Assembly (NCBI RefSeq): GCF_002072105.2
Contig: NZ_MTBC01000007.1
Location: forward strand, 62,001 to 126,000
DNA length: 64,000 nt
Origin: Croceivirga radicis
GTDB taxonomy: Bacteria; Bacteroidota; Bacteroidia; Flavobacteriales; Flavobacteriaceae
Reading direction: 5' to 3'
Part shown: piece after piece, positions 1 through 64,000 of the stretch
Layout: each line of letters starts with the position of its first letter
Position numbering within the stretch: the stretch's first letter is position 1
The notes under the pieces: model-generated
What the model was told of the DNA's origin: nothing
The model's input: the letters and a program-made list of their open reading frames with translations, nothing else
The model's database searches: none
Translations under genes and position numbers: made by a program

Positions 1-184
1 CCACTACTTGGTACTGTTTCTTTTGAAAGTTAGACTCAGAAAAAGAAACCGCATAGTTTTGGTTTTCGTGAATAAGGTGAAAATTTCTTTGGTCTGTTTT
101 GATAAGGTCTAATTGATCTAAGTCTTCTTGAGAAAACACAAAGGTATGGTCTTCGCCAACCTTAACAATATATCTATTTTCCAT
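1..184 (-). CDS. Biotin carboxyl carrier-like subunit, N-terminal part (cut by window edge)
   Basis: Reading leftward from the ATG at 184-182 gives 61 codons before the window ends, beginning MENRYIVKVGEDHTFVF. The pattern of a short beta-rich N-terminal region ending in KKQYQVVV is what precedes the biotinyl domain in the acyl-CoA carboxylase carrier subunits of flavobacteria. The biotin-attachment motif would lie outside the window, so the call rests on the N-terminus and on context. The neighbouring methylmalonyl-CoA mutase genes fit a propionyl-CoA carboxylase role, but an acetyl-CoA carboxylase carrier is equally possible. It diverges from udk across 200 bases. Confidence 0.55.
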   Translation of the reverse strand, partial: MENRYIVKVGEDHTFVFSQEDLDQLDLIKTDQRNFHLIHENQNYAVSFSESNFQKKQYQVV

Positions 185-221
185 TCAATCCATTAAATTA
201 ATCGCATTTAAAGATAGTTTA

Positions 222-241
222 TTTGCTAAATAATTAGCAAA
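222..241. repeat. 8-bp perfect inverted repeat in the BCCP/udk divergent intergenic region
   Basis: TTTGCTAA at 222-229 is followed by ATAA and then TTAGCAAA at 234-241, a perfect dyad with a 4-base spacer. It lies about 40 bases upstream of the leftward carrier gene and about 140 upstream of udk. It may be an operator or a hairpin in the leftward leader. No T-tract follows on either strand, so a terminator is unlikely. Confidence 0.4.
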
Positions 242-360
242 TTTTCAATAAAAAGAGGTCTTGATTTTACAAATTCACTTAACTTTCTACCAAAGTGCGG
301 CAACTTATTTAATTTTAGAATGGATAAGTGCAAATCGCTTTAATAAAAGCACCAATTGTG

Positions 361-368
361 TATTTTTG
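361..368 (+). promoter_or_regulatory. Candidate -7 promoter element for udk
   Basis: TATTTTTG matches the Bacteroidota -7 consensus TAnnTTTG exactly and ends 16 bases before the ATG at 385. No good TTTG -33 box is seen at the usual spacing. Its position favours the start at 385 over any start further upstream. Confidence 0.45.
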
Positions 369-384
369 GCGTAAATTTTTGTTC

Positions 385-993
385 ATGTTGATTATAGGGA
401 TTGCTGGAGGTACCGGATGTGGTAAAACCACGGTTGTTAAACAAATTGTGGATGAGCTTCCAGAGAATGAAGTGGTCGTGATTTCTCAAGATTCTTACTA
501 CAATGATTTATCGCATTTAACCAAAGAAGAACGTAGCAAGGTAAATTTTGACCACCCTAATTCTATAGATTTTGACCTACTAATGCACCACCTTAACGAA
601 TTAAGGGCAGGTAGAAGCATTAACATACCCGTTTATTCTTTTGTAGAAGAAACCCGTTTACCAGAAAGTATACCAACGGCTCCAAAAAAGGTGGTTATTG
701 TAGAGGGTATACTAGTATTGAGCAATCCTGCTTTGCGTAAGTTATTTGATATTAAAATATACGTGCACGCAGATTCTGATGAGCGTCTTATAAGAAGGTT
801 ACAAAGAGATATTAGAGAAAGGGGGCATGATTTGGAAAAGGCACTTTATAGGTACCAAACAGCCGTAAAACCTATGCACAACCAATTTATTGAACCTTCT
901 AAAGAATTTGCTGATATAATTATACCTAACAACCATTATAACACAGTAGCTGTAGACATGGTTAGGACCATAATAAATGACAAACTTATCTAG
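385..993 (+). CDS. udk: Uridine kinase
   Basis: This 202-residue protein phosphorylates uridine and cytidine to UMP and CMP in pyrimidine salvage. The P-loop GGTGCGKT is at residues 8-15, followed by the nucleoside-binding DSYYNDL segment and the VEGILVL strand typical of the uridine kinase/PRK family. The frame is open upstream, but family alignment puts the start at MLIIGIAGG (385), and a -7 element just before it agrees. It is followed after two bases by the DivIC-like gene, so the two are probably co-transcribed with the mutase genes. Length is normal for the family. Confidence 0.93.
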   Translation: MLIIGIAGGTGCGKTTVVKQIVDELPENEVVVISQDSYYNDLSHLTKEERSKVNFDHPNSIDFDLLMHHLNELRAGRSINIPVYSFVEETRLPESIPTAPKKVVIVEGILVLSNPALRKLFDIKIYVHADSDERLIRRLQRDIRERGHDLEKALYRYQTAVKPMHNQFIEPSKEFADIIIPNNHYNTVAVDMVRTIINDKLI

Positions 994-995
994 TT

Positions 996-1322
996 ATGGG
1001 ATTAAAAGCACTTAGACAAAAAAAGTGGTTTAAACTAATGACCAACACCTATGTGCTTGTGCTTACCTTGTTTGTTATTTGGATGGCTTTCTTTGACACC
1101 AACTCCTTGTTGATTCATCATGAACTACAACAAGAAATAGACAAATTAGAACAAAAAAAAGAGTTTTTACAAAAGGAAATCAAGCATGATCAAGAAATGC
1201 TTAAAAAACTTTCTAGCAAAGACGAACTAGAAAAATTTGCCCGAGAAAACTATTATATGAAAAAGGACAATGAAGAAATTTTTCTAATAGAATTTGAGGA
1301 TAGCTTACAACAAAAAGAATAG
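996..1322 (+). CDS. Septum formation initiator family protein (DivIC/FtsB-like)
   Basis: A 108-residue bitopic membrane protein: a short basic cytoplasmic N-terminus, one membrane segment at about residues 18-34, then an extracytoplasmic coiled coil (about 40-75, rich in E, K, Q and L) and the DELEKFARENYYMKK segment typical of FtsB/DivIC. Family members form the FtsQLB divisome subcomplex with FtsL and FtsQ. It begins two bases after udk and lies 38 bases before the mutase small subunit. The family is clear; which of FtsB or DivIC it matches best cannot be told by eye. Confidence 0.85.
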   Translation: MGLKALRQKKWFKLMTNTYVLVLTLFVIWMAFFDTNSLLIHHELQQEIDKLEQKKEFLQKEIKHDQEMLKKLSSKDELEKFARENYYMKKDNEEIFLIEFEDSLQQKE

Positions 1323-1360
1323 AACAAATAGTATAACTATCTGTTTGCAATAACCCAATT

Positions 1361-2728
1361 ATGACTAAAACTGCACTTTTTTCAGAATTTACACCGGTTA
1401 CCGCAAAACAGTGGAAACAGAAAATTCAATATGACCTTAAGGGTGCTGATTATAATGACACCTTAGTATGGGAAAGCATTGAAGGCATAAAGGTAAAACC
1501 TTTTTACAATGCGGAAGACGTAAGCGATATACCCAAATACAGGTTACCTAAAAAACAAATTTGGAACATTGGCGAATACATAAGTGTTACAGATGCGGAA
1601 ATTGCCAATAAAAAAGCAAAGCAGGCATTAAATAAGGGCGCTGAGGCTATTTATTTTGTTCTTGAAACTACACCCACCCATTTTCCAGCTTTGTTTCACG
1701 AACTGTTGGATACGGAACATCCAATTCACCTAGACCTTACTACTTTGGAGGTCGAAGGTTTTGAGCAAGCAATACAAGAACTTAATCCCTATCTCAGCAA
1801 AATTCATTTACATATAGATACCATAGGCCATTTGGCCAAGTCTGGCAATTGGTATCTAAGCATGGAGAAAGACAAAGAACTTCTTAAATCTTTGCTGGAT
1901 AAAACGGCTAAAAACCATGTTGGATTATCCATAGATGCATCCATTTATGGTAATGCCGGGGCAAATTGCGTACAGCAATTGGCCTATGCCTTGGCACATA
2001 CTACAGAATATCTAAACCAGATTGAAAATCCTATAAGCCTAAATACCACCTTTGCCGTAGGAGGCAATTATTTTTTTGAAATCGCCAAATTAAGGGCATA
2101 CCGCTGGTTATGGGAAAGCTTACGAACGGAACATAACTTAGCACATCAATTAAGAATAATTGCTAAACCCGCCACACGAAATAAAACCATTTACGATTAT
2201 AATGTAAATCTACTGCGTACTAGCACAGAATGTATGGCCGCAGTTTTGGGTGGTGCAGATATGGTAGTGAACCATCCCTATGACCTGCTTTATAAATACC
2301 CACATGAGTTTAGCGAACGCATAGCTAGAAATCAATTACTATTGTTAAAAGAAGAGGCTTATTTTAACGATGCCCCAGCTACCACGGAAGGAAGTTATTT
2401 TTTAGATAGTCTTACGTATCAATTAGCCCAAAAGGCACTGGAATTGTACCAGCAAATTGAGGCCTCAGGTGGCTTTTTAGTTAATTTAAAGAAGGGGATA
2501 ATTCAAAAGAAAGTAAAGGAGGTTGCAGAAAAAGAACAACAATTGTTTGATGACGGTATTTTAAAATTAATAGGTACCAATTTGTTTCAAAATAAAGCAG
2601 ATAAAATGGGGGGCGCTCTTGACAAAAATCCATTTTTACAGAAAAAGTCTAGAAAAACATTGATTCCGCCAATAGTAGCCACAAGATTAGCAGAAAAGTT
2701 GGAAAAAAAGCGATTAGAAAATGAGTAG
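1361..2728 (+). CDS. mutA: Methylmalonyl-CoA mutase, small (beta) subunit
   Basis: This 455-residue protein is related along its whole length to the barrel part of the large subunit encoded next door, but it lacks the C-terminal cobalamin-binding domain and its DxHxxG motif. Heterodimeric mutases have one catalytic B12-binding subunit and one non-catalytic partner; this is the partner. Together they interconvert succinyl-CoA and methylmalonyl-CoA. It is shorter than the roughly 600-residue actinobacterial small subunits, which retain a B12-like fold; the short form seems usual in this group. Its last 8 bases overlap the start of the large-subunit gene, implying translational coupling. Confidence 0.9.
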
Positions 2729-4790
2729 GATAGTCACAAAAGGCCTTAAGCTTGTAGATAAAAAAACTGAATTATCTTATCACTACGGCCACGAAGATTT
2801 TGCCGCGGGCATTACTCCATTTTTAAGAGGCCCCTACGCTACCATGTACGTACGTAGACCATGGACTATTAGACAATATGCTGGTTTTTCTACCGCAGAA
2901 GAAAGCAATGCTTTCTACAGAAGAAATTTAGAGGCAGGCCAAAAAGGATTGTCGGTTGCTTTTGATTTACCCACCCATAGAGGTTATGATAGTGACAATG
3001 ACCGTGTTTTAGGAGACGTTGGCAAAGCGGGGGTGGCCATTGATTCTGTTGAAGACATGAAAATTCTCTTTTCGGGAATACCCTTAGATAAGATGAGTGT
3101 TTCCATGACCATGAATGGTGCCGTATTGCCCATAATGGCATTTTACATTGTTGCCGCATTGGAACAAGGTGTCTCTTTGGAACAACTTTCTGGCACTATC
3201 CAAAATGATATTTTAAAAGAATTCATGGTAAGGAACACCTATATTTACCCGCCTACACCTTCCATGAAAATCATTGCCGATATTTTTGAATACACTAGTA
3301 AGAACATGCCTAGGTTTAACAGCATAAGCATATCTGGGTATCACATGCACGAAGCTGGAGCTCCGGCTCCATTAGAAGTAGCCTACACGTTGGCAGATGG
3401 CATAGAATATATTAGAACGGGATTGGCGGCAGGATTAAAAATTGATGGGTTTGCACCTAGGTTATCTTTTTTCTGGGGTATTGGCATGAATCATTTTACC
3501 GAAATAGCTAAAATGCGGGCCGCACGTATGCTGTGGGCAAAAATGGTTGCACAATTTAAGCCAGAAAACCAAAAGTCCTTGATGCTAAGAACGCATAGCC
3601 AGACCAGCGGGTGGAGCTTAACAGAACAAGACCCATTTAACAACGTAGCAAGAACTACTATTGAGGCCATGGCTGCAGCTTTTGGCGGCACCCAGAGCTT
3701 ACATACCAACGCATTAGACGAGGCCATTGCTTTACCAACAGATTTTTCTGCAAGAATTGCACGTAACACCCAACTATATTTACAAAACGAAACCAACATT
3801 ACAAAAACCGTAGACCCATGGGCCGGTAGTGCTCTAGTAGAAAAACTTACCCATGAAATTGCTGAAAAAGCGTGGGAACACATACAAGAAGTAGAAGAAT
3901 TAGGAGGCATGACCAAAGCTATTGAATCTGGCATACCCAAACTACGGATAGAAGCGGCAGCTGCCGAAAAACAAGCTAGATTGGATAGTGGCCAAGAAAT
4001 CTTGGTTGGGGTAAATAAATACGAGTTGGAAGAAGATGAAGACTTGCAAATTTTAGAAGTAGACAACAATAAGGTTCGCCAACAGCAAATAAACCGTTTA
4101 GAGCAAATTAAATCATCACGAGATAGCTCTAAAGTAACATCTTGTTTAGAACAATTAACACAGGCCGCACGTGCCCATGCAAAGGAAGAAAAAGGCGATA
4201 ATTTATTAGCTTTAGCAGTAGAGGCCGCCAAAGCAAGAGCAACATTAGGTGAAATAAGCAATGCCTTAGAGCAAGTTTTTGGTAGGCATCAAGCAAAAAT
4301 CCAATCAGTTACAGGGGTGTATTCTAAAGCAATTAAGAACGACGATAGCTTTAATAAAGCTAGGGAAATGGCAGACCAATTTGCCTTATTGGAGGGTCGT
4401 AGACCAAGAATTATGATTGCCAAAATGGGACAAGATGGTCACGACCGTGGTGCAAAAGTGGTTGCTACAGGGTATGCAGATTTAGGTTTTGATGTAGATA
4501 TAGGACCGTTGTTTCAAACACCAGAGGAAGTGGCCAAACAAGCTACGGAAAACGATGTGCACATACTTGGTGTTTCTTCGCTAGCGGGGGGGCATAAAAC
4601 ATTAGTACCCGCGGTAATTGAACAATTAAAACTACTTAATAGAGAAGATATAATGGTAATCGTAGGTGGGGTTATACCCAAACAAGATTATGATTACCTC
4701 TTCAAATCAGGTGCAGCAGCCGTTTTTGGCCCGGGCACAAAAATAAGCGAAGCCGCCATTGCCCTATTGAAATTACTTATGGGCCAATAA
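2721..4790 (+). CDS. mutB: Methylmalonyl-CoA mutase, large (alpha) subunit
   Basis: A 689-residue adenosylcobalamin enzyme. The N-terminal TIM barrel binds CoA substrate ([20 protein letters not shown] near residues 33-52, and the [16 protein letters not shown] segment). The C-terminal domain carries the B12-ligand motif [10 protein letters not shown], with the cobalt-coordinating His near residue 574, followed by the [12 protein letters not shown] and GGVIP loops. It converts methylmalonyl-CoA to succinyl-CoA in propionate, odd-chain and branched amino-acid breakdown, or the reverse for propionate formation. The ATG at 2721 lies inside the end of the small-subunit gene. All key residues are present. 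Confidence 0.95.
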
Positions 4791-4923
4791 TTTGCCATTG
4801 GGTTCTAATGCTGTTTAACTTTCTTTAACGTTGGTAAAAGCAGTTATTCACCCAGTGTTAACAAATTCCATTTTATGGCGTTGTAAATAATTGTATTTTT
4901 ACCTCCTAACTCAACCAGTTACA

Positions 4924-5697
4924 ATGGGCAAAATCATTGCTATTGCAAATCAAAAAGGTGGTGTGGGTAAAACCACCACTACTGTTAATCTTGCTGCCTC
5001 TCTTGGCGTGCTAGAAAAAAAAGTGTTGTTGATTGATGCCGACCCCCAGGCAAATGCAACCTCCGGTCTTGGAGTAGATGTAGAGAGTGTAGAACTGGGT
5101 ACCTATCAACTATTGGAGCATACCTACGGCGCCAAAGAAACTATAATAGGAACAGAATCTCCTAATGTGGATTTAATCCCAGCGCACATAGACCTTGTGG
5201 CTATTGAAATAGAATTGGTAGACAAGGACAACAGGGAGTACATGATGAAAGAGGCCATTAAAAGCCTTAAAGACGATTACGATTACATACTAATAGATTG
5301 CGCACCTTCTTTAGGTTTATTGACCTTAAACGCATTAACAGCTGCAGATTCAGTTATAATTCCAATACAATGTGAGTATTTTGCTCTGGAAGGATTAGGA
5401 AAATTATTGAACACGGTAAAAAGTGTACAAAAAATCCACAATACAGATTTGGACATAGAAGGCATGCTATTAACAATGTATGATTCTAGGTTGCGCCTTT
5501 CTAACCAAGTGGTAGAAGAAGTTAAAAAGCATTTTGCAGATATGGTTTTTGAAACCATAATACAACGTAATGTAAAGTTAAGTGAAGCCCCTAGTTACGG
5601 AGAAAGCATTATTAAATATGATGCTAGTAGTAAAGGTGCCTCTAACTATCTTAACTTGGCCAACGAAATTTTGAATAAAAACAAGGAGAAAGTTTAA
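4924..5697 (+). CDS. parA: Chromosome partitioning ATPase ParA/Soj
   Basis: A 257-residue Walker-type ATPase with the deviant Walker A motif KGGVGKTT at residues 11-18, DADPQANATSGLG after it and the Walker B-like DYDYILIDCAPSLG. ParA binds DNA nonspecifically and moves ParB-parS complexes to separate replicated origins. Start chosen at ATG 4924 because family members begin right before IIAIANQKGG; an in-frame TTG at 4891 adds 11 residues that look like leader DNA. A near-match -7 element (TATTTTTA, 4894-4901) precedes it. parB follows with no intervening bases. Confidence 0.95.
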   Translation: MGKIIAIANQKGGVGKTTTTVNLAASLGVLEKKVLLIDADPQANATSGLGVDVESVELGTYQLLEHTYGAKETIIGTESPNVDLIPAHIDLVAIEIELVDKDNREYMMKEAIKSLKDDYDYILIDCAPSLGLLTLNALTAADSVIIPIQCEYFALEGLGKLLNTVKSVQKIHNTDLDIEGMLLTMYDSRLRLSNQVVEEVKKHFADMVFETIIQRNVKLSEAPSYGESIIKYDASSKGASNYLNLANEILNKNKEKV

Positions 5698-6609
5698 ATG
5701 GCGAAGGCAACTAAAAAACAAGCCCTTGGAAGAGGGCTTTCCGCATTATTAAAAGATCCAGAAAACGACATACAATCCGTGTCTGACAAAAATGCGGACC
5801 AAGTAATTGGTAATGTGGTAGAATTGGATATTAATGCTATAGAAGTAAATCCTTTTCAACCAAGAACTAATTTTAGCGAGGAAGCTTTACAAGAATTAGC
5901 TAGTTCCATCCGTGAATTAGGTATTATTCAACCCATAACGGTTAGAAAGCTAGAATTCAATAAATTTCAATTGGTTTCTGGTGAGCGTAGATTTCGTGCT
6001 TCTAAGATAGTTGGCTTAAAAACCATTCCTGCTTATATAAGAATAGCCAATGACCAAGAATCTTTGGAAATGGCTTTGGTAGAAAACATCCAACGTCAAG
6101 ATTTAGATCCTATAGAAGTTGCCCTTTCTTATCAAAGATTAATAGAGGAGGTAGAGATTACCCAAGAAAAGTTGAGCGACAGGGTGGGCAAAAAACGCTC
6201 TACCATTACAAACTACCTACGCTTATTGAAATTGCATCCTATTATCCAAACCGGGATGCGAGATGGCTTTATTAGCATGGGGCATGGTCGTGCGTTAATA
6301 AACATTGAAAAAAACAAGGACCAAATAGACATTTACGAGAAAATTGTTGCCGAAGGCTTATCTGTTAGAGATACGGAACAACTTGTAAAAGCCTATAAGG
6401 AAGGTTCTGAAAAAGAAAAAAGTACTATAGCCAAAAAGAGCAAGAAAAGTGTTCCAGGGTTTATTTCAGAAAACTTAGAGGCTATTAAGGAAAATCTAGC
6501 CGTAAAGGTAGATATTAGAGCTTCTTCCAACGGAAAAGGAAAAATTGTTATTCCGTTTCACTCCGAAGAAGAATTCCACAGGTTAAGAAAAATCTTATCG
6601 GGTGAATAA
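5698..6609 (+). CDS. parB: Chromosome partitioning protein ParB
   Basis: A 303-residue ParB/Spo0J family protein. The N-terminal CTPase/clamp domain includes IEVNPFQPR, the LVSGERRFRASK arginine-rich box and ENIQRQDLDPIEVA; a helix-turn-helix (about residues 145-170, including KKRSTITNYLRLL) reads parS; the C-terminus ends in a dimerisation segment. It loads on parS DNA and works with ParA in origin segregation. The ATG directly abuts the parA stop codon, and the end overlaps the next gene by 8 bases. I found no convincing parS palindrome in the window. Confidence 0.95.
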   Translation: MAKATKKQALGRGLSALLKDPENDIQSVSDKNADQVIGNVVELDINAIEVNPFQPRTNFSEEALQELASSIRELGIIQPITVRKLEFNKFQLVSGERRFRASKIVGLKTIPAYIRIANDQESLEMALVENIQRQDLDPIEVALSYQRLIEEVEITQEKLSDRVGKKRSTITNYLRLLKLHPIIQTGMRDGFISMGHGRALINIEKNKDQIDIYEKIVAEGLSVRDTEQLVKAYKEGSEKEKSTIAKKSKKSVPGFISENLEAIKENLAVKVDIRASSNGKGKIVIPFHSEEEFHRLRKILSGE

Positions 6610-7222
6610 ATCCCTCTTATATATTGTCCTATTTATTGCACTAACTTTTTCGGCGAACGCCCAAACAGAAAAAGATAGCGTAGTGGTTTCTACACCTACT
6701 GATTCTATTACTAACGCTGTAGCAGAAAAAGGTATTGTTGTAGAAGAAGTATTTGTAGCACAAAAAGAGATTAACCCCCTTGCCCCTGCAAAAGCAGCTT
6801 TTTATTCTGCTGTGGTTCCTGGTCTTGGACAGATTTACAATAAAAAATATTGGAAAGCTCCAATAGCATGGGGTCTAATAGGCTGGGGTGTTTATAACTA
6901 TTCTACCAATAACACCAATTACAAAAGATTTAGAACCGCTTTTAAACGCAGAAAAGCAGGTTTTAGTGATGATGAGTTCATTGCAAATGTTTCTGATTCT
7001 GGATTGGAAGACGCGCAAGAAAGAGCCCAAGAAAACAGAGATATTTGGTTATTGGCCACTATAGGCTTTTACGCTTTAAATATTATTGACGCCAATGTAG
7101 ACGCGCACCTAAAACAGTTTAATGTTAGCGACCAATTGTCTTATGATATAAGTCCTTATTTAGAGGCCAACCCCCTTACAGGAGAACCCAATTACGGCGT
7201 AGCCTTACTTATAAAATTTTAA
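6602..7222 (+). CDS. DUF5683 domain-containing membrane/secreted protein
   Basis: A 206-residue protein that starts at a GTG overlapping the end of parB by 8 bases. It has an N-terminal signal peptide (hydrophobic run ending ANAQ), a low-complexity linker and then the DUF5683 core: SAVVPGLGQIYNKKYWKAP, a hydrophobic stretch, and a second hydrophobic segment near residues 155-170. PGLGQIYN-type motifs are shared by small membrane proteins of unknown function. Its fixed place between parB and dapB suggests an envelope role; no activity can be assigned. Confidence 0.75.
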   Translation: MNKSLLYIVLFIALTFSANAQTEKDSVVVSTPTDSITNAVAEKGIVVEEVFVAQKEINPLAPAKAAFYSAVVPGLGQIYNKKYWKAPIAWGLIGWGVYNYSTNNTNYKRFRTAFKRRKAGFSDDEFIANVSDSGLEDAQERAQENRDIWLLATIGFYALNIIDANVDAHLKQFNVSDQLSYDISPYLEANPLTGEPNYGVALLIKF

Positions 7223-7226
7223 ACGT

Positions 7227-7934
7227 ATGAATATTGCACTTTTTGGTTACGGTAAAATGGGCCGTATGTTAGAACAAATAGGAACCCAAAGAGGCCATAA
7301 TATAGTAGCTAAAATAGATGTTGACACCAATCTTGAAGAATTAGATTATTCCGCAATAGATATAGCTATTGATTTTAGTACACCAGATGCGGCATTTGGT
7401 AATATAACCCACTGCTTTAATAAAGGTATACCTGTAATTTCTGGCACTACAGGTTGGTTGGCCAAATATGAAGAAGCCGTTGCGCTTTGTAATGAAAAGA
7501 AAGGTGCATTTATATATGGTTCCAACTTTAGTTTGGGGGTTAATCTGTTTTTTGAATTAAACAAGAAATTAGCCAAGTTAATGGCCAATGTGCAAGATTA
7601 TAAAGTGCATATGGAAGAAATTCATCATATTCATAAAATTGATGCGCCTTCTGGTACTGCTATTACCTTGGCGGAGGGAATTATTGAAAATTCTTCTTAC
7701 GTAAATTGGAAATTGGTTGCTCCAACCGAAAATGAAATTGGAATTACAGCGATTAGAGAAGGTGAAGTACCAGGTACACACAGCATTGCCTACCAGAGTG
7801 ATGTGGATTCCATAGAAATAAAACATACCGCACATAACCGAAATGGATTTGCTCTCGGTGCTATAATTGCCGCTGAATGGCTTGTTGGTAAAACAGGAGT
7901 CTACAGCATGAAAGATGTGTTAAACTTAAGCTAA
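7227..7934 (+). CDS. dapB: 4-hydroxy-tetrahydrodipicolinate reductase
   Basis: A 235-residue NAD(P)H-dependent reductase of the diaminopimelate/lysine pathway, supplying meso-DAP for peptidoglycan. The Rossmann motif GYGKMG is at residues 7-12, the substrate loop SGTTGW follows at about 72-77, and the catalytic and substrate-binding segment HHIHKIDAPSGTA lies near residues 132-144. It starts four bases after DUF5683, so it is in the parAB operon. lepB follows after 55 bases. Length and motifs are normal for the Bacteroidota version. Confidence 0.94.
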   Translation: MNIALFGYGKMGRMLEQIGTQRGHNIVAKIDVDTNLEELDYSAIDIAIDFSTPDAAFGNITHCFNKGIPVISGTTGWLAKYEEAVALCNEKKGAFIYGSNFSLGVNLFFELNKKLAKLMANVQDYKVHMEEIHHIHKIDAPSGTAITLAEGIIENSSYVNWKLVAPTENEIGITAIREGEVPGTHSIAYQSDVDSIEIKHTAHNRNGFALGAIIAAEWLVGKTGVYSMKDVLNLS

Positions 7935-7989
7935 ACCGGTAACGAAAAAAGTAAGCATTAGTCTTACAAAAAACTATAACGATTAGACC

Positions 7990-9702
7990 ATGAACGGCAC
8001 ACAGTGGATTTTATTTATCTTATTGGTACAAGTAATTCATTTTTTAGGTACTTGGAAATTATACGTAAAGGCCGGAAGAAAAGCTTGGGAAGCCGCAATT
8101 CCTGTTTACAACGCTATTGTGTTAATGCAAATTATTAACAGACCAAAATGGTGGACCCTACTATTGTTTATACCCATTATAAACCTTTTAATGTTCCCAG
8201 TAGTTTGGGTAGAAACCATTAGAAGTTTTGGCCAAAACAAACTTTGGCAAACCTGGGCAGTAATCTTAACACTTGGCTTTTACATTTATGTGGTGAATTA
8301 CACCATGGACGTAAACTATATAAACGATAGAAGCTTAAAACCAACCACTGGTTTAGGAGAATGGGTTAGTTCTATAGTTTTTGCCATAGTTGCCGCTACA
8401 TTGGTGCACACTTATTTTATTCAACCTTACGTAATTCCTACAGGTTCATTAGAACGAACGCTTAGAATTGGAGATTTTCTTTTTGTAAGCAAATTTCATT
8501 TTGGGGCACGCACACCAATGACTGCTGTTGCCGCGCCTATGGTTCATGACACTTTACCTATTGTTAGAACAAAGTCTTACCTAAGCAAACCACAGATACC
8601 ATATTTTAGGTTACCTGGTTTTCAAACACCTCAAAAAAATGATATTGTAGTGTTTAGCTGGCCAGCAGATACGGTAAGGCAGTTTTTTGTAAAAGAGGCT
8701 GGCGTAAAAAAACCTATTGATAAGAAATCCAATTACGTAAAAAGATGTGTTGGCACACCAGGCGATACTTTATCTGTAGTAAACGGTGATGTTTATATTG
8801 ATGGTAAAAAATTAAAATTATCGGACCGTGCCAAGCCTATGTTCAACAACATTGTTTATGCGCAAAGTGGTGTTAGCAGCAGACTTTTAAACGAAATAGA
8901 TGCTGATAGTTTTGAAAGAAAATACATTTCTGGCCCATTAACCCAAGAACAATTAAACGGCCTTACCCCTTATCTTTTGGGAGCCCAACAAACAGCAGAA
9001 GGTAAAATAGCCCTTTACACCAATCAAAACGGTATACCTACAGAGGTAATTAGAGGACTCAGATTAGCAGATTTAAAGGAAGAAACGCCTAGACAACGCA
9101 TTGTTAATCTTACCGAAGAGATGGTTTCCGAATTAAGAAAAAACGCTAAGATTGATTCTGTAGTTAGGGCTGTTGAACCAAAAGGAGAAGCTGGAAATAA
9201 TATTTTTCCCAAAAGTCCATTATACCCTTGGAATAATGACAACATGGGACCAATCTATATTCCAGAAGAAGGCAAGACCATAAAGCTAACCGTTCAAAAT
9301 CTACCCCTTTACAAAAAAATAATAAAAGATTATGAAGGCAACACGCTTGCTGTAAATGGAAATACCATTACCATTAACGGTAAACAAACAGATTCCTACA
9401 CCTTTAAAATGGATTATTATTGGATGATGGGAGACAACAGAGATCATTCTGAAGATAGTAGAACTTGGGGTTTTGTTCCAGAAAATCACATAGTTGGTAA
9501 ACCCATATTTATTTGGTTAAGTATGGATAACTTTCAAGATGGAATTCGATTTAACGAGCGCTTAAGATGGGACCGTATGTTTACTACCGTGGGTGGATCG
9601 GGAGAACCTGTATCTTATTTTAAGTATTTTTTGATAGCGCTAGCTGGTTATTTTGTTTTTGACTTTTTTAGAAAAAAAAGAAAGAAAAATACGGAAGCCT
9701 AA
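7990..9702 (+). CDS. lepB: Signal peptidase I, long Bacteroidota form
   Basis: A 570-residue membrane serine protease that removes Sec/Tat signal peptides. The N-terminus has several membrane segments (DUF5684-like, residues 1-105), another anchor at about 125-145, then the S26 catalytic domain. Catalytic Ser153 sits in IPTGSLERTL and the general-base Lys251 in YVKRCVGTPGDT; the C-terminal box GDNRDHSEDSR is at 481-491. About 200 residues are inserted between the Lys and the last box, which makes it far longer than the E. coli enzyme (324 residues). The Met that normally follows the catalytic Ser is Leu here. A final hydrophobic segment with a basic tail ends the protein. Confidence 0.93.
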   Translation: MNGTQWILFILLVQVIHFLGTWKLYVKAGRKAWEAAIPVYNAIVLMQIINRPKWWTLLLFIPIINLLMFPVVWVETIRSFGQNKLWQTWAVILTLGFYIYVVNYTMDVNYINDRSLKPTTGLGEWVSSIVFAIVAATLVHTYFIQPYVIPTGSLERTLRIGDFLFVSKFHFGARTPMTAVAAPMVHDTLPIVRTKSYLSKPQIPYFRLPGFQTPQKNDIVVFSWPADTVRQFFVKEAGVKKPIDKKSNYVKRCVGTPGDTLSVVNGDVYIDGKKLKLSDRAKPMFNNIVYAQSGVSSRLLNEIDADSFERKYISGPLTQEQLNGLTPYLLGAQQTAEGKIALYTNQNGIPTEVIRGLRLADLKEETPRQRIVNLTEEMVSELRKNAKIDSVVRAVEPKGEAGNNIFPKSPLYPWNNDNMGPIYIPEEGKTIKLTVQNLPLYKKIIKDYEGNTLAVNGNTITINGKQTDSYTFKMDYYWMMGDNRDHSEDSRTWGFVPENHIVGKPIFIWLSMDNFQDGIRFNERLRWDRMFTTVGGSGEPVSYFKYFLIALAGYFVFDFFRKKRKKNTEA

Positions 9703-9714
9703 ATTAAACTATAC

Positions 9715-10350
9715 GTGTCTACAGTGCTATTACATCCCGTTTGCTTTCCAAATGTTGCGAACCTAGCTGCCATGATCCAAAACAACGTATTGTGGGAAGT
9801 CTGTGATAATTTTCAAAAACAAACCTATCGCAACCGTTATTATATAGCTACGGATCAAGGCAAACATCTTTTATCCATACCAATTAAACACACCGGTAAA
9901 GGAGATGGTAGACAAAAGTATGCTAACGTATATATAGATAATAGTTACCCTTGGCAAAGCCAGCATTGGAAAACTTTGCAAACTGCTTATCGTACTTCGC
10001 CCTTTTTTGAATTTTATGAAGACGAACTATCCCATTTATTCCAAAATAAGTATGAAAAACTTATTGATTTTAATTGGGCTACCATTCGTTTTTTTGAAAA
10101 TCAACTTGGAATTAAAATAGATACTACCCACCGAACAATTAATTACGAAAAGCATATTGATTTGGGCTTGGACCAGCGCAACTTAGTCATTGCCAAAAAC
10201 GAAAAATTGACGGGTTTTGAACCTTACATGCAGGTTTTTCAGGACAGGCATAAATTTATTCCGAACCTGTCTTGTCTAGATTTACTTTTTAATGAAGGAC
10301 CGAATAGCTTAGCCTATTTAAAAAGTCAAAAGCCTATGTTAAATGCTTAG
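9715..10350 (+). CDS. WbqC family protein
   Basis: A 211-residue protein starting at GTG 9715, 12 bases after lepB. The family signature is visible: an N-terminal LLHPVCFPN strand, FQKQTYRNRYYI, LLSIPIKHTGKG and the later DLLFNEGPNS motif. WbqC-like proteins are named from polysaccharide clusters and are thought to resemble nitrogen-transfer or thioesterase-like enzymes, but their reaction is not established. It is embedded in the lepB operon and overlaps the next gene by 8 bases. The family assignment is firm and the function unknown. Confidence 0.85.
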   Translation: MSTVLLHPVCFPNVANLAAMIQNNVLWEVCDNFQKQTYRNRYYIATDQGKHLLSIPIKHTGKGDGRQKYANVYIDNSYPWQSQHWKTLQTAYRTSPFFEFYEDELSHLFQNKYEKLIDFNWATIRFFENQLGIKIDTTHRTINYEKHIDLGLDQRNLVIAKNEKLTGFEPYMQVFQDRHKFIPNLSCLDLLFNEGPNSLAYLKSQKPMLNA

Positions 10351-10654
10351 GCATTTTTTACATTACGGGATTCATTTTGGCCTACCCTTTCTAATTGCAT
10401 TCCTTTTTTATAGAAAACAATATTGGCGCGCATCCATTATCTTGCTTTTAGGTATTGTAATTGATCTAGACCATTTTTTAAGCAACCCTATTTTTGACCC
10501 TAACAGATGTAGTATTGGTTATCATCCACTACATACCTATTGGGCCATAGCCATTTACACTATACTTTTTATTATTCCCAAAACAAGATTAATAGGCATA
10601 GCATTACTAATACACATCTTTGCAGATACGGTAGATTGTAGCTTTATTAACTAA
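10343..10654 (+). CDS. DUF6122 family small membrane protein
   Basis: A 103-residue hydrophobic protein with about three or four membrane segments and conserved-looking polar residues: HYGIHFGLPF, the GIVIDLDHFLSNPIFDPNRCSIGYHPLH motif region, and HIFADTVDC at the C-terminus. The spaced His and Asp residues recall metal-dependent membrane hydrolases such as the YdjM/DUF457 group, but that is only a resemblance. It overlaps the WbqC gene by 8 bases and ends tail-to-tail with the next gene, the two stop codons sharing CTAA at 10651-10654. Confidence 0.8.
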   Translation: MLRHFLHYGIHFGLPFLIAFLFYRKQYWRASIILLLGIVIDLDHFLSNPIFDPNRCSIGYHPLHTYWAIAIYTILFIIPKTRLIGIALLIHIFADTVDCSFIN

Positions 10655-11700
10655 TCTTTTAAAAGCAAGGTTGCTTTAACCGGGTAGTGATCGGAATAGT
10701 CAACATCATAATTGGTATGGGACAATACCTCAAATTGTGGACTTGCCAATATGTAATCAATACGCATAGGCAAACCTTTTAAGCTATATGTTCTTCCAAA
10801 TCCCGTACCAGCTTCAATATAAGTGTCTTTAAAACCTTCAGATAGAGACCTATAAATATTAGAGTATTGGGTATTATTGAAATCTCCCGTAATTACAATA
10901 TTTTTTATTTTCGATTCTTTAATATGGGCTTTAATAAATGTGGCTTGTTCTAATTGTTTGTAAGTCGCATATGCGACTTTTTTCAGTGTAGATTTTATTC
11001 TATTCTTATCAATAATCTTCTTACTTGGAACAATTACATAAGATTGCAGATGTATATTATATATACGAATAGTATCATTACCCTTTAAAATATCCACAAA
11101 AATTGCATTATTGCTTGTATTTGGAAAATCTAAACTGCCTTCATTTAATATTGGATATTTTGAAAATATTGCTTGTGTAGACCAATTAGAAATATAAGGT
11201 GTTTCCGATTTAAATTTATAATTCTTTAGCTGTTTATACTTTATTCTACTATGTTCTTGGATACTCAAAACATCTGGAAACTCCTCATTCAAAAATAAGG
11301 ATATTTCATCTCCTTCGGAGCCATCTCCTTTCCAATTGTATCGATTAAACCCTCTAACATTAAAACTTAAAACAGATAAACTATTCAAATTTTTATTGGA
11401 TTGCTTTATTTTATAATTAAATTGAAAAAGTACTGGAAACGGATAATTATAAAGTAGTAATGCGATTCCTAAACCAGCAAAAAAAACGCTAACCATTTTT
11501 TTAAAATATAACCAATAAAACGCGAGAAATAATAATGCAACACCCAAGTATGGAATTAGTAGTCCAAAAAAAGTAAAAAAGGAGGCCCAGTTTTTAAATT
11601 GGTTAACTGAAAACGATTGTGCTAATATAAATAACAGCAGTAGAATGGTTCCAATGTTTAAAATCTTGTGTAATCCTGTTTTCAAAAGAACATAAATCAA
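10651..11700 (-). CDS. Membrane-anchored endonuclease/exonuclease/phosphatase (EEP) family protein
   Basis: About 349 residues. Three hydrophobic segments (within residues 10-105) anchor an EEP domain facing away from them. Domain motifs are SFNVRGFNRYNWKGD, SIQEHSR (metal-binding Glu), YNIHLQS, TGDFNNTQYS (Asp-Asn pair) and the terminal SDHYPVKATL (catalytic Asp-His). Members hydrolyse phosphodiesters or phosphomonoesters; the substrate is not known. The frame opens with TTG at 11700; a second TTG at 11685 (giving KTGLHKIL) may be the true start. It is the last gene of the leftward mutL-rhomboid block. Confidence 0.82.
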   Translation of the reverse strand: MIYVLLKTGLHKILNIGTILLLLFILAQSFSVNQFKNWASFFTFFGLLIPYLGVALLFLAFYWLYFKKMVSVFFAGLGIALLLYNYPFPVLFQFNYKIKQSNKNLNSLSVLSFNVRGFNRYNWKGDGSEGDEISLFLNEEFPDVLSIQEHSRIKYKQLKNYKFKSETPYISNWSTQAIFSKYPILNEGSLDFPNTSNNAIFVDILKGNDTIRIYNIHLQSYVIVPSKKIIDKNRIKSTLKKVAYATYKQLEQATFIKAHIKESKIKNIVITGDFNNTQYSNIYRSLSEGFKDTYIEAGTGFGRTYSLKGLPMRIDYILASPQFEVLSHTNYDVDYSDHYPVKATLLLKD

Positions 11701-12570
11701 TTATTCCTTACCAGCTTTAAACAAAAAGTCTTTTTCTGCCTTAGATAAGCTCTCATAGCCAGATTTGCTAATCTTGTCCAAAATAGCATCTATTTGGCGT
11801 TGTTTTGCCTCTTTTTGGTAGTTTGCCGTAGGGTTACCAGCCTTGGATTTAGCTTTATAAACTGTTTTCATAGGTGCTTTTTTATTGGGTTTAAACCAAC
11901 TAACCATATTCTCGCCCAAATTGGTAAATACCGCACCAATATCATTACCATTTAAAAGTTGTCTAGCATAAACGTAACCTAGTAAGGCGCCTCCCAAATG
12001 AGCCAATCTGCCTCCAATGTTTCCACCATAAGGAATTTGAATTAAGTCTACCAAAACAAAAAAGGCACCAACATGCCATAACTTAACATTGAAAAAAATA
12101 ACCCTAACATCTTGATTTGGAATATAAGAGCAAACAAATAGCAACACTGCCGTTACCCCTGCAGAGGCACCAACCAAAGCCGTATTGGAGTTTAATAAAG
12201 CCGGAAACACATTATAGCTTAACAAGAAAAATAAGCCCCCGGTAATTACACCAAGAAAATAAACCGTTAAATACCGCTTATCCCCGAACAAATTCAAGAA
12301 AATTCTACTGGCAAACCAAAGCATTATCATATTCCAAAAAATATGTCCAAACCCAGCGTGAAAGAAAGAATATGTTATTATGGACCAAGGCTGGATTATA
12401 AAATCTCCAAATTCCTTGGGCAATTGAAACCAACCCATTACAGCTGCCTCACTAGCACCAAACAAGGCCATAGCTAACCCAGAAACAATAAAAATAGCCA
12501 CGTTAATGGCTATAAGCTTTTCTGCTATGCTTAATCTTGCAAATTGATATTTTAACCCACCATTAACCAT
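11701..12570 (-). CDS. Rhomboid family intramembrane serine protease (289 aa)
   Basis: A six-transmembrane GlpG-type rhomboid with the nucleophile motif GASAG (in LVGASAGVTAVLL) and the catalytic His in RLAHLGGALLGYVYA. The HxxxxHxxxN-type helix is seen as FFHAGFGHIFWNM. A C-terminal cytoplasmic tail of about 80 basic residues follows the last helix. Rhomboids cleave membrane helices; no substrate is implied here. Its ATG overlaps the stop of the upstream rhomboid by one base (TAATG), so the two are translationally coupled. Tandem rhomboids beside mutL probably reflect an old duplication. Confidence 0.9.
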   Translation of the reverse strand: MVNGGLKYQFARLSIAEKLIAINVAIFIVSGLAMALFGASEAAVMGWFQLPKEFGDFIIQPWSIITYSFFHAGFGHIFWNMIMLWFASRIFLNLFGDKRYLTVYFLGVITGGLFFLLSYNVFPALLNSNTALVGASAGVTAVLLFVCSYIPNQDVRVIFFNVKLWHVGAFFVLVDLIQIPYGGNIGGRLAHLGGALLGYVYARQLLNGNDIGAVFTNLGENMVSWFKPNKKAPMKTVYKAKSKAGNPTANYQKEAKQRQIDAILDKISKSGYESLSKAEKDFLFKAGKE

Positions 12571-13316
12571 TAGCGATCCCAGCGATTATTGTTAAATTGA
12601 TTTTTTTTCCAGTACCACATCATTATAAAACCTATTAAAGCTCCTCCTATATGTGCAAAGTGCGCTATTCCTGTATTTGCATTACTTAGGCCAAAAACTA
12701 AGTCCCCCGCAATTAAAAGGGGCACAAAGTATTTTGCTTTTATGGGAATAGGTAAGAAAAGCATCATGAGTTCCGCATTGGGGAACGAAAAGGCAAACGC
12801 CACCAAAATTCCATAAACGGCTCCAGAGGCACCAACAGCCGGGGAATTAAATGCCCCCATGAACTTATCTATGGTAGCTTGTGATGCCAATTTATACCAA
12901 TCTGGGCTATCTCTACCACTAGCCAAAACATCAATGACCTCTTGTTTTGTTATTCCGCTGGTTAATACAGCCTCCAAACCTTGATCAAAAAAGTAATAAT
13001 TAGTAGCTATATGCAATAACCCTGCTCCTATTCCTGCGGAAAAATAAAAAAATAAAAATTTATTTCTACCCCACATTCGTTCTAAAGGAGAACCAAACAT
13101 CCACAATCCCAACATATTGAACAGAATGTGCATAACATCTGTAAAGCTATGAAGAAACATATGGGTAAATAGCTGCCACACACCAAAATTAGGATGCAAC
13201 GGAAACCAAAGGGCTAGATATTCATAAAGGGTATCTGCCAAACCAGAAATACCAGCTACAAAGAATATTACATTAATAATTATTAAGTGTTTTATGCCTT
13301 CTGTTATGCTACCCAT
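12570..13316 (-). CDS. Rhomboid family intramembrane serine protease (248 aa)
   Basis: The second rhomboid has the nucleophile motif GASGAVYG (in AVGASGAVYGILVAF) and the catalytic His in AHFAHIGGALIGF. The second helix carries FLHSFTDVMHILFNM. Between helices 3 and 4 there is a 60-residue loop containing EVIDVLASGRDSPDWYK that the sister protein lacks. It starts one base after the mutL stop codon and its stop overlaps the next rhomboid start. Both copies keep the Ser-His dyad, so both should be active. The small C-terminal tail is basic. Confidence 0.9.
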   Translation of the reverse strand: MGSITEGIKHLIIINVIFFVAGISGLADTLYEYLALWFPLHPNFGVWQLFTHMFLHSFTDVMHILFNMLGLWMFGSPLERMWGRNKFLFFYFSAGIGAGLLHIATNYYFFDQGLEAVLTSGITKQEVIDVLASGRDSPDWYKLASQATIDKFMGAFNSPAVGASGAVYGILVAFAFSFPNAELMMLFLPIPIKAKYFVPLLIAGDLVFGLSNANTGIAHFAHIGGALIGFIMMWYWKKNQFNNNRWDR

Positions 13317-13317
13317 A

Positions 13318-15162
13318 CTAAAATTTATTCTCTATTTCGTTTAATCCAAGAATAGTGTACACTTTTTTATTGTGCGGACTTAATTTTGGTTCTTTGCAGG
13401 CAAATAAGTCGTTAACTAAATTCTGTTGTGCTTCAATAGTCAATTCTTGACCTGTACGTATTGCTAAAGAGGTACTCAATAATCTCGCCATTATTTCAGC
13501 TTGTGAAAAACTGTCAGTTGCCTGTTCATTGTCATAGGTGGCCAATACCGTATCCAAAACGGTACTCACGTTGTTTTCTGCCAATAAAGTTGGCACGCCA
13601 TTTACTTGGATGGCCCCATTATTGTCAAAGTGAATATCAAACCCTAAGTTTTCTAAAACCTCGTTTAAACTTTTTAAGATAGAAAGATCTTTTTGCCCGT
13701 ATTCTAAATGAACTGGAAATAATAATTGCTGAGAAACCGCTTTATTAACCGTGATATCTTTTAAAAATCGTTCAAAAAGTATGCGTTGGTGTGCCCTATT
13801 CTGATTAATAAGTAATAAACCACTTTTAACCGTACTAACCACGTACTTGCGCTGCAATTGAAAAAGATTTTGTCCTGTTTCATTGTCTGATTGTTCCGTG
13901 AATAGACTTGTTGTCTCAAAGGAAGATTCTACTTGTATACTGCTAAAATTGGTAGGCTCACCGCCCTCAAACTCATACAGGTTTTCCCATCCTTTTGTAC
14001 TTTCTTTTTTTGGTAGACCAACCTTTATACCTGCATTTGAACCGCTTTTTTTCTCCTGAAAAGGGTTAAACGCCGCATCAACACTAACCGTTGGCATCTG
14101 AGTAGATTTGTCTTTATAAGCATATGGCATATCCAAATCATGATTACTTTCAAAATCTAAAACGGGTGCAACATTAAACTGACCTAAACTATGTTTAATA
14201 GCCGAACGTAAAATAGCATATAAAGTATGCTCATCGTCAAACTTAACTTCGGTCTTGGTTGGGTGAATATTTATATCTATAGTTGCGGGATTTACTTCTA
14301 GAAACAAAAAATATCCCGGATGTGTATCTGATTTTAACAGCCCTTCAAAAGCTGCCGTGACCGCATGGTTTAAATAAGGGCTTTTAATGTATCTATTATT
14401 GGCAAAAAAGAATTGCTCACCCCTACTTTTCCTTGCAAATTCTGGCTTACAGATAAAACCATGAATCTTAACCACGTCCGTATCTTCTGAAACCGGCACC
14501 AGACGCTCATTCATCTTATTACCAAATACGTGTACAATACGCTGTCTATGGCTTTCTATAGGTAAATTAAAATATTCTGCCCCATTATTGTAGAACTGGA
14601 AGCTTATATTAGGATGCACCAAAGCCACCCTATGAAATTCATCTGTGATATGACGAAGCTCAACTTGGTCCGATTTTAAAAAATTACGTCTAGCTGGGAT
14701 ATTAAAGAAAAGATTTTTAACCGCCAAAGATGTTCCCTTTGGGGTTACCACTACTTCTTGTGCTTTAATGCTACTACCCGCTATCTTTATGGCTGTACCA
14801 ACCTCTGCATCGTCTTTTTTGGTTTGCAAATCAACATGGGCAATAGCGGCTATAGAAGCTAGTGCCTCTCCTCTAAACCCTTTGGTATTGAGGTTAAATA
14901 AATCTTCAGCTTTATTGATTTTTGAAGTTGCATGCCTTTCAAATGCCAGTCTGGCATCGGTTTCGCTCATTCCGTCCCCGTTATCCACCACTTGGATTAG
15001 GGTTTTGCCGCCATCTTTTACTATCAATTTAATAGCATCAGCACCGGCATCGATGGCATTTTCCAGTAATTCCTTAACTACGGAAGCTGGGCGTTGCACC
15101 ACCTCCCCTGCAGCAATTTGATTGGCAACATGGTCTGGTAATAATTTTATAACGTCTGCCAT
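13318..15162 (-). CDS. mutL: DNA mismatch repair protein MutL
   Basis: A 614-residue GHKL ATPase. N-terminal motifs are intact: ENAIDAGA, DNGDGM, the FERHATSKI and GFRGEALASI lid, and KGTSLAVKNLFFNIPAR. MutL couples MutS mismatch recognition to strand incision. The C-terminal endonuclease signature DQHA(x)2E(x)4E is degraded: at residues 453-464 the protein reads NQNRAHQRILFE, keeping only the last Glu, and the CPHGRP-like motif near the end reads SPHNKK. Nicking activity is therefore doubtful. The ATG overlaps the stop of the upstream 94-residue gene (TAATG). Confidence 0.93.
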   Translation of the reverse strand: MADVIKLLPDHVANQIAAGEVVQRPASVVKELLENAIDAGADAIKLIVKDGGKTLIQVVDNGDGMSETDARLAFERHATSKINKAEDLFNLNTKGFRGEALASIAAIAHVDLQTKKDDAEVGTAIKIAGSSIKAQEVVVTPKGTSLAVKNLFFNIPARRNFLKSDQVELRHITDEFHRVALVHPNISFQFYNNGAEYFNLPIESHRQRIVHVFGNKMNERLVPVSEDTDVVKIHGFICKPEFARKSRGEQFFFANNRYIKSPYLNHAVTAAFEGLLKSDTHPGYFLFLEVNPATIDINIHPTKTEVKFDDEHTLYAILRSAIKHSLGQFNVAPVLDFESNHDLDMPYAYKDKSTQMPTVSVDAAFNPFQEKKSGSNAGIKVGLPKKESTKGWENLYEFEGGEPTNFSSIQVESSFETTSLFTEQSDNETGQNLFQLQRKYVVSTVKSGLLLINQNRAHQRILFERFLKDITVNKAVSQQLLFPVHLEYGQKDLSILKSLNEVLENLGFDIHFDNNGAIQVNGVPTLLAENNVSTVLDTVLATYDNEQATDSFSQAEIMARLLSTSLAIRTGQELTIEAQQNLVNDLFACKEPKLSPHNKKVYTILGLNEIENKF

Positions 15163-15446
15163 TAGGAACCTAGAAATATGGATAAATCAAAATCGATTAT
15201 AAAAAGGAAAATGAGGACCAAAACAACCACGATGACCCAAAAACGAATACGCATTTCTTTATCGCCCTCTGTTTTAAGATCATCTACCGCATTAAGCACC
15301 TTGTTTTTTAAACCACGGGTAGTATGGGCGGTAGTCCTATACTGGTCCAATTTATGCTCAATTTTATAAGGATTACCCTCCCCTTTGTAGAAACGGGGTT
15401 TGTACTCGAACGTTCTATTTCGTTTTAACTTTAAAAAGTTGCGCAT
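15162..15446 (-). CDS. Small C-tail-anchored protein of unknown function (often mislabelled riboflavin synthase beta)
   Basis: A 94-residue protein with a basic N-terminal half (LKRNRTFEYKPRFYKGEG) and a single membrane segment at about residues 70-92. Homologues carry misleading 'riboflavin synthase subunit beta' names because of the ribH neighbour; nothing in the sequence supports an enzyme. It sits between ribH (107 bases upstream) and mutL (overlapping). An SD-like AAAGGAGG on the minus strand at 15454-15447 directly abuts the ATG with no spacer, which is too close for normal use. I saw nothing else in the 107-base gap. Confidence 0.75.
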   Translation of the reverse strand: MRNFLKLKRNRTFEYKPRFYKGEGNPYKIEHKLDQYRTTAHTTRGLKNKVLNAVDDLKTEGDKEMRIRFWVIVVVLVLIFLFIIDFDLSIFLGS

Positions 15447-15553
15447 CCTCCTTTGCTAATAGCTCCAAAGTTACTTAAAATAGCAGGAAGCCCTTGGCAC
15501 AAGCTCATAATTTTTGTTAACAAGTGGTCTTCACCATTTGCAACTTTAATTCT

Positions 15554-16036
15554 TTATTTACCCAATAATGCCATTTTTAGGGCAGCAACCGCGGCTTCTG
15601 TACCTTTATTGCCATGCTTACCGCCGCTGCGGTCTATGGATTGTTGCAAATTGTCATCAGTTAAAACGCAAAAAATAACTGGAACATTAAATTGTACGTT
15701 TAAATCTTTTATACCCTGTGCCGTAGCACTGCACACATAGTCAAAATGGCTGGTTTCCCCTCTAATTACACTTCCAATGGCAACAACCGCATCTACGGCT
15801 TGCGTCTCTAGCATTTTTTTTGCTCCAAAAGTAAGTTCAAAACTACCGGGAACATTCCATCTAATAATGTCTGATGTGGCTATACCGCAATCTATTAAAG
15901 CGTCAAAAGCCCCTTGAAAAAGGGGCTCAGTTATATTATTGTTCCATTCAGAAACTACCAATCCAATTTTTAGACCTTTAACGTTTCCAATAGATGCTTT
16001 ATCATAAACAGATAAGTTCTTATTCTCTGTTGCCAT
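15554..16036 (-). CDS. ribH: 6,7-dimethyl-8-ribityllumazine synthase
   Basis: A 160-residue enzyme that condenses 5-amino-6-ribitylamino-uracil with 3,4-dihydroxy-2-butanone-4-phosphate in riboflavin synthesis. Motifs are VSEWNNNITEPLFQGA near the N-terminus, VPGSFELTFGAKKM, the IGSVIRGETSHFDYVC loop with the catalytic His, and GVLT-like FCVLTDDNLQQS. The C-terminal GNKGTEAAVAALKM helix completes the fold. It forms icosahedral or pentameric shells in other bacteria. It starts 6 bases after the TPR gene, so they share an operon. No FMN riboswitch is seen upstream. Confidence 0.95.
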   Translation of the reverse strand: MATENKNLSVYDKASIGNVKGLKIGLVVSEWNNNITEPLFQGAFDALIDCGIATSDIIRWNVPGSFELTFGAKKMLETQAVDAVVAIGSVIRGETSHFDYVCSATAQGIKDLNVQFNVPVIFCVLTDDNLQQSIDRSGGKHGNKGTEAAVAALKMALLGK

Positions 16037-16042
16037 TAATTC

Positions 16043-16804
16043 TTATTCAGAAAAACCGATTAATGCATCAATATTATTTGCTTCTTTACTGGTAGGGAAG
16101 TCTTCTTTAATAGTATTGAAAAAATCCAATGCAGCATCCTTCTTTTCTAATTGTAAAGCTGCAACACCTGCTTTGTATAAAAATTTAGGTGCGGTAAATT
16201 CGTTATCACCAGCTGCAGAAATTGCTTTCTTATAATAATCAAGTGCATCTGCTTGCTGCTCTAATTGAGAAAAAGCATCACCTATACCACCATAAGCTAA
16301 AGCCTGATAAATATTGTCATCAGAAGAGAAATCCTCTAAATAAGCTATTGCATCTTCATATTTCTGTAAGTTCAGGTATGCCATACCAGCGGCATATTTT
16401 GCCATGTTAGCTGTTGGCGTACCACTGTATTCTTCAATAATATCTATAAAACCAAACTTACCTTCTGATCCGTTTAACGCTAGATTAAATAAAGAATCCT
16501 TTTGTGCGGTATTGGTTAGAGCCGCATTGAAATTCTGCATTGGATAAGAGAATTCGTTAGCCGCATTGGTATCTTTAGGTTCTATTACAAACTTTTGATA
16601 AGCCAAATACCCCAAAACCACCACGGCAATAGCAACTATTGCGCCTAAAATATAGTTCTGATTTTTAGAAACCCAAGCTTCGGTCTTAGAAGCACCTTCA
16701 TCTAAAGTATTGAATACTTCTGCCGTTGTGCTTTCTTGTTCCTCTATTATAACTTCTTCTTCCTTATTCTTAGGTTTGTATCCGCGCTTCTTATATGTAG
16801 CCAT
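16043..16804 (-). CDS. Membrane-anchored tetratricopeptide repeat protein (YfgM-like)
   Basis: A 253-residue protein: an acidic cytoplasmic N-terminus of about 45 residues, one membrane segment (about 50-70, ILGAIVAIAVVVLGYLAYQKF), then an extracytoplasmic domain of TPR-like helices, including MAKYAAGMAYLNLQKYEDAI and ALDYYKKAI. The layout resembles the YfgM/ancillary SecYEG TPR proteins, which assist secretion, but this is inferred from shape only. A perfect -7 element lies 20 bases upstream. It heads the leftward ribH-mutL-rhomboid operon. Confidence 0.8.
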   Translation of the reverse strand: MATYKKRGYKPKNKEEEVIIEEQESTTAEVFNTLDEGASKTEAWVSKNQNYILGAIVAIAVVVLGYLAYQKFVIEPKDTNAANEFSYPMQNFNAALTNTAQKDSLFNLALNGSEGKFGFIDIIEEYSGTPTANMAKYAAGMAYLNLQKYEDAIAYLEDFSSDDNIYQALAYGGIGDAFSQLEQQADALDYYKKAISAAGDNEFTAPKFLYKAGVAALQLEKKDAALDFFNTIKEDFPTSKEANNIDALIGFSE

Positions 16805-16823
16805 CTTGCTTTTTTTAATCGGG

Positions 16824-16831
16824 CAAAAATA
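16824..16831 (-). promoter_or_regulatory. Candidate -7 promoter element for the TPR-ribH-mutL operon
   Basis: On the minus strand the sequence reads TATTTTTG, an exact TAnnTTTG match ending 19 bases before the ATG at 16804. A TTTG (CAAA at 16856-16859) lies upstream with a somewhat long 24-base spacing. Confidence 0.5.
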
Positions 16832-16867
16832 AAGTTTTTATCGAAAAACGAAAGGCAAATTAATCGT

Positions 16868-16875
16868 TATTTTTG
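16868..16875 (+). promoter_or_regulatory. Candidate -7 promoter element for recF
   Basis: TATTTTTG is an exact TAnnTTTG match 53 bases before the recF ATG. With the opposite-strand element at 16824-16831 it forms a compact divergent promoter region of 124 bases. Confidence 0.45.
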
Positions 16876-16928
16876 AAGTCGCTAAAAATAATCCAAACTA
16901 GGCCAAAACCCCAATTGCTGTTCATTTT

Positions 16929-18008
16929 ATGCATTTAAAACACTTATCACTAGTAAATTACAAAAGTTTTGAAAGTGGAGATTTTGAATTTGACCCTACC
17001 ATTAACTGTTTTGTTGGAAAAAACGGTGTAGGCAAAACCAATGTTTTGGATGCAATTTATCATCTATCTTTTGGTAAAAGTTATTTTAATCCGGTTACAA
17101 CCCAGAACATAAAGCACGGCAGCGACTTTTTTATGGTAGAGGGTCTGTTTGAAAAGGACGATCGCGAAGAAAAGGTTATTTGTAGTTACAAAAAAGGCAG
17201 TAAGAAGCTTATTAAAAGAAACGGTAAAGTTTACGATCGGTTTTCTGATCATATTGGATTTTTACCTTTGGTAATAATATCACCTGCAGACCGAGACTTA
17301 ATAATTGAAGGGAGTGATACCCGTAGAAAATTTATTGACGGGGTTATTTCGCAATCCAATAAGGCCTATCTTCAAAATCTTATACAGTATAATAAAGTAC
17401 TTAGCCAAAGAAACTCATTACTTAAATATTTTGCCGCCAACCATACGTTTGACAACACCACCTTAGAAATTTATAACGACCAACTTACTACCTACGGCAC
17501 AACTATTTATGAAGAACGCAAGGCTTTCTTAGAGAAATTCATTCCCGTATTTGAAACTCAATACCAAAACGTGGCCCAAAAAAAAGAAGGCATAGCCCTT
17601 ACCTATAGTAGTAAATTAAACGAAGTAGGTTTAAAAACATTATTAGAACAATCCCTAGAAAAAGACCGAGCTTTACAATATACCGCTGTTGGCATACATA
17701 AAGACGACCTTGATTTTAACATAGATGGGCACCCCATTAAAAAATTTGGTAGCCAAGGACAACAAAAATCTTTCTTAATTGCACTTAAGCTTGCCCAGTT
17801 TAAGCTGTTAAAAGAACAAAGTGGCACCACACCTATTTTACTTTTAGATGACATTTTTGATAAACTAGATGAAAGTAGGGTATCTCAAATTGTGTCCTTG
17901 GTAAATCAGGATCAGTTTGGACAACTATTTATTAGCGACACCCATGCAGATAGAACGGAAAACGTAGTTAAAAACATACACCAGAGCTACAAAATATTTA
18001 ACTTGTAA
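16929..18008 (+). CDS. recF: DNA replication and repair protein RecF
   Basis: A 359-residue SMC-like ATPase. Walker A GKNGVGKT is at residues 30-37, the signature segment [18 protein letters not shown] is near 276-293, and Walker [14 protein letters not shown] follows. RecF with RecOR loads RecA at single-strand gaps. The N-terminus [14 protein letters not shown] is classical. Unlike many bacteria it is not beside dnaA, dnaN or gyrB; here it leads a three-gene unit with a lipoprotein and a DUF721 gene. Confidence 0.95.
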
Positions 18009-18009
18009 T

Positions 18010-18432
18010 ATGTTCAAAAAAATCTTTTTTCTTTCGCTTATTTTATTGGCTTATGGTTGCTCACAAAGCATAGATGCCGAGAAACTACAGAATTTAAATG
18101 GTTATTGGGAAATTAGCGAGGTGGTTTTTGCAAATGGCGAGAGCAAAACCTACTCTGTAAACACTTTGGTAGATTTTATTGTGATAAAAGACATGAAAGG
18201 AACGCGCACAAAAGTTGCACCAGACCTTAGCGGCAATTTTAGAACGAATGGAGACACGGAAGTTTTTGAAATAATACCAAAAGACGATACATTTCTATTA
18301 AGCTATAAAAAAGAGCAAAACCAATGGGAAGAAGAATTAAAAACATTGGAAACCGATAGTTTTTCTGTTAAAAATGAAGATGGCAAAATATATGTTTACC
18401 AACGGTTTGAACCCATTAACGTAAATCCATAA
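18010..18432 (+). CDS. Lipocalin-like lipoprotein
   Basis: A 140-residue protein that starts one base after recF. A lipoprotein signal ends at Cys17 (LAYGC). The mature part has the LNGYWEISEVVFANGE opening and alternating beta-strand pattern of the small lipocalin-like lipoproteins common in flavobacteria. No ligand is known. It is sandwiched between two DNA-metabolism genes, with its stop overlapping the DUF721 start by one base, so co-expression is certain if the promoter at recF is used, but a functional link is not obvious. Confidence 0.7.
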   Translation: MFKKIFFLSLILLAYGCSQSIDAEKLQNLNGYWEISEVVFANGESKTYSVNTLVDFIVIKDMKGTRTKVAPDLSGNFRTNGDTEVFEIIPKDDTFLLSYKKEQNQWEEELKTLETDSFSVKNEDGKIYVYQRFEPINVNP

Positions 18433-18728
18433 TGGCAAAAAGATACAACGAAGAACAAAAGATAAGCGATGTTCTAAAAGCATTTATTCAAGAAAATAAG
18501 CTAGAAAAAGGTATTAATAAGGTAGATGCTAAAGAAGCTTGGGTTAAGTTAATGGGCAATGGCGTAAACAATTACACCCAAAACGTAGAACTGCGCAACC
18601 AAGTACTCTATGTTTCCCTATCTTCTTCTGTTTTACGAGAAGAACTAAGCATGGGTAAGTCAAAAATTGTAAAAATGCTTAACGAAGAACTAGGCCAAGA
18701 GCTCATCAAAAAAATTGTTTTAAAATAA
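18432..18728 (+). CDS. DUF721 (DciA-like) protein
   Basis: A 98-residue basic protein with the DUF721 core: VKLMGNGVNNYTQNVELRNQ followed by LYVSLSSSVLREELSMGKSKIVKMLNEEL. DUF721 is the KH-like domain of DciA, the ancestral loader of the replicative helicase DnaB in bacteria that lack DnaC/DnaI. A replication-initiation role is therefore likely but is inferred from the family. It is short and consists almost only of the domain. Its ATG overlaps the lipoprotein stop (TAATG), and a bidirectional terminator follows at once. Confidence 0.8.
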   Translation: MAKRYNEEQKISDVLKAFIQENKLEKGINKVDAKEAWVKLMGNGVNNYTQNVELRNQVLYVSLSSSVLREELSMGKSKIVKMLNEELGQELIKKIVLK

Positions 18729-18729
18729 A

Positions 18730-18751
18730 AAGGCTGCCAATAGGCAGCCTT
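18730..18751. terminator. Bidirectional terminator between the DUF721 gene and ndk
   Basis: AAGGCTGCC (18730-18738), loop AATA, GGCAGCCTT (18743-18751): a perfect 9-bp stem with T-rich sequence to the right and A-rich sequence (T-rich on the minus strand) to the left. It lies between convergent genes and can serve both. Confidence 0.85.
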
Positions 18752-18774
18752 CTATATTTTAAGCGTAACGCTAA

Positions 18775-19194
18775 CTAGAATATCTCTCTACCAGAAAAGT
18801 GAAATGCGCTTTCAATTACTGCGTTTTCATCACTATCCGAACCGTGAACGGCATTCTCGCCAAGGCTAGTTGCATACAACTTTCTTATAGTACCTTCTGC
18901 GGCATCCGCAGGGTTGGTTGCACCAATTAATGCCCTAAAATCCTCTACAGCATTGTCTTTCTCCAAAACAGCAGCAACAATAGGTCCTCTTGTCATAAAA
19001 GATACTAGCTCACCAAAAAATGGTCTTTCGTTATGTACTGCGTAAAAAGCTTCGGCATCTCTCTTGCTCAAATGTGTAAACTTCATTGCCACAATCTTAA
19101 AGCCTGCAGCACTAATTTTGTCTAAAATAGCACCAATATGACCGTTTTCTACAGCATCTGGCTTAATCATGGTAAATGTTCTATTTCCTGTCAT
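18775..19194 (-). CDS. ndk: Nucleoside diphosphate kinase
   Basis: A 139-residue enzyme that balances NTP pools by transferring phosphate from ATP to NDPs. It has the [17 protein letters not shown]-terminus and the active-site motif [12 protein letters not shown] with the phospho-accepting His. The C-terminus ends FHFSGREIF. It is a single-gene unit facing a shared terminator, with a well-formed promoter upstream. Confidence 0.97.
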
Positions 19195-19213
19195 CTTAAT
19201 TAGAAATTTTGCG

Positions 19214-19244
19214 CAAAAGTACGTCTTTTCCTTAAAGTCGCAAT
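19214..19244 (-). promoter_or_regulatory. Promoter for ndk (-7 and -33 elements)
   Basis: On the minus strand TACTTTTG (19221-19214) matches TAnnTTTG exactly, and ATTG (19244-19241, 3 of 4 for TTTG) lies 19 bases upstream, the normal Bacteroidota spacing. The -7 ends 19 bases before the ATG. Confidence 0.6.
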
Positions 19245-19318
19245 TTTTCCTATTTTAATAAATTCTTATGTTGCTACCTTGCACAGTATTAAACCAATAA
19301 GCTCCTTGTAATATTATG

Positions 19319-19326
19319 TATATTTG
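19319..19326 (+). promoter_or_regulatory. Candidate -7 element for nrnA, very close to the start codon
   Basis: TATATTTG is an exact TAnnTTTG match that ends five bases before ATG 19332. Transcription would begin at or next to the start codon, giving a leaderless mRNA. No clear -33 box is visible. Confidence 0.4.
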
Positions 19327-19331
19327 ACCGC

Positions 19332-20348
19332 ATGAAACAACCGGATGTAGACCGATTAAAAGAACTGCTAAATACTGCAGATAAAATTGTAATAATTCCG
19401 CATAAAAACCCAGATGGGGACGCTATTGGCTCAACCTTGGGTTTATACTATTTTTTAAGCCTAATAGGAAAGGAATCCAAGGTTATGGTACCTAACGACT
19501 TTCCAAAGTTTTTAAAATGGATACCTGGTGCAAAGGATATTCTCATCTACGAATACCAAACGGATTATTGCAAAAATTTAATAGCAGCCGCAGATGTGAT
19601 TTTTACATTGGATTTTAACGATTTCTCCAGAACTGGAGAGGTATGTAAAGACCTGGAAAATACCAAGGCCAAATTTGTGATGATAGACCATCACCAACAA
19701 CCTTCTGATTATGCAGAGATTACCTATTCTGATACGAGCATGAGCAGCACCTGCGAAATGGTATACACATTGGTAGATGCCTTTGGGTTAGCAGAAAAAA
19801 TAACCCCAGAAATGGCAACCTGTCTTTATACGGGCATTTTAACAGATACTGGGTCTTTTAAGTACCGTTCTACAACGAGCAAAACCCATAGGGCTATCGC
19901 CCAATTAATAGACCAAGGTGCTCAAGGCACGTTAATTAGCCAGCAAATATATGATAACAACTCTCCTAGTCGCCTAAAGTTATTAGGTATTGCCCTAAAT
20001 AACCTCGTAATAATGCCAGAATACCGTACGGCCTTTATTACCATGAGCCAGGCAGAATTAGACACTCATAATTATGCCAAAGGAGATACCGAGGGTTTCG
20101 TAAATTACGGGCTTACCCTAGAAGGTATTATTTTTGCGGTTATTTTTATTGAAAATAAGGAAGAGGGCATCATTAAGATATCGTTTAGGTCCGTTGGAGA
20201 TTTTTCGGTAAACAAATTTGCCAGAAACCATTTTAATGGTGGCGGGCACGATAATGCCGCTGGAGGCAGAAGTGAGCTTTCCTTAGAACAAACTGTAGAA
20301 AAATTCAAAGCTTTGTTACCAGAGTACAAAACCGATTTGCTAGCATGA
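19332..20348 (+). CDS. nrnA: Bifunctional oligoribonuclease/PAP phosphatase NrnA-type (DHH family)
   Basis: A 338-residue phosphoesterase with DHH motifs HKNPDGDAIGS, DFNDFSRTG and MIDHHQQP, and the DHHA1 motif NGGGHDNAAGG near the C-terminus. NrnA degrades very short RNAs and dephosphorylates 3'-phosphoadenosine-5'-phosphate. The same family includes c-di-AMP/pApA phosphodiesterases, which cannot be excluded. Its stop overlaps the gldI start (ATGA), an arrangement I know from gliding flavobacteria. Confidence 0.9.
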   Translation: MKQPDVDRLKELLNTADKIVIIPHKNPDGDAIGSTLGLYYFLSLIGKESKVMVPNDFPKFLKWIPGAKDILIYEYQTDYCKNLIAAADVIFTLDFNDFSRTGEVCKDLENTKAKFVMIDHHQQPSDYAEITYSDTSMSSTCEMVYTLVDAFGLAEKITPEMATCLYTGILTDTGSFKYRSTTSKTHRAIAQLIDQGAQGTLISQQIYDNNSPSRLKLLGIALNNLVIMPEYRTAFITMSQAELDTHNYAKGDTEGFVNYGLTLEGIIFAVIFIENKEEGIIKISFRSVGDFSVNKFARNHFNGGGHDNAAGGRSELSLEQTVEKFKALLPEYKTDLLA

Positions 20349-20905
20349 AGCGTAACGTATTAATAATTTGCCTAGGTTTTTTAATTTTTGCCTGTAAACA
20401 GCCAGAACCTAGAAAACCGGTGCAGCAAAAAACAAGTAGCTTTATTGATGAAAGTGTGGAACGTAGCAAAAAATTGCTAGATGCAGAGATTGCGGCAATA
20501 CAAGCCGTAATTCAGAAAGATACACTTAACAATTACCAAAGTAGTGACACCGGCTTTTGGTACTTTTATGAAGAACAAAAAGACACTACCGCTTATAGCC
20601 CAAAAACTAACGATGTAGTAATGTTAACATACAACGTTATGAATTTGAAGGGAGACACCATCTACAAGAGAAAAGATATTGGACTAGTGCAACATGCTGT
20701 AGATAAATCACAACTTTTTCCTGGTTTAAGAAATGCGGTAAAACTTTTAAAAGAAGGCGAGCAGGCAACCTTTATTTTTCCTTCTAGCCTGGCCTACGGC
20801 TATAAGGGGGATAACGATAAAATTTTACCTAGAACCCCTATTAAAACAAGTTTAACCCTAGTAGAAATAAAAAAAGACACCACTAATTTAAATAGACTTA
20901 AATGA
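20345..20905 (+). CDS. gldI: Gliding motility lipoprotein GldI (FKBP-like peptidyl-prolyl isomerase)
   Basis: A 186-residue lipoprotein with lipobox LIFAC (Cys17) and an FKBP fold (about residues 75-180, including VDKSQLFPGLRNAVKLLKEG and SSLAYGYKGDN). GldI is needed for gliding in Flavobacterium johnsoniae, probably as a folding factor for envelope or type IX secretion components. The ATGA overlap with nrnA and the following overlap with the next isomerase gene show a three-gene operon. Its presence suggests gliding or at least T9SS-type secretion in this organism. Confidence 0.88.
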   Translation: MKRNVLIICLGFLIFACKQPEPRKPVQQKTSSFIDESVERSKKLLDAEIAAIQAVIQKDTLNNYQSSDTGFWYFYEEQKDTTAYSPKTNDVVMLTYNVMNLKGDTIYKRKDIGLVQHAVDKSQLFPGLRNAVKLLKEGEQATFIFPSSLAYGYKGDNDKILPRTPIKTSLTLVEIKKDTTNLNRLK

Positions 20906-22008
20906 AAAAATTAATAATTGGAGCGGCTGCTCTCTTATTTGCCTTTACTGGTTGTAAATCTGGAAAATACGCAGACCTTGGGGATGGCATTTACGCAGAT
21001 ATTCAAACTACCAAAGGAGATATTGTAGTTAAGTTACACAAAGACGCTACACCGGTAACCGTGGCAAATTTTGTTTCTTTAGCTGAAGGCAACAACCCTT
21101 TTGTATCTGAAGAGTTTAAGGATAAAAAATATTACGATGGCTTGGGCTTTCATAGAATTATCAAGGATTTTATGATTCAGGGAGGTGATCCTACTGGCAC
21201 TGGATCGGGCAACCCTGGGTATAAATTCAAGGATGAAATTGTAGATACGTTACAACATGACAAAAAAGGATTACTGTCCATGGCCAATTCTGGCCCTAAG
21301 ACCAATGGAAGTCAGTTTTTTATTACCCACAAGGCTACCCCTTGGTTAAATGGCAAACACACGGTTTTTGGCGAAGTAGTTGTTGGTTTAGAAGTTGTAG
21401 ATTCTATTGCAACGGTAAAAACAGGACCTGGGGACAAACCAGAAGTACCGGTTGTTATGAATAAGGTAGAAATTATACGCAATGGCAAAGAGGCTAAAAA
21501 ATTTGATGCCAATCAAATAATGGCAGATTACTTTAAAGAAGAAGAGGAAGCTATTGCCGCCATGCAAAAAATGAAGGAAGATTTTGCTTTTGAAATTGCA
21601 GAACAACTAGAAAAAGCGGAAGAAACCAGTAGCGGACTAAAATACCTAGTGCTTAACAAAGGAAATGGTGAAAAACCTGTAACCAGTACCAAGGTATTGG
21701 TAAACTATGCCGGTTATTTATCAGATGGTACTTTATTTGACAGCAATATTTTAGACGTAGCTGCAAAATATAACATGGTAAATGCAGGCCGCAGAGACCA
21801 AGGTGGCTACGCTCCTATTCCTATGACCTACGGACCAGAGGCGCAGTTGATAGCTGGCTTTAAAGAAGGGTTACAAATGATGAATGTAGGTGATAAATAT
21901 CGTTTCTTTATTCCTCCACATCTTGGGTATGGAGAAAATAATTACGGACCAATACCAGGTGGATCTACCTTGGTGTTTGATTTAGAAATTACGGGATTAC
22001 CACAATAA
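20902..22008 (+). CDS. Cyclophilin-FKBP fusion lipoprotein (dual peptidyl-prolyl isomerase)
   Basis: A 368-residue lipoprotein (lipobox FTGC, Cys18). Residues about 35-195 form a cyclophilin domain with FHRIIKDFMIQGGDP, GLLSMANSGPKTNGSQFFIT and LNGKHTVFGEV; a helical linker of about 40 residues leads to an FKBP domain at about 245-368, with VLVNYAGYLSDGTLFDSN and GYGENNYGPIPGGSTLVF. Two unrelated isomerase folds in one chain suggest an envelope folding catalyst. It overlaps gldI by four bases and ends before a strong terminator. Confidence 0.92.
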   Translation: MKKLIIGAAALLFAFTGCKSGKYADLGDGIYADIQTTKGDIVVKLHKDATPVTVANFVSLAEGNNPFVSEEFKDKKYYDGLGFHRIIKDFMIQGGDPTGTGSGNPGYKFKDEIVDTLQHDKKGLLSMANSGPKTNGSQFFITHKATPWLNGKHTVFGEVVVGLEVVDSIATVKTGPGDKPEVPVVMNKVEIIRNGKEAKKFDANQIMADYFKEEEEAIAAMQKMKEDFAFEIAEQLEKAEETSSGLKYLVLNKGNGEKPVTSTKVLVNYAGYLSDGTLFDSNILDVAAKYNMVNAGRRDQGGYAPIPMTYGPEAQLIAGFKEGLQMMNVGDKYRFFIPPHLGYGENNYGPIPGGSTLVFDLEITGLPQ

Positions 22009-22027
22009 AATATCAAAACAATACCTT

Positions 22028-22062
22028 AAACTCCGATGATCGCTCATCGGAGTTTTTTATTT
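22028..22062 (+). terminator. Rho-independent terminator after the gldI operon
   Basis: AAACTCCGATGA (22028-22039), loop TCGC, TCATCGGAGTTT (22044-22055): a 12-bp perfect stem followed by TTTATTTTA. Confidence 0.92.
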
Positions 22063-22069
22063 TAGGGTC

Positions 22070-23137
22070 GTGAATAAAACGGTACGTTTAACATTAGCTG
22101 TTTCCATTATACCTCAATTTTTTCTGGTAAGGTTAATGGCGTTAAACCCAAATTGGGTAGAAAAATACTATTCAGAAGGTATATATCCATACATAGGTAG
22201 TTTTCAACGTTTCCTTTTTGGTTGGTTACCCTTTTCCGCGGGCGATGTTTTTTATACCCTCATCGGGTTTGCAATCCTAAGATATCTGTATTTAAAAGGA
22301 AAAAATATATGGCGTAAACCCATGGTTTTCTTTACAGAATTGGGCATCTCACTTTCCATGGTCTATTTTCTTTTTCACTTCTTATGGGGCCTTAATTATT
22401 ACCGCTTACCCATACATGAAAAATTAGGCATTGAAAAAGAGTACAATTTAGAAGACCTTGTTAACATCAACACCTTGTTAATAGAGCGCTCCAACTCCTT
22501 GCAGTTAAGCTTGGTAAAAGATAGCCTACAACCAGTACACATTCCGTACAGTACAAAAGAAATGTTTGCTAAAACCATAGAAGGATATAAGAAGATAACC
22601 AAGACCAATCCATTTTTCAAGTACAATAACCCATCCCTAAAAACTTCGTTATATAGCTTAGGACTAACCTATATGGGGTACGGTGGTTATTTAAACCCGT
22701 TTACTAATGAAGCCCAAGTAAATGCTAAATTACCAGCAATACGCCAACCCACGGTAAGTGCACATGAAATAGGTCATCAACTAGGTTATTCATCAGAATC
22801 TGCCACCAATTTTATAGGCTTTTTGGTAAGCCTACAACATAACGACCCCTATTTTAGATATGCCGCCAACACACATGCACTTGCCTATTGTTTGTCTGAT
22901 CTAAAACAAAAAGACCAACAGGCCTTTGAAAAGGTGTGGGATCAATTAAATCCAGGCATAAAGGCCAATTACCAAGAGCTTTCAGATTTTTGGACCTCCT
23001 ATGAAAATGTTACAGAACCTGTTTTTAAAGCGTTATTCAATAGTTATTTAAAAGCAAATAAACAGGCAGATGGCATCTATAGTTATAATAAAGTGGTAGG
23101 CTTATTGATAAATTATCAGAAAGTTCATGGAATTTAA
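22070..23137 (+). CDS. DUF3810 domain-containing membrane protein
   Basis: A 355-residue protein starting at GTG 22070, eight bases beyond the terminator tail. Three membrane segments lie in the first 110 residues. The large outer domain holds AHEIGHQLGYSSESATNFIG, a zinc-peptidase-like HExxH motif with a downstream Glu candidate. This hints at a metallopeptidase, but the family is only known as DUF3810 and I know no activity for it. The following 69 bases contain no clear promoter. Confidence 0.85.
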   Translation: MNKTVRLTLAVSIIPQFFLVRLMALNPNWVEKYYSEGIYPYIGSFQRFLFGWLPFSAGDVFYTLIGFAILRYLYLKGKNIWRKPMVFFTELGISLSMVYFLFHFLWGLNYYRLPIHEKLGIEKEYNLEDLVNINTLLIERSNSLQLSLVKDSLQPVHIPYSTKEMFAKTIEGYKKITKTNPFFKYNNPSLKTSLYSLGLTYMGYGGYLNPFTNEAQVNAKLPAIRQPTVSAHEIGHQLGYSSESATNFIGFLVSLQHNDPYFRYAANTHALAYCLSDLKQKDQQAFEKVWDQLNPGIKANYQELSDFWTSYENVTEPVFKALFNSYLKANKQADGIYSYNKVVGLLINYQKVHGI

Positions 23138-23206
23138 CCCAGTTGTTGCAGAATATATTCCAGTCAATTACCTTTAAAGGGACTAATTCAAAAATAATTT
23201 CCACTA

Positions 23207-26146
23207 ATGAAAATGAGACTCGTAGCATTAGCTTTATGCTGGTGCAGTGCTTCTTTATTTGCCCAAGATTACTTTCCAAGTAATGACGGGGTAAAATCAA
23301 AGAACAACAACTACAGAGCGTTTACCAACGCAAAAATTTATGTTACACCAGACCAAATTATTACTAACGGAACGTTACTTATTCAAAATGGAAAAGTAGT
23401 TTCTGTTGGTAAAAATGTAAGCTTACCACAAAACACCATTGTAGAAGATTTAAATGGCAAAAGCATTTATCCGTCTTTTATCGATGTTTTTTCAGACTTT
23501 GGTATCGAAAAACCCAAAAGAGCATCTGGCAGTGGTAGAGCTTCACAATATGGACCTTCTAGAGAAGGTTTTTATTGGAACGACCATATTATGCCAGAAA
23601 CCGATGCTATTGCTAAGTTCAAATTTGATGATAAAAAAGCTAAAGAATTAAGAGAGGTTGGTTTTGGGGTTGTAAATGCCCATGTTAATGATGGCATAGC
23701 TAGGGGAACAGGTGTTTTGGTAGCCCTAAATTCTGATGGTAACGATGCGGACCGTATCTTGGAAGACGAATCGGCGCAATTTTTCTCTTTTGAAAAAAGT
23801 GTAACTTCAAGACAGTCCTACCCTACCAGTCTAATGGGCGCAACAGCTTTAATGAGACAGTTGTACCATGATGCAGATTGGTATGCCAAAGGCAATGTAG
23901 CAACTAAAGACCGTTCTATAGAAGCTTTATTGGCCAATAAAAATATGCCACAAATATTTGCTGCCGGGGATAATGGCAACATTATGCGAGCGGATAAAGT
24001 TGGTGATCAATTTGGTATTCAATACAGTATTTTAGGTGGTGGAGATGAATATCAATTCATTGATCAAGTAAAACAAACCAACGCCAAACTTATTATACCT
24101 GTGAACTTTCCAGATGCCTATGATGTCTCTAATCCGTTTGCGGCTAAGTACGTAAACCTGTCAGATATGCGCCATTGGAACCTTGCTCCTAGTAACCCAA
24201 GTGTACTGGCTAAAAACGGTGTTGATTTTACCTTTACCTTGCACGATTTAAAATCGTCCAAAAAATTTATGGAAAACATTATAAAAGCCATAAACTACGG
24301 ATTGGACAAAACAGTTGCATTAAAAGCGTTAACCACAGTTCCAGCCATGGTTCTTGGGCAATCCAACTCAATTGGAACTTTAGAAAAAGGTAAGCAAGCT
24401 AACTTTTTGATAACATCTGGAGATATTTTTGAAAGCAATACTACGTTGTTCGAAAATTGGGTACAGGGTAAGAAAAATGTTATTAATACCATGGACCAAA
24501 AAGATATACGTGGCGACTATGACTTAGTAGTAGATGGCAAAACCTATAAAATGTCAATTACGGGAGCGCTAAGTAAACCTAAATTGAAAGTTAAAAAAGA
24601 CTCTACCACATTAAAATCCAAACTAGACTATAACGCAGATTGGATTAGTTTCTCGTTTACAGAAGATGATAATGTTCTTCGTTTTACGGGCTTAGTTTCA
24701 CCAAACACTACTGTTTTAACCGGTAATTCAATTTTACCAAAAGGCAAAGAAGTAGTGTACACGGCTAACCAAACTAAAACTTTTCAAGAAAAAGAAGAAG
24801 AGAACAAAACTGCGGACAAACCAGAATTAGTAGCTGTAACCTACCCAAATATTGGATTAGGAAACACAAGTTTACCCAAACAAGAAACCCTCCTCTTTAA
24901 AAACGCCACGGTTTGGACCGGGATGGAGAAATTGGAAAATACGGATGTATTGGTTAAAAATGGTAAGATTGCCAAAATTGGAACCAATTTAAATGCTTCT
25001 GGTGCCAAAACTATTGATGCAACCGGTAAACACCTAACCGCAGGTGTTGTAGATGAGCATTCGCATATTGCCGGACTTTCTATTAACGAAGCAGGCCATA
25101 ATTCTAGTGCAGAAGTTAAAATGGCAGACGTGGTAGACCCAAAAGACGTGAATATTTACAGAAATTTAGCTGGCGGTGTAACCACTATACAGTTATTGCA
25201 TGGTTCTGCCAACCCAATTGGGGGTAGATCGGCAATCTTACGTTTAAAGTGGGGAGAAAGCGCAGATAACCTTTTGTTTCCAGACATGCCAAAATTCATC
25301 AAATTTGCCTTGGGAGAGAATGTAAAACAAAGTAATTGGCAAAGTTTCTCCAGATTTCCACAAACCAGAATGGGTGTGGAACAAGTGTTCATGAATTACT
25401 TTCAGCGTGCCAAAGAATACGACGAACTTAAAAAAAGTGGTGCCCCTTACCGTGTAGACGAAGAAATGGAAGTATTAGCAGAAATCCTCAATGGAGAACG
25501 TTTCATTAGCTGCCATTCCTACGTACAGAGCGAAATAAACATGCTTATGAAGGTTGCCGAAAAATTTGGTTTTAGGGTTAACACCTTTACCCACATTTTA
25601 GAGGGTTATAAAGTAGCCGATAAAATGGCAGAGCATGGTGTAGGAGGCTCTACATTTAGCGATTGGTGGGCGTATAAGTACGAAGTAAAAGACGCAATAC
25701 CCTACAATGCCGCTATCATGGCTAGCCAAGGAGTTACTGTTGCCATAAATAGTGATGATGCGGAAATGTCTAGAAGATTAAACCAAGAAGCGGGCAAAAC
25801 CATGAAGTACGGTGGTATGTCAGAAATTGAAGCTTGGAAAACCGTTACCTTAAATCCAGCTAAATTATTGCACATAGACCATAAGGTGGGAAGTATAGAA
25901 GTAGGTAAGGATGCGGATTTGGTTTTATGGAGTGATTATCCAATGTCTGTTTATGCAAAAGCAGAAAAGACAATTATAGAAGGTGCCGTTTATTTTGATT
26001 TAGAAGAAGACCTTAAAAAGCGAGATGCCATAACTGCAGAAAGAGCAAAGCTTATTAATATGATGTTGCAGGATAAAGCAACTGGCGGTAAAACGCAAGC
26101 TCCTGTTCAGCGCAAAAAACCATTGTTTGAATGTGAAACCTTATAA
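23207..26146 (+). CDS. Large two-module amidohydrolase-like secreted protein
   Basis: A 979-residue protein with a signal peptide (cut near ASLFAQ). The N-terminal module (about 35-430) has the amidohydrolase fold outline but no HxH: where it should be the chain reads IDVFSDF (93-98). The C-terminal module (about 560-960) keeps HSH (618-620), CHSY and FTHILEG histidines and INSDDAEM with the catalytic Asp. Imidazolonepropionase/dihydroorotase-like hydrolases are the nearest group; the substrate is unknown. Its end lies 10 bases before a second amidohydrolase-like gene. Confidence 0.87.
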   Translation: MKMRLVALALCWCSASLFAQDYFPSNDGVKSKNNNYRAFTNAKIYVTPDQIITNGTLLIQNGKVVSVGKNVSLPQNTIVEDLNGKSIYPSFIDVFSDFGIEKPKRASGSGRASQYGPSREGFYWNDHIMPETDAIAKFKFDDKKAKELREVGFGVVNAHVNDGIARGTGVLVALNSDGNDADRILEDESAQFFSFEKSVTSRQSYPTSLMGATALMRQLYHDADWYAKGNVATKDRSIEALLANKNMPQIFAAGDNGNIMRADKVGDQFGIQYSILGGGDEYQFIDQVKQTNAKLIIPVNFPDAYDVSNPFAAKYVNLSDMRHWNLAPSNPSVLAKNGVDFTFTLHDLKSSKKFMENIIKAINYGLDKTVALKALTTVPAMVLGQSNSIGTLEKGKQANFLITSGDIFESNTTLFENWVQGKKNVINTMDQKDIRGDYDLVVDGKTYKMSITGALSKPKLKVKKDSTTLKSKLDYNADWISFSFTEDDNVLRFTGLVSPNTTVLTGNSILPKGKEVVYTANQTKTFQEKEEENKTADKPELVAVTYPNIGLGNTSLPKQETLLFKNATVWTGMEKLENTDVLVKNGKIAKIGTNLNASGAKTIDATGKHLTAGVVDEHSHIAGLSINEAGHNSSAEVKMADVVDPKDVNIYRNLAGGVTTIQLLHGSANPIGGRSAILRLKWGESADNLLFPDMPKFIKFALGENVKQSNWQSFSRFPQTRMGVEQVFMNYFQRAKEYDELKKSGAPYRVDEEMEVLAEILNGERFISCHSYVQSEINMLMKVAEKFGFRVNTFTHILEGYKVADKMAEHGVGGSTFSDWWAYKYEVKDAIPYNAAIMASQGVTVAINSDDAEMSRRLNQEAGKTMKYGGMSEIEAWKTVTLNPAKLLHIDHKVGSIEVGKDADLVLWSDYPMSVYAKAEKTIIEGAVYFDLEEDLKKRDAITAERAKLINMMLQDKATGGKTQAPVQRKKPLFECETL

Positions 26147-26156
26147 TCGCTACACC

Positions 26157-27452
26157 ATGAAAAATATAATAGTTACATTAAGTTTATTGGTTGGGATTAC
26201 AAGTTGGGCCCAACAGACACCCGCAGCTGCACAAACTTCACCCATTAGTATTGAGGGTGCAACGGCACATTTGGGTAATGGAGAAGTAATAGAAAATGCC
26301 CTAATCATGTTCCAAGATGGCAAACTTACTTACGTAGGTAGCGCCAATGCCAAAATTGCACGAGCAGGTACTGTTATCAAAGCAGATGGCAAACATGTTT
26401 ACCCAGGTATCATAGCACCCGCCAAGTCTTTAGGTTTGGTAGAGATAGATGCCGTAAGACCTACTAGAGATATGGACGAGATTGGCGAGATGATTCCACA
26501 CGTAAGAAGCATTATTGCTTACAATGCTGAATCTCAGGTAGTAGAATCCATGAGGCCCAATGGTGTATTGGTGGGGCAAATAGCACCGCAAGGTGGCACC
26601 ATTTCAGGAACCTCATCTATTGTTCAATTTGATGCTTGGAATTGGGAAGATGCCGCTATTAAAACAGATGATGGTATTCACCTGCATTGGCCAAGCACTT
26701 ACCGAAGGGGTCGCTGGTGGTTGGGAGAGCCAAGAGGATATGCTCCAGATAAAGAGTACGAAAATAATGTTACAACCATTAAAGAATTTTTAGCCAATTC
26801 CAAAGCATACGGAAAGACTTCAAATGCGGAAGAAAACCCGGCCTTTGCTGCCATGAAAGGCGTTTTTGATGGCAACAAAAAGGTTTATGTCTATGCCCAT
26901 GGCGAAAAAGAAATTGCAGATGCTGTAAATAACCTTAAAAATAGTGGTGTTGCAGAAGTAATTTTAGTTGGTGGTTATTACGCTCCAAAGGTAGCCAGTC
27001 TATTGAAAAAACATAGCATCCCCGTGCTGGTTAGACACACCCATAATTTACCGCTTACCGAAGATGATGATTATGATTATCCGTACAAATTGCCAAAATT
27101 ACTGGTAGATGCAGGGTTAACCGTAGGTATGCAAAATGAAGATGCTAGCAACTTTCAAACCAGAAACCTTCCCTTTTATGCCGGGCAATTAGTTGGTCAA
27201 GGAATGGACAAAGAAGTAGCATTACAACTTATTACCGGTAATAATGCCAAAATATTGGGTATAGATAAGAATTACGGTACCCTGGAAGTTGGCAAAAGTG
27301 CCACCCTATTTATTTCGGAAGGTGATGCCTTAGATATGCAAGGTAATAGCCTAACCAAAGCTTTTATAGATGGTAGGGATATCTCTTTAGAAACCCATCA
27401 AACCAAATTATGGAAACGTTACATGGGCAAATACGAAGCGCAAGGTAAGTAA
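26157..27452 (+). CDS. Amidohydrolase-like secreted protein lacking the metal-binding HxH
   Basis: A 431-residue protein with signal peptide (SLLVGITSWAQ). It has the beta-sandwich amidohydrolase entry (ATAHLGNGEVIENALIMFQDG) and the closing NAKILGIDKNYGTLEVGKSATLF strand seen in the family, but the position of the HxH motif reads APAKSLG, and a catalytic Asp is not evident. It resembles the N-terminal module of the preceding protein. A non-catalytic partner is the simplest reading. Start set at 26157 because the signal peptide begins there; an in-frame ATG 30 bases upstream overlaps the previous gene. Confidence 0.83.
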   Translation: MKNIIVTLSLLVGITSWAQQTPAAAQTSPISIEGATAHLGNGEVIENALIMFQDGKLTYVGSANAKIARAGTVIKADGKHVYPGIIAPAKSLGLVEIDAVRPTRDMDEIGEMIPHVRSIIAYNAESQVVESMRPNGVLVGQIAPQGGTISGTSSIVQFDAWNWEDAAIKTDDGIHLHWPSTYRRGRWWLGEPRGYAPDKEYENNVTTIKEFLANSKAYGKTSNAEENPAFAAMKGVFDGNKKVYVYAHGEKEIADAVNNLKNSGVAEVILVGGYYAPKVASLLKKHSIPVLVRHTHNLPLTEDDDYDYPYKLPKLLVDAGLTVGMQNEDASNFQTRNLPFYAGQLVGQGMDKEVALQLITGNNAKILGIDKNYGTLEVGKSATLFISEGDALDMQGNSLTKAFIDGRDISLETHQTKLWKRYMGKYEAQGK

Positions 27453-27477
27453 CTAATAATAATTTAATTTTAACATG

Positions 27478-27514
27478 CCGATATATTTTCAAATGAAAGT
27501 ATATCGGTTTTTTT
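27478..27514 (+). terminator. Rho-independent terminator after the amidohydrolase pair
   Basis: CCGATATATTTTC (27478-27490), loop AAAT, GAAAGTATATCGG (27495-27507): a 13-bp stem with one G-T pair, followed by seven T. Confidence 0.9.
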
Positions 27515-27532
27515 GTAATAAGATCTTTTAAG

Positions 27533-28027
27533 ATGATAGAAACCTATACTGTACCAGAGAAAACGAAAGTTGGCCATATTCATTTAAAAGTTTCCAACCT
27601 TGAAAAGGCCATAGCTTTCTACGGAAACGTTCTTGGCTTTAAAACAACCATGCGCTATGGAGAACAAGCTGCTTTTTTAGCAGCAGGCAACTACCACCAT
27701 CATATTGGTTTAAACACATGGCATAGCCAAGGTAACCACCCTGCCCCAATTAAGGCTCCGGGGCTGTACCACACTGCTTTTCTATACCCTACCAGAAAAG
27801 ACCTTGCCACGATTTTAAAAAGACTCATTGATGTAAAATACCCGCTCACTGGTGCTGCAGACCATGGGGTTTCTGAAGCAATTTATTTAGATGACCCAGA
27901 CAAAAACGGAGTAGAATTGTATTGGGACAAACCCATAAAAGAATGGCCAATGACTGAAAGTGGAGCATTAGATATGTATACCAAACCATTAGACTTAGAT
28001 AATTTATTAGCAGAACTCAACAACTAA
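27533..28027 (+). CDS. VOC family (glyoxalase/extradiol dioxygenase-like) protein
   Basis: A 164-residue one-module VOC protein. The first beta-alpha-beta repeat starts GHIHLKVSNLEKAIAFYGNVLGF (read in two parts at residues 14-36), with a metal-type His17; HHIGLNTWHSQG and the terminal GVELYWDKP supply further ligand candidates (His and Glu). It resembles the CatE-type catechol dioxygenase-like proteins of Gram-positive bacteria, but the substrate is unknown. The next gene follows after 3 bases. Confidence 0.85.
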   Translation: MIETYTVPEKTKVGHIHLKVSNLEKAIAFYGNVLGFKTTMRYGEQAAFLAAGNYHHHIGLNTWHSQGNHPAPIKAPGLYHTAFLYPTRKDLATILKRLIDVKYPLTGAADHGVSEAIYLDDPDKNGVELYWDKPIKEWPMTESGALDMYTKPLDLDNLLAELNN

Positions 28028-28030
28028 AAG

Positions 28031-28852
28031 ATGAATAAATCAATACTTATTCTATTTGTACTTATTACCGCAATGAACCTAAGAGCACAAACCTCTGCCA
28101 TGACGTATAACATACGTTACAACAATCCAGATGACAAAGAAAACTGGTGGGAAAATCGTAAAGCAGAGGTTATAGATTTGATAGATTTCTATAGCCCAGA
28201 TATTTTAGGGTTGCAAGAGGCCCTATTAGACCAAACCCTTTACCTAGACAAAGAATTAGAAAATTATGATTTTATTGGCGTGGGGAGAGAAGATGGTTCC
28301 CGTAAAGGAGAATTGGCACCTATATTTTATAATACGGAAAAAATAACCTTGGTTATGCAACATACTTTTTGGTTATCAGACACCCCAGACAAGGTTAGTT
28401 TGGGTTGGGATGCCGCCTTAAATAGAATTGTGACCATGGCTAAATTCAAAGACAACACAACTAAAGAAACATTTTTTGTTTTTAACACCCATTTTGATCA
28501 TAAAGGAAAGTTAGCCCAAGAAAACTCTTCTAAGCTTATTTTAAAACTTATAGACCTCTATTGCGCTACTAATGAGAAAGTAATAGTAATGGGAGATTTA
28601 AACGCCACACCAGATGAAGACCCCATTGTAGTTTTAGGAACTGTTTTACAAGATAGTTTTACGGCCCCCAACATAACCCCATACGGACCTATTGGCACCT
28701 ATAATGCTTTTGATACCAACCATCCGTTAGATAAAAGAATAGATTACATTTTTAATCGCAACCTCAACGTAAAAAGCTATAGATGTATAGATGACCGAAG
28801 GAAAAATTTACGCTTCCCTTCGGACCATTTGCCTATTTTAGTACGGTACTAA
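28031..28852 (+). CDS. Secreted endonuclease/exonuclease/phosphatase family hydrolase
   Basis: A 273-residue protein with signal peptide (ITAMNLRAQ) and an EEP domain: MTYNIRYNNPDD, GLQEAL (metal Glu), FNTHFDHKG, VMGDLNATPDEDP, and the terminal RFPSDHLPILVRY (Asp-His). This subgroup is related to sphingomyelinase-type and exonuclease III-like hydrolases; the exact substrate is not clear. It ends directly against the stop codon of the opposite-strand gene. No terminator separates them. Confidence 0.85.
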   Translation: MNKSILILFVLITAMNLRAQTSAMTYNIRYNNPDDKENWWENRKAEVIDLIDFYSPDILGLQEALLDQTLYLDKELENYDFIGVGREDGSRKGELAPIFYNTEKITLVMQHTFWLSDTPDKVSLGWDAALNRIVTMAKFKDNTTKETFFVFNTHFDHKGKLAQENSSKLILKLIDLYCATNEKVIVMGDLNATPDEDPIVVLGTVLQDSFTAPNITPYGPIGTYNAFDTNHPLDKRIDYIFNRNLNVKSYRCIDDRRKNLRFPSDHLPILVRY

Positions 28853-29659
28853 TTATTCTGGTTTTACCCAAAAAATGCCCTCATTTGGCTTTTTATAAAA
28901 ACTATTTGGCTTTTTAGCGTCACTTATAGTTATAGATTCAAACACTACTGTATTGCGTTCTTCTTGAATGTTGCCACCCTCGGTTTTGTGCCAAGAAATT
29001 GCCTTTGGCAATAAAAAATCGTTTACGTTGGCCCATTCTTTGTAATGTATCCAACTTACTTTATCAGATACTTCACCAGTTCTGTAAGTAACGGTATAAC
29101 CCAACCACTCCATTTTATACGTTTTGGGGTCGTAATGCAGGTAATATTGATCTTTAGATGAAGCTCCAACGCCATCTTTGAATTGTATGGCTATTCCTGG
29201 ATAAATTTTTTCATTTACTATTAAATCATTGGTATGTGAGTAGATAATACCTTTATCTGCCAATACAAATGGCATATTAAAAAAATAAAACATCAGGTTG
29301 TGGTAAAATTCTGGATTCCCACTAAACGCTTCTTCTTTAGCTATGGTCCAAACGTTTTCCCCATCAAAACCCAAATCATATTTTGGTGTTTCAATTCTAT
29401 CTTTTCTATGTTTTAAATCTATAAAATGAAGTTCAGGATTATCTGGTTTTGGTAGTGTAAAGGAAATTGTGTTTTGCGTTTTGTACCGTTCTAGCCCACC
29501 GTGAGCCTCCAAAACCTTTTCTAAACTTTTGGGCAGGTTATTTTTTTGTGTACCAACTTCCTCTGTTTGTTGTTCCGATTTTTTTACCTGGTTTTCAGGT
29601 TTGGTATTGCAAGAGATTAAAAATACACCAAATACAATGGTAAATAAGGTAGTTTTCAT
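28853..29659 (-). CDS. DUF6503 family lipoprotein
   Basis: A 268-residue lipoprotein with Cys17 after LFTIVFGVFLIS. The body carries LEAHGGLERYKTQNTISF and the DLGFDGENVWTI motif, shared with outer-membrane lipoprotein sorting-type folds (LolA/LolB-like beta half-barrels) in flavobacteria. Function unknown. Start chosen at ATG 29659, where the lipoprotein signal begins; an in-frame ATG four codons upstream is less likely. It is a single-gene unit. Confidence 0.78.
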   Translation of the reverse strand: MKTTLFTIVFGVFLISCNTKPENQVKKSEQQTEEVGTQKNNLPKSLEKVLEAHGGLERYKTQNTISFTLPKPDNPELHFIDLKHRKDRIETPKYDLGFDGENVWTIAKEEAFSGNPEFYHNLMFYFFNMPFVLADKGIIYSHTNDLIVNEKIYPGIAIQFKDGVGASSKDQYYLHYDPKTYKMEWLGYTVTYRTGEVSDKVSWIHYKEWANVNDFLLPKAISWHKTEGGNIQEERNTVVFESITISDAKKPNSFYKKPNEGIFWVKPE

Positions 29660-29722
29660 GGTTGGGTTCAATTATGTTTTCCATCTAAGTCGCTTTTAAA
29701 TCTATTTGTTTACAGGAATAAC

Positions 29723-29730
29723 TAATTTTG
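29723..29730 (+). promoter_or_regulatory. Candidate -7 element for the RNA methyltransferase, very close to the start
   Basis: TAATTTTG is an exact TAnnTTTG match ending five bases before ATG 29736. It supports that start and a leaderless or near-leaderless transcript. A TTTG at 29705-29708 is present with short (14-base) spacing. Confidence 0.45.
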
Positions 29731-29735
29731 CACTT

Positions 29736-30530
29736 ATGTCTGCCATAAAAGAAATAACCAGTGTGCAAAATGCATTAGTGAAGAAAATGATTTTGCTCAA
29801 AGAAAAATCACGCGAACGAAAGAAAACCGGGTTGTTTGTCATAGAAGGTCAAAGGGAGTTAGATTTAGCGCTAAAAGGTGGATATGTTATAGAAACGCTT
29901 TGTGTTTGTCCTGAAATCACAGAAATAGATTTTGCACAAGCAGATTTGAAAATAAAGACAATTCATATCTCTAAAGAAGTCTTTAAAAAAGTAGCACATA
30001 GAGACACCACCGAAGGTGTTTTAGCCCTTGTAGAAAGTAAAGAACATTCTTTACAATCATCATTTAAACTAAAAGAAAACCCTTTTATATTGGTAGCGGA
30101 AGCGCCAGAAAAACCGGGCAATTTGGGGGCTTTGTTGCGTACCGCAGATGCGGCCAATCTAGATGCTGTTCTAATAGCAAATCCTAAAACTGACCTTTAC
30201 AACCCAAACATTATACGTTCTAGCGTTGGCTGTATTTTTACCAATAAGATTGTTACCGGTAGCTCTAAAGAACTCATCACTTTTTTAAATAATCAAAAGA
30301 TTAAAATTTTTTGTGCCGCATTAACCGCATCCAAAAATTACGTGGAAGCAGATTTTACAGGTGGTTCTGCCATTGTGGTAGGTACAGAAGCTACTGGTCT
30401 TACAGATGAGTGGCTCAACAATTCTTTCCAAAACGTAATCATACCAATGCAGGGTGAAATTGATAGTATGAACGTATCTGTATCCGCAGCAATACTTATC
30501 TTTGAAGCCAAACGCCAGCGCGGATTTTAA
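29736..30530 (+). CDS. TrmH/SpoU family RNA 2'-O-methyltransferase
   Basis: A 264-residue SPOUT enzyme that methylates ribose 2'-OH in rRNA or tRNA using SAM. An N-terminal substrate-binding region (EITSVQNALVKKMILLKEK, KTGLFVIEGQRE) precedes the knotted domain with GNLGALLRTADAAN, AIVVGTEATGLTD and IPMQGEIDSMNVSVSAAI. RlmB/TsnR-like proteins share this layout; the target nucleotide cannot be named. Start set at 29736; the -7 element would lie inside a longer version. Confidence 0.9.
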   Translation: MSAIKEITSVQNALVKKMILLKEKSRERKKTGLFVIEGQRELDLALKGGYVIETLCVCPEITEIDFAQADLKIKTIHISKEVFKKVAHRDTTEGVLALVESKEHSLQSSFKLKENPFILVAEAPEKPGNLGALLRTADAANLDAVLIANPKTDLYNPNIIRSSVGCIFTNKIVTGSSKELITFLNNQKIKIFCAALTASKNYVEADFTGGSAIVVGTEATGLTDEWLNNSFQNVIIPMQGEIDSMNVSVSAAILIFEAKRQRGF

Positions 30531-30536
30531 TTCTTT

Positions 30537-31769
30537 ATGCAGAGTAGCCTTCTTTTCTATTGCATTATTGCAATTGTAGTTATTCAATATTTGATAGAAC
30601 GTTATTTAGAGTTCTTAAACAACAAATCGTTCTTAAAACAACTACCAGAAGAATTAGCAGATGTTTATGACCAAGAAGCTTATATAAAGGCCAAAGCGTA
30701 CCAACAAGCAAACTACAGATTTGGTAACTTTCAAAGTTTATTCTCTTTAGTACTTACACTTACTTTTTTATTTTTTGGAGGGTTTAATGCAATAGATACT
30801 TGGGTGAGAGGGTACACAGAAAGCCCAACCGTAATGGCCGTTCTTTATTTTGGACTCTTATTTTTTGGAAGCAGTTTATTGGCCATACCCTTTAATTATT
30901 ACCAAACCTTTGTAATAGAGACAGAATTTGGTTTTAACAAAACCAACAAAAAAACATTTTTATTGGATATTCTAAAAGGATGGCTTTTGGCATTCTTATT
31001 TGGAGGTGGGTTGTTGGCCTTGGTTATTTGGTTTTTGCAATGGGCAGGCCCTAATTTTTGGTTATATGTTTGGGCAACGTTTGTTCTTGTCATGGTTTTT
31101 GCCAATCTATTTTACAGCAAGCTAATTGTTCCCCTTTTTAACAAGCAGAAACCCTTAGAGCATGGCCCATTAAAAACTGCAATTGAAAAGTATGCAAAAA
31201 ATGTTGGGTTTAATCTCCAAAATATTTTTGTTATAGATGGCTCAAAACGTTCTACTAAAGCCAATGCTTATTTTTCTGGTTTTGGAAAACAAAAAAGAGT
31301 AACACTTTTTGACACCCTTCTGAACGATTTGAACCAAGAAGAAATAATTGCTGTGCTAGCACATGAAGTTGGCCATTACAAGAGAAAGCATATTTTATTT
31401 AACCTGTTTACTTCGCTTTTAACAACTGGTTTTACTTTATACGTGCTTTCCCTGTTTGTTAACAGTCCGGAACTTTCCTTGGCTATTGGTGTAAAAACAC
31501 CAAGTTATCATGCGGCTCTGCTAGGTTTTGTTTTACTGTATAGCCCAATATCCACGTTTACCGGCTTAATCATGAATTTTATTTCTAGAAAATTTGAATT
31601 TCAAGCAGATGATTTTGCAAAGGAAACCTATGCGGCACAACCATTGATCAGTTCTTTAAAAAAATTGTCCAAAAATAATTTGACCAATTTAACCCCTCAC
31701 CCCGCCTATGTTTTCATGCATTACTCGCACCCACCATTACTAGAGCGAATAAGAAACCTTAAGGCATAA
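30537..31769 (+). CDS. M48 family metalloprotease (Ste24/CAAX protease type)
   Basis: A 410-residue integral membrane protease. Several membrane segments lie before and after the catalytic helix VLAHEVGHYKRKH (HExxH variant HEVGH). The downstream FEFQADDFA segment supplies the third zinc ligand Glu, and NAYFSGFGKQKRVTLFDTLL is the typical pre-catalytic strand. Eukaryotic Ste24 processes CAAX proteins; bacterial members do quality control of membrane proteins. It begins six bases after the methyltransferase gene. Confidence 0.92.
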   Translation: MQSSLLFYCIIAIVVIQYLIERYLEFLNNKSFLKQLPEELADVYDQEAYIKAKAYQQANYRFGNFQSLFSLVLTLTFLFFGGFNAIDTWVRGYTESPTVMAVLYFGLLFFGSSLLAIPFNYYQTFVIETEFGFNKTNKKTFLLDILKGWLLAFLFGGGLLALVIWFLQWAGPNFWLYVWATFVLVMVFANLFYSKLIVPLFNKQKPLEHGPLKTAIEKYAKNVGFNLQNIFVIDGSKRSTKANAYFSGFGKQKRVTLFDTLLNDLNQEEIIAVLAHEVGHYKRKHILFNLFTSLLTTGFTLYVLSLFVNSPELSLAIGVKTPSYHAALLGFVLLYSPISTFTGLIMNFISRKFEFQADDFAKETYAAQPLISSLKKLSKNNLTNLTPHPAYVFMHYSHPPLLERIRNLKA

Positions 31770-31813
31770 TTTTTGTTGCTTCCAAATAAAGATTGGCGTA
31801 AATTTATTTTACT

Positions 31814-34018
31814 ATGACGGAAGCTGCGATAGAACAAGAGAACAAAGAAATTGCACAACAGTATAAAGAGTTGTTGCGGATTAGTTACCAAACCTTAACA
31901 GATGAGGATAAAAAACTAATACGCTCTGCTTTTGATGTAGCTGTGGACGCGCACAAAAACCAAAGAAGAAAATCTGGTGAAGCCTATATTTTTCACCCCA
32001 TTGCAGTTGCCAAAATAGTAGCTTCGGAAATTGGTCTAGATGCCGTTTCTATAGCTTCTGCCCTCTTACATGATGTGGTAGAAGATACGGAATATACATT
32101 GGCAGACATAGAACGCTTATTTGGCGAAACCGTGGCACGGATAGTAGATGGCCTTACCAAAATTGCCCATCTTAAAAAAGACATGAACATTAGCCAGCAG
32201 GCAGAGAACTTTAGAAAAATGTTACTCACCCTGCATGATGATGTACGTGTAATCATCATTAAAATTGCAGACCGTTACCACAATATGCTCACCATGGATA
32301 GTATGCCAGAGCATAAACAAGTTAAAATAGCTTCAGAAACGCTTTATATCTATGCCCCTTTAGCACATAGAATTGGGTTGTACAATATAAAAACGCATCT
32401 AGAAGACCTTAGTTTAAAATATACAGAACCAGACGTATACAACGATATTTTCAACAAAATTGAAGATACCGAGGAAGAACAGCAACAATACATTAATGCG
32501 TTTACCAAGGTTATAGAAGATGCCCTAGATGAAGAAGGGCTTAATTATCACATCAAAGGTAGAATGAAGAGTATCTTCTCCATACGCCGTAAAATGATGG
32601 CACAAAACATTGGCTTTGATGAAGTCTATGACAAATTTGCCATTAGAATAATTTATAGGTCTGACCGTAAAAATGAAAAATTCCTGGCATGGAAAATATA
32701 TTCCATTGTTACAGACCATTTTACGCCCAACCCAGTACGTTTAAGAGATTGGATTACTTCCCCAAAATCTAATGGCTACGAGGCGCTACATATAACCGTA
32801 ATGGGACCCCAAGGAAAATGGGTAGAGGTGCAAATACGCAGTGAGCGAATGCATGAAATAGCAGAGAAAGGATATGCTGCCCACTTTAAATACAAACATG
32901 GAGACCAAAACGAGCAAGGTATTGAAGAATGGTTAAACCGTTTACAAGAAGCACTAGAAGGGGCTAATGGTAATGCCGTAGATTTTGTAGAAGAGTTTAA
33001 GCTAAACCTTTACAGTAAAGAAATATTTGTCTTTACCCCAAAAGGAGAACTAAAATCATTACCAAAAGGAGCCTCTCCCTTAGATTTTGCATTCCATATA
33101 CATACAGAGGTGGGCATGCGAACCCGCGGTGCAAAAGTAAATGGTAAATTGGTGCCCCTTAATACAAGACTTAAAAGTGGGGACCAAGTAGAAATAATTA
33201 CCTCGGCCATTGCTAAACCCAATCAAAACTGGCTAGATTACGCCCATACCGCAAGAGCTAGGGCCAAAATAAAATCGTCCCTTAGAGAAGAGAAGAAGGA
33301 AATTGCAGAAGAAGGCAAGGAAACCCTAAGAAGAAAACTACGTTCACAAAAAATAAACCTCAACGAAGATGTAGTGAACAAGATGGTCAATTTCTTTAAA
33401 CTAAAAACTAGTTTAGACCTCTTTTTCAGGGTAGGCAACGGTGCCATAGATAATCAAAAAATCAAAGATTTTGCTTCATCGTACAATAATGCCTTTATTA
33501 ACTTCTTCAAAAATAAAATCAGGAAAACCCCAGTTTCAGAAGATTTAGATAAAGAAGAAATTACCCAGAAATACGATATGCTCGTATTTGGTAGCGAAGA
33601 AGAAAAATTAAACTATAAGCTATCAAAATGTTGTAATCCTATACCTGGCGATCCTGTTTTTGGTTTTGTAAGTGTAAACGATGGTATTAAAGTACACAAG
33701 AAAACATGCCCAAATGCCATTCAATTACAGAGTAATTATGCTTACCGTATCATCACTGCTAAATGGATAGATTCTACCCAAGAAGAATTTAGTGCGGATA
33801 TTAAGCTTACCGGCATAGACAATCTAGGTTTAATGAATGAAATTACCAACATAATTTCGGACAATATGCACGTAAATATGCGTAACCTAAACTTTAGTGC
33901 CGAGGGCGGAACTTTCACGGGAAAGATTACCGTTGTGGTAAAAAACAAGAACATTTTGAAAAAACTTATTGACAATCTGAAAGAAATCAACGGTATTGAC
34001 AAGGTAGTGCGAATTTAA
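31814..34018 (+). CDS. Bifunctional (p)ppGpp synthetase/hydrolase (Rel/Spo)
   Basis: A 734-residue long RSH protein. The HD hydrolase domain (about 40-190) has intact ASALLHDVVEDT and the second-shell segments; the synthetase domain (about 235-365) has KFAIRIIYRS and the LRDWITSPKSNGYEALH motif; then TGS (FVFTPKGELKSLPKGASPLDFAF) and a C-terminal zinc-finger/ACT region with CCNPIPGD. Both catalytic centres look intact, so it should make and break the stringent-response alarmone. It lies 40 bases upstream of a Fur-family gene. Confidence 0.95.
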   Translation: MTEAAIEQENKEIAQQYKELLRISYQTLTDEDKKLIRSAFDVAVDAHKNQRRKSGEAYIFHPIAVAKIVASEIGLDAVSIASALLHDVVEDTEYTLADIERLFGETVARIVDGLTKIAHLKKDMNISQQAENFRKMLLTLHDDVRVIIIKIADRYHNMLTMDSMPEHKQVKIASETLYIYAPLAHRIGLYNIKTHLEDLSLKYTEPDVYNDIFNKIEDTEEEQQQYINAFTKVIEDALDEEGLNYHIKGRMKSIFSIRRKMMAQNIGFDEVYDKFAIRIIYRSDRKNEKFLAWKIYSIVTDHFTPNPVRLRDWITSPKSNGYEALHITVMGPQGKWVEVQIRSERMHEIAEKGYAAHFKYKHGDQNEQGIEEWLNRLQEALEGANGNAVDFVEEFKLNLYSKEIFVFTPKGELKSLPKGASPLDFAFHIHTEVGMRTRGAKVNGKLVPLNTRLKSGDQVEIITSAIAKPNQNWLDYAHTARARAKIKSSLREEKKEIAEEGKETLRRKLRSQKINLNEDVVNKMVNFFKLKTSLDLFFRVGNGAIDNQKIKDFASSYNNAFINFFKNKIRKTPVSEDLDKEEITQKYDMLVFGSEEEKLNYKLSKCCNPIPGDPVFGFVSVNDGIKVHKKTCPNAIQLQSNYAYRIITAKWIDSTQEEFSADIKLTGIDNLGLMNEITNIISDNMHVNMRNLNFSAEGGTFTGKITVVVKNKNILKKLIDNLKEINGIDKVVRI

Positions 34019-34028
34019 ATAAAGATGT

Positions 34029-34036
34029 TACCTTTG
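34029..34036 (+). promoter_or_regulatory. Candidate -7 element for the Fur-family gene
   Basis: TACCTTTG is an exact TAnnTTTG match located 22 bases before ATG 34059, in the gap after the Rel/Spo gene. It suggests that the repressor and purA have their own promoter in addition to readthrough. Confidence 0.45.
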
Positions 34037-34058
34037 CTAAGTTGATTGTAGCACTATT

Positions 34059-34514
34059 ATGGGGAACAATAAGAACCAAGAAATCGTAAAAAGTGTTTTT
34101 ACCAAGTTTTTAGAAGAAAACGGCCATAGAAAAACACCCGAACGTTACGCTATTTTACAGGAAATTTATGAGAGTGATGACCATTTTGACGTAGAGTCGC
34201 TTTACATAAAAATGAAAACCAAAAACTACCGCGTTAGTAGAGCTACCCTTTACAATACCATAGAACTACTTTTGGATTGTAAATTGGTACGCAAGCACCA
34301 GTTTGGAGGTAGCCAAGCACAATACGAAAAATCTTATTTTGACCGTCAGCACGATCATGTAATCTTAACAGATACCGGAGAAGTTGTAGAATTTTGCGAT
34401 CCTCGTATACAGTCTATTAAAAAGACAATAGAAGAGGTTTTCGATATCAAAATCAATAACCATTCCCTATACTTTTACGGAACAAGAAATAAACAAGAAA
34501 ACGTAACCGACTAA
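34059..34514 (+). CDS. Fur family transcriptional repressor
   Basis: A 151-residue protein with a winged helix ([23 protein letters not shown], and [16 protein letters not shown] as recognition helix) and the metal/dimer domain with the [18 protein letters not shown] motif. The family senses Fe, Zn, Mn or peroxide. It lacks the CxxC structural zinc pairs seen in many Fur/Zur proteins: only one Cys appears in the FCDP loop. The metal it responds to is not clear. It lies 11 bases before purA. Confidence 0.9.
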
Positions 34515-34525
34515 GCAAACACTTA

Positions 34526-35794
34526 ATGGTAGATTTATTATTAGGACTCCAATGGGGAGACGAAGGTAAGGGCAAAATTGTAGATGTTCTTACCAAGGAT
34601 TATGATATAATTGCCCGTTTTCAGGGGGGTCCAAATGCAGGACACACACTTGAATTTGATGGTATAAAACATGTTTTACACACCATACCTTCTGGAATTT
34701 TTCATAAAAATGCCATTAACGTTGTGGGCAACGGGGTGGTTATAGACCCTGTTATCTTTAAAAAAGAATTAGATAACTTAAACCAGTTTAGCATAGATTA
34801 CATTGCTAAACTTTTGATTTCTAGAAAAGCACACTTAATACTACCTACCCACCGTTTACTAGATGCCGCTTCTGAAACGGCAAAAGGCAAAGCCAAGATT
34901 GGCTCTACCCTAAAAGGAATTGGCCCTACATACATGGACAAGACCGGCAGAAACGGTATGCGAGTAGGTGATTTGGAATTTACAGACTGGAAAGAAAAAT
35001 ATAGAGCTTTAGCGGATAAGCACGAAGCAATGATTGCTTACTACAATGTAGACATACAATACAACTTACCTGAGCTAGAAACCGAATTTTTTGAAGGTGT
35101 GGAAACCCTTAAAAAATTGACCTTTATAGATAGTGAGCAATATATTTTTGATGCTATGGCCGCTGGTAAAAAGATTTTGGCAGAAGGCGCTCAAGGTTCG
35201 CTTTTAGATATTGATTTTGGTACCTATCCATTTGTAACCTCATCTAACACTACAGCAGCAGGGGCTTGTACCGGTTTAGGTGTAGCTCCTGGCAAAATAG
35301 GAGATGTTTTGGGTATTTTTAAAGCATATACCACTAGAGTAGGTAGCGGACCCTTTCCAACGGAATTATTTGACCAGGATGGAGAAACCATGGGCCGTGT
35401 TGGTAACGAGTTTGGCGCAACAACGGGCAGACCAAGACGTTGCGGATGGTTAGATTTAGTTGCTTTAAAATATGCTGTACAAATTAATGGGGTAACCGAG
35501 CTAATGATGATGAAAGCGGACGTTTTAAGTGGTTTTGATACCATTAAAGTTTGTACCGCCTATCATTACAAGGGTGAAGAAATTGCACATCTACCCTACA
35601 ATATAGAAGCAGAAAACGTGACACCAATCTACAAGGAACTTAAAGGCTGGTCTGCAGATTTAACTAAAATGACCAAGGCAGAAGAATTACCAGCTGCTTT
35701 AAATGAGTACATAGCTTATTTAGAACAGGAGTTAAACGTTCCTATCAAGATTGTTTCCGTGGGTCCAGATAGACTACAGACTATCTTACGATAG
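34526..35794 (+). CDS. purA: Adenylosuccinate synthetase
   Basis: A 422-residue enzyme that joins IMP and aspartate using GTP in AMP synthesis. N-terminal GLQWGDEGKGKIVD, GGPNAGHT, then GIGPTYMDKTGRNGMRVGD and the late TTGRPRRCGWLDLVALKYA motif are all present. Its place behind a Rel/Spo gene and a Fur-family gene is noteworthy, since PurA is a known target of ppGpp inhibition in other bacteria. Length is normal. Confidence 0.97.
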   Translation: MVDLLLGLQWGDEGKGKIVDVLTKDYDIIARFQGGPNAGHTLEFDGIKHVLHTIPSGIFHKNAINVVGNGVVIDPVIFKKELDNLNQFSIDYIAKLLISRKAHLILPTHRLLDAASETAKGKAKIGSTLKGIGPTYMDKTGRNGMRVGDLEFTDWKEKYRALADKHEAMIAYYNVDIQYNLPELETEFFEGVETLKKLTFIDSEQYIFDAMAAGKKILAEGAQGSLLDIDFGTYPFVTSSNTTAAGACTGLGVAPGKIGDVLGIFKAYTTRVGSGPFPTELFDQDGETMGRVGNEFGATTGRPRRCGWLDLVALKYAVQINGVTELMMMKADVLSGFDTIKVCTAYHYKGEEIAHLPYNIEAENVTPIYKELKGWSADLTKMTKAEELPAALNEYIAYLEQELNVPIKIVSVGPDRLQTILR

Positions 35795-35818
35795 CTAACT
35801 TACTAGAAAAGTACTTTT

Positions 35819-36790
35819 ATGGATAGGCTTTCTTTTGAAGAAAAGACAACGGTTTTTTTGGAAAAAGGAAAGCCTTTCTTTTTTCTAATCAATTTTGACC
35901 AAACCCAATTAATAGCCCTTGATTTTGAAGAAGCAAATAGACAAGGCATTTACTTTGATATTAAAGGCTGTAGTAACATAACCAAGCAAAAGGTTCTGGC
36001 TCCTATTCCAGAATTCAGAACCGAACCATTGCCATTCTCCAAATATGAAAATGGGTTCAATTTGGTTAGACAAGAAATATTAAAGGGCAATAGCTTTTTG
36101 CTGAACCTTACCTACCCTACTCCAATCTTAAATAATTTAGATTTAGAAAATATATTTTATACCGCTAAAGCGCCCTATAAACTATATTACAAAGACAATT
36201 TTGTTTGCTTTTCTCCAGAGTGTTTTGTAACCATAAAAGACAATTTTATATACTCCTATCCTATGAAGGGCACTGCAGCAGCAAATATGGCGAATGCTGA
36301 AAAAATGCTTATAGAAAATGCAAAAGAAATTCAGGAACACAATACAATCGTAGATTTAATAAGAAACGATTTATCCTTAATTGCCAAAGAGGTAACCGTT
36401 ACCAAGTATAGATATTTAGAAAAAATTAATTCAAAAGACGGCGGGCTTTACCAAACTAGTTCAGAAATAAGAGGAAAACTCTCGGTTGACTGGAAACAAA
36501 ATTTTGCAACACTATTATTTAAAATGTTACCTGCTGGATCCATAAGTGGTGCTCCCAAAGAACAAACCGTTAAAATAATTAAAGAGGCAGAACAATATGA
36601 TAGAGGTTTCTATACCGGGATTTTTGGAATCTTTGATGGAAAAAAAATAGATACCGGTGTAGCTATTCGTTTTATCGAGAAGACAGAAAATGGCTATAGC
36701 TTTAAAAGTGGTGGTGGTATTACCCATCAAAGCCTAGCGGAAGAAGAATATGAAGAACTATTAAAAAAAGTATATGTACCCACTTTTTGA
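35819..36790 (+). CDS. pabB: Aminodeoxychorismate synthase component I (chorismate-binding)
   Basis: A 323-residue member of the anthranilate synthase I/PabB family, which makes 4-amino-4-deoxychorismate for folate. It has only the chorismate-binding half, shorter than the roughly 450-residue E. coli protein. Motifs include LLNLTYP, SYPMKGTAA, HNTIVDLIRNDLS, LPAGSISGAPKEQTVKII and the terminal KSGGGITHQS. The partner glutaminase (pabA) is not in the window. It overlaps pabC by 17 bases, which strongly supports the folate role. Confidence 0.9.
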   Translation: MDRLSFEEKTTVFLEKGKPFFFLINFDQTQLIALDFEEANRQGIYFDIKGCSNITKQKVLAPIPEFRTEPLPFSKYENGFNLVRQEILKGNSFLLNLTYPTPILNNLDLENIFYTAKAPYKLYYKDNFVCFSPECFVTIKDNFIYSYPMKGTAAANMANAEKMLIENAKEIQEHNTIVDLIRNDLSLIAKEVTVTKYRYLEKINSKDGGLYQTSSEIRGKLSVDWKQNFATLLFKMLPAGSISGAPKEQTVKIIKEAEQYDRGFYTGIFGIFDGKKIDTGVAIRFIEKTENGYSFKSGGGITHQSLAEEEYEELLKKVYVPTF

Positions 36791-37376
36791 AACCCTTTGC
36801 GTACAAGACGGAGTTATCAAAAATAGTTCTTTTCATGAAGCTCGCTTTAAGCAAGCGTTTTACAAGTTTTATGGTTACGTCCCTAACTTTAATTTACTGG
36901 ATGCAATAGAAGTACCAAAACCGTTTAATACCGGAATAGTTAAGTTAAGAATTGATTATAATCAAGAACAAACGGCACCAAAATTTACTTTCTACACACC
37001 CAAAATCATTAACACCCTAAAGCTAGTCTACGACAACCATATAGATTACGACTTAAAATTTACCCATAGAGCACCTTTAACCCAGCTTTGGCAAAAAAGA
37101 GGTAACTGTGATGATGTTCTTATTTGTAAAAATGGGTTAATAACGGACACCTATTTTGCCAATATCCTTTTTACAAAAAATGCCAAATGGTATACCCCAA
37201 AAACATTTTTATTAAATGGTACGTGCAGGCAACGACTCTTACAGAATAAGCTGGTAGAAAGCATGGATATTTCCGTACATAACTTAAAAAAATTTGAAGG
37301 ATTTCAACTTATAAACGCAATGTTAGATTTTGACCCCTTAAAAATCATCCCCATAGGGCAGATAAAAACCAATTAG
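36774..37376 (+). CDS. pabC: Aminodeoxychorismate lyase (class IV PLP enzyme)
   Basis: A 200-residue class IV aminotransferase-fold protein that releases p-aminobenzoate and pyruvate. KLRIDYNQ, CDDVLICKNGLITDTYFANI and FLLNGTCRQRLLQ match the family. The PLP lysine is best fitted by the basic residues at about 100-110 of the FTHRAPLTQLWQKRGNCDD region. It is shorter than E. coli PabC (269 residues). Partnership with pabB is shown by the 17-base overlap. Other class IV activity is possible. Confidence 0.8.
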   Translation: MYPLFETLCVQDGVIKNSSFHEARFKQAFYKFYGYVPNFNLLDAIEVPKPFNTGIVKLRIDYNQEQTAPKFTFYTPKIINTLKLVYDNHIDYDLKFTHRAPLTQLWQKRGNCDDVLICKNGLITDTYFANILFTKNAKWYTPKTFLLNGTCRQRLLQNKLVESMDISVHNLKKFEGFQLINAMLDFDPLKIIPIGQIKTN

Positions 37377-37385
37377 GTTTTCGTG

Positions 37386-37402
37386 AAAGTTTAGTAAACT
37401 TT
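37386..37402. repeat. Short inverted repeat after pabC (weak terminator or operator)
   Basis: AAAGTTTA, G, TAAACTTT is a perfect 8-bp dyad, or a 7-bp stem with a 3-base loop, followed by TTCTC. It may be a weak terminator for pabBC; there is no long T-run. Confidence 0.4.
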
Positions 37403-37462
37403 TTCTCTATTTAAGCTGAAATGCAAGGCACTTAAGTAATTTTCTTCTACTAATTACTAAGC

Positions 37463-39106
37463 ATGCAAATCAAACTTAAAACCCAAAAAACACTTATACT
37501 CTATTTTACCCTATTCTGGTCTTGTTTATTGTTAGGACAATCTTTACCAAGATTAAGCAAAATTGGAAACAAAGACGTACTCCTGGTAAACAATGCGCCC
37601 TACTTAATACTTGGTGGTGAATTGGGCAATTCTACGGCAACCTCCAAAGCGTCTATGTCTACAGTATGGCCAAGACTAAAAGAGCTCAATTTAAACACTG
37701 TTCTAGTCCCCATTTATTGGGAGCTTTTAGAACCCGAACCTAATCAATTTAATTTTGATTTGGTAGACGAACTTATCCATGACGCAAGAACCAACAATCT
37801 AAAACTAGTTTTTCTGTGGTTTGGTTCTTGGAAAAATAGTATGTCTAGCCATGTACCGGCATGGGTAAAAACCAATTATAAAAAGTATCCAAGAGCCAAG
37901 GACGATAAAGGTAATTCGCAAGAAATCTTAAGTCCATTTTACAGAACTAATCTAGAGGCGGATCTTAATGCCTACACGGCTTTAATGCGGCATATTAAAG
38001 AAGTAGACGGTAAGGAGAATACCGTAATTATGATGCAACCAGAAAATGAAATAGGTATGTTACCCGTAGCCAGAGACCACAGCCCACTGGCCAATAAAAA
38101 GTATGCCGAACCCGTTCCAGACCATTTAATGGAGTATTTACTGGCCAATAGGGAAAAATTAAATCCGGAATTCAATTCAATTTGGGCCAAAAATGGATAC
38201 AAAAAATCTGGAAATTGGGCAGAAGTATTTGGGGAAGGTATAGCCACGGAAGAATTATTTATGGCATACTATTTTGCTAAATATACCAACAGCATTACCC
38301 AAGCGGGTAAAGAAATATATCCAATACCTGCGTTTGTAAATGCCGCATTAAATGCTCCTGGCAAAGCACCAGGCGTATACCCTAGTGCAGGTCCGTTGCC
38401 ACATTTGTTAGATATATGGAAAGCAGCCTCACCAGCCATTGATTTCTATTCACCAGATTTTTACAATCCTGATTTTGAAAAATGGAATAATTTATACACC
38501 AGACAGAATAACCCGCTTTTTATTCCAGAACATCGTTTTGATAACACCGTAGCTGCCAAAGCCATTTTTACTATTGGCAAGTACCAAGCTTTGGGGTTCT
38601 CCCCTTTTGCCATAGAACAAAATCCAAATGTAGAACTAAAACCAAAAGAAATTCTTTTAGCGGAAACCTATAAAACACTGGGAGAACTGGCTCCTGTCCT
38701 TTTATCACAATGGGGACAAAATAAGATAAAAGGCGTTCTTTTAGACAAAGAAAACAATACCAGTACGTTTATCTTGGGAGATTACGAGTTTACCGCTAGC
38801 CATACCCATAACCTAGGATGGGACCCAAAAGCAAAAGATGACCAATGGGAGCAAGCCGCGGCTTTAATCGTTCAAACCGCTAAAAACGAATTCTATTTTT
38901 TAGGATTTGGTACATCGCTCACCTTCAAAAACCTTAAAAACAACAAAACTGTCGGTATTTTAAAAGCGGAATCAGGACACTTTGAAAACAATACTTGGAA
39001 AGTTTTTCGTCATCTAAATGGAGACCAAACGCATCAAGGCAGGCATATTAGGGCATTCTTGGGTACGGTTTCTTTACAACGATTTACCCTGTATGAATAT
39101 GAATAA
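37463..39106 (+). CDS. GH35-like glycoside hydrolase with DUF5597 C-terminal region
   Basis: A 547-residue secreted protein (signal peptide ends near residue 26). The (beta/alpha)8 barrel has LGGELGNSTATS, TVLVPIYWELLEPEP and FLWFGSWKN; MQPENEIG at about 191-198 carries the acid/base Glu196, and FIPEHRF provides the nucleophile Glu. DUF5597 forms the C-terminal part. Related proteins act as beta-galactosidases or similar on polysaccharides. It is isolated from any SusCD pair or other CAZyme gene in this window. Confidence 0.85.
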   Translation: MQIKLKTQKTLILYFTLFWSCLLLGQSLPRLSKIGNKDVLLVNNAPYLILGGELGNSTATSKASMSTVWPRLKELNLNTVLVPIYWELLEPEPNQFNFDLVDELIHDARTNNLKLVFLWFGSWKNSMSSHVPAWVKTNYKKYPRAKDDKGNSQEILSPFYRTNLEADLNAYTALMRHIKEVDGKENTVIMMQPENEIGMLPVARDHSPLANKKYAEPVPDHLMEYLLANREKLNPEFNSIWAKNGYKKSGNWAEVFGEGIATEELFMAYYFAKYTNSITQAGKEIYPIPAFVNAALNAPGKAPGVYPSAGPLPHLLDIWKAASPAIDFYSPDFYNPDFEKWNNLYTRQNNPLFIPEHRFDNTVAAKAIFTIGKYQALGFSPFAIEQNPNVELKPKEILLAETYKTLGELAPVLLSQWGQNKIKGVLLDKENNTSTFILGDYEFTASHTHNLGWDPKAKDDQWEQAAALIVQTAKNEFYFLGFGTSLTFKNLKNNKTVGILKAESGHFENNTWKVFRHLNGDQTHQGRHIRAFLGTVSLQRFTLYEYE

Positions 39107-39224
39107 AAGGTAATCATGGTAAGATTATCCATTTACCCTTTACCAAACATGGGATAACAAGAAGCAATCAACGATTGGATATTAAATCTATCTAAACTTA
39201 AATCTTTCCTTTTGGTAAAAACCT

Positions 39225-39232
39225 TACTTTTG
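39225..39232 (+). promoter_or_regulatory. Candidate -7 element for the OstA-like gene
   Basis: TACTTTTG matches TAnnTTTG exactly and ends 17 bases before the TTG start at 39250, which helps support that unusual start codon. Confidence 0.45.
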
Positions 39233-39249
39233 GGCAAAATTTCAAGCAA

Positions 39250-40944
39250 TTGAAAAGATGTATACTTTTTTGTGCTTTTATATGTATTGCTAGTGCAAAA
39301 ACAGCCGCACAGCAGACAGAAAGCAAGAAAATAAATATTGTTTACGGGGCCAATCTTATAAAAGACGAGGAACAGTTTCCTGGGGCAACCATATTTAGTA
39401 AAGACGATACCAGACAATTACAGTTTGAGCACCAAGGAGCCGACCTATGGTGCGATGTAGCTATTTTCTATTCTGAAGCAAATACCCTTAAAGCTGTGGG
39501 GAACGTAAGATTGCAGCAAGGAGACAGTATTGAAATGAATAGTGGTAAATTAGACTACGACGGTAACAGTAAAATAGCACGGGCCTATGAAGCGGTAGAT
39601 TTAACGGACGGTCAAATGACCCTAACTACGGACACACTATTTTTTGATAGGGAAAAACAAGAGTCTTTCTACAAAACCGGTGGCAAAGTAATAGACTCCG
39701 CCAATGTGCTAACCAGTATAATCGGCACCTATTTTATGGAGTTGAAAAAAGTTCAGTTTCAAAAAAATGTCCATATAGACAATCCAGAATATACCATAGA
39801 TTCTGAACAATTAAACTATTACCGTACTACTAAAAACGCGTATATGTACGGACCTTCTACTATTATAGGCGAAGAGTACACCATCTACTGTGAACGTGGT
39901 TTTTACGACACTAAAATTGAACAGGGCTATGGTGTAAAGAACACTAAAATAAATTACAACAACCGTATTATAGAGGGCGATAGTGTTTTCTTTGATAAAG
40001 CCACATCCTTTGCATCTGCCACCAATAACATTAAGGTTACGGACACAGTAAACAATGGGGTTATTAAAGCACACTACGCAGAGGTTTTTAAAGAAAAAGA
40101 TTCCGTGTTCGCTACCAAAAGAGCAGTTGCCATAAGTTTGGTTCAACAAGATTCGCTCTACATACACGGAGATACCTTAATGGTTACCGGCAAACCTGAG
40201 GCCAGGGTATTAAGAGCGTTTAGAAATGCTAAGTTTTATAAAACCGATATGAGCGGTAAATGTGATTCTATACATTCTGCGGAGGCTACCGGTATAACCC
40301 AATTAATTACCAATCCGGTATTGTGGAATTTAGACAATCAAATGACAGGGGACAGTATTCATCTAATTTCGGATTTAGAAACCGAAAAGATGGATTCTTT
40401 ACGTGTTATAAACAATGCATTTATCACGGCCTTTGATACCATTGGCAAAAAGGGTTACAATCAAGCAAAAGGAAAAGACCTCTTTGGAAAATTCATAGAA
40501 AATGAATTAAAAATTGTAGATCTGGTTAAGAATACGGAGGTTATCTATTACATGTACAATGATGAAAACGAGCTAGTAGGTATAGACAAGACCATTTGCA
40601 GTAAGATTAGATTGGAATTGGCCAATAGTGATATAGAAGACATAACCTTTTTTGTAAATCCTGAAGGCAAAATATATCCTGAGGCCGACTTACCAGAGGA
40701 AAACAGAAAATTAAAAGGTTTTATTTGGCGTGGAGATGAACGCATTACCTCTAAATCCGAGATTTTTGATGCCGATGACAACAATATCATATTGGTAAAA
40801 ATTAGAGGCATAGACGAACCCGTAGATATAGATACCGAAGAACAAGAACGTGGAGGCTTACCTTTAGCGCCTAACAATGCGCCCAAGAATAATAAAGCCA
40901 CCAACACCAAACGCCCCAAACTTAAAAAAGTTGGGGGTGTATAA
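39250..40944 (+). CDS. OstA-like protein (LPS transport, LptA/LptD N-domain type)
   Basis: A 564-residue secreted protein that I start at TTG 39250, where a signal peptide begins (KRCILFCAFICIASAKTAA). The body consists of beta-jellyroll OstA repeats (for example YSEANTLKAVGNVRLQQGDS and SGKLDYDGNSKIARAYEAV) that recur across the chain. OstA domains bind lipid A and carry LPS across the periplasm. The C-terminal 40 residues are low-complexity and basic. The class III aminotransferase gene follows after 23 bases. Confidence 0.88.
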   Translation: MKRCILFCAFICIASAKTAAQQTESKKINIVYGANLIKDEEQFPGATIFSKDDTRQLQFEHQGADLWCDVAIFYSEANTLKAVGNVRLQQGDSIEMNSGKLDYDGNSKIARAYEAVDLTDGQMTLTTDTLFFDREKQESFYKTGGKVIDSANVLTSIIGTYFMELKKVQFQKNVHIDNPEYTIDSEQLNYYRTTKNAYMYGPSTIIGEEYTIYCERGFYDTKIEQGYGVKNTKINYNNRIIEGDSVFFDKATSFASATNNIKVTDTVNNGVIKAHYAEVFKEKDSVFATKRAVAISLVQQDSLYIHGDTLMVTGKPEARVLRAFRNAKFYKTDMSGKCDSIHSAEATGITQLITNPVLWNLDNQMTGDSIHLISDLETEKMDSLRVINNAFITAFDTIGKKGYNQAKGKDLFGKFIENELKIVDLVKNTEVIYYMYNDENELVGIDKTICSKIRLELANSDIEDITFFVNPEGKIYPEADLPEENRKLKGFIWRGDERITSKSEIFDADDNNIILVKIRGIDEPVDIDTEEQERGGLPLAPNNAPKNNKATNTKRPKLKKVGGV

Positions 40945-40967
40945 TGCAAACAAGGAGATGCTGAATT

Positions 40968-42158
40968 ATGGAGAAGGATTATTACAAATACCAAGCACAA
41001 ACGTCGCCCTACCCTTTGGGTATGCAAGTATCCCGTGCTTCTGGCAGCTATATTTATGATACCAATGGCCAAGCCCATTTAGATTTTGTGGCCGGAGTTT
41101 CTGCTTGTAGCCTAGGCCATTGCCACCCAAAAGTGGTAAAGGCCATAACCCAACAAGCCCAACAATACATGCATGTTATGGTCTACGGTGAATACATACA
41201 GGCACCAGCCGTGGCTTATGCCAAGTATCTTGCATCTTTATTGCCTAAAACGTTAGAAGTTACGTATTTGGTAAATTCTGGAACAGAAGCCATAGAAGGC
41301 GCTTTAAAATTGGCAAGACGCTTCACAGGTAGGTCAGAAATACTAGCTGCAAAAAATGCCTATCATGGAAATACCATGGGTAGTTTAAGTCTTATGGGGC
41401 TAGAAGAGCGCAAAGCATCTTTTAGACCATTGATTCCAGATGTGGGGTATATCCAATTTAATTCTGAAGAAGACTTAAAATACATCACAACAAAAACCGC
41501 TGCGGTAATTTTAGAAACCATACAAGGTGGTGCTGGGTTTATTGAACCCAATAACAATTATTTAGAAAAAGTTAGAAAAAAGTGTACCGCTGTAGGTGCA
41601 CTATTAATTTTAGATGAAATACAGCCTGGGTTTGGACGTACCGGCAAATTGTTTGCATTTGAACATTACAATTGCGTACCAGATATTTTGGTAATGGGCA
41701 AAGGTATGGCTTCTGGCCTTCCTGTTGGCGCTTTTACCGCTTCGCAAGAAATTATGGCTACCCTAATGAACCCAAAAATGGGACACATTACCACTTTTGG
41801 CGGTAACCCTGTCATTGCGGCAGCAGCTTTGGCAACACTTAAAGAAATAACGGAAAGCCAACTAATGGCTCAGAGCCTAGAAAAAGAAATACTCTTTAAA
41901 TCACTTTTGGTACACCCTTTGATTAAAGAAATTAGAGGCAAAGGATTAATGTTGGCATTACTCATGAAAAATGACCAAATAGCCAATGAATTGGTCCTAA
42001 AGGCCAAAGCAGAAGGCCTTATACTTTTTTGGTTATTGTTTGAAAATAGAGCGGTTAGGATTACACCTCCCCTAACTATCTCTGAACGTGAAATCAAGGA
42101 AGGCTGCACTAAAATTTTAAAAATATTGGATGCCCTAAATGGGCAAACTGTTAACTAA
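40968..42158 (+). CDS. Class III aminotransferase (acetylornithine/aspartate aminotransferase type)
   Basis: A 396-residue PLP enzyme. YLVNSGTEAIEGALKLARRFTGR, NAYHGNTMGSLS, LLILDEIQPGFGRTGKLFAFEHY and GKGMASGLPVGAF (PLP lysine in MGKGM) are all present. Sequences of this type are annotated as aspartate aminotransferase family proteins; ornithine, 4-aminobutyrate or acetylornithine could be the amino donor. No arginine-pathway genes lie next to it, so the substrate is undecided. Confidence 0.9.
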   Translation: MEKDYYKYQAQTSPYPLGMQVSRASGSYIYDTNGQAHLDFVAGVSACSLGHCHPKVVKAITQQAQQYMHVMVYGEYIQAPAVAYAKYLASLLPKTLEVTYLVNSGTEAIEGALKLARRFTGRSEILAAKNAYHGNTMGSLSLMGLEERKASFRPLIPDVGYIQFNSEEDLKYITTKTAAVILETIQGGAGFIEPNNNYLEKVRKKCTAVGALLILDEIQPGFGRTGKLFAFEHYNCVPDILVMGKGMASGLPVGAFTASQEIMATLMNPKMGHITTFGGNPVIAAAALATLKEITESQLMAQSLEKEILFKSLLVHPLIKEIRGKGLMLALLMKNDQIANELVLKAKAEGLILFWLLFENRAVRITPPLTISEREIKEGCTKILKILDALNGQTVN

Positions 42159-42182
42159 TTTGTTAATAAGAACACAAATTAA

Positions 42183-42220
42183 GACTTAAAATTGGAGCAA
42201 TATCCTGCTAATTTTAAGTC
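42183..42220. repeat. 11-bp perfect inverted repeat upstream of the TPR gene
   Basis: GACTTAAAATT (42183-42193) and AATTTTAAGTC (42210-42220) are exact reverse complements with a 16-base loop. The repeat lies between the aminotransferase stop and the TPR start, 23 bases before the latter. There is no T-run after it, so an operator or mRNA leader hairpin is as likely as a terminator. Confidence 0.5.
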
Positions 42221-42243
42221 CATAGTTAATCCAAACTAGACCT

Positions 42244-43650
42244 ATGGCGTTACATACTAACGAAAATCATAATCCTACGGTACACAAATTCGAGTCTATG
42301 TTAAAGACAGATGATGTCTATTTCTTTGACGCGGAAGACTTTGAAGAGATAATTCATCATTACTTGAATCTTGGAAAAGTGTCTCTAGGAAAAAAGGCAA
42401 TTCAATTGGGTTTGGAGCAACATCCAAATTGTATTGAAATAAAATTGCTTCAAGTAGAAGTTTTGGTTTTTGAAGATCAATTTACCAAAGCAGAATCACT
42501 CCTTGATCAATTACAGTCTATAGATGCCCACAACGAAGAAATTTTTATTCAGCGCGCAAACATTCTTTCCAAAAAAGATAATCACGCCGGGGCTATTGAT
42601 ATGTTAAAGCAAGCTTTAACAATTGTACAAGATGAGGATAGCTTTGATGTGTACTCGCTTATGGGTATGGAGCATCTTTTTATGGATAACTATGTAGAAG
42701 CTAAAAAGTGCTTTATACAGTGCCTTACTTATGATGATTCTGATTATTCTTCTTTATACAATGTAATTTATTGTTTTGAGTTTTTAGAAGATTTTGAAGG
42801 CGCTATTAGTTTTTTGAACAAGTTTTTAGAAAAAAATCCTTACTGCGAGGTAGCATGGCACCAGTTGGGTAAAATGTATATTGAAAAAAACATGTGGGAA
42901 TCTGCACTTGGTGCATTTGACTTCGCCATAATTAGTGACGACACTTTTTTAGGAGCCTATTTTGAAAAAGGAAAGGTTTTGGAAAAACTAGGTAAACTCA
43001 ATGAAGCAATAGCTTGTTATGAAACCACTATTGAAATAGAAGACCCCACATCTCATGCCTATTTAAGAATCGCTAAATGCCATGAAAAACTTGGCAATGA
43101 TGATTTGGCCAAATACTATTATTACAATACGGTACATGAGGATCCCCTGTTGGATAAAGGATGGTTGGCCATTACAGAATTTTATCTTAGAAAAAAAGAT
43201 TACGAAAAAGCTTTACACTATATAAACAAGGCTATAAATATAGATGGCGACAATGCCTTGTACTGGAAAAGAAATGCAGAAACCTTTTTTGCATTAAACA
43301 ATATAGACGAGGCCGATTTTGCCTTTAAGCAAGCTGTAGAATTAGGGAATTACGAGCTAGACACATGGACCAATTGGGCCAAGGTTTTAAAACAACTCAA
43401 TGACTCCGAAGCAGCAATTCAAGTATTATTGCAAGGTCTGGAGTTCTACCCCAACAATGCGGAAATATTGTACCAATTAACTGGGCTATATCTACGTTGT
43501 AACAATTTTGATGAAGCAAAAGAACATTTTGGTGTAGCATTGCAGATAAGTCCAAAAAAATCTTCAATCTTCTTAGAGTTATATCCAGAATACGGTCAAC
43601 TTAAATGGGTCCAAGATTCCCTCAAAAGAAATCAAAGGGCTTCTACCTAA
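42244..43650 (+). CDS. Tetratricopeptide repeat protein
   Basis: A 468-residue soluble protein without a signal peptide, built from about 11 TPR-like helix pairs; for example AWHQLGKMYIEKNMWESALG, AYFEKGKVLEKLGKLNEAI and AYLRIAKCHEKLGNDDLAK. It has an acidic first segment with FDAEDFEEIIHHYLN. Such proteins act as scaffolds for protein complexes. Flavobacterial DUF368 genes often follow it, as here, so a link to cell-envelope assembly is possible but unproven. Confidence 0.9.
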   Translation: MALHTNENHNPTVHKFESMLKTDDVYFFDAEDFEEIIHHYLNLGKVSLGKKAIQLGLEQHPNCIEIKLLQVEVLVFEDQFTKAESLLDQLQSIDAHNEEIFIQRANILSKKDNHAGAIDMLKQALTIVQDEDSFDVYSLMGMEHLFMDNYVEAKKCFIQCLTYDDSDYSSLYNVIYCFEFLEDFEGAISFLNKFLEKNPYCEVAWHQLGKMYIEKNMWESALGAFDFAIISDDTFLGAYFEKGKVLEKLGKLNEAIACYETTIEIEDPTSHAYLRIAKCHEKLGNDDLAKYYYYNTVHEDPLLDKGWLAITEFYLRKKDYEKALHYINKAINIDGDNALYWKRNAETFFALNNIDEADFAFKQAVELGNYELDTWTNWAKVLKQLNDSEAAIQVLLQGLEFYPNNAEILYQLTGLYLRCNNFDEAKEHFGVALQISPKKSSIFLELYPEYGQLKWVQDSLKRNQRAST

Positions 43651-43655
43651 ATAGG

Positions 43656-43663
43656 TATCTTTG
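43656..43663 (+). promoter_or_regulatory. Candidate -7 element for the DUF368-aroE operon
   Basis: TATCTTTG is an exact TAnnTTTG match that ends 21 bases before ATG 43685, just after the TPR stop codon. Confidence 0.45.
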
Positions 43664-43684
43664 CAGCAATTTAGATATTAGGTT

Positions 43685-44599
43685 ATGCCAAGAAAACTAA
43701 TAGATTATCTGTGGGTTACCCTAAAGGGTATGGCCATGGGAGCTGCAGATGTTGTACCAGGAGTATCTGGAGGTACCATTGCCTTTATTTCTGGAATATA
43801 TGAAGAGTTAATAAATGCGATTAATTCCATAGATTTTTCTCTTTTTAGGGAAATCAAAGAAAATGGAATTAAGGCAGCTTGGAATAAGATTAACGGTAAT
43901 TTTCTCTTAGCACTTTTTATTGGCATTTTTATTAGTGTACTATCCTTAGCCAAGTTATTAACCTGGTTACTAGAGAACCAACCTATTTTGTTATGGTCCT
44001 TCTTTTTTGGTTTAGTGGTCGCCAGTATCTTTTTGGTTGGTAAGGAAATAAAAAAGTGGAGTGCTTTAACCGTAATCATTTTAATTGTAGGTGCGGCTTT
44101 GGCATTTTACATTACCAAACTACCCCCCAATGAAAATGTAGATTCCTATCCGTTTTTATTTTTATCGGGTGCACTCGCCATTTGCGCAATGATTTTACCT
44201 GGTATATCTGGTGCTTTTATTCTAGTGCTTCTTGGCTCCTATAAAACCATTCTAGAAGCGGTACATCAGCGAGACTTTGCCATTATTGCAACCGTTGGTG
44301 CAGGGGCTATTTTTGGCTTACTAAGTTTTGCCCGTTTACTAAAGTGGATGTTTAAAAACTATAGAAATACCACATTGGCGCTGTTAACCGGTTTTATTCT
44401 AGGGTCTCTGAACAAAATATGGCCATGGAAAGTGGTGCTAGAAACAAAGGTTTTTGATGATAAGGTAATTCCGGTCAATGAAGTAAGCATTTCACCTTTT
44501 AATTATGAAGGGGACCCCAAACTAATTCTAGCTTTGGTTCTAGCAATACTAGGTTTTTCGGTTATTTTTATTCTTGAAAAATTAGCTGCAAAAAAATAG
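43685..44599 (+). CDS. DUF368 membrane protein (PopT-type undecaprenyl-phosphate translocase family), copy 1
   Basis: A 304-residue polytopic protein with about eight membrane segments. The signature GMAMGAADVVPGVSGGTIAFISGIYEE opens it (read in two parts, residues 16-41), and the pseudo-repeat ICAMILPGISGAFILVLLGSY recurs in the second half. DUF368 proteins (PopT) and DedA-family UptA return undecaprenyl phosphate to the inner face after peptidoglycan or O-antigen export; this was shown in other bacteria. The role here is inferred from the family. A second copy follows after 9 bases. Confidence 0.87.
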   Translation: MPRKLIDYLWVTLKGMAMGAADVVPGVSGGTIAFISGIYEELINAINSIDFSLFREIKENGIKAAWNKINGNFLLALFIGIFISVLSLAKLLTWLLENQPILLWSFFFGLVVASIFLVGKEIKKWSALTVIILIVGAALAFYITKLPPNENVDSYPFLFLSGALAICAMILPGISGAFILVLLGSYKTILEAVHQRDFAIIATVGAGAIFGLLSFARLLKWMFKNYRNTTLALLTGFILGSLNKIWPWKVVLETKVFDDKVIPVNEVSISPFNYEGDPKLILALVLAILGFSVIFILEKLAAKK

Positions 44600-44608
44600 G
44601 ACTGCCAA

Positions 44609-45652
44609 ATGCAACAACAAAAAACCCGAACAATAGGCGATAAGTTGTTCTTGGTCATCAAGGGACTTTTCATGGGTGCCGCCAATAAAGTACCTGGTGT
44701 TTCTGGTGGTATTGTTGCTTTTGTGGGCGGATTTTATGAAGAGTTTATCTACTCCCTTCAAAAAGTTAACCTAAAGGCTTTTAAGTTACTATTCAATGGA
44801 AGGTTCAGAAGTTTTGTTAGGTATATCAACGGAACTTTTTTAGGCCTTCTAATAACGGGAATGCTAATTAGCTATTTTAGTGTTTCTAGGCTGTTAGATT
44901 ATTTTCTAGAGCGTAAAGAATTATATGTTTGGGCCGCATTTTTTGGTATGATAATCGGTTCTATTTACTATATATCCAAAGATTTTAAAGACTGGAACAA
45001 AAAAACCATCCCCGCAGGAATTATTGGATTACTTATTGGAATCTCCATAAGTTTTTTAAATCCCGCAAAAGAGAATGACAACTTATTTTTTATTTTTTTC
45101 TGTGGGGTAATAAGTGTTTCTGGCATGACGTTGCCAGGCCTTTCCGGTTCCTTTATTCTAATCCTTATTGGTAACTATGTTTTATTATTGGTAGACTCCG
45201 TAAACAGCCTTTACTTTACCATCTCAGAACTAATACAGGGCGATTTTAGTTTTGTGAACAACCCTTCCCGATTAAAAACACTAAAAATATTGGCTATTTT
45301 CACCCTAGGTTCAGCCACTGGTTTAGTAACACTTTCCCATTTTTTAGGTTATCTACTAAAGCATCACAAAAAAATTACCACAGCCGTAATAATTGGTTTT
45401 ATAACAGGTTCCCTTGGGGTATTGTGGCCTTGGAAAAAAACCATCTATAAAACAGATATAGACGGCAATTTTCTATTAGACAGTAACGGAGACACTATAA
45501 TTTTAAATTACCAACGTTATTTACCTAATTTGGGAAATATGGAAACATGGGGTGCCATATTTTTTATCATTTTTGGCATTTTTGTTTTATTAAGTTTAGA
45601 TTGGTATGGAAAAAACAGAAATGAAATCCAAAAGACTAGGGCTAATAGGTAA
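44609..45652 (+). CDS. DUF368 membrane protein (PopT-type family), copy 2
   Basis: A 347-residue paralogue of the previous gene. The GLFMGAANKVPGVSGGIVAF signature (about residues 18-37) and the second-half SGMTLPGLSGSFILILIGNY repeat are kept. The middle loop and C-terminal extension (with ILNYQRYLPNLGNM) are longer than in copy 1. Tandem divergent copies may have different lipid carriers or pair as a heterodimer; neither is shown. The end overlaps aroE. Confidence 0.86.
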   Translation: MQQQKTRTIGDKLFLVIKGLFMGAANKVPGVSGGIVAFVGGFYEEFIYSLQKVNLKAFKLLFNGRFRSFVRYINGTFLGLLITGMLISYFSVSRLLDYFLERKELYVWAAFFGMIIGSIYYISKDFKDWNKKTIPAGIIGLLIGISISFLNPAKENDNLFFIFFCGVISVSGMTLPGLSGSFILILIGNYVLLLVDSVNSLYFTISELIQGDFSFVNNPSRLKTLKILAIFTLGSATGLVTLSHFLGYLLKHHKKITTAVIIGFITGSLGVLWPWKKTIYKTDIDGNFLLDSNGDTIILNYQRYLPNLGNMETWGAIFFIIFGIFVLLSLDWYGKNRNEIQKTRANR

Positions 45653-46355
45653 GAATATTTCTTATTCCTTTAGTAGGGGGTATTTTAAAGATAAGTTTGC
45701 CACACTTAATTTAAACGAATATTCCTATGAAAATTTTGACCTAGAAAGCATTTCAGATTTTAAAAAATTAAAAGACTGTACAGATATTGTTGGCTTTAAC
45801 GTTACCATACCCTACAAACAGGAAATAATACCTTTTTTAGACAATTTAGACCCGCAAGCAGCACAAATAGGGGCCGTTAACACCATTAAAATAAAAGATG
45901 GTAGCTACATAGGCTATAACACGGATGCTTATGGGTTTAAAATTTCAATTACTCCCTTTCTTAAACCACATCATAAAAAGGCATTAATTTTAGGTACAGG
46001 CGGTGCCAGTAAGGCTATTGCGTTTGTATTGGAAGAACTAGGTATAGCTTATACATATGTATCTAGAAACCCAAAGCAAAACCAGCTGAGTTATGATAAA
46101 ATTGATGAAAACGTCCTTAAAGAATACTTGGTAATTATTAATTGTAGTCCCGTAGGTACATTCCCAGATGTGGACAAAAAACCAGACCTACCCTACCACT
46201 ACATTACGGATGAACATATTTTATTTGATTTAATCTACAACCCATCAGAGACCGCTTTTCTATCCGAAGGTAAAAAAAGAGGAGCCGCCATACAAAACGG
46301 CCTAGCCATGTTAAAAGGTCAAGCCGAAGAATCTTGGGAAATCTGGAATCGCTAA
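45621..46355 (+). CDS. aroE: Shikimate dehydrogenase
   Basis: A 244-residue NADP-dependent enzyme of aromatic amino-acid synthesis. LGLIGKNISYSFSRGYF is the substrate-binding N-terminus, followed by DIVGFNVTIPYKQEI with the catalytic Lys, GAVNTI, then the Rossmann LILGTGGASKAIAF. It ends GLAMLKGQAEESWEIW. I start it at ATG 45621, inside the preceding gene (32-base overlap); an ATG five codons earlier is also possible. Short but complete, as is common in Bacteroidota. Confidence 0.93.
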   Translation: MKSKRLGLIGKNISYSFSRGYFKDKFATLNLNEYSYENFDLESISDFKKLKDCTDIVGFNVTIPYKQEIIPFLDNLDPQAAQIGAVNTIKIKDGSYIGYNTDAYGFKISITPFLKPHHKKALILGTGGASKAIAFVLEELGIAYTYVSRNPKQNQLSYDKIDENVLKEYLVIINCSPVGTFPDVDKKPDLPYHYITDEHILFDLIYNPSETAFLSEGKKRGAAIQNGLAMLKGQAEESWEIWNR

Positions 46356-46418
46356 TTTCTGATTATAATTATTCCATCGCTTTTACAATAAAGAAATAAA
46401 AGGCTTATTAAGAATCAT

Positions 46419-46426
46419 TACTTTTG
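46419..46426 (+). promoter_or_regulatory. Candidate -7 element for the DUF349 gene
   Basis: TACTTTTG is an exact TAnnTTTG match 74 bases before ATG 46501. It implies a leader of about 70 bases, longer than most others in this window. Confidence 0.4.
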
Positions 46427-46500
46427 TCTATGGTGGGTATTATTTATAACTTACCGCAATAGAATGAGCCATCAATCTAACTTAAAACCGAACAACTGTG

Positions 46501-48513
46501 ATGGAGAACGAAGCAAATAAACCACAGGAAACTGCTGGGGGGAATGAGAATTTAGAAAAAAACACCGAAAATTTTTCTGAACAAGAAAATGAGGTAACCT
46601 TGGAGTCTACTGAATTAGAGGCATCTGAAAATACGGATGCGCCTATCCAAGAAGACGAGGTACAAGATGAAATAGATAAGGAAAACGCCGAAGATGCAGA
46701 GGATACGGAAAACGAGAAAAGGCATGAAATTCCTTTCTTGGACTACCATTCTATGAGCATGGAAAATCTTGTTGGAGAGTTGCAAAAATTGGTTAAAAAC
46801 GAAAAAGTACAAGCTATTAACAAACACGTTAATGCGATTAAACAAGAATTTGACCAAAAGTTCCGTGACTTTTTAGAAGAAAAAAAGGAAGAATTCATAG
46901 ATGGCGGTGGTAACGAAATTGATTTTAGATACAACTCGGTAACCAAAAGACAGTTTAACGAAGTTTACAAAGAGTACCGTGAAAAACGTGATACGTACTA
47001 TCGTAATCTAGAAAAATCCTTACAGAGCAATTTAGAAAATAGATTGGCCATAATAGAAGAATTAAAAAGTTTGGTCAATGTAGAAGAAGATATAAATACC
47101 ACTTATAAGAATTTTAAAGAACTACAGGAAAAATGGCGCAATGCCGGTCCTGTACCCAGAAATTCTTATAATGATGTTTGGCGTACCTATCACCACCACA
47201 TGGAAATCTTTTATGATTTTCTACACTTGAATAGAGAGTTGCGCGATTTAGATTTTAGACACAATCTAGAAGAAAAACAAAAACTTATTGCCAGGGCCGA
47301 AGCTTTGGTTTCAGAACCTGATCTAAATAAAGCTTTTAGGGAACTACAAACCTTACATAAGGTTTGGAAAGAAGAGATAGGACCAGTTGCCAAAGAAATT
47401 AGGGAAGAAGTATGGGAAAAGTTTAGTACGGCCACAAAGGCCATGCATGCTAGAAGACAAGAGTACTTTGCTTCTCTAGAAGAAGTGTATGAAGAGAATT
47501 TGGTAACCAAAAATGAAATTATTGCCAAAATAAAATCCGTTTCTGAAAACGTGGCCAACAGCCACAAGGGTATCCAAAATCAAATTAAAGAAATTGAAGC
47601 CCTAAGAGAAGAATTCTTTAAGGCAGGCAAGGTACCACAACGCGTTAATGAAGAAACCTGGGCGCGATTTAAAGAAGCTGTTAGAAAATTCAACAAAAAG
47701 AAAAACGGTTTTTATAAAGAACTTAAAAAAGAACAGCAAGACAATCTAGATAAAAAAAGAGCCTTACTAGAAATTGCGGAGTCTTTAAAGGATAGTGAGG
47801 ATATGGAGAAGGCAACTCCAGAAATGAAACGCATTCAAAACGAATGGAAAAAGATTGGCCATGTGCCAAGAAAATATTCAGATAAAATTTGGAATGAGTT
47901 CAAAGCAGCTTGTAACCATTACTTTGATAGGTTACATGCTCAAAAGAAGGAAGACAACAAAGAGGAGTTTGCAAATTTTGAAGCCAAGTCTGAATTGATG
48001 GAAAAGTTAAAAGCTTTTCAACTTAGCGGGGATAGAGAAAAAGATTTGCCAAAAATAAAAACCTTTATTGCAGATTGGAAAAAAATTGGCCATGTTCCAT
48101 ATAATAAAAGGCATATCAATAGCAAATTCAATAAGATTATAGATGCCCTATTTAAAAAGTTAGATATTTCTAAACAAGAATCAGAATTGCTTAAATATGG
48201 CGATAAGATTAAGCAATTGGCCAATGCAGATGATAATGAACGTGCCATTGGTAATGAACGTGTTTTTATTAAGCGTAAAATTGATGAAAGCAAGAGCGAA
48301 ATAAGACAGCTAGAAAACAATTTACAGTTCTTCTCGAATGCTTCTGAAGACAATCCGTTGGTAAAAGATGTTATTAATAACATTAATAGGCACAAAGAAG
48401 CTTTGGATACTTGGAAAACCAAGTTAAAGAACCTTAATATCATGGAAAACAAACTGGCTAGAGAAGAGGAAGAGCAAGCTGCTGAAGACAACAATAGTTC
48501 AGAAGAAGAATAA
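46501..48513 (+). CDS. DUF349 repeat protein
   Basis: A 670-residue cytoplasmic protein with an acidic disordered N-terminus (about 90 residues) followed by several DUF349 helical repeats, seen in recurring WKxxGxVPR/Y patterns such as EKWRNAGPVPRNSYND, RIQNEWKKIGHVPRKY and ADWKKIGHVPYNK. The rest is predicted coiled coil. DUF349 proteins have unknown function; some are linked to DNA damage or stress. It is a single-gene unit with its own promoter and a strong terminator. The ATG is preferred over the GTG three bases before it. Confidence 0.88.
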   Translation: MENEANKPQETAGGNENLEKNTENFSEQENEVTLESTELEASENTDAPIQEDEVQDEIDKENAEDAEDTENEKRHEIPFLDYHSMSMENLVGELQKLVKNEKVQAINKHVNAIKQEFDQKFRDFLEEKKEEFIDGGGNEIDFRYNSVTKRQFNEVYKEYREKRDTYYRNLEKSLQSNLENRLAIIEELKSLVNVEEDINTTYKNFKELQEKWRNAGPVPRNSYNDVWRTYHHHMEIFYDFLHLNRELRDLDFRHNLEEKQKLIARAEALVSEPDLNKAFRELQTLHKVWKEEIGPVAKEIREEVWEKFSTATKAMHARRQEYFASLEEVYEENLVTKNEIIAKIKSVSENVANSHKGIQNQIKEIEALREEFFKAGKVPQRVNEETWARFKEAVRKFNKKKNGFYKELKKEQQDNLDKKRALLEIAESLKDSEDMEKATPEMKRIQNEWKKIGHVPRKYSDKIWNEFKAACNHYFDRLHAQKKEDNKEEFANFEAKSELMEKLKAFQLSGDREKDLPKIKTFIADWKKIGHVPYNKRHINSKFNKIIDALFKKLDISKQESELLKYGDKIKQLANADDNERAIGNERVFIKRKIDESKSEIRQLENNLQFFSNASEDNPLVKDVINNINRHKEALDTWKTKLKNLNIMENKLAREEEEQAAEDNNSSEEE

Positions 48514-48533
48514 GATTTTTTATACAACCCATC

Positions 48534-48591
48534 AGCCTGTTTATTTAGTGGAAGTTTAACAACCCACTTGATAAACAGGCTTTATTTTTAC
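48534..48591 (+). terminator. Large terminator stem-loop after the DUF349 gene
   Basis: AGCCTGTTTAT (48534-48544) pairs exactly with ATAAACAGGCT (48571-48581), with an inner AGTGG/CCACT stem, followed by TTATTTTTA. The T-rich tail also contains a near -7 match (TATTTTTA, 48583-48590) for the antiporter gene. Confidence 0.8.
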
Positions 48592-48608
48592 GCCAAAATA
48601 AAGCAGGT

Positions 48609-50066
48609 ATGGAGCTTACCATAGAAAACATTTTATTAGTTGGGTCTCTTCTGCTTTTTATAAGCATAATAGCAGGCAAAACATCTTATAAATTTGGAGT
48701 CCCCACTTTACTGCTTTTCTTAGCTATTGGAATGTTAGCTGGATCTGATGGTATTGGCGGTATTGCTTTTAACAACCCAGAGCTAGCACAATTTATAGGT
48801 ATTGTATCCTTAAACTTTATTTTGTTTTCTGGTGGCCTGGACACCAATTGGAACGCGGTTAAACCAATTTGGAAAGAAGGGGCCGCACTCTCCACGGTTG
48901 GTGTATTGTTAACCGCTACCAGCCTGGGTACTTTTGTTTTCTTTATTAGTGATTTCACCTTAATGGAAAGCATGCTTGTAGGGGCCATAGTTTCCTCTAC
49001 AGATGCAGCAGCAGTTTTTTCAATACTTCGTTCTAAAAATATCGCCTTAAAAACCAACTTACGTCCAACATTAGAATTAGAGAGCGGTAGTAACGACCCT
49101 ATGGCCTACGTTCTAACCATCACCTTTTTATCTTTGGTTGTAAACCAAAATCAATCTATTTTAGGCGTGCTACCATCATTTTTTCTTCAAATGATATTGG
49201 GTGCGGCATTGGGTTACGGTTTTGGGCGCTTAAGCAAATGGATCATAAACAAGATTGAATTAGGTTTTGAGGGGCTATATCCTGTTCTTGTTATTACCCT
49301 AATGTTCATAACCTTTTCAGCTACTGATGCCGTAGGTGGTAATGGTTTCTTGGCTATTTACATTTGTGCGGTTTATTTAGGAAACCAAGATATTATACAT
49401 AAAAAGACCATCTTAAAAATGTACGATGGTTTAGCTTGGCTCATGCAAATTGTACTTTTCCTTACCCTTGGTCTGTTGGTGTTTCCCAGCCAAGTAGTTC
49501 CCTATTTTGGTATAGGCCTCTTGATTGCTCTATTTTTAATATTCGTTGCAAGACCTATTGGGGTTTTTATAAGTCTGGCCCCTTTTAAAATGCAAATGGC
49601 AAGAAGGTTTTATATCTCTTGGGTAGGCCTAAGAGGTGCCGTACCTATTGTATTTGCCACATATCCCCTATTAGCTGGCATAGAAAAGGCAAATATTATT
49701 TTCAATATTGTTTTCTTTATCTCCGTAACTTCTGTTCTGGTGCAAGGCACTACCCTATCTGTAGTTGCAAATTGGCTTAAAGTTATACAACCAGATGGAG
49801 AAAAAACCATTAACGAAACAGAACAATTTATTGCTGAACTTCCTAAAAATACTCTTACAGAAATTACAATTCCCGAAAATAGCGAAGCAGTGAATAAAAG
49901 AATAGTTGAGCTTCACTTTCCCGTTAACGCTATAATAGCCATGATAAAAAGAGATGATTCTTTTATAACTCCTAAAGGCGCAACGGTATTAAATGCAAAG
50001 GATACGTTAGTTATTCTAGCAGAAAGCCAAGAAGATTTACTCAATGTTAAGAACTGTTTAAAATAG
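48609..50066 (+). CDS. Potassium/proton antiporter (CPA1/NhaP2 type)
   Basis: A 485-residue membrane protein with about 12 helices. AIVSSTDAAAVFSILRSK, ELESGSNDPMAYVLTI (the ND/charged ion-binding segment) and GLRGAVPIVFATYPLLAG are typical of NhaP2/CvrA. A C-terminal RCK_C-type domain (about 410-485; FPVNAIIAMIKRDDSFITPKG) follows, which in homologues regulates K+ or nucleotide control. It exports K+ or Na+ for H+. It is preceded by a terminator and a weak -7 sequence. Confidence 0.92.
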   Translation: MELTIENILLVGSLLLFISIIAGKTSYKFGVPTLLLFLAIGMLAGSDGIGGIAFNNPELAQFIGIVSLNFILFSGGLDTNWNAVKPIWKEGAALSTVGVLLTATSLGTFVFFISDFTLMESMLVGAIVSSTDAAAVFSILRSKNIALKTNLRPTLELESGSNDPMAYVLTITFLSLVVNQNQSILGVLPSFFLQMILGAALGYGFGRLSKWIINKIELGFEGLYPVLVITLMFITFSATDAVGGNGFLAIYICAVYLGNQDIIHKKTILKMYDGLAWLMQIVLFLTLGLLVFPSQVVPYFGIGLLIALFLIFVARPIGVFISLAPFKMQMARRFYISWVGLRGAVPIVFATYPLLAGIEKANIIFNIVFFISVTSVLVQGTTLSVVANWLKVIQPDGEKTINETEQFIAELPKNTLTEITIPENSEAVNKRIVELHFPVNAIIAMIKRDDSFITPKGATVLNAKDTLVILAESQEDLLNVKNCLK

Positions 50067-50088
50067 TAGGCATTATACCTGGTTGCAG

Positions 50089-50096
50089 TACCTTTG
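50089..50096 (+). promoter_or_regulatory. Candidate -7 element for the 123-residue gene, very close to the start
   Basis: TACCTTTG is an exact TAnnTTTG match ending four bases before ATG 50101, again implying a leaderless or near-leaderless message. Confidence 0.4.
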
Positions 50097-50100
50097 AACT

Positions 50101-50472
50101 ATGATTTCTAGAAGAAAAATATTCAAAAGTCTTATACTACTACTGTTGTATGTAGCTGGGATTGCAGTGCCACAAATTTTAGGTACTTCTTCTGGTTTGT
50201 TAATTAATCAAAATTTTTCTCAACAAAAGAAATCAGAGTTTAAAAAAGGGGGGCAAAATGAAATTGTCTATGCAAGTGAATCCTCTTCCTATTCTAATGG
50301 ACCATCGGCTTTAAAACTTGTAAATATACTGCTGTTTGCAACATCAACCACAATACTACAAAGGTTAGTGTGGCATGGTAAGCTTATACATTTAAAAATA
50401 ACAAGCGGACAAAAAGTAACACCTAACCTAACTACACGTGTAATCATATTTCCTTTCCACACGTTTTCTTGA
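50101..50472 (+). CDS. Hypothetical small membrane/exported protein
   Basis: A 123-residue protein I do not recognise. A basic N-terminus and a hydrophobic stretch at residues 9-30 form a signal peptide or anchor; a second weakly hydrophobic segment (about 72-86) follows a Ser-rich linker. The C-terminus is basic with TTRVIIFPFHTF. The start is supported by a -7 element four bases upstream. It has no paralogue in the window and is likely lineage-specific. The following 82 bases show no gene. Confidence 0.55.
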   Translation: MISRRKIFKSLILLLLYVAGIAVPQILGTSSGLLINQNFSQQKKSEFKKGGQNEIVYASESSSYSNGPSALKLVNILLFATSTTILQRLVWHGKLIHLKITSGQKVTPNLTTRVIIFPFHTFS

Positions 50473-50554
50473 CCATAAACTATTTATTTAATCTTAAGGC
50501 AGCCGTAATTAAAATTATAGGTTGTAGAACAACTTATTAGTAATAAATAGAAAG

Positions 50555-51016
50555 ATGGATATATATAACACTCTAATAGGGTTACTACTTCTTGTAGTAT
50601 CCTTTGCCCCGTTTGTAATATTGACTGCAAGTGGTGCTAAAAAATCAAAGAAAATTAAACAAGAAATTGAAGCAGTAGCCAAAAAATGTTATGGCACTAT
50701 TGTAGAATTTGGACGCGTAAACAATCTGGCGTTTGCCATAGATGCCCATAATAATTACTTCTACATAAAGAAAGAGAACAACATAAAAACCTATAGATTG
50801 TCTAATTATACCAGTTGCAACTATTATGAAGATAGACAGCGCAAAGGAAATGGAAAGAACCGCACGGAAATATTAGTAAACTGTGGTTTGGAATTAATTG
50901 CCAAAAGTGGCCTTAATTTAAAGGTAGAGTGCTATTCTATAACAAAGAAAATACAGCCTAGTGGGGAGTATGAGTTTGCCCAGAAGTGGAGTAAGCTTAT
51001 ACAAGATAGGTTGTAA
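50555..51016 (+). CDS. Hypothetical membrane-anchored protein
   Basis: A 153-residue protein with one N-terminal membrane segment (about residues 5-27), a basic stretch (GAKKSKKIKQEIE), then a beta-rich domain with NNYFYIKKENNIKTYRLSN and CNYYEDRQRKG. I do not recognise the family. Two cysteines in the middle (YTSCNYY, LVNCGLE) may be structural. It ends at a palindromic terminator shared with rny. Real gene status is supported by length and frame. Confidence 0.6.
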   Translation: MDIYNTLIGLLLLVVSFAPFVILTASGAKKSKKIKQEIEAVAKKCYGTIVEFGRVNNLAFAIDAHNNYFYIKKENNIKTYRLSNYTSCNYYEDRQRKGNGKNRTEILVNCGLELIAKSGLNLKVECYSITKKIQPSGEYEFAQKWSKLIQDRL

Positions 51017-51018
51017 AG

Positions 51019-51048
51019 AAAAAGCCCCGATGATCATCGGGGCTTTTT
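51019..51048. terminator. Bidirectional terminator (30-bp perfect palindrome)
   Basis: AAAAAGCCCCGATGA (51019-51033) is directly followed by its exact reverse complement ending TTTTT (51048). It has an A-run and a T-run at its ends, so it can stop transcription from the 153-residue gene on the plus strand and rny on the minus strand. Confidence 0.9.
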
Positions 51049-51050
51049 TA

Positions 51051-52622
51051 TTATTTGGCTACGTTTACAGAGCGTGTTTCTCGTATAACCGTAATTTTAA
51101 CCTGACCGGGATAAGTCATATCCGTTTGGATTTTTTGCGAAATATTAAACGATAATTCAGCAGCCTGATCATCATTTACCTTTTCACTCTCTACAATTAC
51201 ACGTAGTTCCCTACCTGCTTGTATCGCATACGCCTTCTGTACACCGGTAAATCCAAAAGCAATATCTTCTAAATCTTTAAGACGTTGAATATAAGAATCC
51301 AGTACTTGTCTTCTAGCGCCAGGTCTAGCGCCACTAATGGCATCACAAACCTGAACAATTGGCGAAATCAAGCTTGTCATTTCTATTTCATCATGGTGGG
51401 CTCCAATTGCGTTACACACTTCTTTTTTCTCTCCATATTTTTCTGCCCACTGCATTCCTAAAATAGCATGTGGTGTTTCAATCTCTACCTCTGTATTAGG
51501 TACTTTACCTATATCATGTAATAACCCTGCACGTTTGGCCAATTTAGGATTAACACCCAACTCTGCCGCCATGACACCGCATAATTTAGCTACTTCCCTA
51601 GAATGCTGCAGTAAGTTTTGTCCGTAAGAAGACCTATATTTCATTCGTCCTACAGCTTTTATCAATTCTGGATGTAAGCCATGAATACCCAAATCGATAA
51701 CCGTACGCTTACCAATTTCTGCTATCTCTTCGTTAATTTGCTTTTCGGTCTTTTTTACAACCTCTTCAATTCTTGCAGGGTGTATACGACCATCTGTAAC
51801 CAGTTTATGTAATGATAATCTGGCTATTTCTCTCCGTACCGAATCAAAACAGGATAAAATTATGGCTTCTGGAGTATCATCTACTATAATTTCTACCCCT
51901 GTAGCTGCCTCAATCGCGCGAATGTTTCTACCTTCCCTACCTATGATCCTTCCTTTGACGTCATCGGATTCTAGATTAAATACTGAAACACAGTTTTCTA
52001 CGGCTTCTTCGGTACCTATGCGTTGAATGGTATTGATAACTATTTTCCTTGCTTCTTGCTGTGCTGTAAGTTTAGCTTCTTCTAACGTGCTTTGAACAAA
52101 TGCCATAGCATCTGTTTTAGCTGTTTCTTTCAAAGACTCTAACAACTGCCCTTTTGCCTCGTCTGCAGATAGCCCAGAAATAACTTCTAGTTGCTGCACT
52201 TGACTACGGTGTAGTTTTTCTACTTCGGCACGCTTTTTCTCTAAGATGTCGCTTTTATATTCTACCTCTTTAAGCTCTGCTTCTAATTGTTCTTTTAGAC
52301 GTTTATTCTTGGCTAGCTCACTTCCAACCTGAGATTCTTTGTCCCTAGTGCGTTTTTCCGCTTCGGCAATTTTTTTGTCTTTATTAATGATAACCTTTTC
52401 ATGCTCTGCCTTTAGCTCTAAAAACTTCTCTTTGGCCTGAAAAATCTTATCCTTCTTAATGTTTTCGCCTTCTTTCTTGGCATCTTCTATAATTTTGCCC
52501 GCTTCTTTTTTAGCATTACCTAAAATTTGGGTTGCCTTGCCTTTTTCTAACATTTTGGCAATACCAAAACCTATGGCTAAGCCAACCACCGCAGCTATTA
52601 TTCCAATTAGTGTTATATCCAT
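51051..52622 (-). CDS. rny: Ribonuclease Y
   Basis: A 523-residue membrane-anchored endoribonuclease. An N-terminal membrane helix (about 3-20) leads to a long coiled coil (about 25-205), then a KH domain ([21 protein letters not shown]) and an HD domain ([13 protein letters not shown], with [10 protein letters not shown]). It starts mRNA decay at the inner membrane. A structured RNA (52641-52808) lies directly upstream on the same strand. The stop codon is two bases inside the shared terminator region's right edge. Confidence 0.96.
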
Positions 52623-52640
52623 TTCAATTTAGTTTGATTT

Positions 52641-52808
52641 AAAAAAAAACCCACATTGGACGGAAGTTTTGTACAAACTCCTTTAAACAGGTTTAGGGTT
52701 AACAGATTGATCAAGGATCCTTTCTAGAAGGCCTGCTTTTACAACCTAAACTCACCCTTTTTAATTGTATTAGTGTTGAGTTTGTCAAAAAATAAGTACC
52801 AATGTGGG
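52641..52808 (-). ncRNA. ssrS: 6S RNA (ssrS-like), between zapA and rny
   Basis: The 214-base gap between zapA and rny folds into a long rod on the minus strand. A closing 10-bp stem pairs CCCACATTGG (52808-52799) with CCAATGTGGG (52659-52650), followed by nine T. Next comes an arm of 8 + 5 bp (52778-52790 with 52667-52680, one bulged base), a large asymmetric open region, a 9-bp stem (52743-52751 with 52691-52700, one bulged G), and a terminal hairpin (AAGG/CCTT with AGG/CCT, 52714-52734). A rod with a central bubble is the 6S RNA shape, which mimics open promoter DNA to hold RNA polymerase. Position after zapA matches ssrS in proteobacteria, and a flavobacterial 6S class is known. No covariance search was run. 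Confidence 0.72.
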
Positions 52809-52836
52809 TAGTAACTGTAATTTTATTTTAAAGAAC

Positions 52837-53133
52837 TTATTCTACAGTTAGTTTAGAGCGAACCAGCTGGTCCAAGGCACGTAACCTTTCCCTAGCTTCC
52901 TTTACACTCTCTGACTCCTGTATATCTCCTTGCTCAATTTTAGAAGCAAACTGTAAAGCACACATAGCAAGCACGTCTTGCTTATCTCTAACAGCATAGT
53001 TCTGCTCAAATTTTTTGGCCAACATATCAATGTTTTTAGCCGCTCTGCGCAGACCTTCTTCTTGTTTTGGATCTATGGTTAAGGGGTAAACCCTATCCGC
53101 AATCGAAAGCTTAATTTTTAGCTTCTCTCCCAT
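52837..53133 (-). CDS. zapA: Cell division protein ZapA
   Basis: A 98-residue ZapA family protein that bundles FtsZ filaments. The KIKLSIADRVYPLTIDPKQEEGLRRAAKNID segment (start to about residue 35) and the C-terminal coiled-coil helix match the family. It follows a small coiled-coil gene by 16 bases in the same direction and precedes the 6S-like RNA. Length is typical. Confidence 0.9.
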   Translation of the reverse strand: MGEKLKIKLSIADRVYPLTIDPKQEEGLRRAAKNIDMLAKKFEQNYAVRDKQDVLAMCALQFASKIEQGDIQESESVKEARERLRALDQLVRSKLTVE

Positions 53134-53149
53134 ATAATTAATAGTGCAC

Positions 53150-53440
53150 TTATTCTGCCAATTGCGCTATACAGCTATCAATTTCCCTAATTAGTGCGTT
53201 TATCTTGAGCTTTGCCTCTGTTTTGTTTGTATTACCACCCACCATTGTACTTGCCAGCTTTAGGGACTTATATTTTTCTTCCCATTCTAGCAAAACCTCC
53301 TTATCTACTTGTCGTTGACTTTTTAGAACCTCTAAATTGCGCTCCAATTCTTCATTGGTTTGCTTAAGCAGTTCTAACTTATGTAAAAGCTTGCTTATTT
53401 TGTTTTCCAAAGAATCAACTAAATCAACAAGTTCGGCCAT
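53150..53440 (-). CDS. Small coiled-coil protein preceding zapA
   Basis: A 96-residue almost fully alpha-helical protein with heptad-like L, E and K spacing (KISKLLHKLELLKQTNEELERN). It has no signal peptide. It is co-directional with zapA and starts the operon. A ZapB-like role (a coiled-coil partner of ZapA) fits the position and form, but sequence similarity cannot be seen by eye. Confidence 0.65.
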   Translation of the reverse strand: MAELVDLVDSLENKISKLLHKLELLKQTNEELERNLEVLKSQRQVDKEVLLEWEEKYKSLKLASTMVGGNTNKTEAKLKINALIREIDSCIAQLAE

Positions 53441-53465
53441 AAGCAGAGTACAATGCGTATTTAAA

Positions 53466-53497
53466 CAAAAATAACATACCTGTACAAATCAAGCAAT
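53466..53497 (-). promoter_or_regulatory. Promoter for the coiled-coil/zapA/6S operon
   Basis: On the minus strand TATTTTTG (53473-53466) is an exact TAnnTTTG match 25 bases before ATG 53440; ATTG (53497-53494), near the TTTG -33 box, lies 20 bases further upstream. Confidence 0.55.
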
Positions 53498-53594
53498 AGT
53501 TTTAGCATTATTCTTTTTAACGTTATCCGTTACAACTTCAATTTTTTGTTTAACCCCTATTGGTTACTTTAGTGCTCAAAATTGTACATACTGT

Positions 53595-55289
53595 ATGCAA
53601 GCACGCATTTTTCTTTTGTTTTTAACTGTTACACAACTTATTAACGCCCAAAAAGAATATCCACAAGATTTTTTTAGATCCCCAATGGATATTCCAATTG
53701 TACTTGCGGGTACTTTTGGCGAATTACGGTCTAACCATTTTCATGCTGGTTTAGATATTAAAACACAGTTAAGACAAGGCTTACCAATTTATGGCATTGC
53801 AGATGGTACGGTTACAAGAATTAAGATATCGCACTGGGGGTATGGAAAAGCGCTTTATGTAGCGCATCCAAACGGATATACCTCGGTGTATGCACATTTG
53901 AAAAAGTTTGGACCAGAAATAGAAGCGTATATCAAGAAATTACAATACCAGAAAAAGTCTTATGAAATAGAAGTTTTCCCCGAGTATGGAGAACTCAAAA
54001 TAAAAAAAGGAGATATCATTGCCTATAGTGGCAATACTGGTGGGTCTTCTGGACCTCATTTGCATTTTGAAATAAGAAGTAGCGTAACGGAGAAGCCTAC
54101 CAACCCGCTACTGTATGGTTACGAGGTTAGAGACGCAACCAACCCTACCCTTTTGGGGCTCTTTGGATATCCGTTATCTAATGATGCCCAAATAAATGGT
54201 AGCGAAAATAAATTGCAGCTCAACTTTTCAAAACAAGCGGACGGAACTTTTCTGGCCGATGAAATAAAAGCATCTGGAACCATAGGTTTTGGGGTTAATG
54301 GTTTTGATCGGCAAGATATGGCCGCAAATAAAAACGGTATTTATAGCGTGGTACAAAAAGTAAATGGTAAAACCTATTCTGCGTATGACTTTGAAACCTT
54401 TTCTTTTGCTGAAAGTCGCTACATAAATACACTTATAGATTATGAGCATTTTGGAAAGTACAAACAGCGCGTTCAAAAACTATATAAAGAACCTGCCAAT
54501 AAATTAGGGATTTACAGCAAGCTGTACCAAGACGGTAAAATTAACATACAAGATGGCTTGGATTATACCGTGGAAATTCTTTTAGAAGATTTTGAACATA
54601 ACCAAACCAAACTTGTAATACCCATTAAAGGAAGTAAAGTGCCAATAAAATCTAAAAAAAATATTAGCAAAACAGACCATTTAATACTTGCCAGCAAGCC
54701 AAATAGTTTTGATTTAGGAGGTGCAAAGGTTTATTTTCCTGAAAACGTCTTCTATGATAATTTTTATATTGACCTAGATAAAGGGGCGGATACAGTAAAA
54801 ATTCATGACAACACTGTAGCTGCCCATAGAAATTTCACCATAACTTTTGATGTAGCTAAATACAATTTAGAAGACCGTAAAAAAATGTTCATTGCTCGGA
54901 TACGAGAAAATGATAATATGCCCAGCTATAGCAAAACCTACAAGCGAGGCAATACATTTACAACTAGAACAAAAACCTTTGGAACTTATACCTTGGCCAA
55001 AGACACCACACCGCCCGTAATTACGCCCAAAAACTTTAAGGCAGAAAAATGGCTTAATAATTACAATTATTTAAGCCTAACCATTGCGGACGATTTAAGT
55101 GGGATCAATACTTATTGCGCAACCCTTAACGGAGAATGGATTTTAATGGAATATGAGCCAAAAACCAGAACTATAACCTACAACTTTGATGATAAAATTT
55201 TAACTTCAACAAAATGTGATTTAAAAGTAACCGTTATTGATAATGTAGGCAATACAACTATTCTTGAGCAAACATTCTACAGAAAGTAA
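53595..55289 (+). CDS. M23 family metallopeptidase (peptidoglycan hydrolase)
   Basis: A 564-residue secreted protein (signal peptide ends at about residue 18, LINAQ). The zinc peptidase domain is near the N-terminus with NHFHAGLDIKT (HxxxD), GYTSVYAHLKKFG and GGSSGPHLHFEIR (HxH). The remaining 400 residues are beta-rich, of unknown function. M23 enzymes cut peptidoglycan peptide bridges or regulate such cutting. The gene's last 26 bases overlap the TonB receptor gene. Confidence 0.9.
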   Translation: MQARIFLLFLTVTQLINAQKEYPQDFFRSPMDIPIVLAGTFGELRSNHFHAGLDIKTQLRQGLPIYGIADGTVTRIKISHWGYGKALYVAHPNGYTSVYAHLKKFGPEIEAYIKKLQYQKKSYEIEVFPEYGELKIKKGDIIAYSGNTGGSSGPHLHFEIRSSVTEKPTNPLLYGYEVRDATNPTLLGLFGYPLSNDAQINGSENKLQLNFSKQADGTFLADEIKASGTIGFGVNGFDRQDMAANKNGIYSVVQKVNGKTYSAYDFETFSFAESRYINTLIDYEHFGKYKQRVQKLYKEPANKLGIYSKLYQDGKINIQDGLDYTVEILLEDFEHNQTKLVIPIKGSKVPIKSKKNISKTDHLILASKPNSFDLGGAKVYFPENVFYDNFYIDLDKGADTVKIHDNTVAAHRNFTITFDVAKYNLEDRKKMFIARIRENDNMPSYSKTYKRGNTFTTRTKTFGTYTLAKDTTPPVITPKNFKAEKWLNNYNYLSLTIADDLSGINTYCATLNGEWILMEYEPKTRTITYNFDDKILTSTKCDLKVTVIDNVGNTTILEQTFYRK

Positions 55290-57765
55290 AAGCAAGTCTT
55301 ACGGGCTTCAATTTTTATTGAAGCTGGTATTCCTTTTCTCCTTTATAAATATAGGTGCCCAAGATGCCATAATTACCGGTATTGTTTTAGATGAAAACCA
55401 AAATCCCATACCCGATGTTGCTATAAGTTATAGAAATACAGGTACCACCACCGCCGAGGACGGTAGTTATTTATTCGGTGTAGTTGCAGATAAAGCGGTT
55501 ACCATTTCTTTTAGCCACATAGGTTTTGAAAAAATAGTTCTTAAAGACCTCATTTTAAGTACCAACGAAACTTTTGAATTTAATCCTGTAATGAGCAAGG
55601 AAACGGTTCAAGTTGCGGGGGTTACAATTACGCCAAACGGTACAAAAAAACTGAAAGGCGTAACCACGGTTTCTCCAGAAATTATCAGAAATATTCCAGG
55701 AGCCAATGCTGGAGTAGAAAATATTTTAAAACTTTTACCTGGAGTATCCTTTAATAACGAGTTAAGCACACAATACAATGTAAGAGGTGGTAATTTTGAT
55801 GAAAATCTTGTGTACGTAAATGGTATACAAGTATACAAACCCTTTTTAATAAGGTCTGCACAACAAGAGGGTTTCAGTTTTGTAAATCCAGATATGGTAC
55901 AAAGCGTAGAATTTTCCGCAGGGGGGTTTCAAGCCAAATATGGTGACAAACTGTCTTCTGTCTTGGATATTAGATACAAGCAACCCACCAAGTTTAGTCT
56001 AAAAACCGCCGCAAGTTTAATTGATGCATCCACCACTATAGAAACAATTACCAAAAACAGAAAGTGGAGCTCTATTAGCGGTGTTCGTTATAGGGACAAT
56101 TCCCTTTTTATCAATAGCCAACAAACAGAAACCAATGTAAAACCTGTATTTTTTGATGCGCAGAGCTACCTCTCCTTTAAACCAACTACAAGGCTTCGCT
56201 TTAGTCTTCTAGGAAATTTCTCTGTTAATGATTATCAAAATGAACCATTGGCAAGGCAAACCAATTTTGGCACCATACAAGAACCCAGAGCGCTAGCCGT
56301 CTACTACCAAGGGCAAGAACAAACTAAATTTCAAACCGAATTCTTAGCCTTTAATTCGTCCATTTTAGTCAGCAACAACCTAAAACTAGACTTTAGCTCA
56401 TCTATTTACCATACGTTAGAACAAGAATTTTCAGATGTTATTGCGGCTTATGAACTTGGCCCAGTAGAAACAAATGCCGATAGTTCCAATTTTGGATCAA
56501 TAGTAAATGCAACCAATATTGGCGGACAAATCAACAGAGCCAGAAACGAATTAGATGCTTTAATTTACAGTGTAGCCCAAAAAGGTAAATTAAAAATAAA
56601 CGAACAACAATTAGATTGGGGTATAACGTATACGGTAGAAGATTTTAGAGACCAATTAAATGAAACCGAGTTTTTAGACTCTGCGGGAGTAATCATTAGA
56701 CCACCGAATAGCGGGTTTACCAACAATGAACCGTTTGAGCCTTATGATGCCCCTATTTTACCTTTTGAGCGGATTGCTGCTTACAACCAGGTAAAAACCG
56801 AACGTATTACTTCCTTTACACAATGGTCTACCCAAACAGAATGGAAAGAACATACCATTTATTTAAATGGCGGTGTTCGCGCCCATTGGTGGAATGTGAA
56901 CCCCAGCAACACTACCTCAAAATCACAGATAATATGGAGCCCTAGGGCGCAAATAGCCGTTAAACCCAATTGGAATGCCGATATGCTCTTTAGGTTAGCC
57001 GTCGGAAGCTATCAACAACCGCCATTTTACAGAGAACTAAGGGGATTTGATGGCCAGGTTAACCCAAATGTAAAAGCGCAAATGTCTACTCATTTTGTTG
57101 TGGGCAATGAATATAGTTTTCGTTTTTTGGACAGACCATTTTTCTTAACAAGTGAAGCCTATTATAAAAAAATGAGTGACGTAAACCCATACACATTAGA
57201 AGATGTACGTATTAGATATTTGGCAGAAAATATTGCCAAAGCCTATGCCTACGGTCTAGATTTTAGACTAAGTGGAACCTTTGTGCCCGGTATAGAGTCT
57301 TGGGTAAGTCTAGGATACCTTAAAACCGAAGAGAACTGGGACGATGAAGGGTACATAGCTAGGCCAACAGATCAACGATTAAAAATGGCAATGCTATTTC
57401 AAGATTACATGCCCAACTTACCACAACTAAGGTTGTATATTAATTTGGTCTATAACACGGGGGTTCCTGGTGGTTCTCCTAATTATGAAAATCCATATAA
57501 CTTTCAGAATAGATTAAGAGATTATAAACGGGCAGATTTGGGAATTTCCTATATTTTTGCGGACGTTAATACCAACTGGAAGAAAAAAAATTGGCAATCC
57601 GCATTTAAGGAGCTAGCCGTTGGTTTTGAAATCTTTAACCTATTCAACAATCAGAATTCTATCACTAATACTTGGGTTAGAGATGCAACCAACCAAAACC
57701 AATATGCTGTTCCCAATTATTTAACTTCTAGGATTTTCAATATTAAACTAAATGCAAGGTTTTAA
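55264..57765 (+). CDS. TonB-dependent outer membrane receptor
   Basis: An 833-residue protein. A signal peptide (FLFSFINIGAQ) is followed by a CarboxypepD_reg-like domain (about 36-115; ITGIVLDENQNPIPDVAISY), a plug domain (PGVSFNNELSTQYNVRGGNFDENL, two parts), then the beta-barrel ending with an aromatic C-terminal residue (NARF). It has no SusD partner here. The start is TTG 55264 inside the M23 gene. The ligand is unknown; siderophores, vitamins or peptides are possible. Confidence 0.9.
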   Translation: MSKHSTESKSKSYGLQFLLKLVFLFSFINIGAQDAIITGIVLDENQNPIPDVAISYRNTGTTTAEDGSYLFGVVADKAVTISFSHIGFEKIVLKDLILSTNETFEFNPVMSKETVQVAGVTITPNGTKKLKGVTTVSPEIIRNIPGANAGVENILKLLPGVSFNNELSTQYNVRGGNFDENLVYVNGIQVYKPFLIRSAQQEGFSFVNPDMVQSVEFSAGGFQAKYGDKLSSVLDIRYKQPTKFSLKTAASLIDASTTIETITKNRKWSSISGVRYRDNSLFINSQQTETNVKPVFFDAQSYLSFKPTTRLRFSLLGNFSVNDYQNEPLARQTNFGTIQEPRALAVYYQGQEQTKFQTEFLAFNSSILVSNNLKLDFSSSIYHTLEQEFSDVIAAYELGPVETNADSSNFGSIVNATNIGGQINRARNELDALIYSVAQKGKLKINEQQLDWGITYTVEDFRDQLNETEFLDSAGVIIRPPNSGFTNNEPFEPYDAPILPFERIAAYNQVKTERITSFTQWSTQTEWKEHTIYLNGGVRAHWWNVNPSNTTSKSQIIWSPRAQIAVKPNWNADMLFRLAVGSYQQPPFYRELRGFDGQVNPNVKAQMSTHFVVGNEYSFRFLDRPFFLTSEAYYKKMSDVNPYTLEDVRIRYLAENIAKAYAYGLDFRLSGTFVPGIESWVSLGYLKTEENWDDEGYIARPTDQRLKMAMLFQDYMPNLPQLRLYINLVYNTGVPGGSPNYENPYNFQNRLRDYKRADLGISYIFADVNTNWKKKNWQSAFKELAVGFEIFNLFNNQNSITNTWVRDATNQNQYAVPNYLTSRIFNIKLNARF

Positions 57766-58423
57766 AATATCTAAAGGCATAAACTGCTTGTTACTTCTAA
57801 TGCTAACAAGTTTAATGGGCTTTGGTCAAAAAAATATATACGAAAGCAATAAGTTTGATGAGTTGAGTAACAACCACCAAGAGCTAGCTATTTTACCTTT
57901 TATTACCAAACTAGAACTAGAGCAAACCAACGGAGAAGAAGATCTAAAATCGCTTACACAAAGAGAAGCTTATGCCGTGCAAAATGCTTTAGAGACCTAT
58001 TTTTCTATTCGGAAAAAGAAAAAGAAATTCAACGTAGATTTCCAGAACACCAAAGAGACCAATAGCATCTTGGCAAAAAAAGGAATTGATTATAGCAACT
58101 TGGACGTTTACAGCACAAAGGAATTGTCAGAAATTTTAGGGGTTGATGGGGTTATTAGCGGAAGTTTAGACCTTAACGTCTTATTATCCAAAGGTGTCTC
58201 AACGGATTTTAGTTTCTTTGATTACTTTCGAAGCGATGCCAATTACGGTAGAATCGGTTTAAAAATAAGCGATGGTGAAACTGGTAAACTACTATGGAAA
58301 TATGAAAAAACCATAGACAAAAAAACAGGCAAGAACACCACGGAACTTATTGATAAAATGATGAAAGCCGCTTCTAGAAAATTTCCTTACGATCGGGAAA
58401 AAAAACGTAAAAAAGGGAACTAA
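57752..58423 (+). CDS. Hypothetical periplasmic protein downstream of the TonB receptor
   Basis: A 223-residue protein with a signal peptide (LLLLMLTSLMGFGQ). It has the ELAILPFITKLE strand, the EILGVDGVISGSLDLNVLL and SDGETGKLLWKYEK pattern seen in CsgG/DUF799-like lipoprotein folds, and a basic C-terminal tail (REKKRKKGN). This points to a CsgG-like alpha/beta domain but I do not assign it. It overlaps the receptor gene by 14 bases and ends directly against the stop of the cysteine desulfurase. Confidence 0.7.
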   Translation: MQGFKISKGINCLLLLMLTSLMGFGQKNIYESNKFDELSNNHQELAILPFITKLELEQTNGEEDLKSLTQREAYAVQNALETYFSIRKKKKKFNVDFQNTKETNSILAKKGIDYSNLDVYSTKELSEILGVDGVISGSLDLNVLLSKGVSTDFSFFDYFRSDANYGRIGLKISDGETGKLLWKYEKTIDKKTGKNTTELIDKMMKAASRKFPYDREKKRKKGN

Positions 58424-59572
58424 TTAATTAGCCGCAAATTCTTTTAATACGTTGATTGCATAATCCAATTCTTCCTTAGTATTGTATTTAGAAAAGGAAA
58501 ATCGTACGGATGGCTTTTTTAGTTCCTCATCAGGTAAGATTTCGGTAAGTACATGTGAGCCCAAATCAGACCCACTTTGGCAAGCACTACCCTTTGAGCA
58601 AGCTATACCTTTTAAATCTAAATGAAACAACAACATCAAGGATTTTTGCGCATCAAAAGGTAATCTTGCATTTACAAGAGTGTAAGTACTTTTTCCCATA
58701 TCGCCAGAATGACCATTAAAAACCACACCAGGCAAAGCCTTTTCCATCTCTGTAATAAAATGCTGCTTTAACCCTTTTACATAGTTCATTTCTTCCTCTA
58801 GCTTATCATAAGAAGTAACAAAAGCAGTTTCTAAACCTACAATATTATGAAAAGACTCCGTACCGGCCCTAAACCCCCGTTCTTGTGAACCGCCTACTAT
58901 TAAAGGTTTTAAACCCGAATTTCTTTTGATCACGGCAAAACCAATTCCCTTAGGACCATGAAATTTGTGGGCGGCAGCTGTTAAAAAATGTACTTTACTA
59001 GATGCAAAATCCCAACTATAGTGCCCTAATGACTGTACCGTATCTGAATGAAAATAAGCTCCGTTAGCTTCACATAAATCACCAACTCTATCCAAGTCCA
59101 AGATATTTCCAATCTCATTGTTTACGTGCATAAGACTTACCAACTTTTTGGAATCGTCTGCTTTTAATAATTCCTCCAAATGTTGGTAATCTGGATTACC
59201 ATGGGCATCTAATTCTACAAAAACAAGATTTATAGCATATTCTTTGGTAAGCTCTTCTACCGTATGCAGAACGGCATGGTGTTCTATTTTAGAAGTAATA
59301 ATGGTCTTAACCCCTAAATCCCTTACCGCACATCTTAAAATCATATTATCTGCCTCTGTACCACCAGAAGTGAAAATGATTTCTGAAGGATGCGCATTAA
59401 TATATTTAGCAATGGTCTTGCGCGCTTTTTCTACCACCGTTTTGGCAGAGCGGCCAAAACTGTGGGTAGAGCTGGGGTTACCGTAGGTGTTGGCCAATGC
59501 CTCTTGCATTTTTTCCACCACTTCTTTTCTAACCTTTGTAGTAGCTGCATTATCTAAATAAACCTGCTGCAT
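58424..59572 (-). CDS. Cysteine desulfurase (NifS/IscS family)
   Basis: A 382-residue PLP enzyme that removes sulfur from cysteine for Fe-S clusters and thiolated cofactors. The N-terminus VYLDNAATTKVRKE, TSGGTEADNMIL, SKIEHHAVLHT, HSDTVQSLGHY and LTAAAHKFHGPKGIGF (PLP Lys) are all present; the active Cys loop is KGSACQSG near residue 325. No iscU or suf genes are adjacent, so its target pathway is not evident. Its start is preceded by an exact -7 element. Confidence 0.93.
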   Translation of the reverse strand: MQQVYLDNAATTKVRKEVVEKMQEALANTYGNPSSTHSFGRSAKTVVEKARKTIAKYINAHPSEIIFTSGGTEADNMILRCAVRDLGVKTIITSKIEHHAVLHTVEELTKEYAINLVFVELDAHGNPDYQHLEELLKADDSKKLVSLMHVNNEIGNILDLDRVGDLCEANGAYFHSDTVQSLGHYSWDFASSKVHFLTAAAHKFHGPKGIGFAVIKRNSGLKPLIVGGSQERGFRAGTESFHNIVGLETAFVTSYDKLEEEMNYVKGLKQHFITEMEKALPGVVFNGHSGDMGKSTYTLVNARLPFDAQKSLMLLFHLDLKGIACSKGSACQSGSDLGSHVLTEILPDEELKKPSVRFSFSKYNTKEELDYAINVLKEFAAN

Positions 59573-59600
59573 CTTCTTAAATTTTAGCTATCCAAAGCTG

Positions 59601-59608
59601 CAAAAGTA
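59601..59608 (-). promoter_or_regulatory. Candidate -7 element for the cysteine desulfurase gene
   Basis: On the minus strand this reads TACTTTTG, an exact TAnnTTTG match ending 28 bases before ATG 59572. Confidence 0.45.
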
Positions 59609-59674
59609 GCCATATTTACGTTAATTTCTTTTAAAAATGAATCTACCTTTTTCAATTGTACCACGGTTTTCCTT

Positions 59675-59682
59675 TACTTTTG
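59675..59682 (+). promoter_or_regulatory. Candidate -7 element for the lipoprotein gene, very close to the start
   Basis: TACTTTTG is an exact TAnnTTTG match ending five bases before ATG 59688. It supports this start over an earlier in-frame ATG at 59637 and suggests a leaderless message. Confidence 0.45.
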
Positions 59683-59687
59683 ACACC

Positions 59688-60188
59688 ATGAAAAAATTCT
59701 TGTCTTTAATAGGTATAGCGGTATTCTTGTATAATTGTAGCGATGGTGATTTACAGATAGAAACCATAGATTTTGATAGCGTTACCGCACAGAATTGTGG
59801 TACCCTTACCACTAGTTCGCGTGTTTTTTTTAAAATAAATGACGATGAGGCCTTAATACTGAACCTTGCTAGTGGATTGTTAAAAAATGAGGCCAGCACA
59901 GAAACCATATCCAGCAACATTGGCACCTCAACTTTAACGTATAGAATTTTTTCGGACGCCGTTTCAAGTGGTTATTTCTGCGACGAAATTCCACCTATTG
60001 AACCAGTAGTTACGGAAGAAATTGAAGCAACCGGCGGTAGTGTATTAATTAATACAGTGGCCATAGATTCTGTAACTTTTGAGCATACCATACAATTACA
60101 AGACATCACTTTGATAAATGAACAAGGAGAACGTATTACGGACTTAACTATTACAGATTTTGGTACCGTACAAACCAGTAGTAACTAA
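59688..60188 (+). CDS. Hypothetical lipoprotein
   Basis: A 166-residue protein with a lipoprotein signal, Cys17 following LIGIAVFLYN, then acidic residues (SDGD) as found after the Cys in surface-exposed lipoproteins of this phylum. The body is beta-rich, with TLTTSSRVFFKINDDEALIL. I do not recognise a family. It ends tail-to-tail with the Smr gene; the stops share CTAA (60185-60188). Confidence 0.65.
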   Translation: MKKFLSLIGIAVFLYNCSDGDLQIETIDFDSVTAQNCGTLTTSSRVFFKINDDEALILNLASGLLKNEASTETISSNIGTSTLTYRIFSDAVSSGYFCDEIPPIEPVVTEEIEATGGSVLINTVAIDSVTFEHTIQLQDITLINEQGERITDLTITDFGTVQTSSN

Positions 60189-60727
60189 GCTTGTTTAATA
60201 TACACTTCTGTTGCTCCCAAACCATACTTTTTGTAGTCCGCATCGTATGAGGTTACATTATCATACCTTCCAAATAGGTATTTAAGTTCTTCTTTTAAAA
60301 CCCCAGCGCCTACCCCGTGTATAAATACAACCTTTTGGATTTTTTTGTTCATTGCAAATTCTAGCTGGCGCTTAGCCGTATCTAATTGTATGTTGAGAAT
60401 GTCAAAATTAGAAAGGCCTCTTGTTTGGTTGGTTAGTTGATGAATGTGCAGGTCCACCTCCATCTTTGGTGCATTACGTTCTTTAGGCTTGGGCACGCTC
60501 TTCCGCTTTTTGAGCGGTTTATCCTTCTCTTTTTGTACCCTAAACGCTTCCAAATTACTAACCTTGATTTCCGCTCCCAATTTTACTAATTGATTTGCTT
60601 CAAAATTCAAGGGAAAACCATCCGTAGTTTCTATCGTAATTGTATTCCCAACCATACCCACTACAACACCTTTAATGGGTTCGTCCAAAACTTCTACGGT
60701 ATCTCCTATTGCAAATTGAAACGTCAT
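60185..60727 (-). CDS. DUF2027/Smr domain protein (MutS2-type C-terminal nuclease)
   Basis: A 180-residue protein. The N-terminal part (about 1-70) is a small beta-barrel of the DUF2027 type (IGDTVEVLDEPIKGVVVGMV), then a basic linker and an Smr domain (about 100-180) with EVDLHIHQLTN and the HGVGAGVLKEEL loop. Smr domains are found in MutS2 and nick or cleave nucleic acids, including stalled-ribosome mRNA. Start chosen at 60727, since the ATG at 60757 overlaps the -7 element. Confidence 0.87.
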   Translation of the reverse strand: MTFQFAIGDTVEVLDEPIKGVVVGMVGNTITIETTDGFPLNFEANQLVKLGAEIKVSNLEAFRVQKEKDKPLKKRKSVPKPKERNAPKMEVDLHIHQLTNQTRGLSNFDILNIQLDTAKRQLEFAMNKKIQKVVFIHGVGAGVLKEELKYLFGRYDNVTSYDADYKKYGLGATEVYIKQA

Positions 60728-60754
60728 AAAAAACAAGATTTCATTTTCCGAGTT

Positions 60755-60762
60755 CAAAAATA
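60755..60762 (-). promoter_or_regulatory. Candidate -7 element for the DUF2027/Smr gene
   Basis: On the minus strand this reads TATTTTTG, an exact TAnnTTTG match 27 bases before ATG 60727. Confidence 0.45.
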
Positions 60763-60802
60763 GTAGTAATTTGAACCGCAGTAAAACGGAATTTTAATTT
60801 CT

Positions 60803-61099
60803 ATGTTAGCCCTACATGCATCTTTAGAGAAATACATGCTTCCTTGTATGACCAAAAAAGTTTTGGGTTTTGATTGCCCAGGCTGTGGGTTACAGCGTTC
60901 TATTGCCTTTTTGCTTAAAGGTGAATTTTTAGAGGCGTTTTACATGTACCCTGCTATTTACACCCTTATTCCACTTTTGATTTTGGTTGTGGCAGAAAAA
61001 TTGTTTAAAGCAAATATAAGCAGCACCTTAATCTTAGGATTAGGCATTACGAGTGTGGCTTTAATTCTAATCAACTATACTATTAAATTAATCAATTAA
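60803..61099 (+). CDS. DUF2752 small membrane protein
   Basis: A 98-residue protein with the DUF2752 signature FDCPGCGLQRS, followed by two or three membrane segments. The CPGC pair could bind metal or form a disulfide. ATGs at residues 12 and 16 are alternative starts. Function unknown. It leads two CCC-motif membrane genes with a short gap (12 bases), so they look like an operon. Confidence 0.8.
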   Translation: MLALHASLEKYMLPCMTKKVLGFDCPGCGLQRSIAFLLKGEFLEAFYMYPAIYTLIPLLILVVAEKLFKANISSTLILGLGITSVALILINYTIKLIN

Positions 61100-61111
61100 A
61101 CCTCAAAATTT

Positions 61112-61441
61112 ATGGAACAACAAAAATTACCTAATGGCACGGCCATAATCGTCCTAAGTATTTTTGGCTATTTATGCTGTTGTTTTTCAGGTCTTGGTAT
61201 TATACCTTCTGCAATAGCATTTTATATGGCCAACAAGACTGAAGGTCTATACAAAGCCAACCCAGAACTTTATGCGAACGGTAGCCAAGCAAAAACCTAT
61301 AAAATTCTTGCTTTAATTGCGCTAATACTGAACGTTTTAATGGTAGCAAGACTAATTTATGTTATTGCAACTGGCGACTTTGAGCAAAGTATGGAGCAGT
61401 CTAGAGAGCTTTTAGAACAATGGGGACTTGAACAACCTTAA
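61112..61441 (+). CDS. CCC motif membrane protein, copy 1
   Basis: A 109-residue protein with two membrane segments. The first contains the motif YLCCCFSGLGIIPSAIAFYM, three adjacent cysteines inside the helix; the loop reads LYKANPELYANGSQAKTYK and a second helix follows. The C-terminal tail is acidic (QSRELLEQWGLEQP). RefSeq-type naming is 'CCC motif membrane protein' with no known role. It is paralogous to the next gene. Confidence 0.82.
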   Translation: MEQQKLPNGTAIIVLSIFGYLCCCFSGLGIIPSAIAFYMANKTEGLYKANPELYANGSQAKTYKILALIALILNVLMVARLIYVIATGDFEQSMEQSRELLEQWGLEQP

Positions 61442-61450
61442 TCCTATTAA

Positions 61451-61762
61451 ATGCAAAATGAACCGTTACCTGGTGCAAGTACCGCACTTACCATGGGTAT
61501 AATTTCTATAGTTTCTTTCTTTTTATGTTGTGGCCCATTTGCCGCAGTATTCAGTATTATTGGTTTGGTAAAGGCCAAAAGTGCAGAAAGATTATATCTA
61601 GAAAATCCCAATAGCTATACGGATTATAGTAATGTTAAAACAGGAAAGGTGCTATCTTGGATAGGCTTAATATTGTCTATAATAGGCATATTGATAACTA
61701 TAATCTATTTTGGAGCCATAATCGCTTTTATTGTAAATCAAGATGATTTTGGCACCTATTAA
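61451..61762 (+). CDS. CCC motif membrane protein, copy 2
   Basis: A 103-residue paralogue of the preceding gene: FFLCCGPFAAVFSIIGLVK (here two adjacent cysteines), the loop LYLENPNSYTDYSNVKTGK, and a second helix. The shared spacing of the LYxxNPxxY loop shows a tandem duplication. Function unknown. A strong terminator follows at 61789. Confidence 0.8.
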   Translation: MQNEPLPGASTALTMGIISIVSFFLCCGPFAAVFSIIGLVKAKSAERLYLENPNSYTDYSNVKTGKVLSWIGLILSIIGILITIIYFGAIIAFIVNQDDFGTY

Positions 61763-61788
61763 TTTGGTTAGTAAAAACCTTATAATAG

Positions 61789-61820
61789 AAAAAGCCCTGA
61801 AAATACTTTCAGGGCTTTTT
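61789..61820. terminator. Bidirectional terminator between the CCC cluster and recQ
   Basis: AAAAAGCCCTGAAA (61789-61802), loop ATAC, TTTCAGGGCTTTTT (61807-61820): a perfect 14-bp stem with A and T runs at the ends, shared by convergent genes. Confidence 0.92.
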
Positions 61821-61844
61821 AAATTTTAGGAATCTAAGTGTGCG

Positions 61845-64000
61845 TTAATTGGCCACTTCGCTCATAAACTTAAGGCGGTACAAACGTAATTCTTCGTCTT
61901 CATAGTCTCCATCAAACTCCTCCATGGCCGCAGAAATAGTATCGGTTTCGGCCTCTAGAAAATACTCGTGTATTTCTTCTTGCTGGTCCTCATCCAGTAT
62001 TTCATCTATCCAGTAGTTCAAATTCAATTTGGTGCCACTAAATACAATTTGCTCCATCTCTTTTATCAACTCTGGTAATTCCAAACCTTTTGCAGAGGCA
62101 ATATCATCCAACGGTAGTTTTCTATCAACATTTTGAATGATATATAATTTTAGCCCAGAATTGGCACCGGTACTTTTTACTACCAAATCATCTGGTCTAA
62201 CAATGTCGTTCTCTTCTACGTAATTATTTATTAAAGAAATGAAAGGTTTTCCATATTTTTTAGCTTTCCCCTCTCCAACACCATGAATATTCAAAAGTTC
62301 TTCCATAGAAATAGGATACTTTAAAGCCATATCTTCTAGAGAAGGGTCTTGAAATACTACAAAAGGTGGTACATCGTTTTTCTTTGCCTCCTTCTTACGC
62401 AAGTCTTTTAATAACTTAAGCAAGGCTTCATCTGCTACATTAGCGCTACCTTTTCCAGCGGTTACTATAGTATCATCACTGGCTTCAGAATACTCATGAT
62501 CTAATGTCATCAAAAAAGAAGTTGGTTGCGCTAAAAAAGCTTCCCCTTCTTTTGTTAGACTTAAGACACCGTATCTCTCAATTTCTTTTTTCATTAATCC
62601 GGCAACGATTGTTTGCCTGGACAATGCCTTCCAATAGAACGCGTCTTTATCCTTACCTATACCAAAAACTTCACGCTCGTCTGTTTTATGACTGGTTATA
62701 AGCGCGTTGGTTTTACCAATAAGCGTATTTACAATTTCTTTGGTTTTAAATTTTTCGTTGGTCTCTTTTACTGTTCTTAGCAACTTAACCACATTGTCTT
62801 TTGCCTCCTCTTTTGGCTTCGGATTTCTAGCGTTGTCATCCATATCCGCGCCTTCCCCATTCACTGCATCAAACTCCTCCCCAAAATAATGAAGAATAAA
62901 TTTACGCCTAGACATAGAAGTCTCTGCATAAGCTACGATTTCTTGCAGTAAAGCTTGCCCAATCTCTTGTTCTGCCACTGGCTTGCCAGACATGAATTTC
63001 TCTAATTTTTCTACGTCTTTATAGGCATAATAGGCCAAACAATGGCCTTCGCCGCCGTCTCTACCTGCCCTACCGGTTTCCTGGTAATAGCTCTCTATAC
63101 TTTTTGGTATATCATGATGTATTACAAAGCGTACATCTGGTTTATCTATTCCCATACCAAAGGCAATGGTAGCCACCACCACATCTACATCTTCCATCAA
63201 AAACATATCTTGGTACTTAGCCCTTGTTTTGGCATCAAAGCCCGCATGATATGGAACTGCACTTATACCGTTTACTTGAAGTACTTGTGCCAGCTCTTCT
63301 ACTTTCTTTCTACTAAGACAATATACGATACCAGATTTACCACTATTCTGCTTTACAAAGCGGATGATATCTGCATCTACATTTTTTGTTTTAGGACGTA
63401 CCTCATAAAACAAATTTGGCCTGTTAAAAGAAGCTTTAAAAACCTTGGCATCTACCATACCAAGATTCTTAATAATGTCTTCTTGCACTTTTGGTGTTGC
63501 TGTTGCAGTTAATCCAATAATTGGAATATTATCGCCTAAACGGCTTATAATTTTTCTTAGGTTTCGGTATTCTGGTCTAAAATCATGACCCCATTCAGAT
63601 ATACAGTGCGCCTCATCTACCGCAACAAATGAAATGGCAACCCCATTAAAAAACTCGATGTTTTCTTCCTTGGTCAGCGATTCCGGAGCCACGTAAAGTA
63701 GTTTGGTAACCCCATTGGTAATATCACTCTTTACCTTTTTAATCTCGGTCTTGTTCAAAGAAGAGTTCAGAACATGGGCAATACCTTCTTCTGATGAAAC
63801 TCCCCTTATGGCATCCACTTGATTTTTCATCAGCGCTATTAATGGAGAAACCACTATAGCGGTTCCTTCTTTCATTAAAGCAGGTAATTGGTAACATAAA
63901 GATTTACCTCCACCCGTGGGCATGATAACAAAAGTGTCGTTATCACCTAAAATGTTGCTTATAACTTGTTCTTGAAGTCCTTTAAATTGTGAGAAACCAA
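61845..64000 (-). CDS. recQ: ATP-dependent DNA helicase RecQ (start beyond window)
   Basis: The frame stays open to base 64000, so the N-terminus is cut off; the visible part is about 718 residues, with GFSQFKGLQEQVI before the helicase core. Walker A MPTGGGKSLCYQLP, the DEAH box VDEAHCISEWGHDFRPEYR, and motif VI YYQETGRAGRDG are intact. Zinc-binding/winged-helix and HRDC-like regions follow, with an acidic tail. RecQ unwinds DNA for recombination and repair. It is longer than E. coli RecQ, as usual for this phylum. Confidence 0.94.
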   Translation of the reverse strand, partial: GFSQFKGLQEQVISNILGDNDTFVIMPTGGGKSLCYQLPALMKEGTAIVVSPLIALMKNQVDAIRGVSSEEGIAHVLNSSLNKTEIKKVKSDITNGVTKLLYVAPESLTKEENIEFFNGVAISFVAVDEAHCISEWGHDFRPEYRNLRKIISRLGDNIPIIGLTATATPKVQEDIIKNLGMVDAKVFKASFNRPNLFYEVRPKTKNVDADIIRFVKQNSGKSGIVYCLSRKKVEELAQVLQVNGISAVPYHAGFDAKTRAKYQDMFLMEDVDVVVATIAFGMGIDKPDVRFVIHHDIPKSIESYYQETGRAGRDGGEGHCLAYYAYKDVEKLEKFMSGKPVAEQEIGQALLQEIVAYAETSMSRRKFILHYFGEEFDAVNGEGADMDDNARNPKPKEEAKDNVVKLLRTVKETNEKFKTKEIVNTLIGKTNALITSHKTDEREVFGIGKDKDAFYWKALSRQTIVAGLMKKEIERYGVLSLTKEGEAFLAQPTSFLMTLDHEYSEASDDTIVTAGKGSANVADEALLKLLKDLRKKEAKKNDVPPFVVFQDPSLEDMALKYPISMEELLNIHGVGEGKAKKYGKPFISLINNYVEENDIVRPDDLVVKSTGANSGLKLYIIQNVDRKLPLDDIASAKGLELPELIKEMEQIVFSGTKLNLNYWIDEILDEDQQEEIHEYFLEAETDTISAAMEEFDGDYEDEELRLYRLKFMSEVAN

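Follow-up and report, generated by a model that had tools for sequence, protein, structure and literature searches.

The genes for the cell division protein ZapA and for RNase Y lie 214 nt apart in Croceivirga radicis, and the gap between them raises two questions: what it encodes, and how its product is made. The locus was analysed within a window of 64,000 nt (contig NZ_MTBC01000007.1, positions 62,001 to 126,000), to which all coordinates refer. Both genes are on the minus strand, zapA at 52837..53133 (PF05164, E 6.4e-18) and rny at 51051..52622 (PF12072, KH_1 and HD domains). Upstream of zapA is a gene for a ZapB-like coiled-coil protein (53150..53440, minus; PF06005, E 4e-4, below the cut-off), and in the deltaproteobacterial contig L158 the gene at the homologous position matches PF06005 above the cut-off. 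Among the fetched loci, the closest named relative is Flagellimonas pacifica (RNase Y 89% and ZapA 85% identical).

A 6S RNA gene of the 6S-Flavo class

The gap contains no ORF of at least 60 aa, and a coding reading was dropped. It holds instead a rod of 159 nt on the minus strand, closed by a perfect stem between CCCACATTGG (52808-52799) and CCAATGTGGG (52659-52650). An 11th pair, A-U at 52809/52649, is possible and extends the two strands to ACCCACATTGG (52799..52809) and CCAATGTGGGT (52649..52659). Nine T residues (52641..52649) form with this stem an intrinsic terminator, and the T-tract is kept in all aligned Flavobacteriales copies. With its T-tract the RNA gene spans 52641..52811 (minus). 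The first-pass annotation had described an ORF-free gap of 214 nt containing such a rod, with a perfect 10-bp stem and nine T, and its coordinates are exact.

Covariance models place this RNA in a known class. RF01685 (6S-Flavo) matches with 110.3 bits against a curated gathering cut-off of 85 (Infernal), the matched core (52675..52781, minus) covering the full length of the model (positions 1-108). With RF00013, the canonical 6S model, the window yields nothing up to an E-value of 10, and the RNA is therefore filed under the 6S-Flavo class. The expectation that 6S models would recognize the RNA thus held for 6S-Flavo and failed for RF00013. Two other matches in the window, to Thr_leader (below its cut-off) and to Bacteroidales-1 (RF01693; 23.4 bits against a cut-off of 60), overlap the 6S-Flavo match and were rejected. 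6S-Flavo is a single-copy gene in this genome, and is present in 291 of 300 Flavobacteriaceae genomes and in 231 of 237 genera. Knowledge of the class goes back to 2010 (Weinberg et al. 2010, PMC2864571), RNA-seq has revealed 6S RNA in Flavobacterium psychrophilum (PMC9723704), and product RNAs (pRNAs) have been reported in Bacteroides thetaiotaomicron (PMC7366714).

The structure itself is more than chance. For the minus strand, the folding energy is -47.2 kcal/mol, compared with -32.5 +/- 3.6 in dinucleotide shuffles (z -4.1; 0/200). The plus strand likewise folds well (z -3.4), and the RNA is assigned to the minus strand by its covariance-model match, its T-tract and its neighbouring genes. 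Alignment of 28 Flavobacteriaceae copies gives a consensus of 40 pairs. Of all cells, 98.4% pair, and 20 of the pairs show double compensatory changes; such changes occupy 121 cells versus 38.9 in shuffles (0/500 shuffles reach the observed value), and no slid register of the consensus attains the observed values. The outer closing stem, which the Rfam model does not include, itself covaries, with 99.4% of cells paired and double changes in six of its 11 pairs, as do inner helices distant from the terminator. Weeksellaceae and Flavobacteriaceae have 19 pairs in common, nine of them with double changes. Fold and consensus together describe the general architecture of a 6S RNA, namely a long rod (~160-200 nt) with a closing stem, a large central bubble and a terminal stem-loop. 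The abundance of compensatory changes in relatives, together with the RF01685 match, upholds the initial identification as 6S RNA (ssrS).

The central bubble is conserved in sequence. At its edge, GAGTTTG (52674..52680, minus) pairs with CAAACTC (52778-52784), and both AACTCAAC and GAGTTT are invariant in 36 sequences. In the bubble's conserved 3' strand, CCTAAACCTGTT (52686..52697, minus), which is unpaired, the positions holding C, A, T and G do not vary among the same number of sequences. The opposite side, AAACTCAAC (52775..52783, minus), comprises the final pairs below the bubble and the start of the unpaired 5' strand. By analogy with the start site in E. coli, pRNA synthesis is predicted to begin here as GUUGAGUUUGUC..., with the template starting near 52775 and being copied towards 52784 and beyond. 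The unpaired AAAnC(U/C)UG of the 3' strand sits roughly where the -7 element of Bacteroidota promoters, TAnnTTTG, would be expected, and about 4/6 fixed positions agree in most copies. This likeness is no more than a hint that the strand may imitate that element.

These features also bear on another reading, in which the element only terminates or attenuates transcription between zapA and rny, as a large intrinsic structure with no function in trans. The closing stem and T-tract do stand immediately before rny, and three Sphingobacteriaceae loci (L156, L161 and L170) retain stem and T-tract without a recognizable 6S core. However, a terminator does not need the sequence-invariant bubble strands, nor does it account for the match to a curated 6S class or for covariation in inner helices far from the terminator, and this explanation is considered highly improbable. 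Elsewhere, 6S RNA sequesters the housekeeping holoenzyme of RNA polymerase by mimicking an open promoter, and the enzyme is freed by pRNA synthesis. The RNA of C. radicis would act likewise: the long rod with its central bubble would imitate an open promoter and bind the housekeeping holoenzyme, holding polymerase off promoters as growth slows, until synthesis of a short pRNA, with the 5' strand of the bubble as template, releases the RNA. We assign a probability of about 0.93 to the joint reading that this stretch is a 6S RNA gene (ssrS) and that its product acts through holoenzyme sequestration and pRNA release, with polymerase binding and pRNA as predicted properties.

Gene order around 6S RNA across lineages

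The position of the gene ties this RNA to 6S RNAs of other lineages. The Flavobacteriaceae and Weeksellaceae loci examined, which were selected by their 6S matches, have the order zapA-RNA-rny. The same slot is found in Sphingobacteriaceae, in some Bacteroidales and in other classes of the phylum. In these other classes, RF00013 gives matches of 28-42 bits, under its cut-off of 46.4; all 30 fetched loci with such matches adjoin rny, and zapA was confirmed by Pfam in each of the five tested. Among Deltaproteobacteria, two contigs (L158 and L215) carry a canonical 6S RNA (108.2 and 99.8 bits) between Pfam-confirmed zapA and rny genes, with ZapB additionally upstream in L158, and in two more (L205 and L206) 6S lies upstream of rny, with zapA not identified. 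In L158 and L215, the zapA-6S-rny block is followed after a few kb by the start of a 16S rRNA gene on the same strand (at 7068 and 5814, respectively). The E. coli order is zapA-ssrS-fau. The statement that ssrS follows zapA in proteobacteria, on which the first-pass annotation had relied, is thus borne out in both E. coli and Deltaproteobacteria, and the conserved position behind zapA is found here as for ssrS. Since the slot is common to Bacteroidota and Deltaproteobacteria, and zapA-ssrS are linked in E. coli, the view that 6S-Flavo is a positional ortholog of ordinary 6S RNA is well supported.

The same comparison addresses the proposal that the RNA is a cis-regulatory leader of rny, either riboswitch-like or a target of RNase Y autoregulation, rather than 6S. 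It would agree with the RNA immediately preceding rny in these lineages. It is at odds with the match to a curated 6S class, with the Bacteroidales locus L093, where the equivalent RNA lies elsewhere and adjoins dnaJ, and with E. coli, where ssrS precedes fau and not rny; we regard it as very unlikely. L093 is one exception to the conserved order, and loci of several families without a recognized 6S in the slot are others. A sub-threshold RF01685 match (38 bits) at L066/L104 lies outside any zapA-rny slot; this element (L104:5001-5149, minus) belongs to a genome from a different family of the class and could be either a 6S RNA that has moved or a chance match.

The Sphingobacteriaceae slot contains a 6S RNA that Rfam does not recognize. 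An independent sample of loci, picked by rny alone, yielded five loci (L071-L075) placed in this family because their ZapA resembles that of named Pedobacter and Sphingobacterium loci. Their zapA-rny gaps contain a rod, a T-tract and a bubble strand AACTTAAC(G/A)CTT or near it. Rfam models found no 6S match in the zapA-rny gaps of the Sphingobacteriaceae loci scanned. A covariance model built from Flavobacteriales only nevertheless recovered matches in the slot, at 36.1 bits in L072 and 30-40 bits in L105-L109, with weak matches (11-18 bits) at the same place in L071 and L073-L075. Across 80 named loci picked by rny, those matches of this model that have E up to 1 lie in the stretch before rny, some with an antisense echo. 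Fifteen aligned Sphingobacteriaceae copies have compensatory changes of their own (nine pairs; 21 cells versus 7.9). The class with the bubble strand AACTTAAC(G/A)CTTCAATAT was seen in the zapA-rny gaps of L071-L075, L105-L109, L149, L157, L166, L186 and L191. In the gaps of L156, L161 and L170, a boxA element is kept alongside closing stem and T-tract while the recognizable 6S core is gone, apparently a 6S RNA decaying to a bare terminator. In L107, a Flavo-1 RNA (RF01705, 58 bits; 572-663) lies upstream of the zapA-6S-rny block.

A boxA-like element and the route of expression

Directly after the zapA stop codon begins a boxA-like element, GTTCTTTAAAA (52826..52836, minus), which matches the consensus GYTCTTTAANA perfectly. 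This consensus describes the boxA of rRNA leaders and suhB; boxA is the antitermination site for NusB/S10, and non-coding RNAs were by its own statement outside the scope of the study concerned (PMC5725501). In 54 of 61 Flavobacteriaceae loci, the shorter motif GTTC[AT]TT occurs at most 40 nt past the zapA stop, where shuffles predict 0.42; among other windows, taken as a control, 25 of 4317 have it. The full consensus is matched perfectly in 30/61 of these loci and within one mismatch in 47/61 (control 35/6141, 0.6%), counts drawn from kin that do not represent independent events. A related motif, GTTCATTGGAC, lies at -108 in the 16S leader of the genome itself, and a 16S leader from another family (L222) has ACGTTCTTTAAAATA at -84, identical to the element that precedes 6S in several relatives. 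The element combines a consensus match with likeness to the boxA of rRNA leaders in the order.

The element is also present in Sphingobacteriaceae, some Bacteroidales and one Ignavibacteria locus. Across Flavobacteriaceae, Sphingobacteriaceae and the named loci, 81 of 101 slots that contain 6S have a boxA, compared with two of 39 slots called as lacking 6S; one of those two, L142, may contain an unrecognized 6S RNA. It was found in none of seven Weeksellaceae loci and in one of 30 loci of other classes, and none was seen in Deltaproteobacteria; it is therefore not essential to 6S as such. As a genome-unique marker, the boxA 15-mer proved not specific (of nine exact copies, two are at 6S and one at a 16S leader), leaving position and conservation as the argument. 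The genome encodes both rho and nusB. Judged from its sequence, the element may function as a boxA, with NusB/S10 binding and Nus dependence.

How 6S RNA is transcribed bears on what this element does. The promoter box TAnnTTTG is not enriched near the 5' end of the RNA (one of 61 loci versus four expected), and a standard promoter just upstream was rejected. Because no housekeeping promoter is visible, Nus-assisted read-through from zapA followed by processing is preferred. Co-transcription of 6S with zapA, as the first-pass annotation had suggested, is plausible. The 6S RNA would most likely be made within the transcript of the zapB-like gene and zapA: translation would stop at the end of zapA, boxA directly behind it would load NusB/S10, and the polymerase so loaded would cross the untranslated 6S gene without termination by Rho. 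Closing stem and T-tract would then form the 3' end, and cleavage near the closing stem would produce the 5' end. We place boxA-assisted read-through from zapA, as deduced from sequence, at roughly even odds.

The main rival concerns expression only and holds that 6S is transcribed from its own, non-standard promoter, the boxA-like element being part of that promoter or having another role. Its own promoters drive ssrS in E. coli, and in Flavobacteriaceae the element stands 15-22 nt upstream of the stem, a promoter-like spacing. Yet the element is tied to the zapA stop, lying 0-5 nt from it in most loci, whereas its distance to the stem reaches ~115 nt in Sphingobacteriaceae (L074); the scarcity of TAnnTTTG and the presence of the same motif in 16S leaders also count against a promoter, and this alternative is judged less likely. 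BoxA-assisted read-through leads to a broader proposal, for and against which the balance is about equal: in Flavobacteriaceae, Sphingobacteriaceae and some other Bacteroidota, 6S synthesis may have come under the rRNA antitermination machinery, with the boxA at the end of zapA loading the Nus complex, and the zapA-6S linkage of Gammaproteobacteria, Deltaproteobacteria and Bacteroidota may rank among the oldest small-RNA neighbourhoods that have been conserved.

Relation to known systems and significance

The RNA is of a known kind, an ordinary member of a textbook class of regulators. Its sequence and core structure are those of 6S-Flavo (RF01685), with a score that exceeds the curated cut-off; that model comprises only 108 core positions, and the full rod of ~160 nt, including closing stem and terminator, is defined here with support from covariation. 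Bacteroidales-1, for which '6S-Bacteroidales RNA' has been suggested, has the same overall rod and the bubble edges AAACUCA and GGAGUUU, and the Flavobacteriales model finds it at full length with 24-36 bits; it differs in scoring far below its own cut-off in the window and in the L093 gene lying beside dnaJ, outside the slot. With canonical 6S/SsrS (RF00013), the RNA shares the place behind zapA, the rod with a central bubble, and the slot occupied in Deltaproteobacteria and other Bacteroidota classes, but it lacks an RF00013 match, and the downstream neighbour in E. coli is fau. The boxA-like element resembles those of rRNA leaders and suhB in its perfect consensus match and in being carried by rRNA leaders of the order, but differs in following a stop codon and preceding a small RNA.

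What is new is the ancient, widely conserved gene order and the rRNA-type signal usually found just before 6S. No description of the phylum-wide slot, the Sphingobacteriaceae class or the boxA was found in the literature searched, which left aside the survey of Wehner et al. 2014, and no paper in it treats boxA, NusB and 6S RNA together. Positional orthology ties the odd 6S classes of Bacteroidota to ordinary 6S RNA, and the slot tells where to seek 6S in lineages that Rfam misses, such as Sphingobacteriaceae and many Bacteroidales. The boxA raises the possibility, open to experiment, that the rRNA antitermination system is connected to the RNA that turns polymerase off: if so, the 6S RNA that silences transcription would be made with the same help as rRNA.
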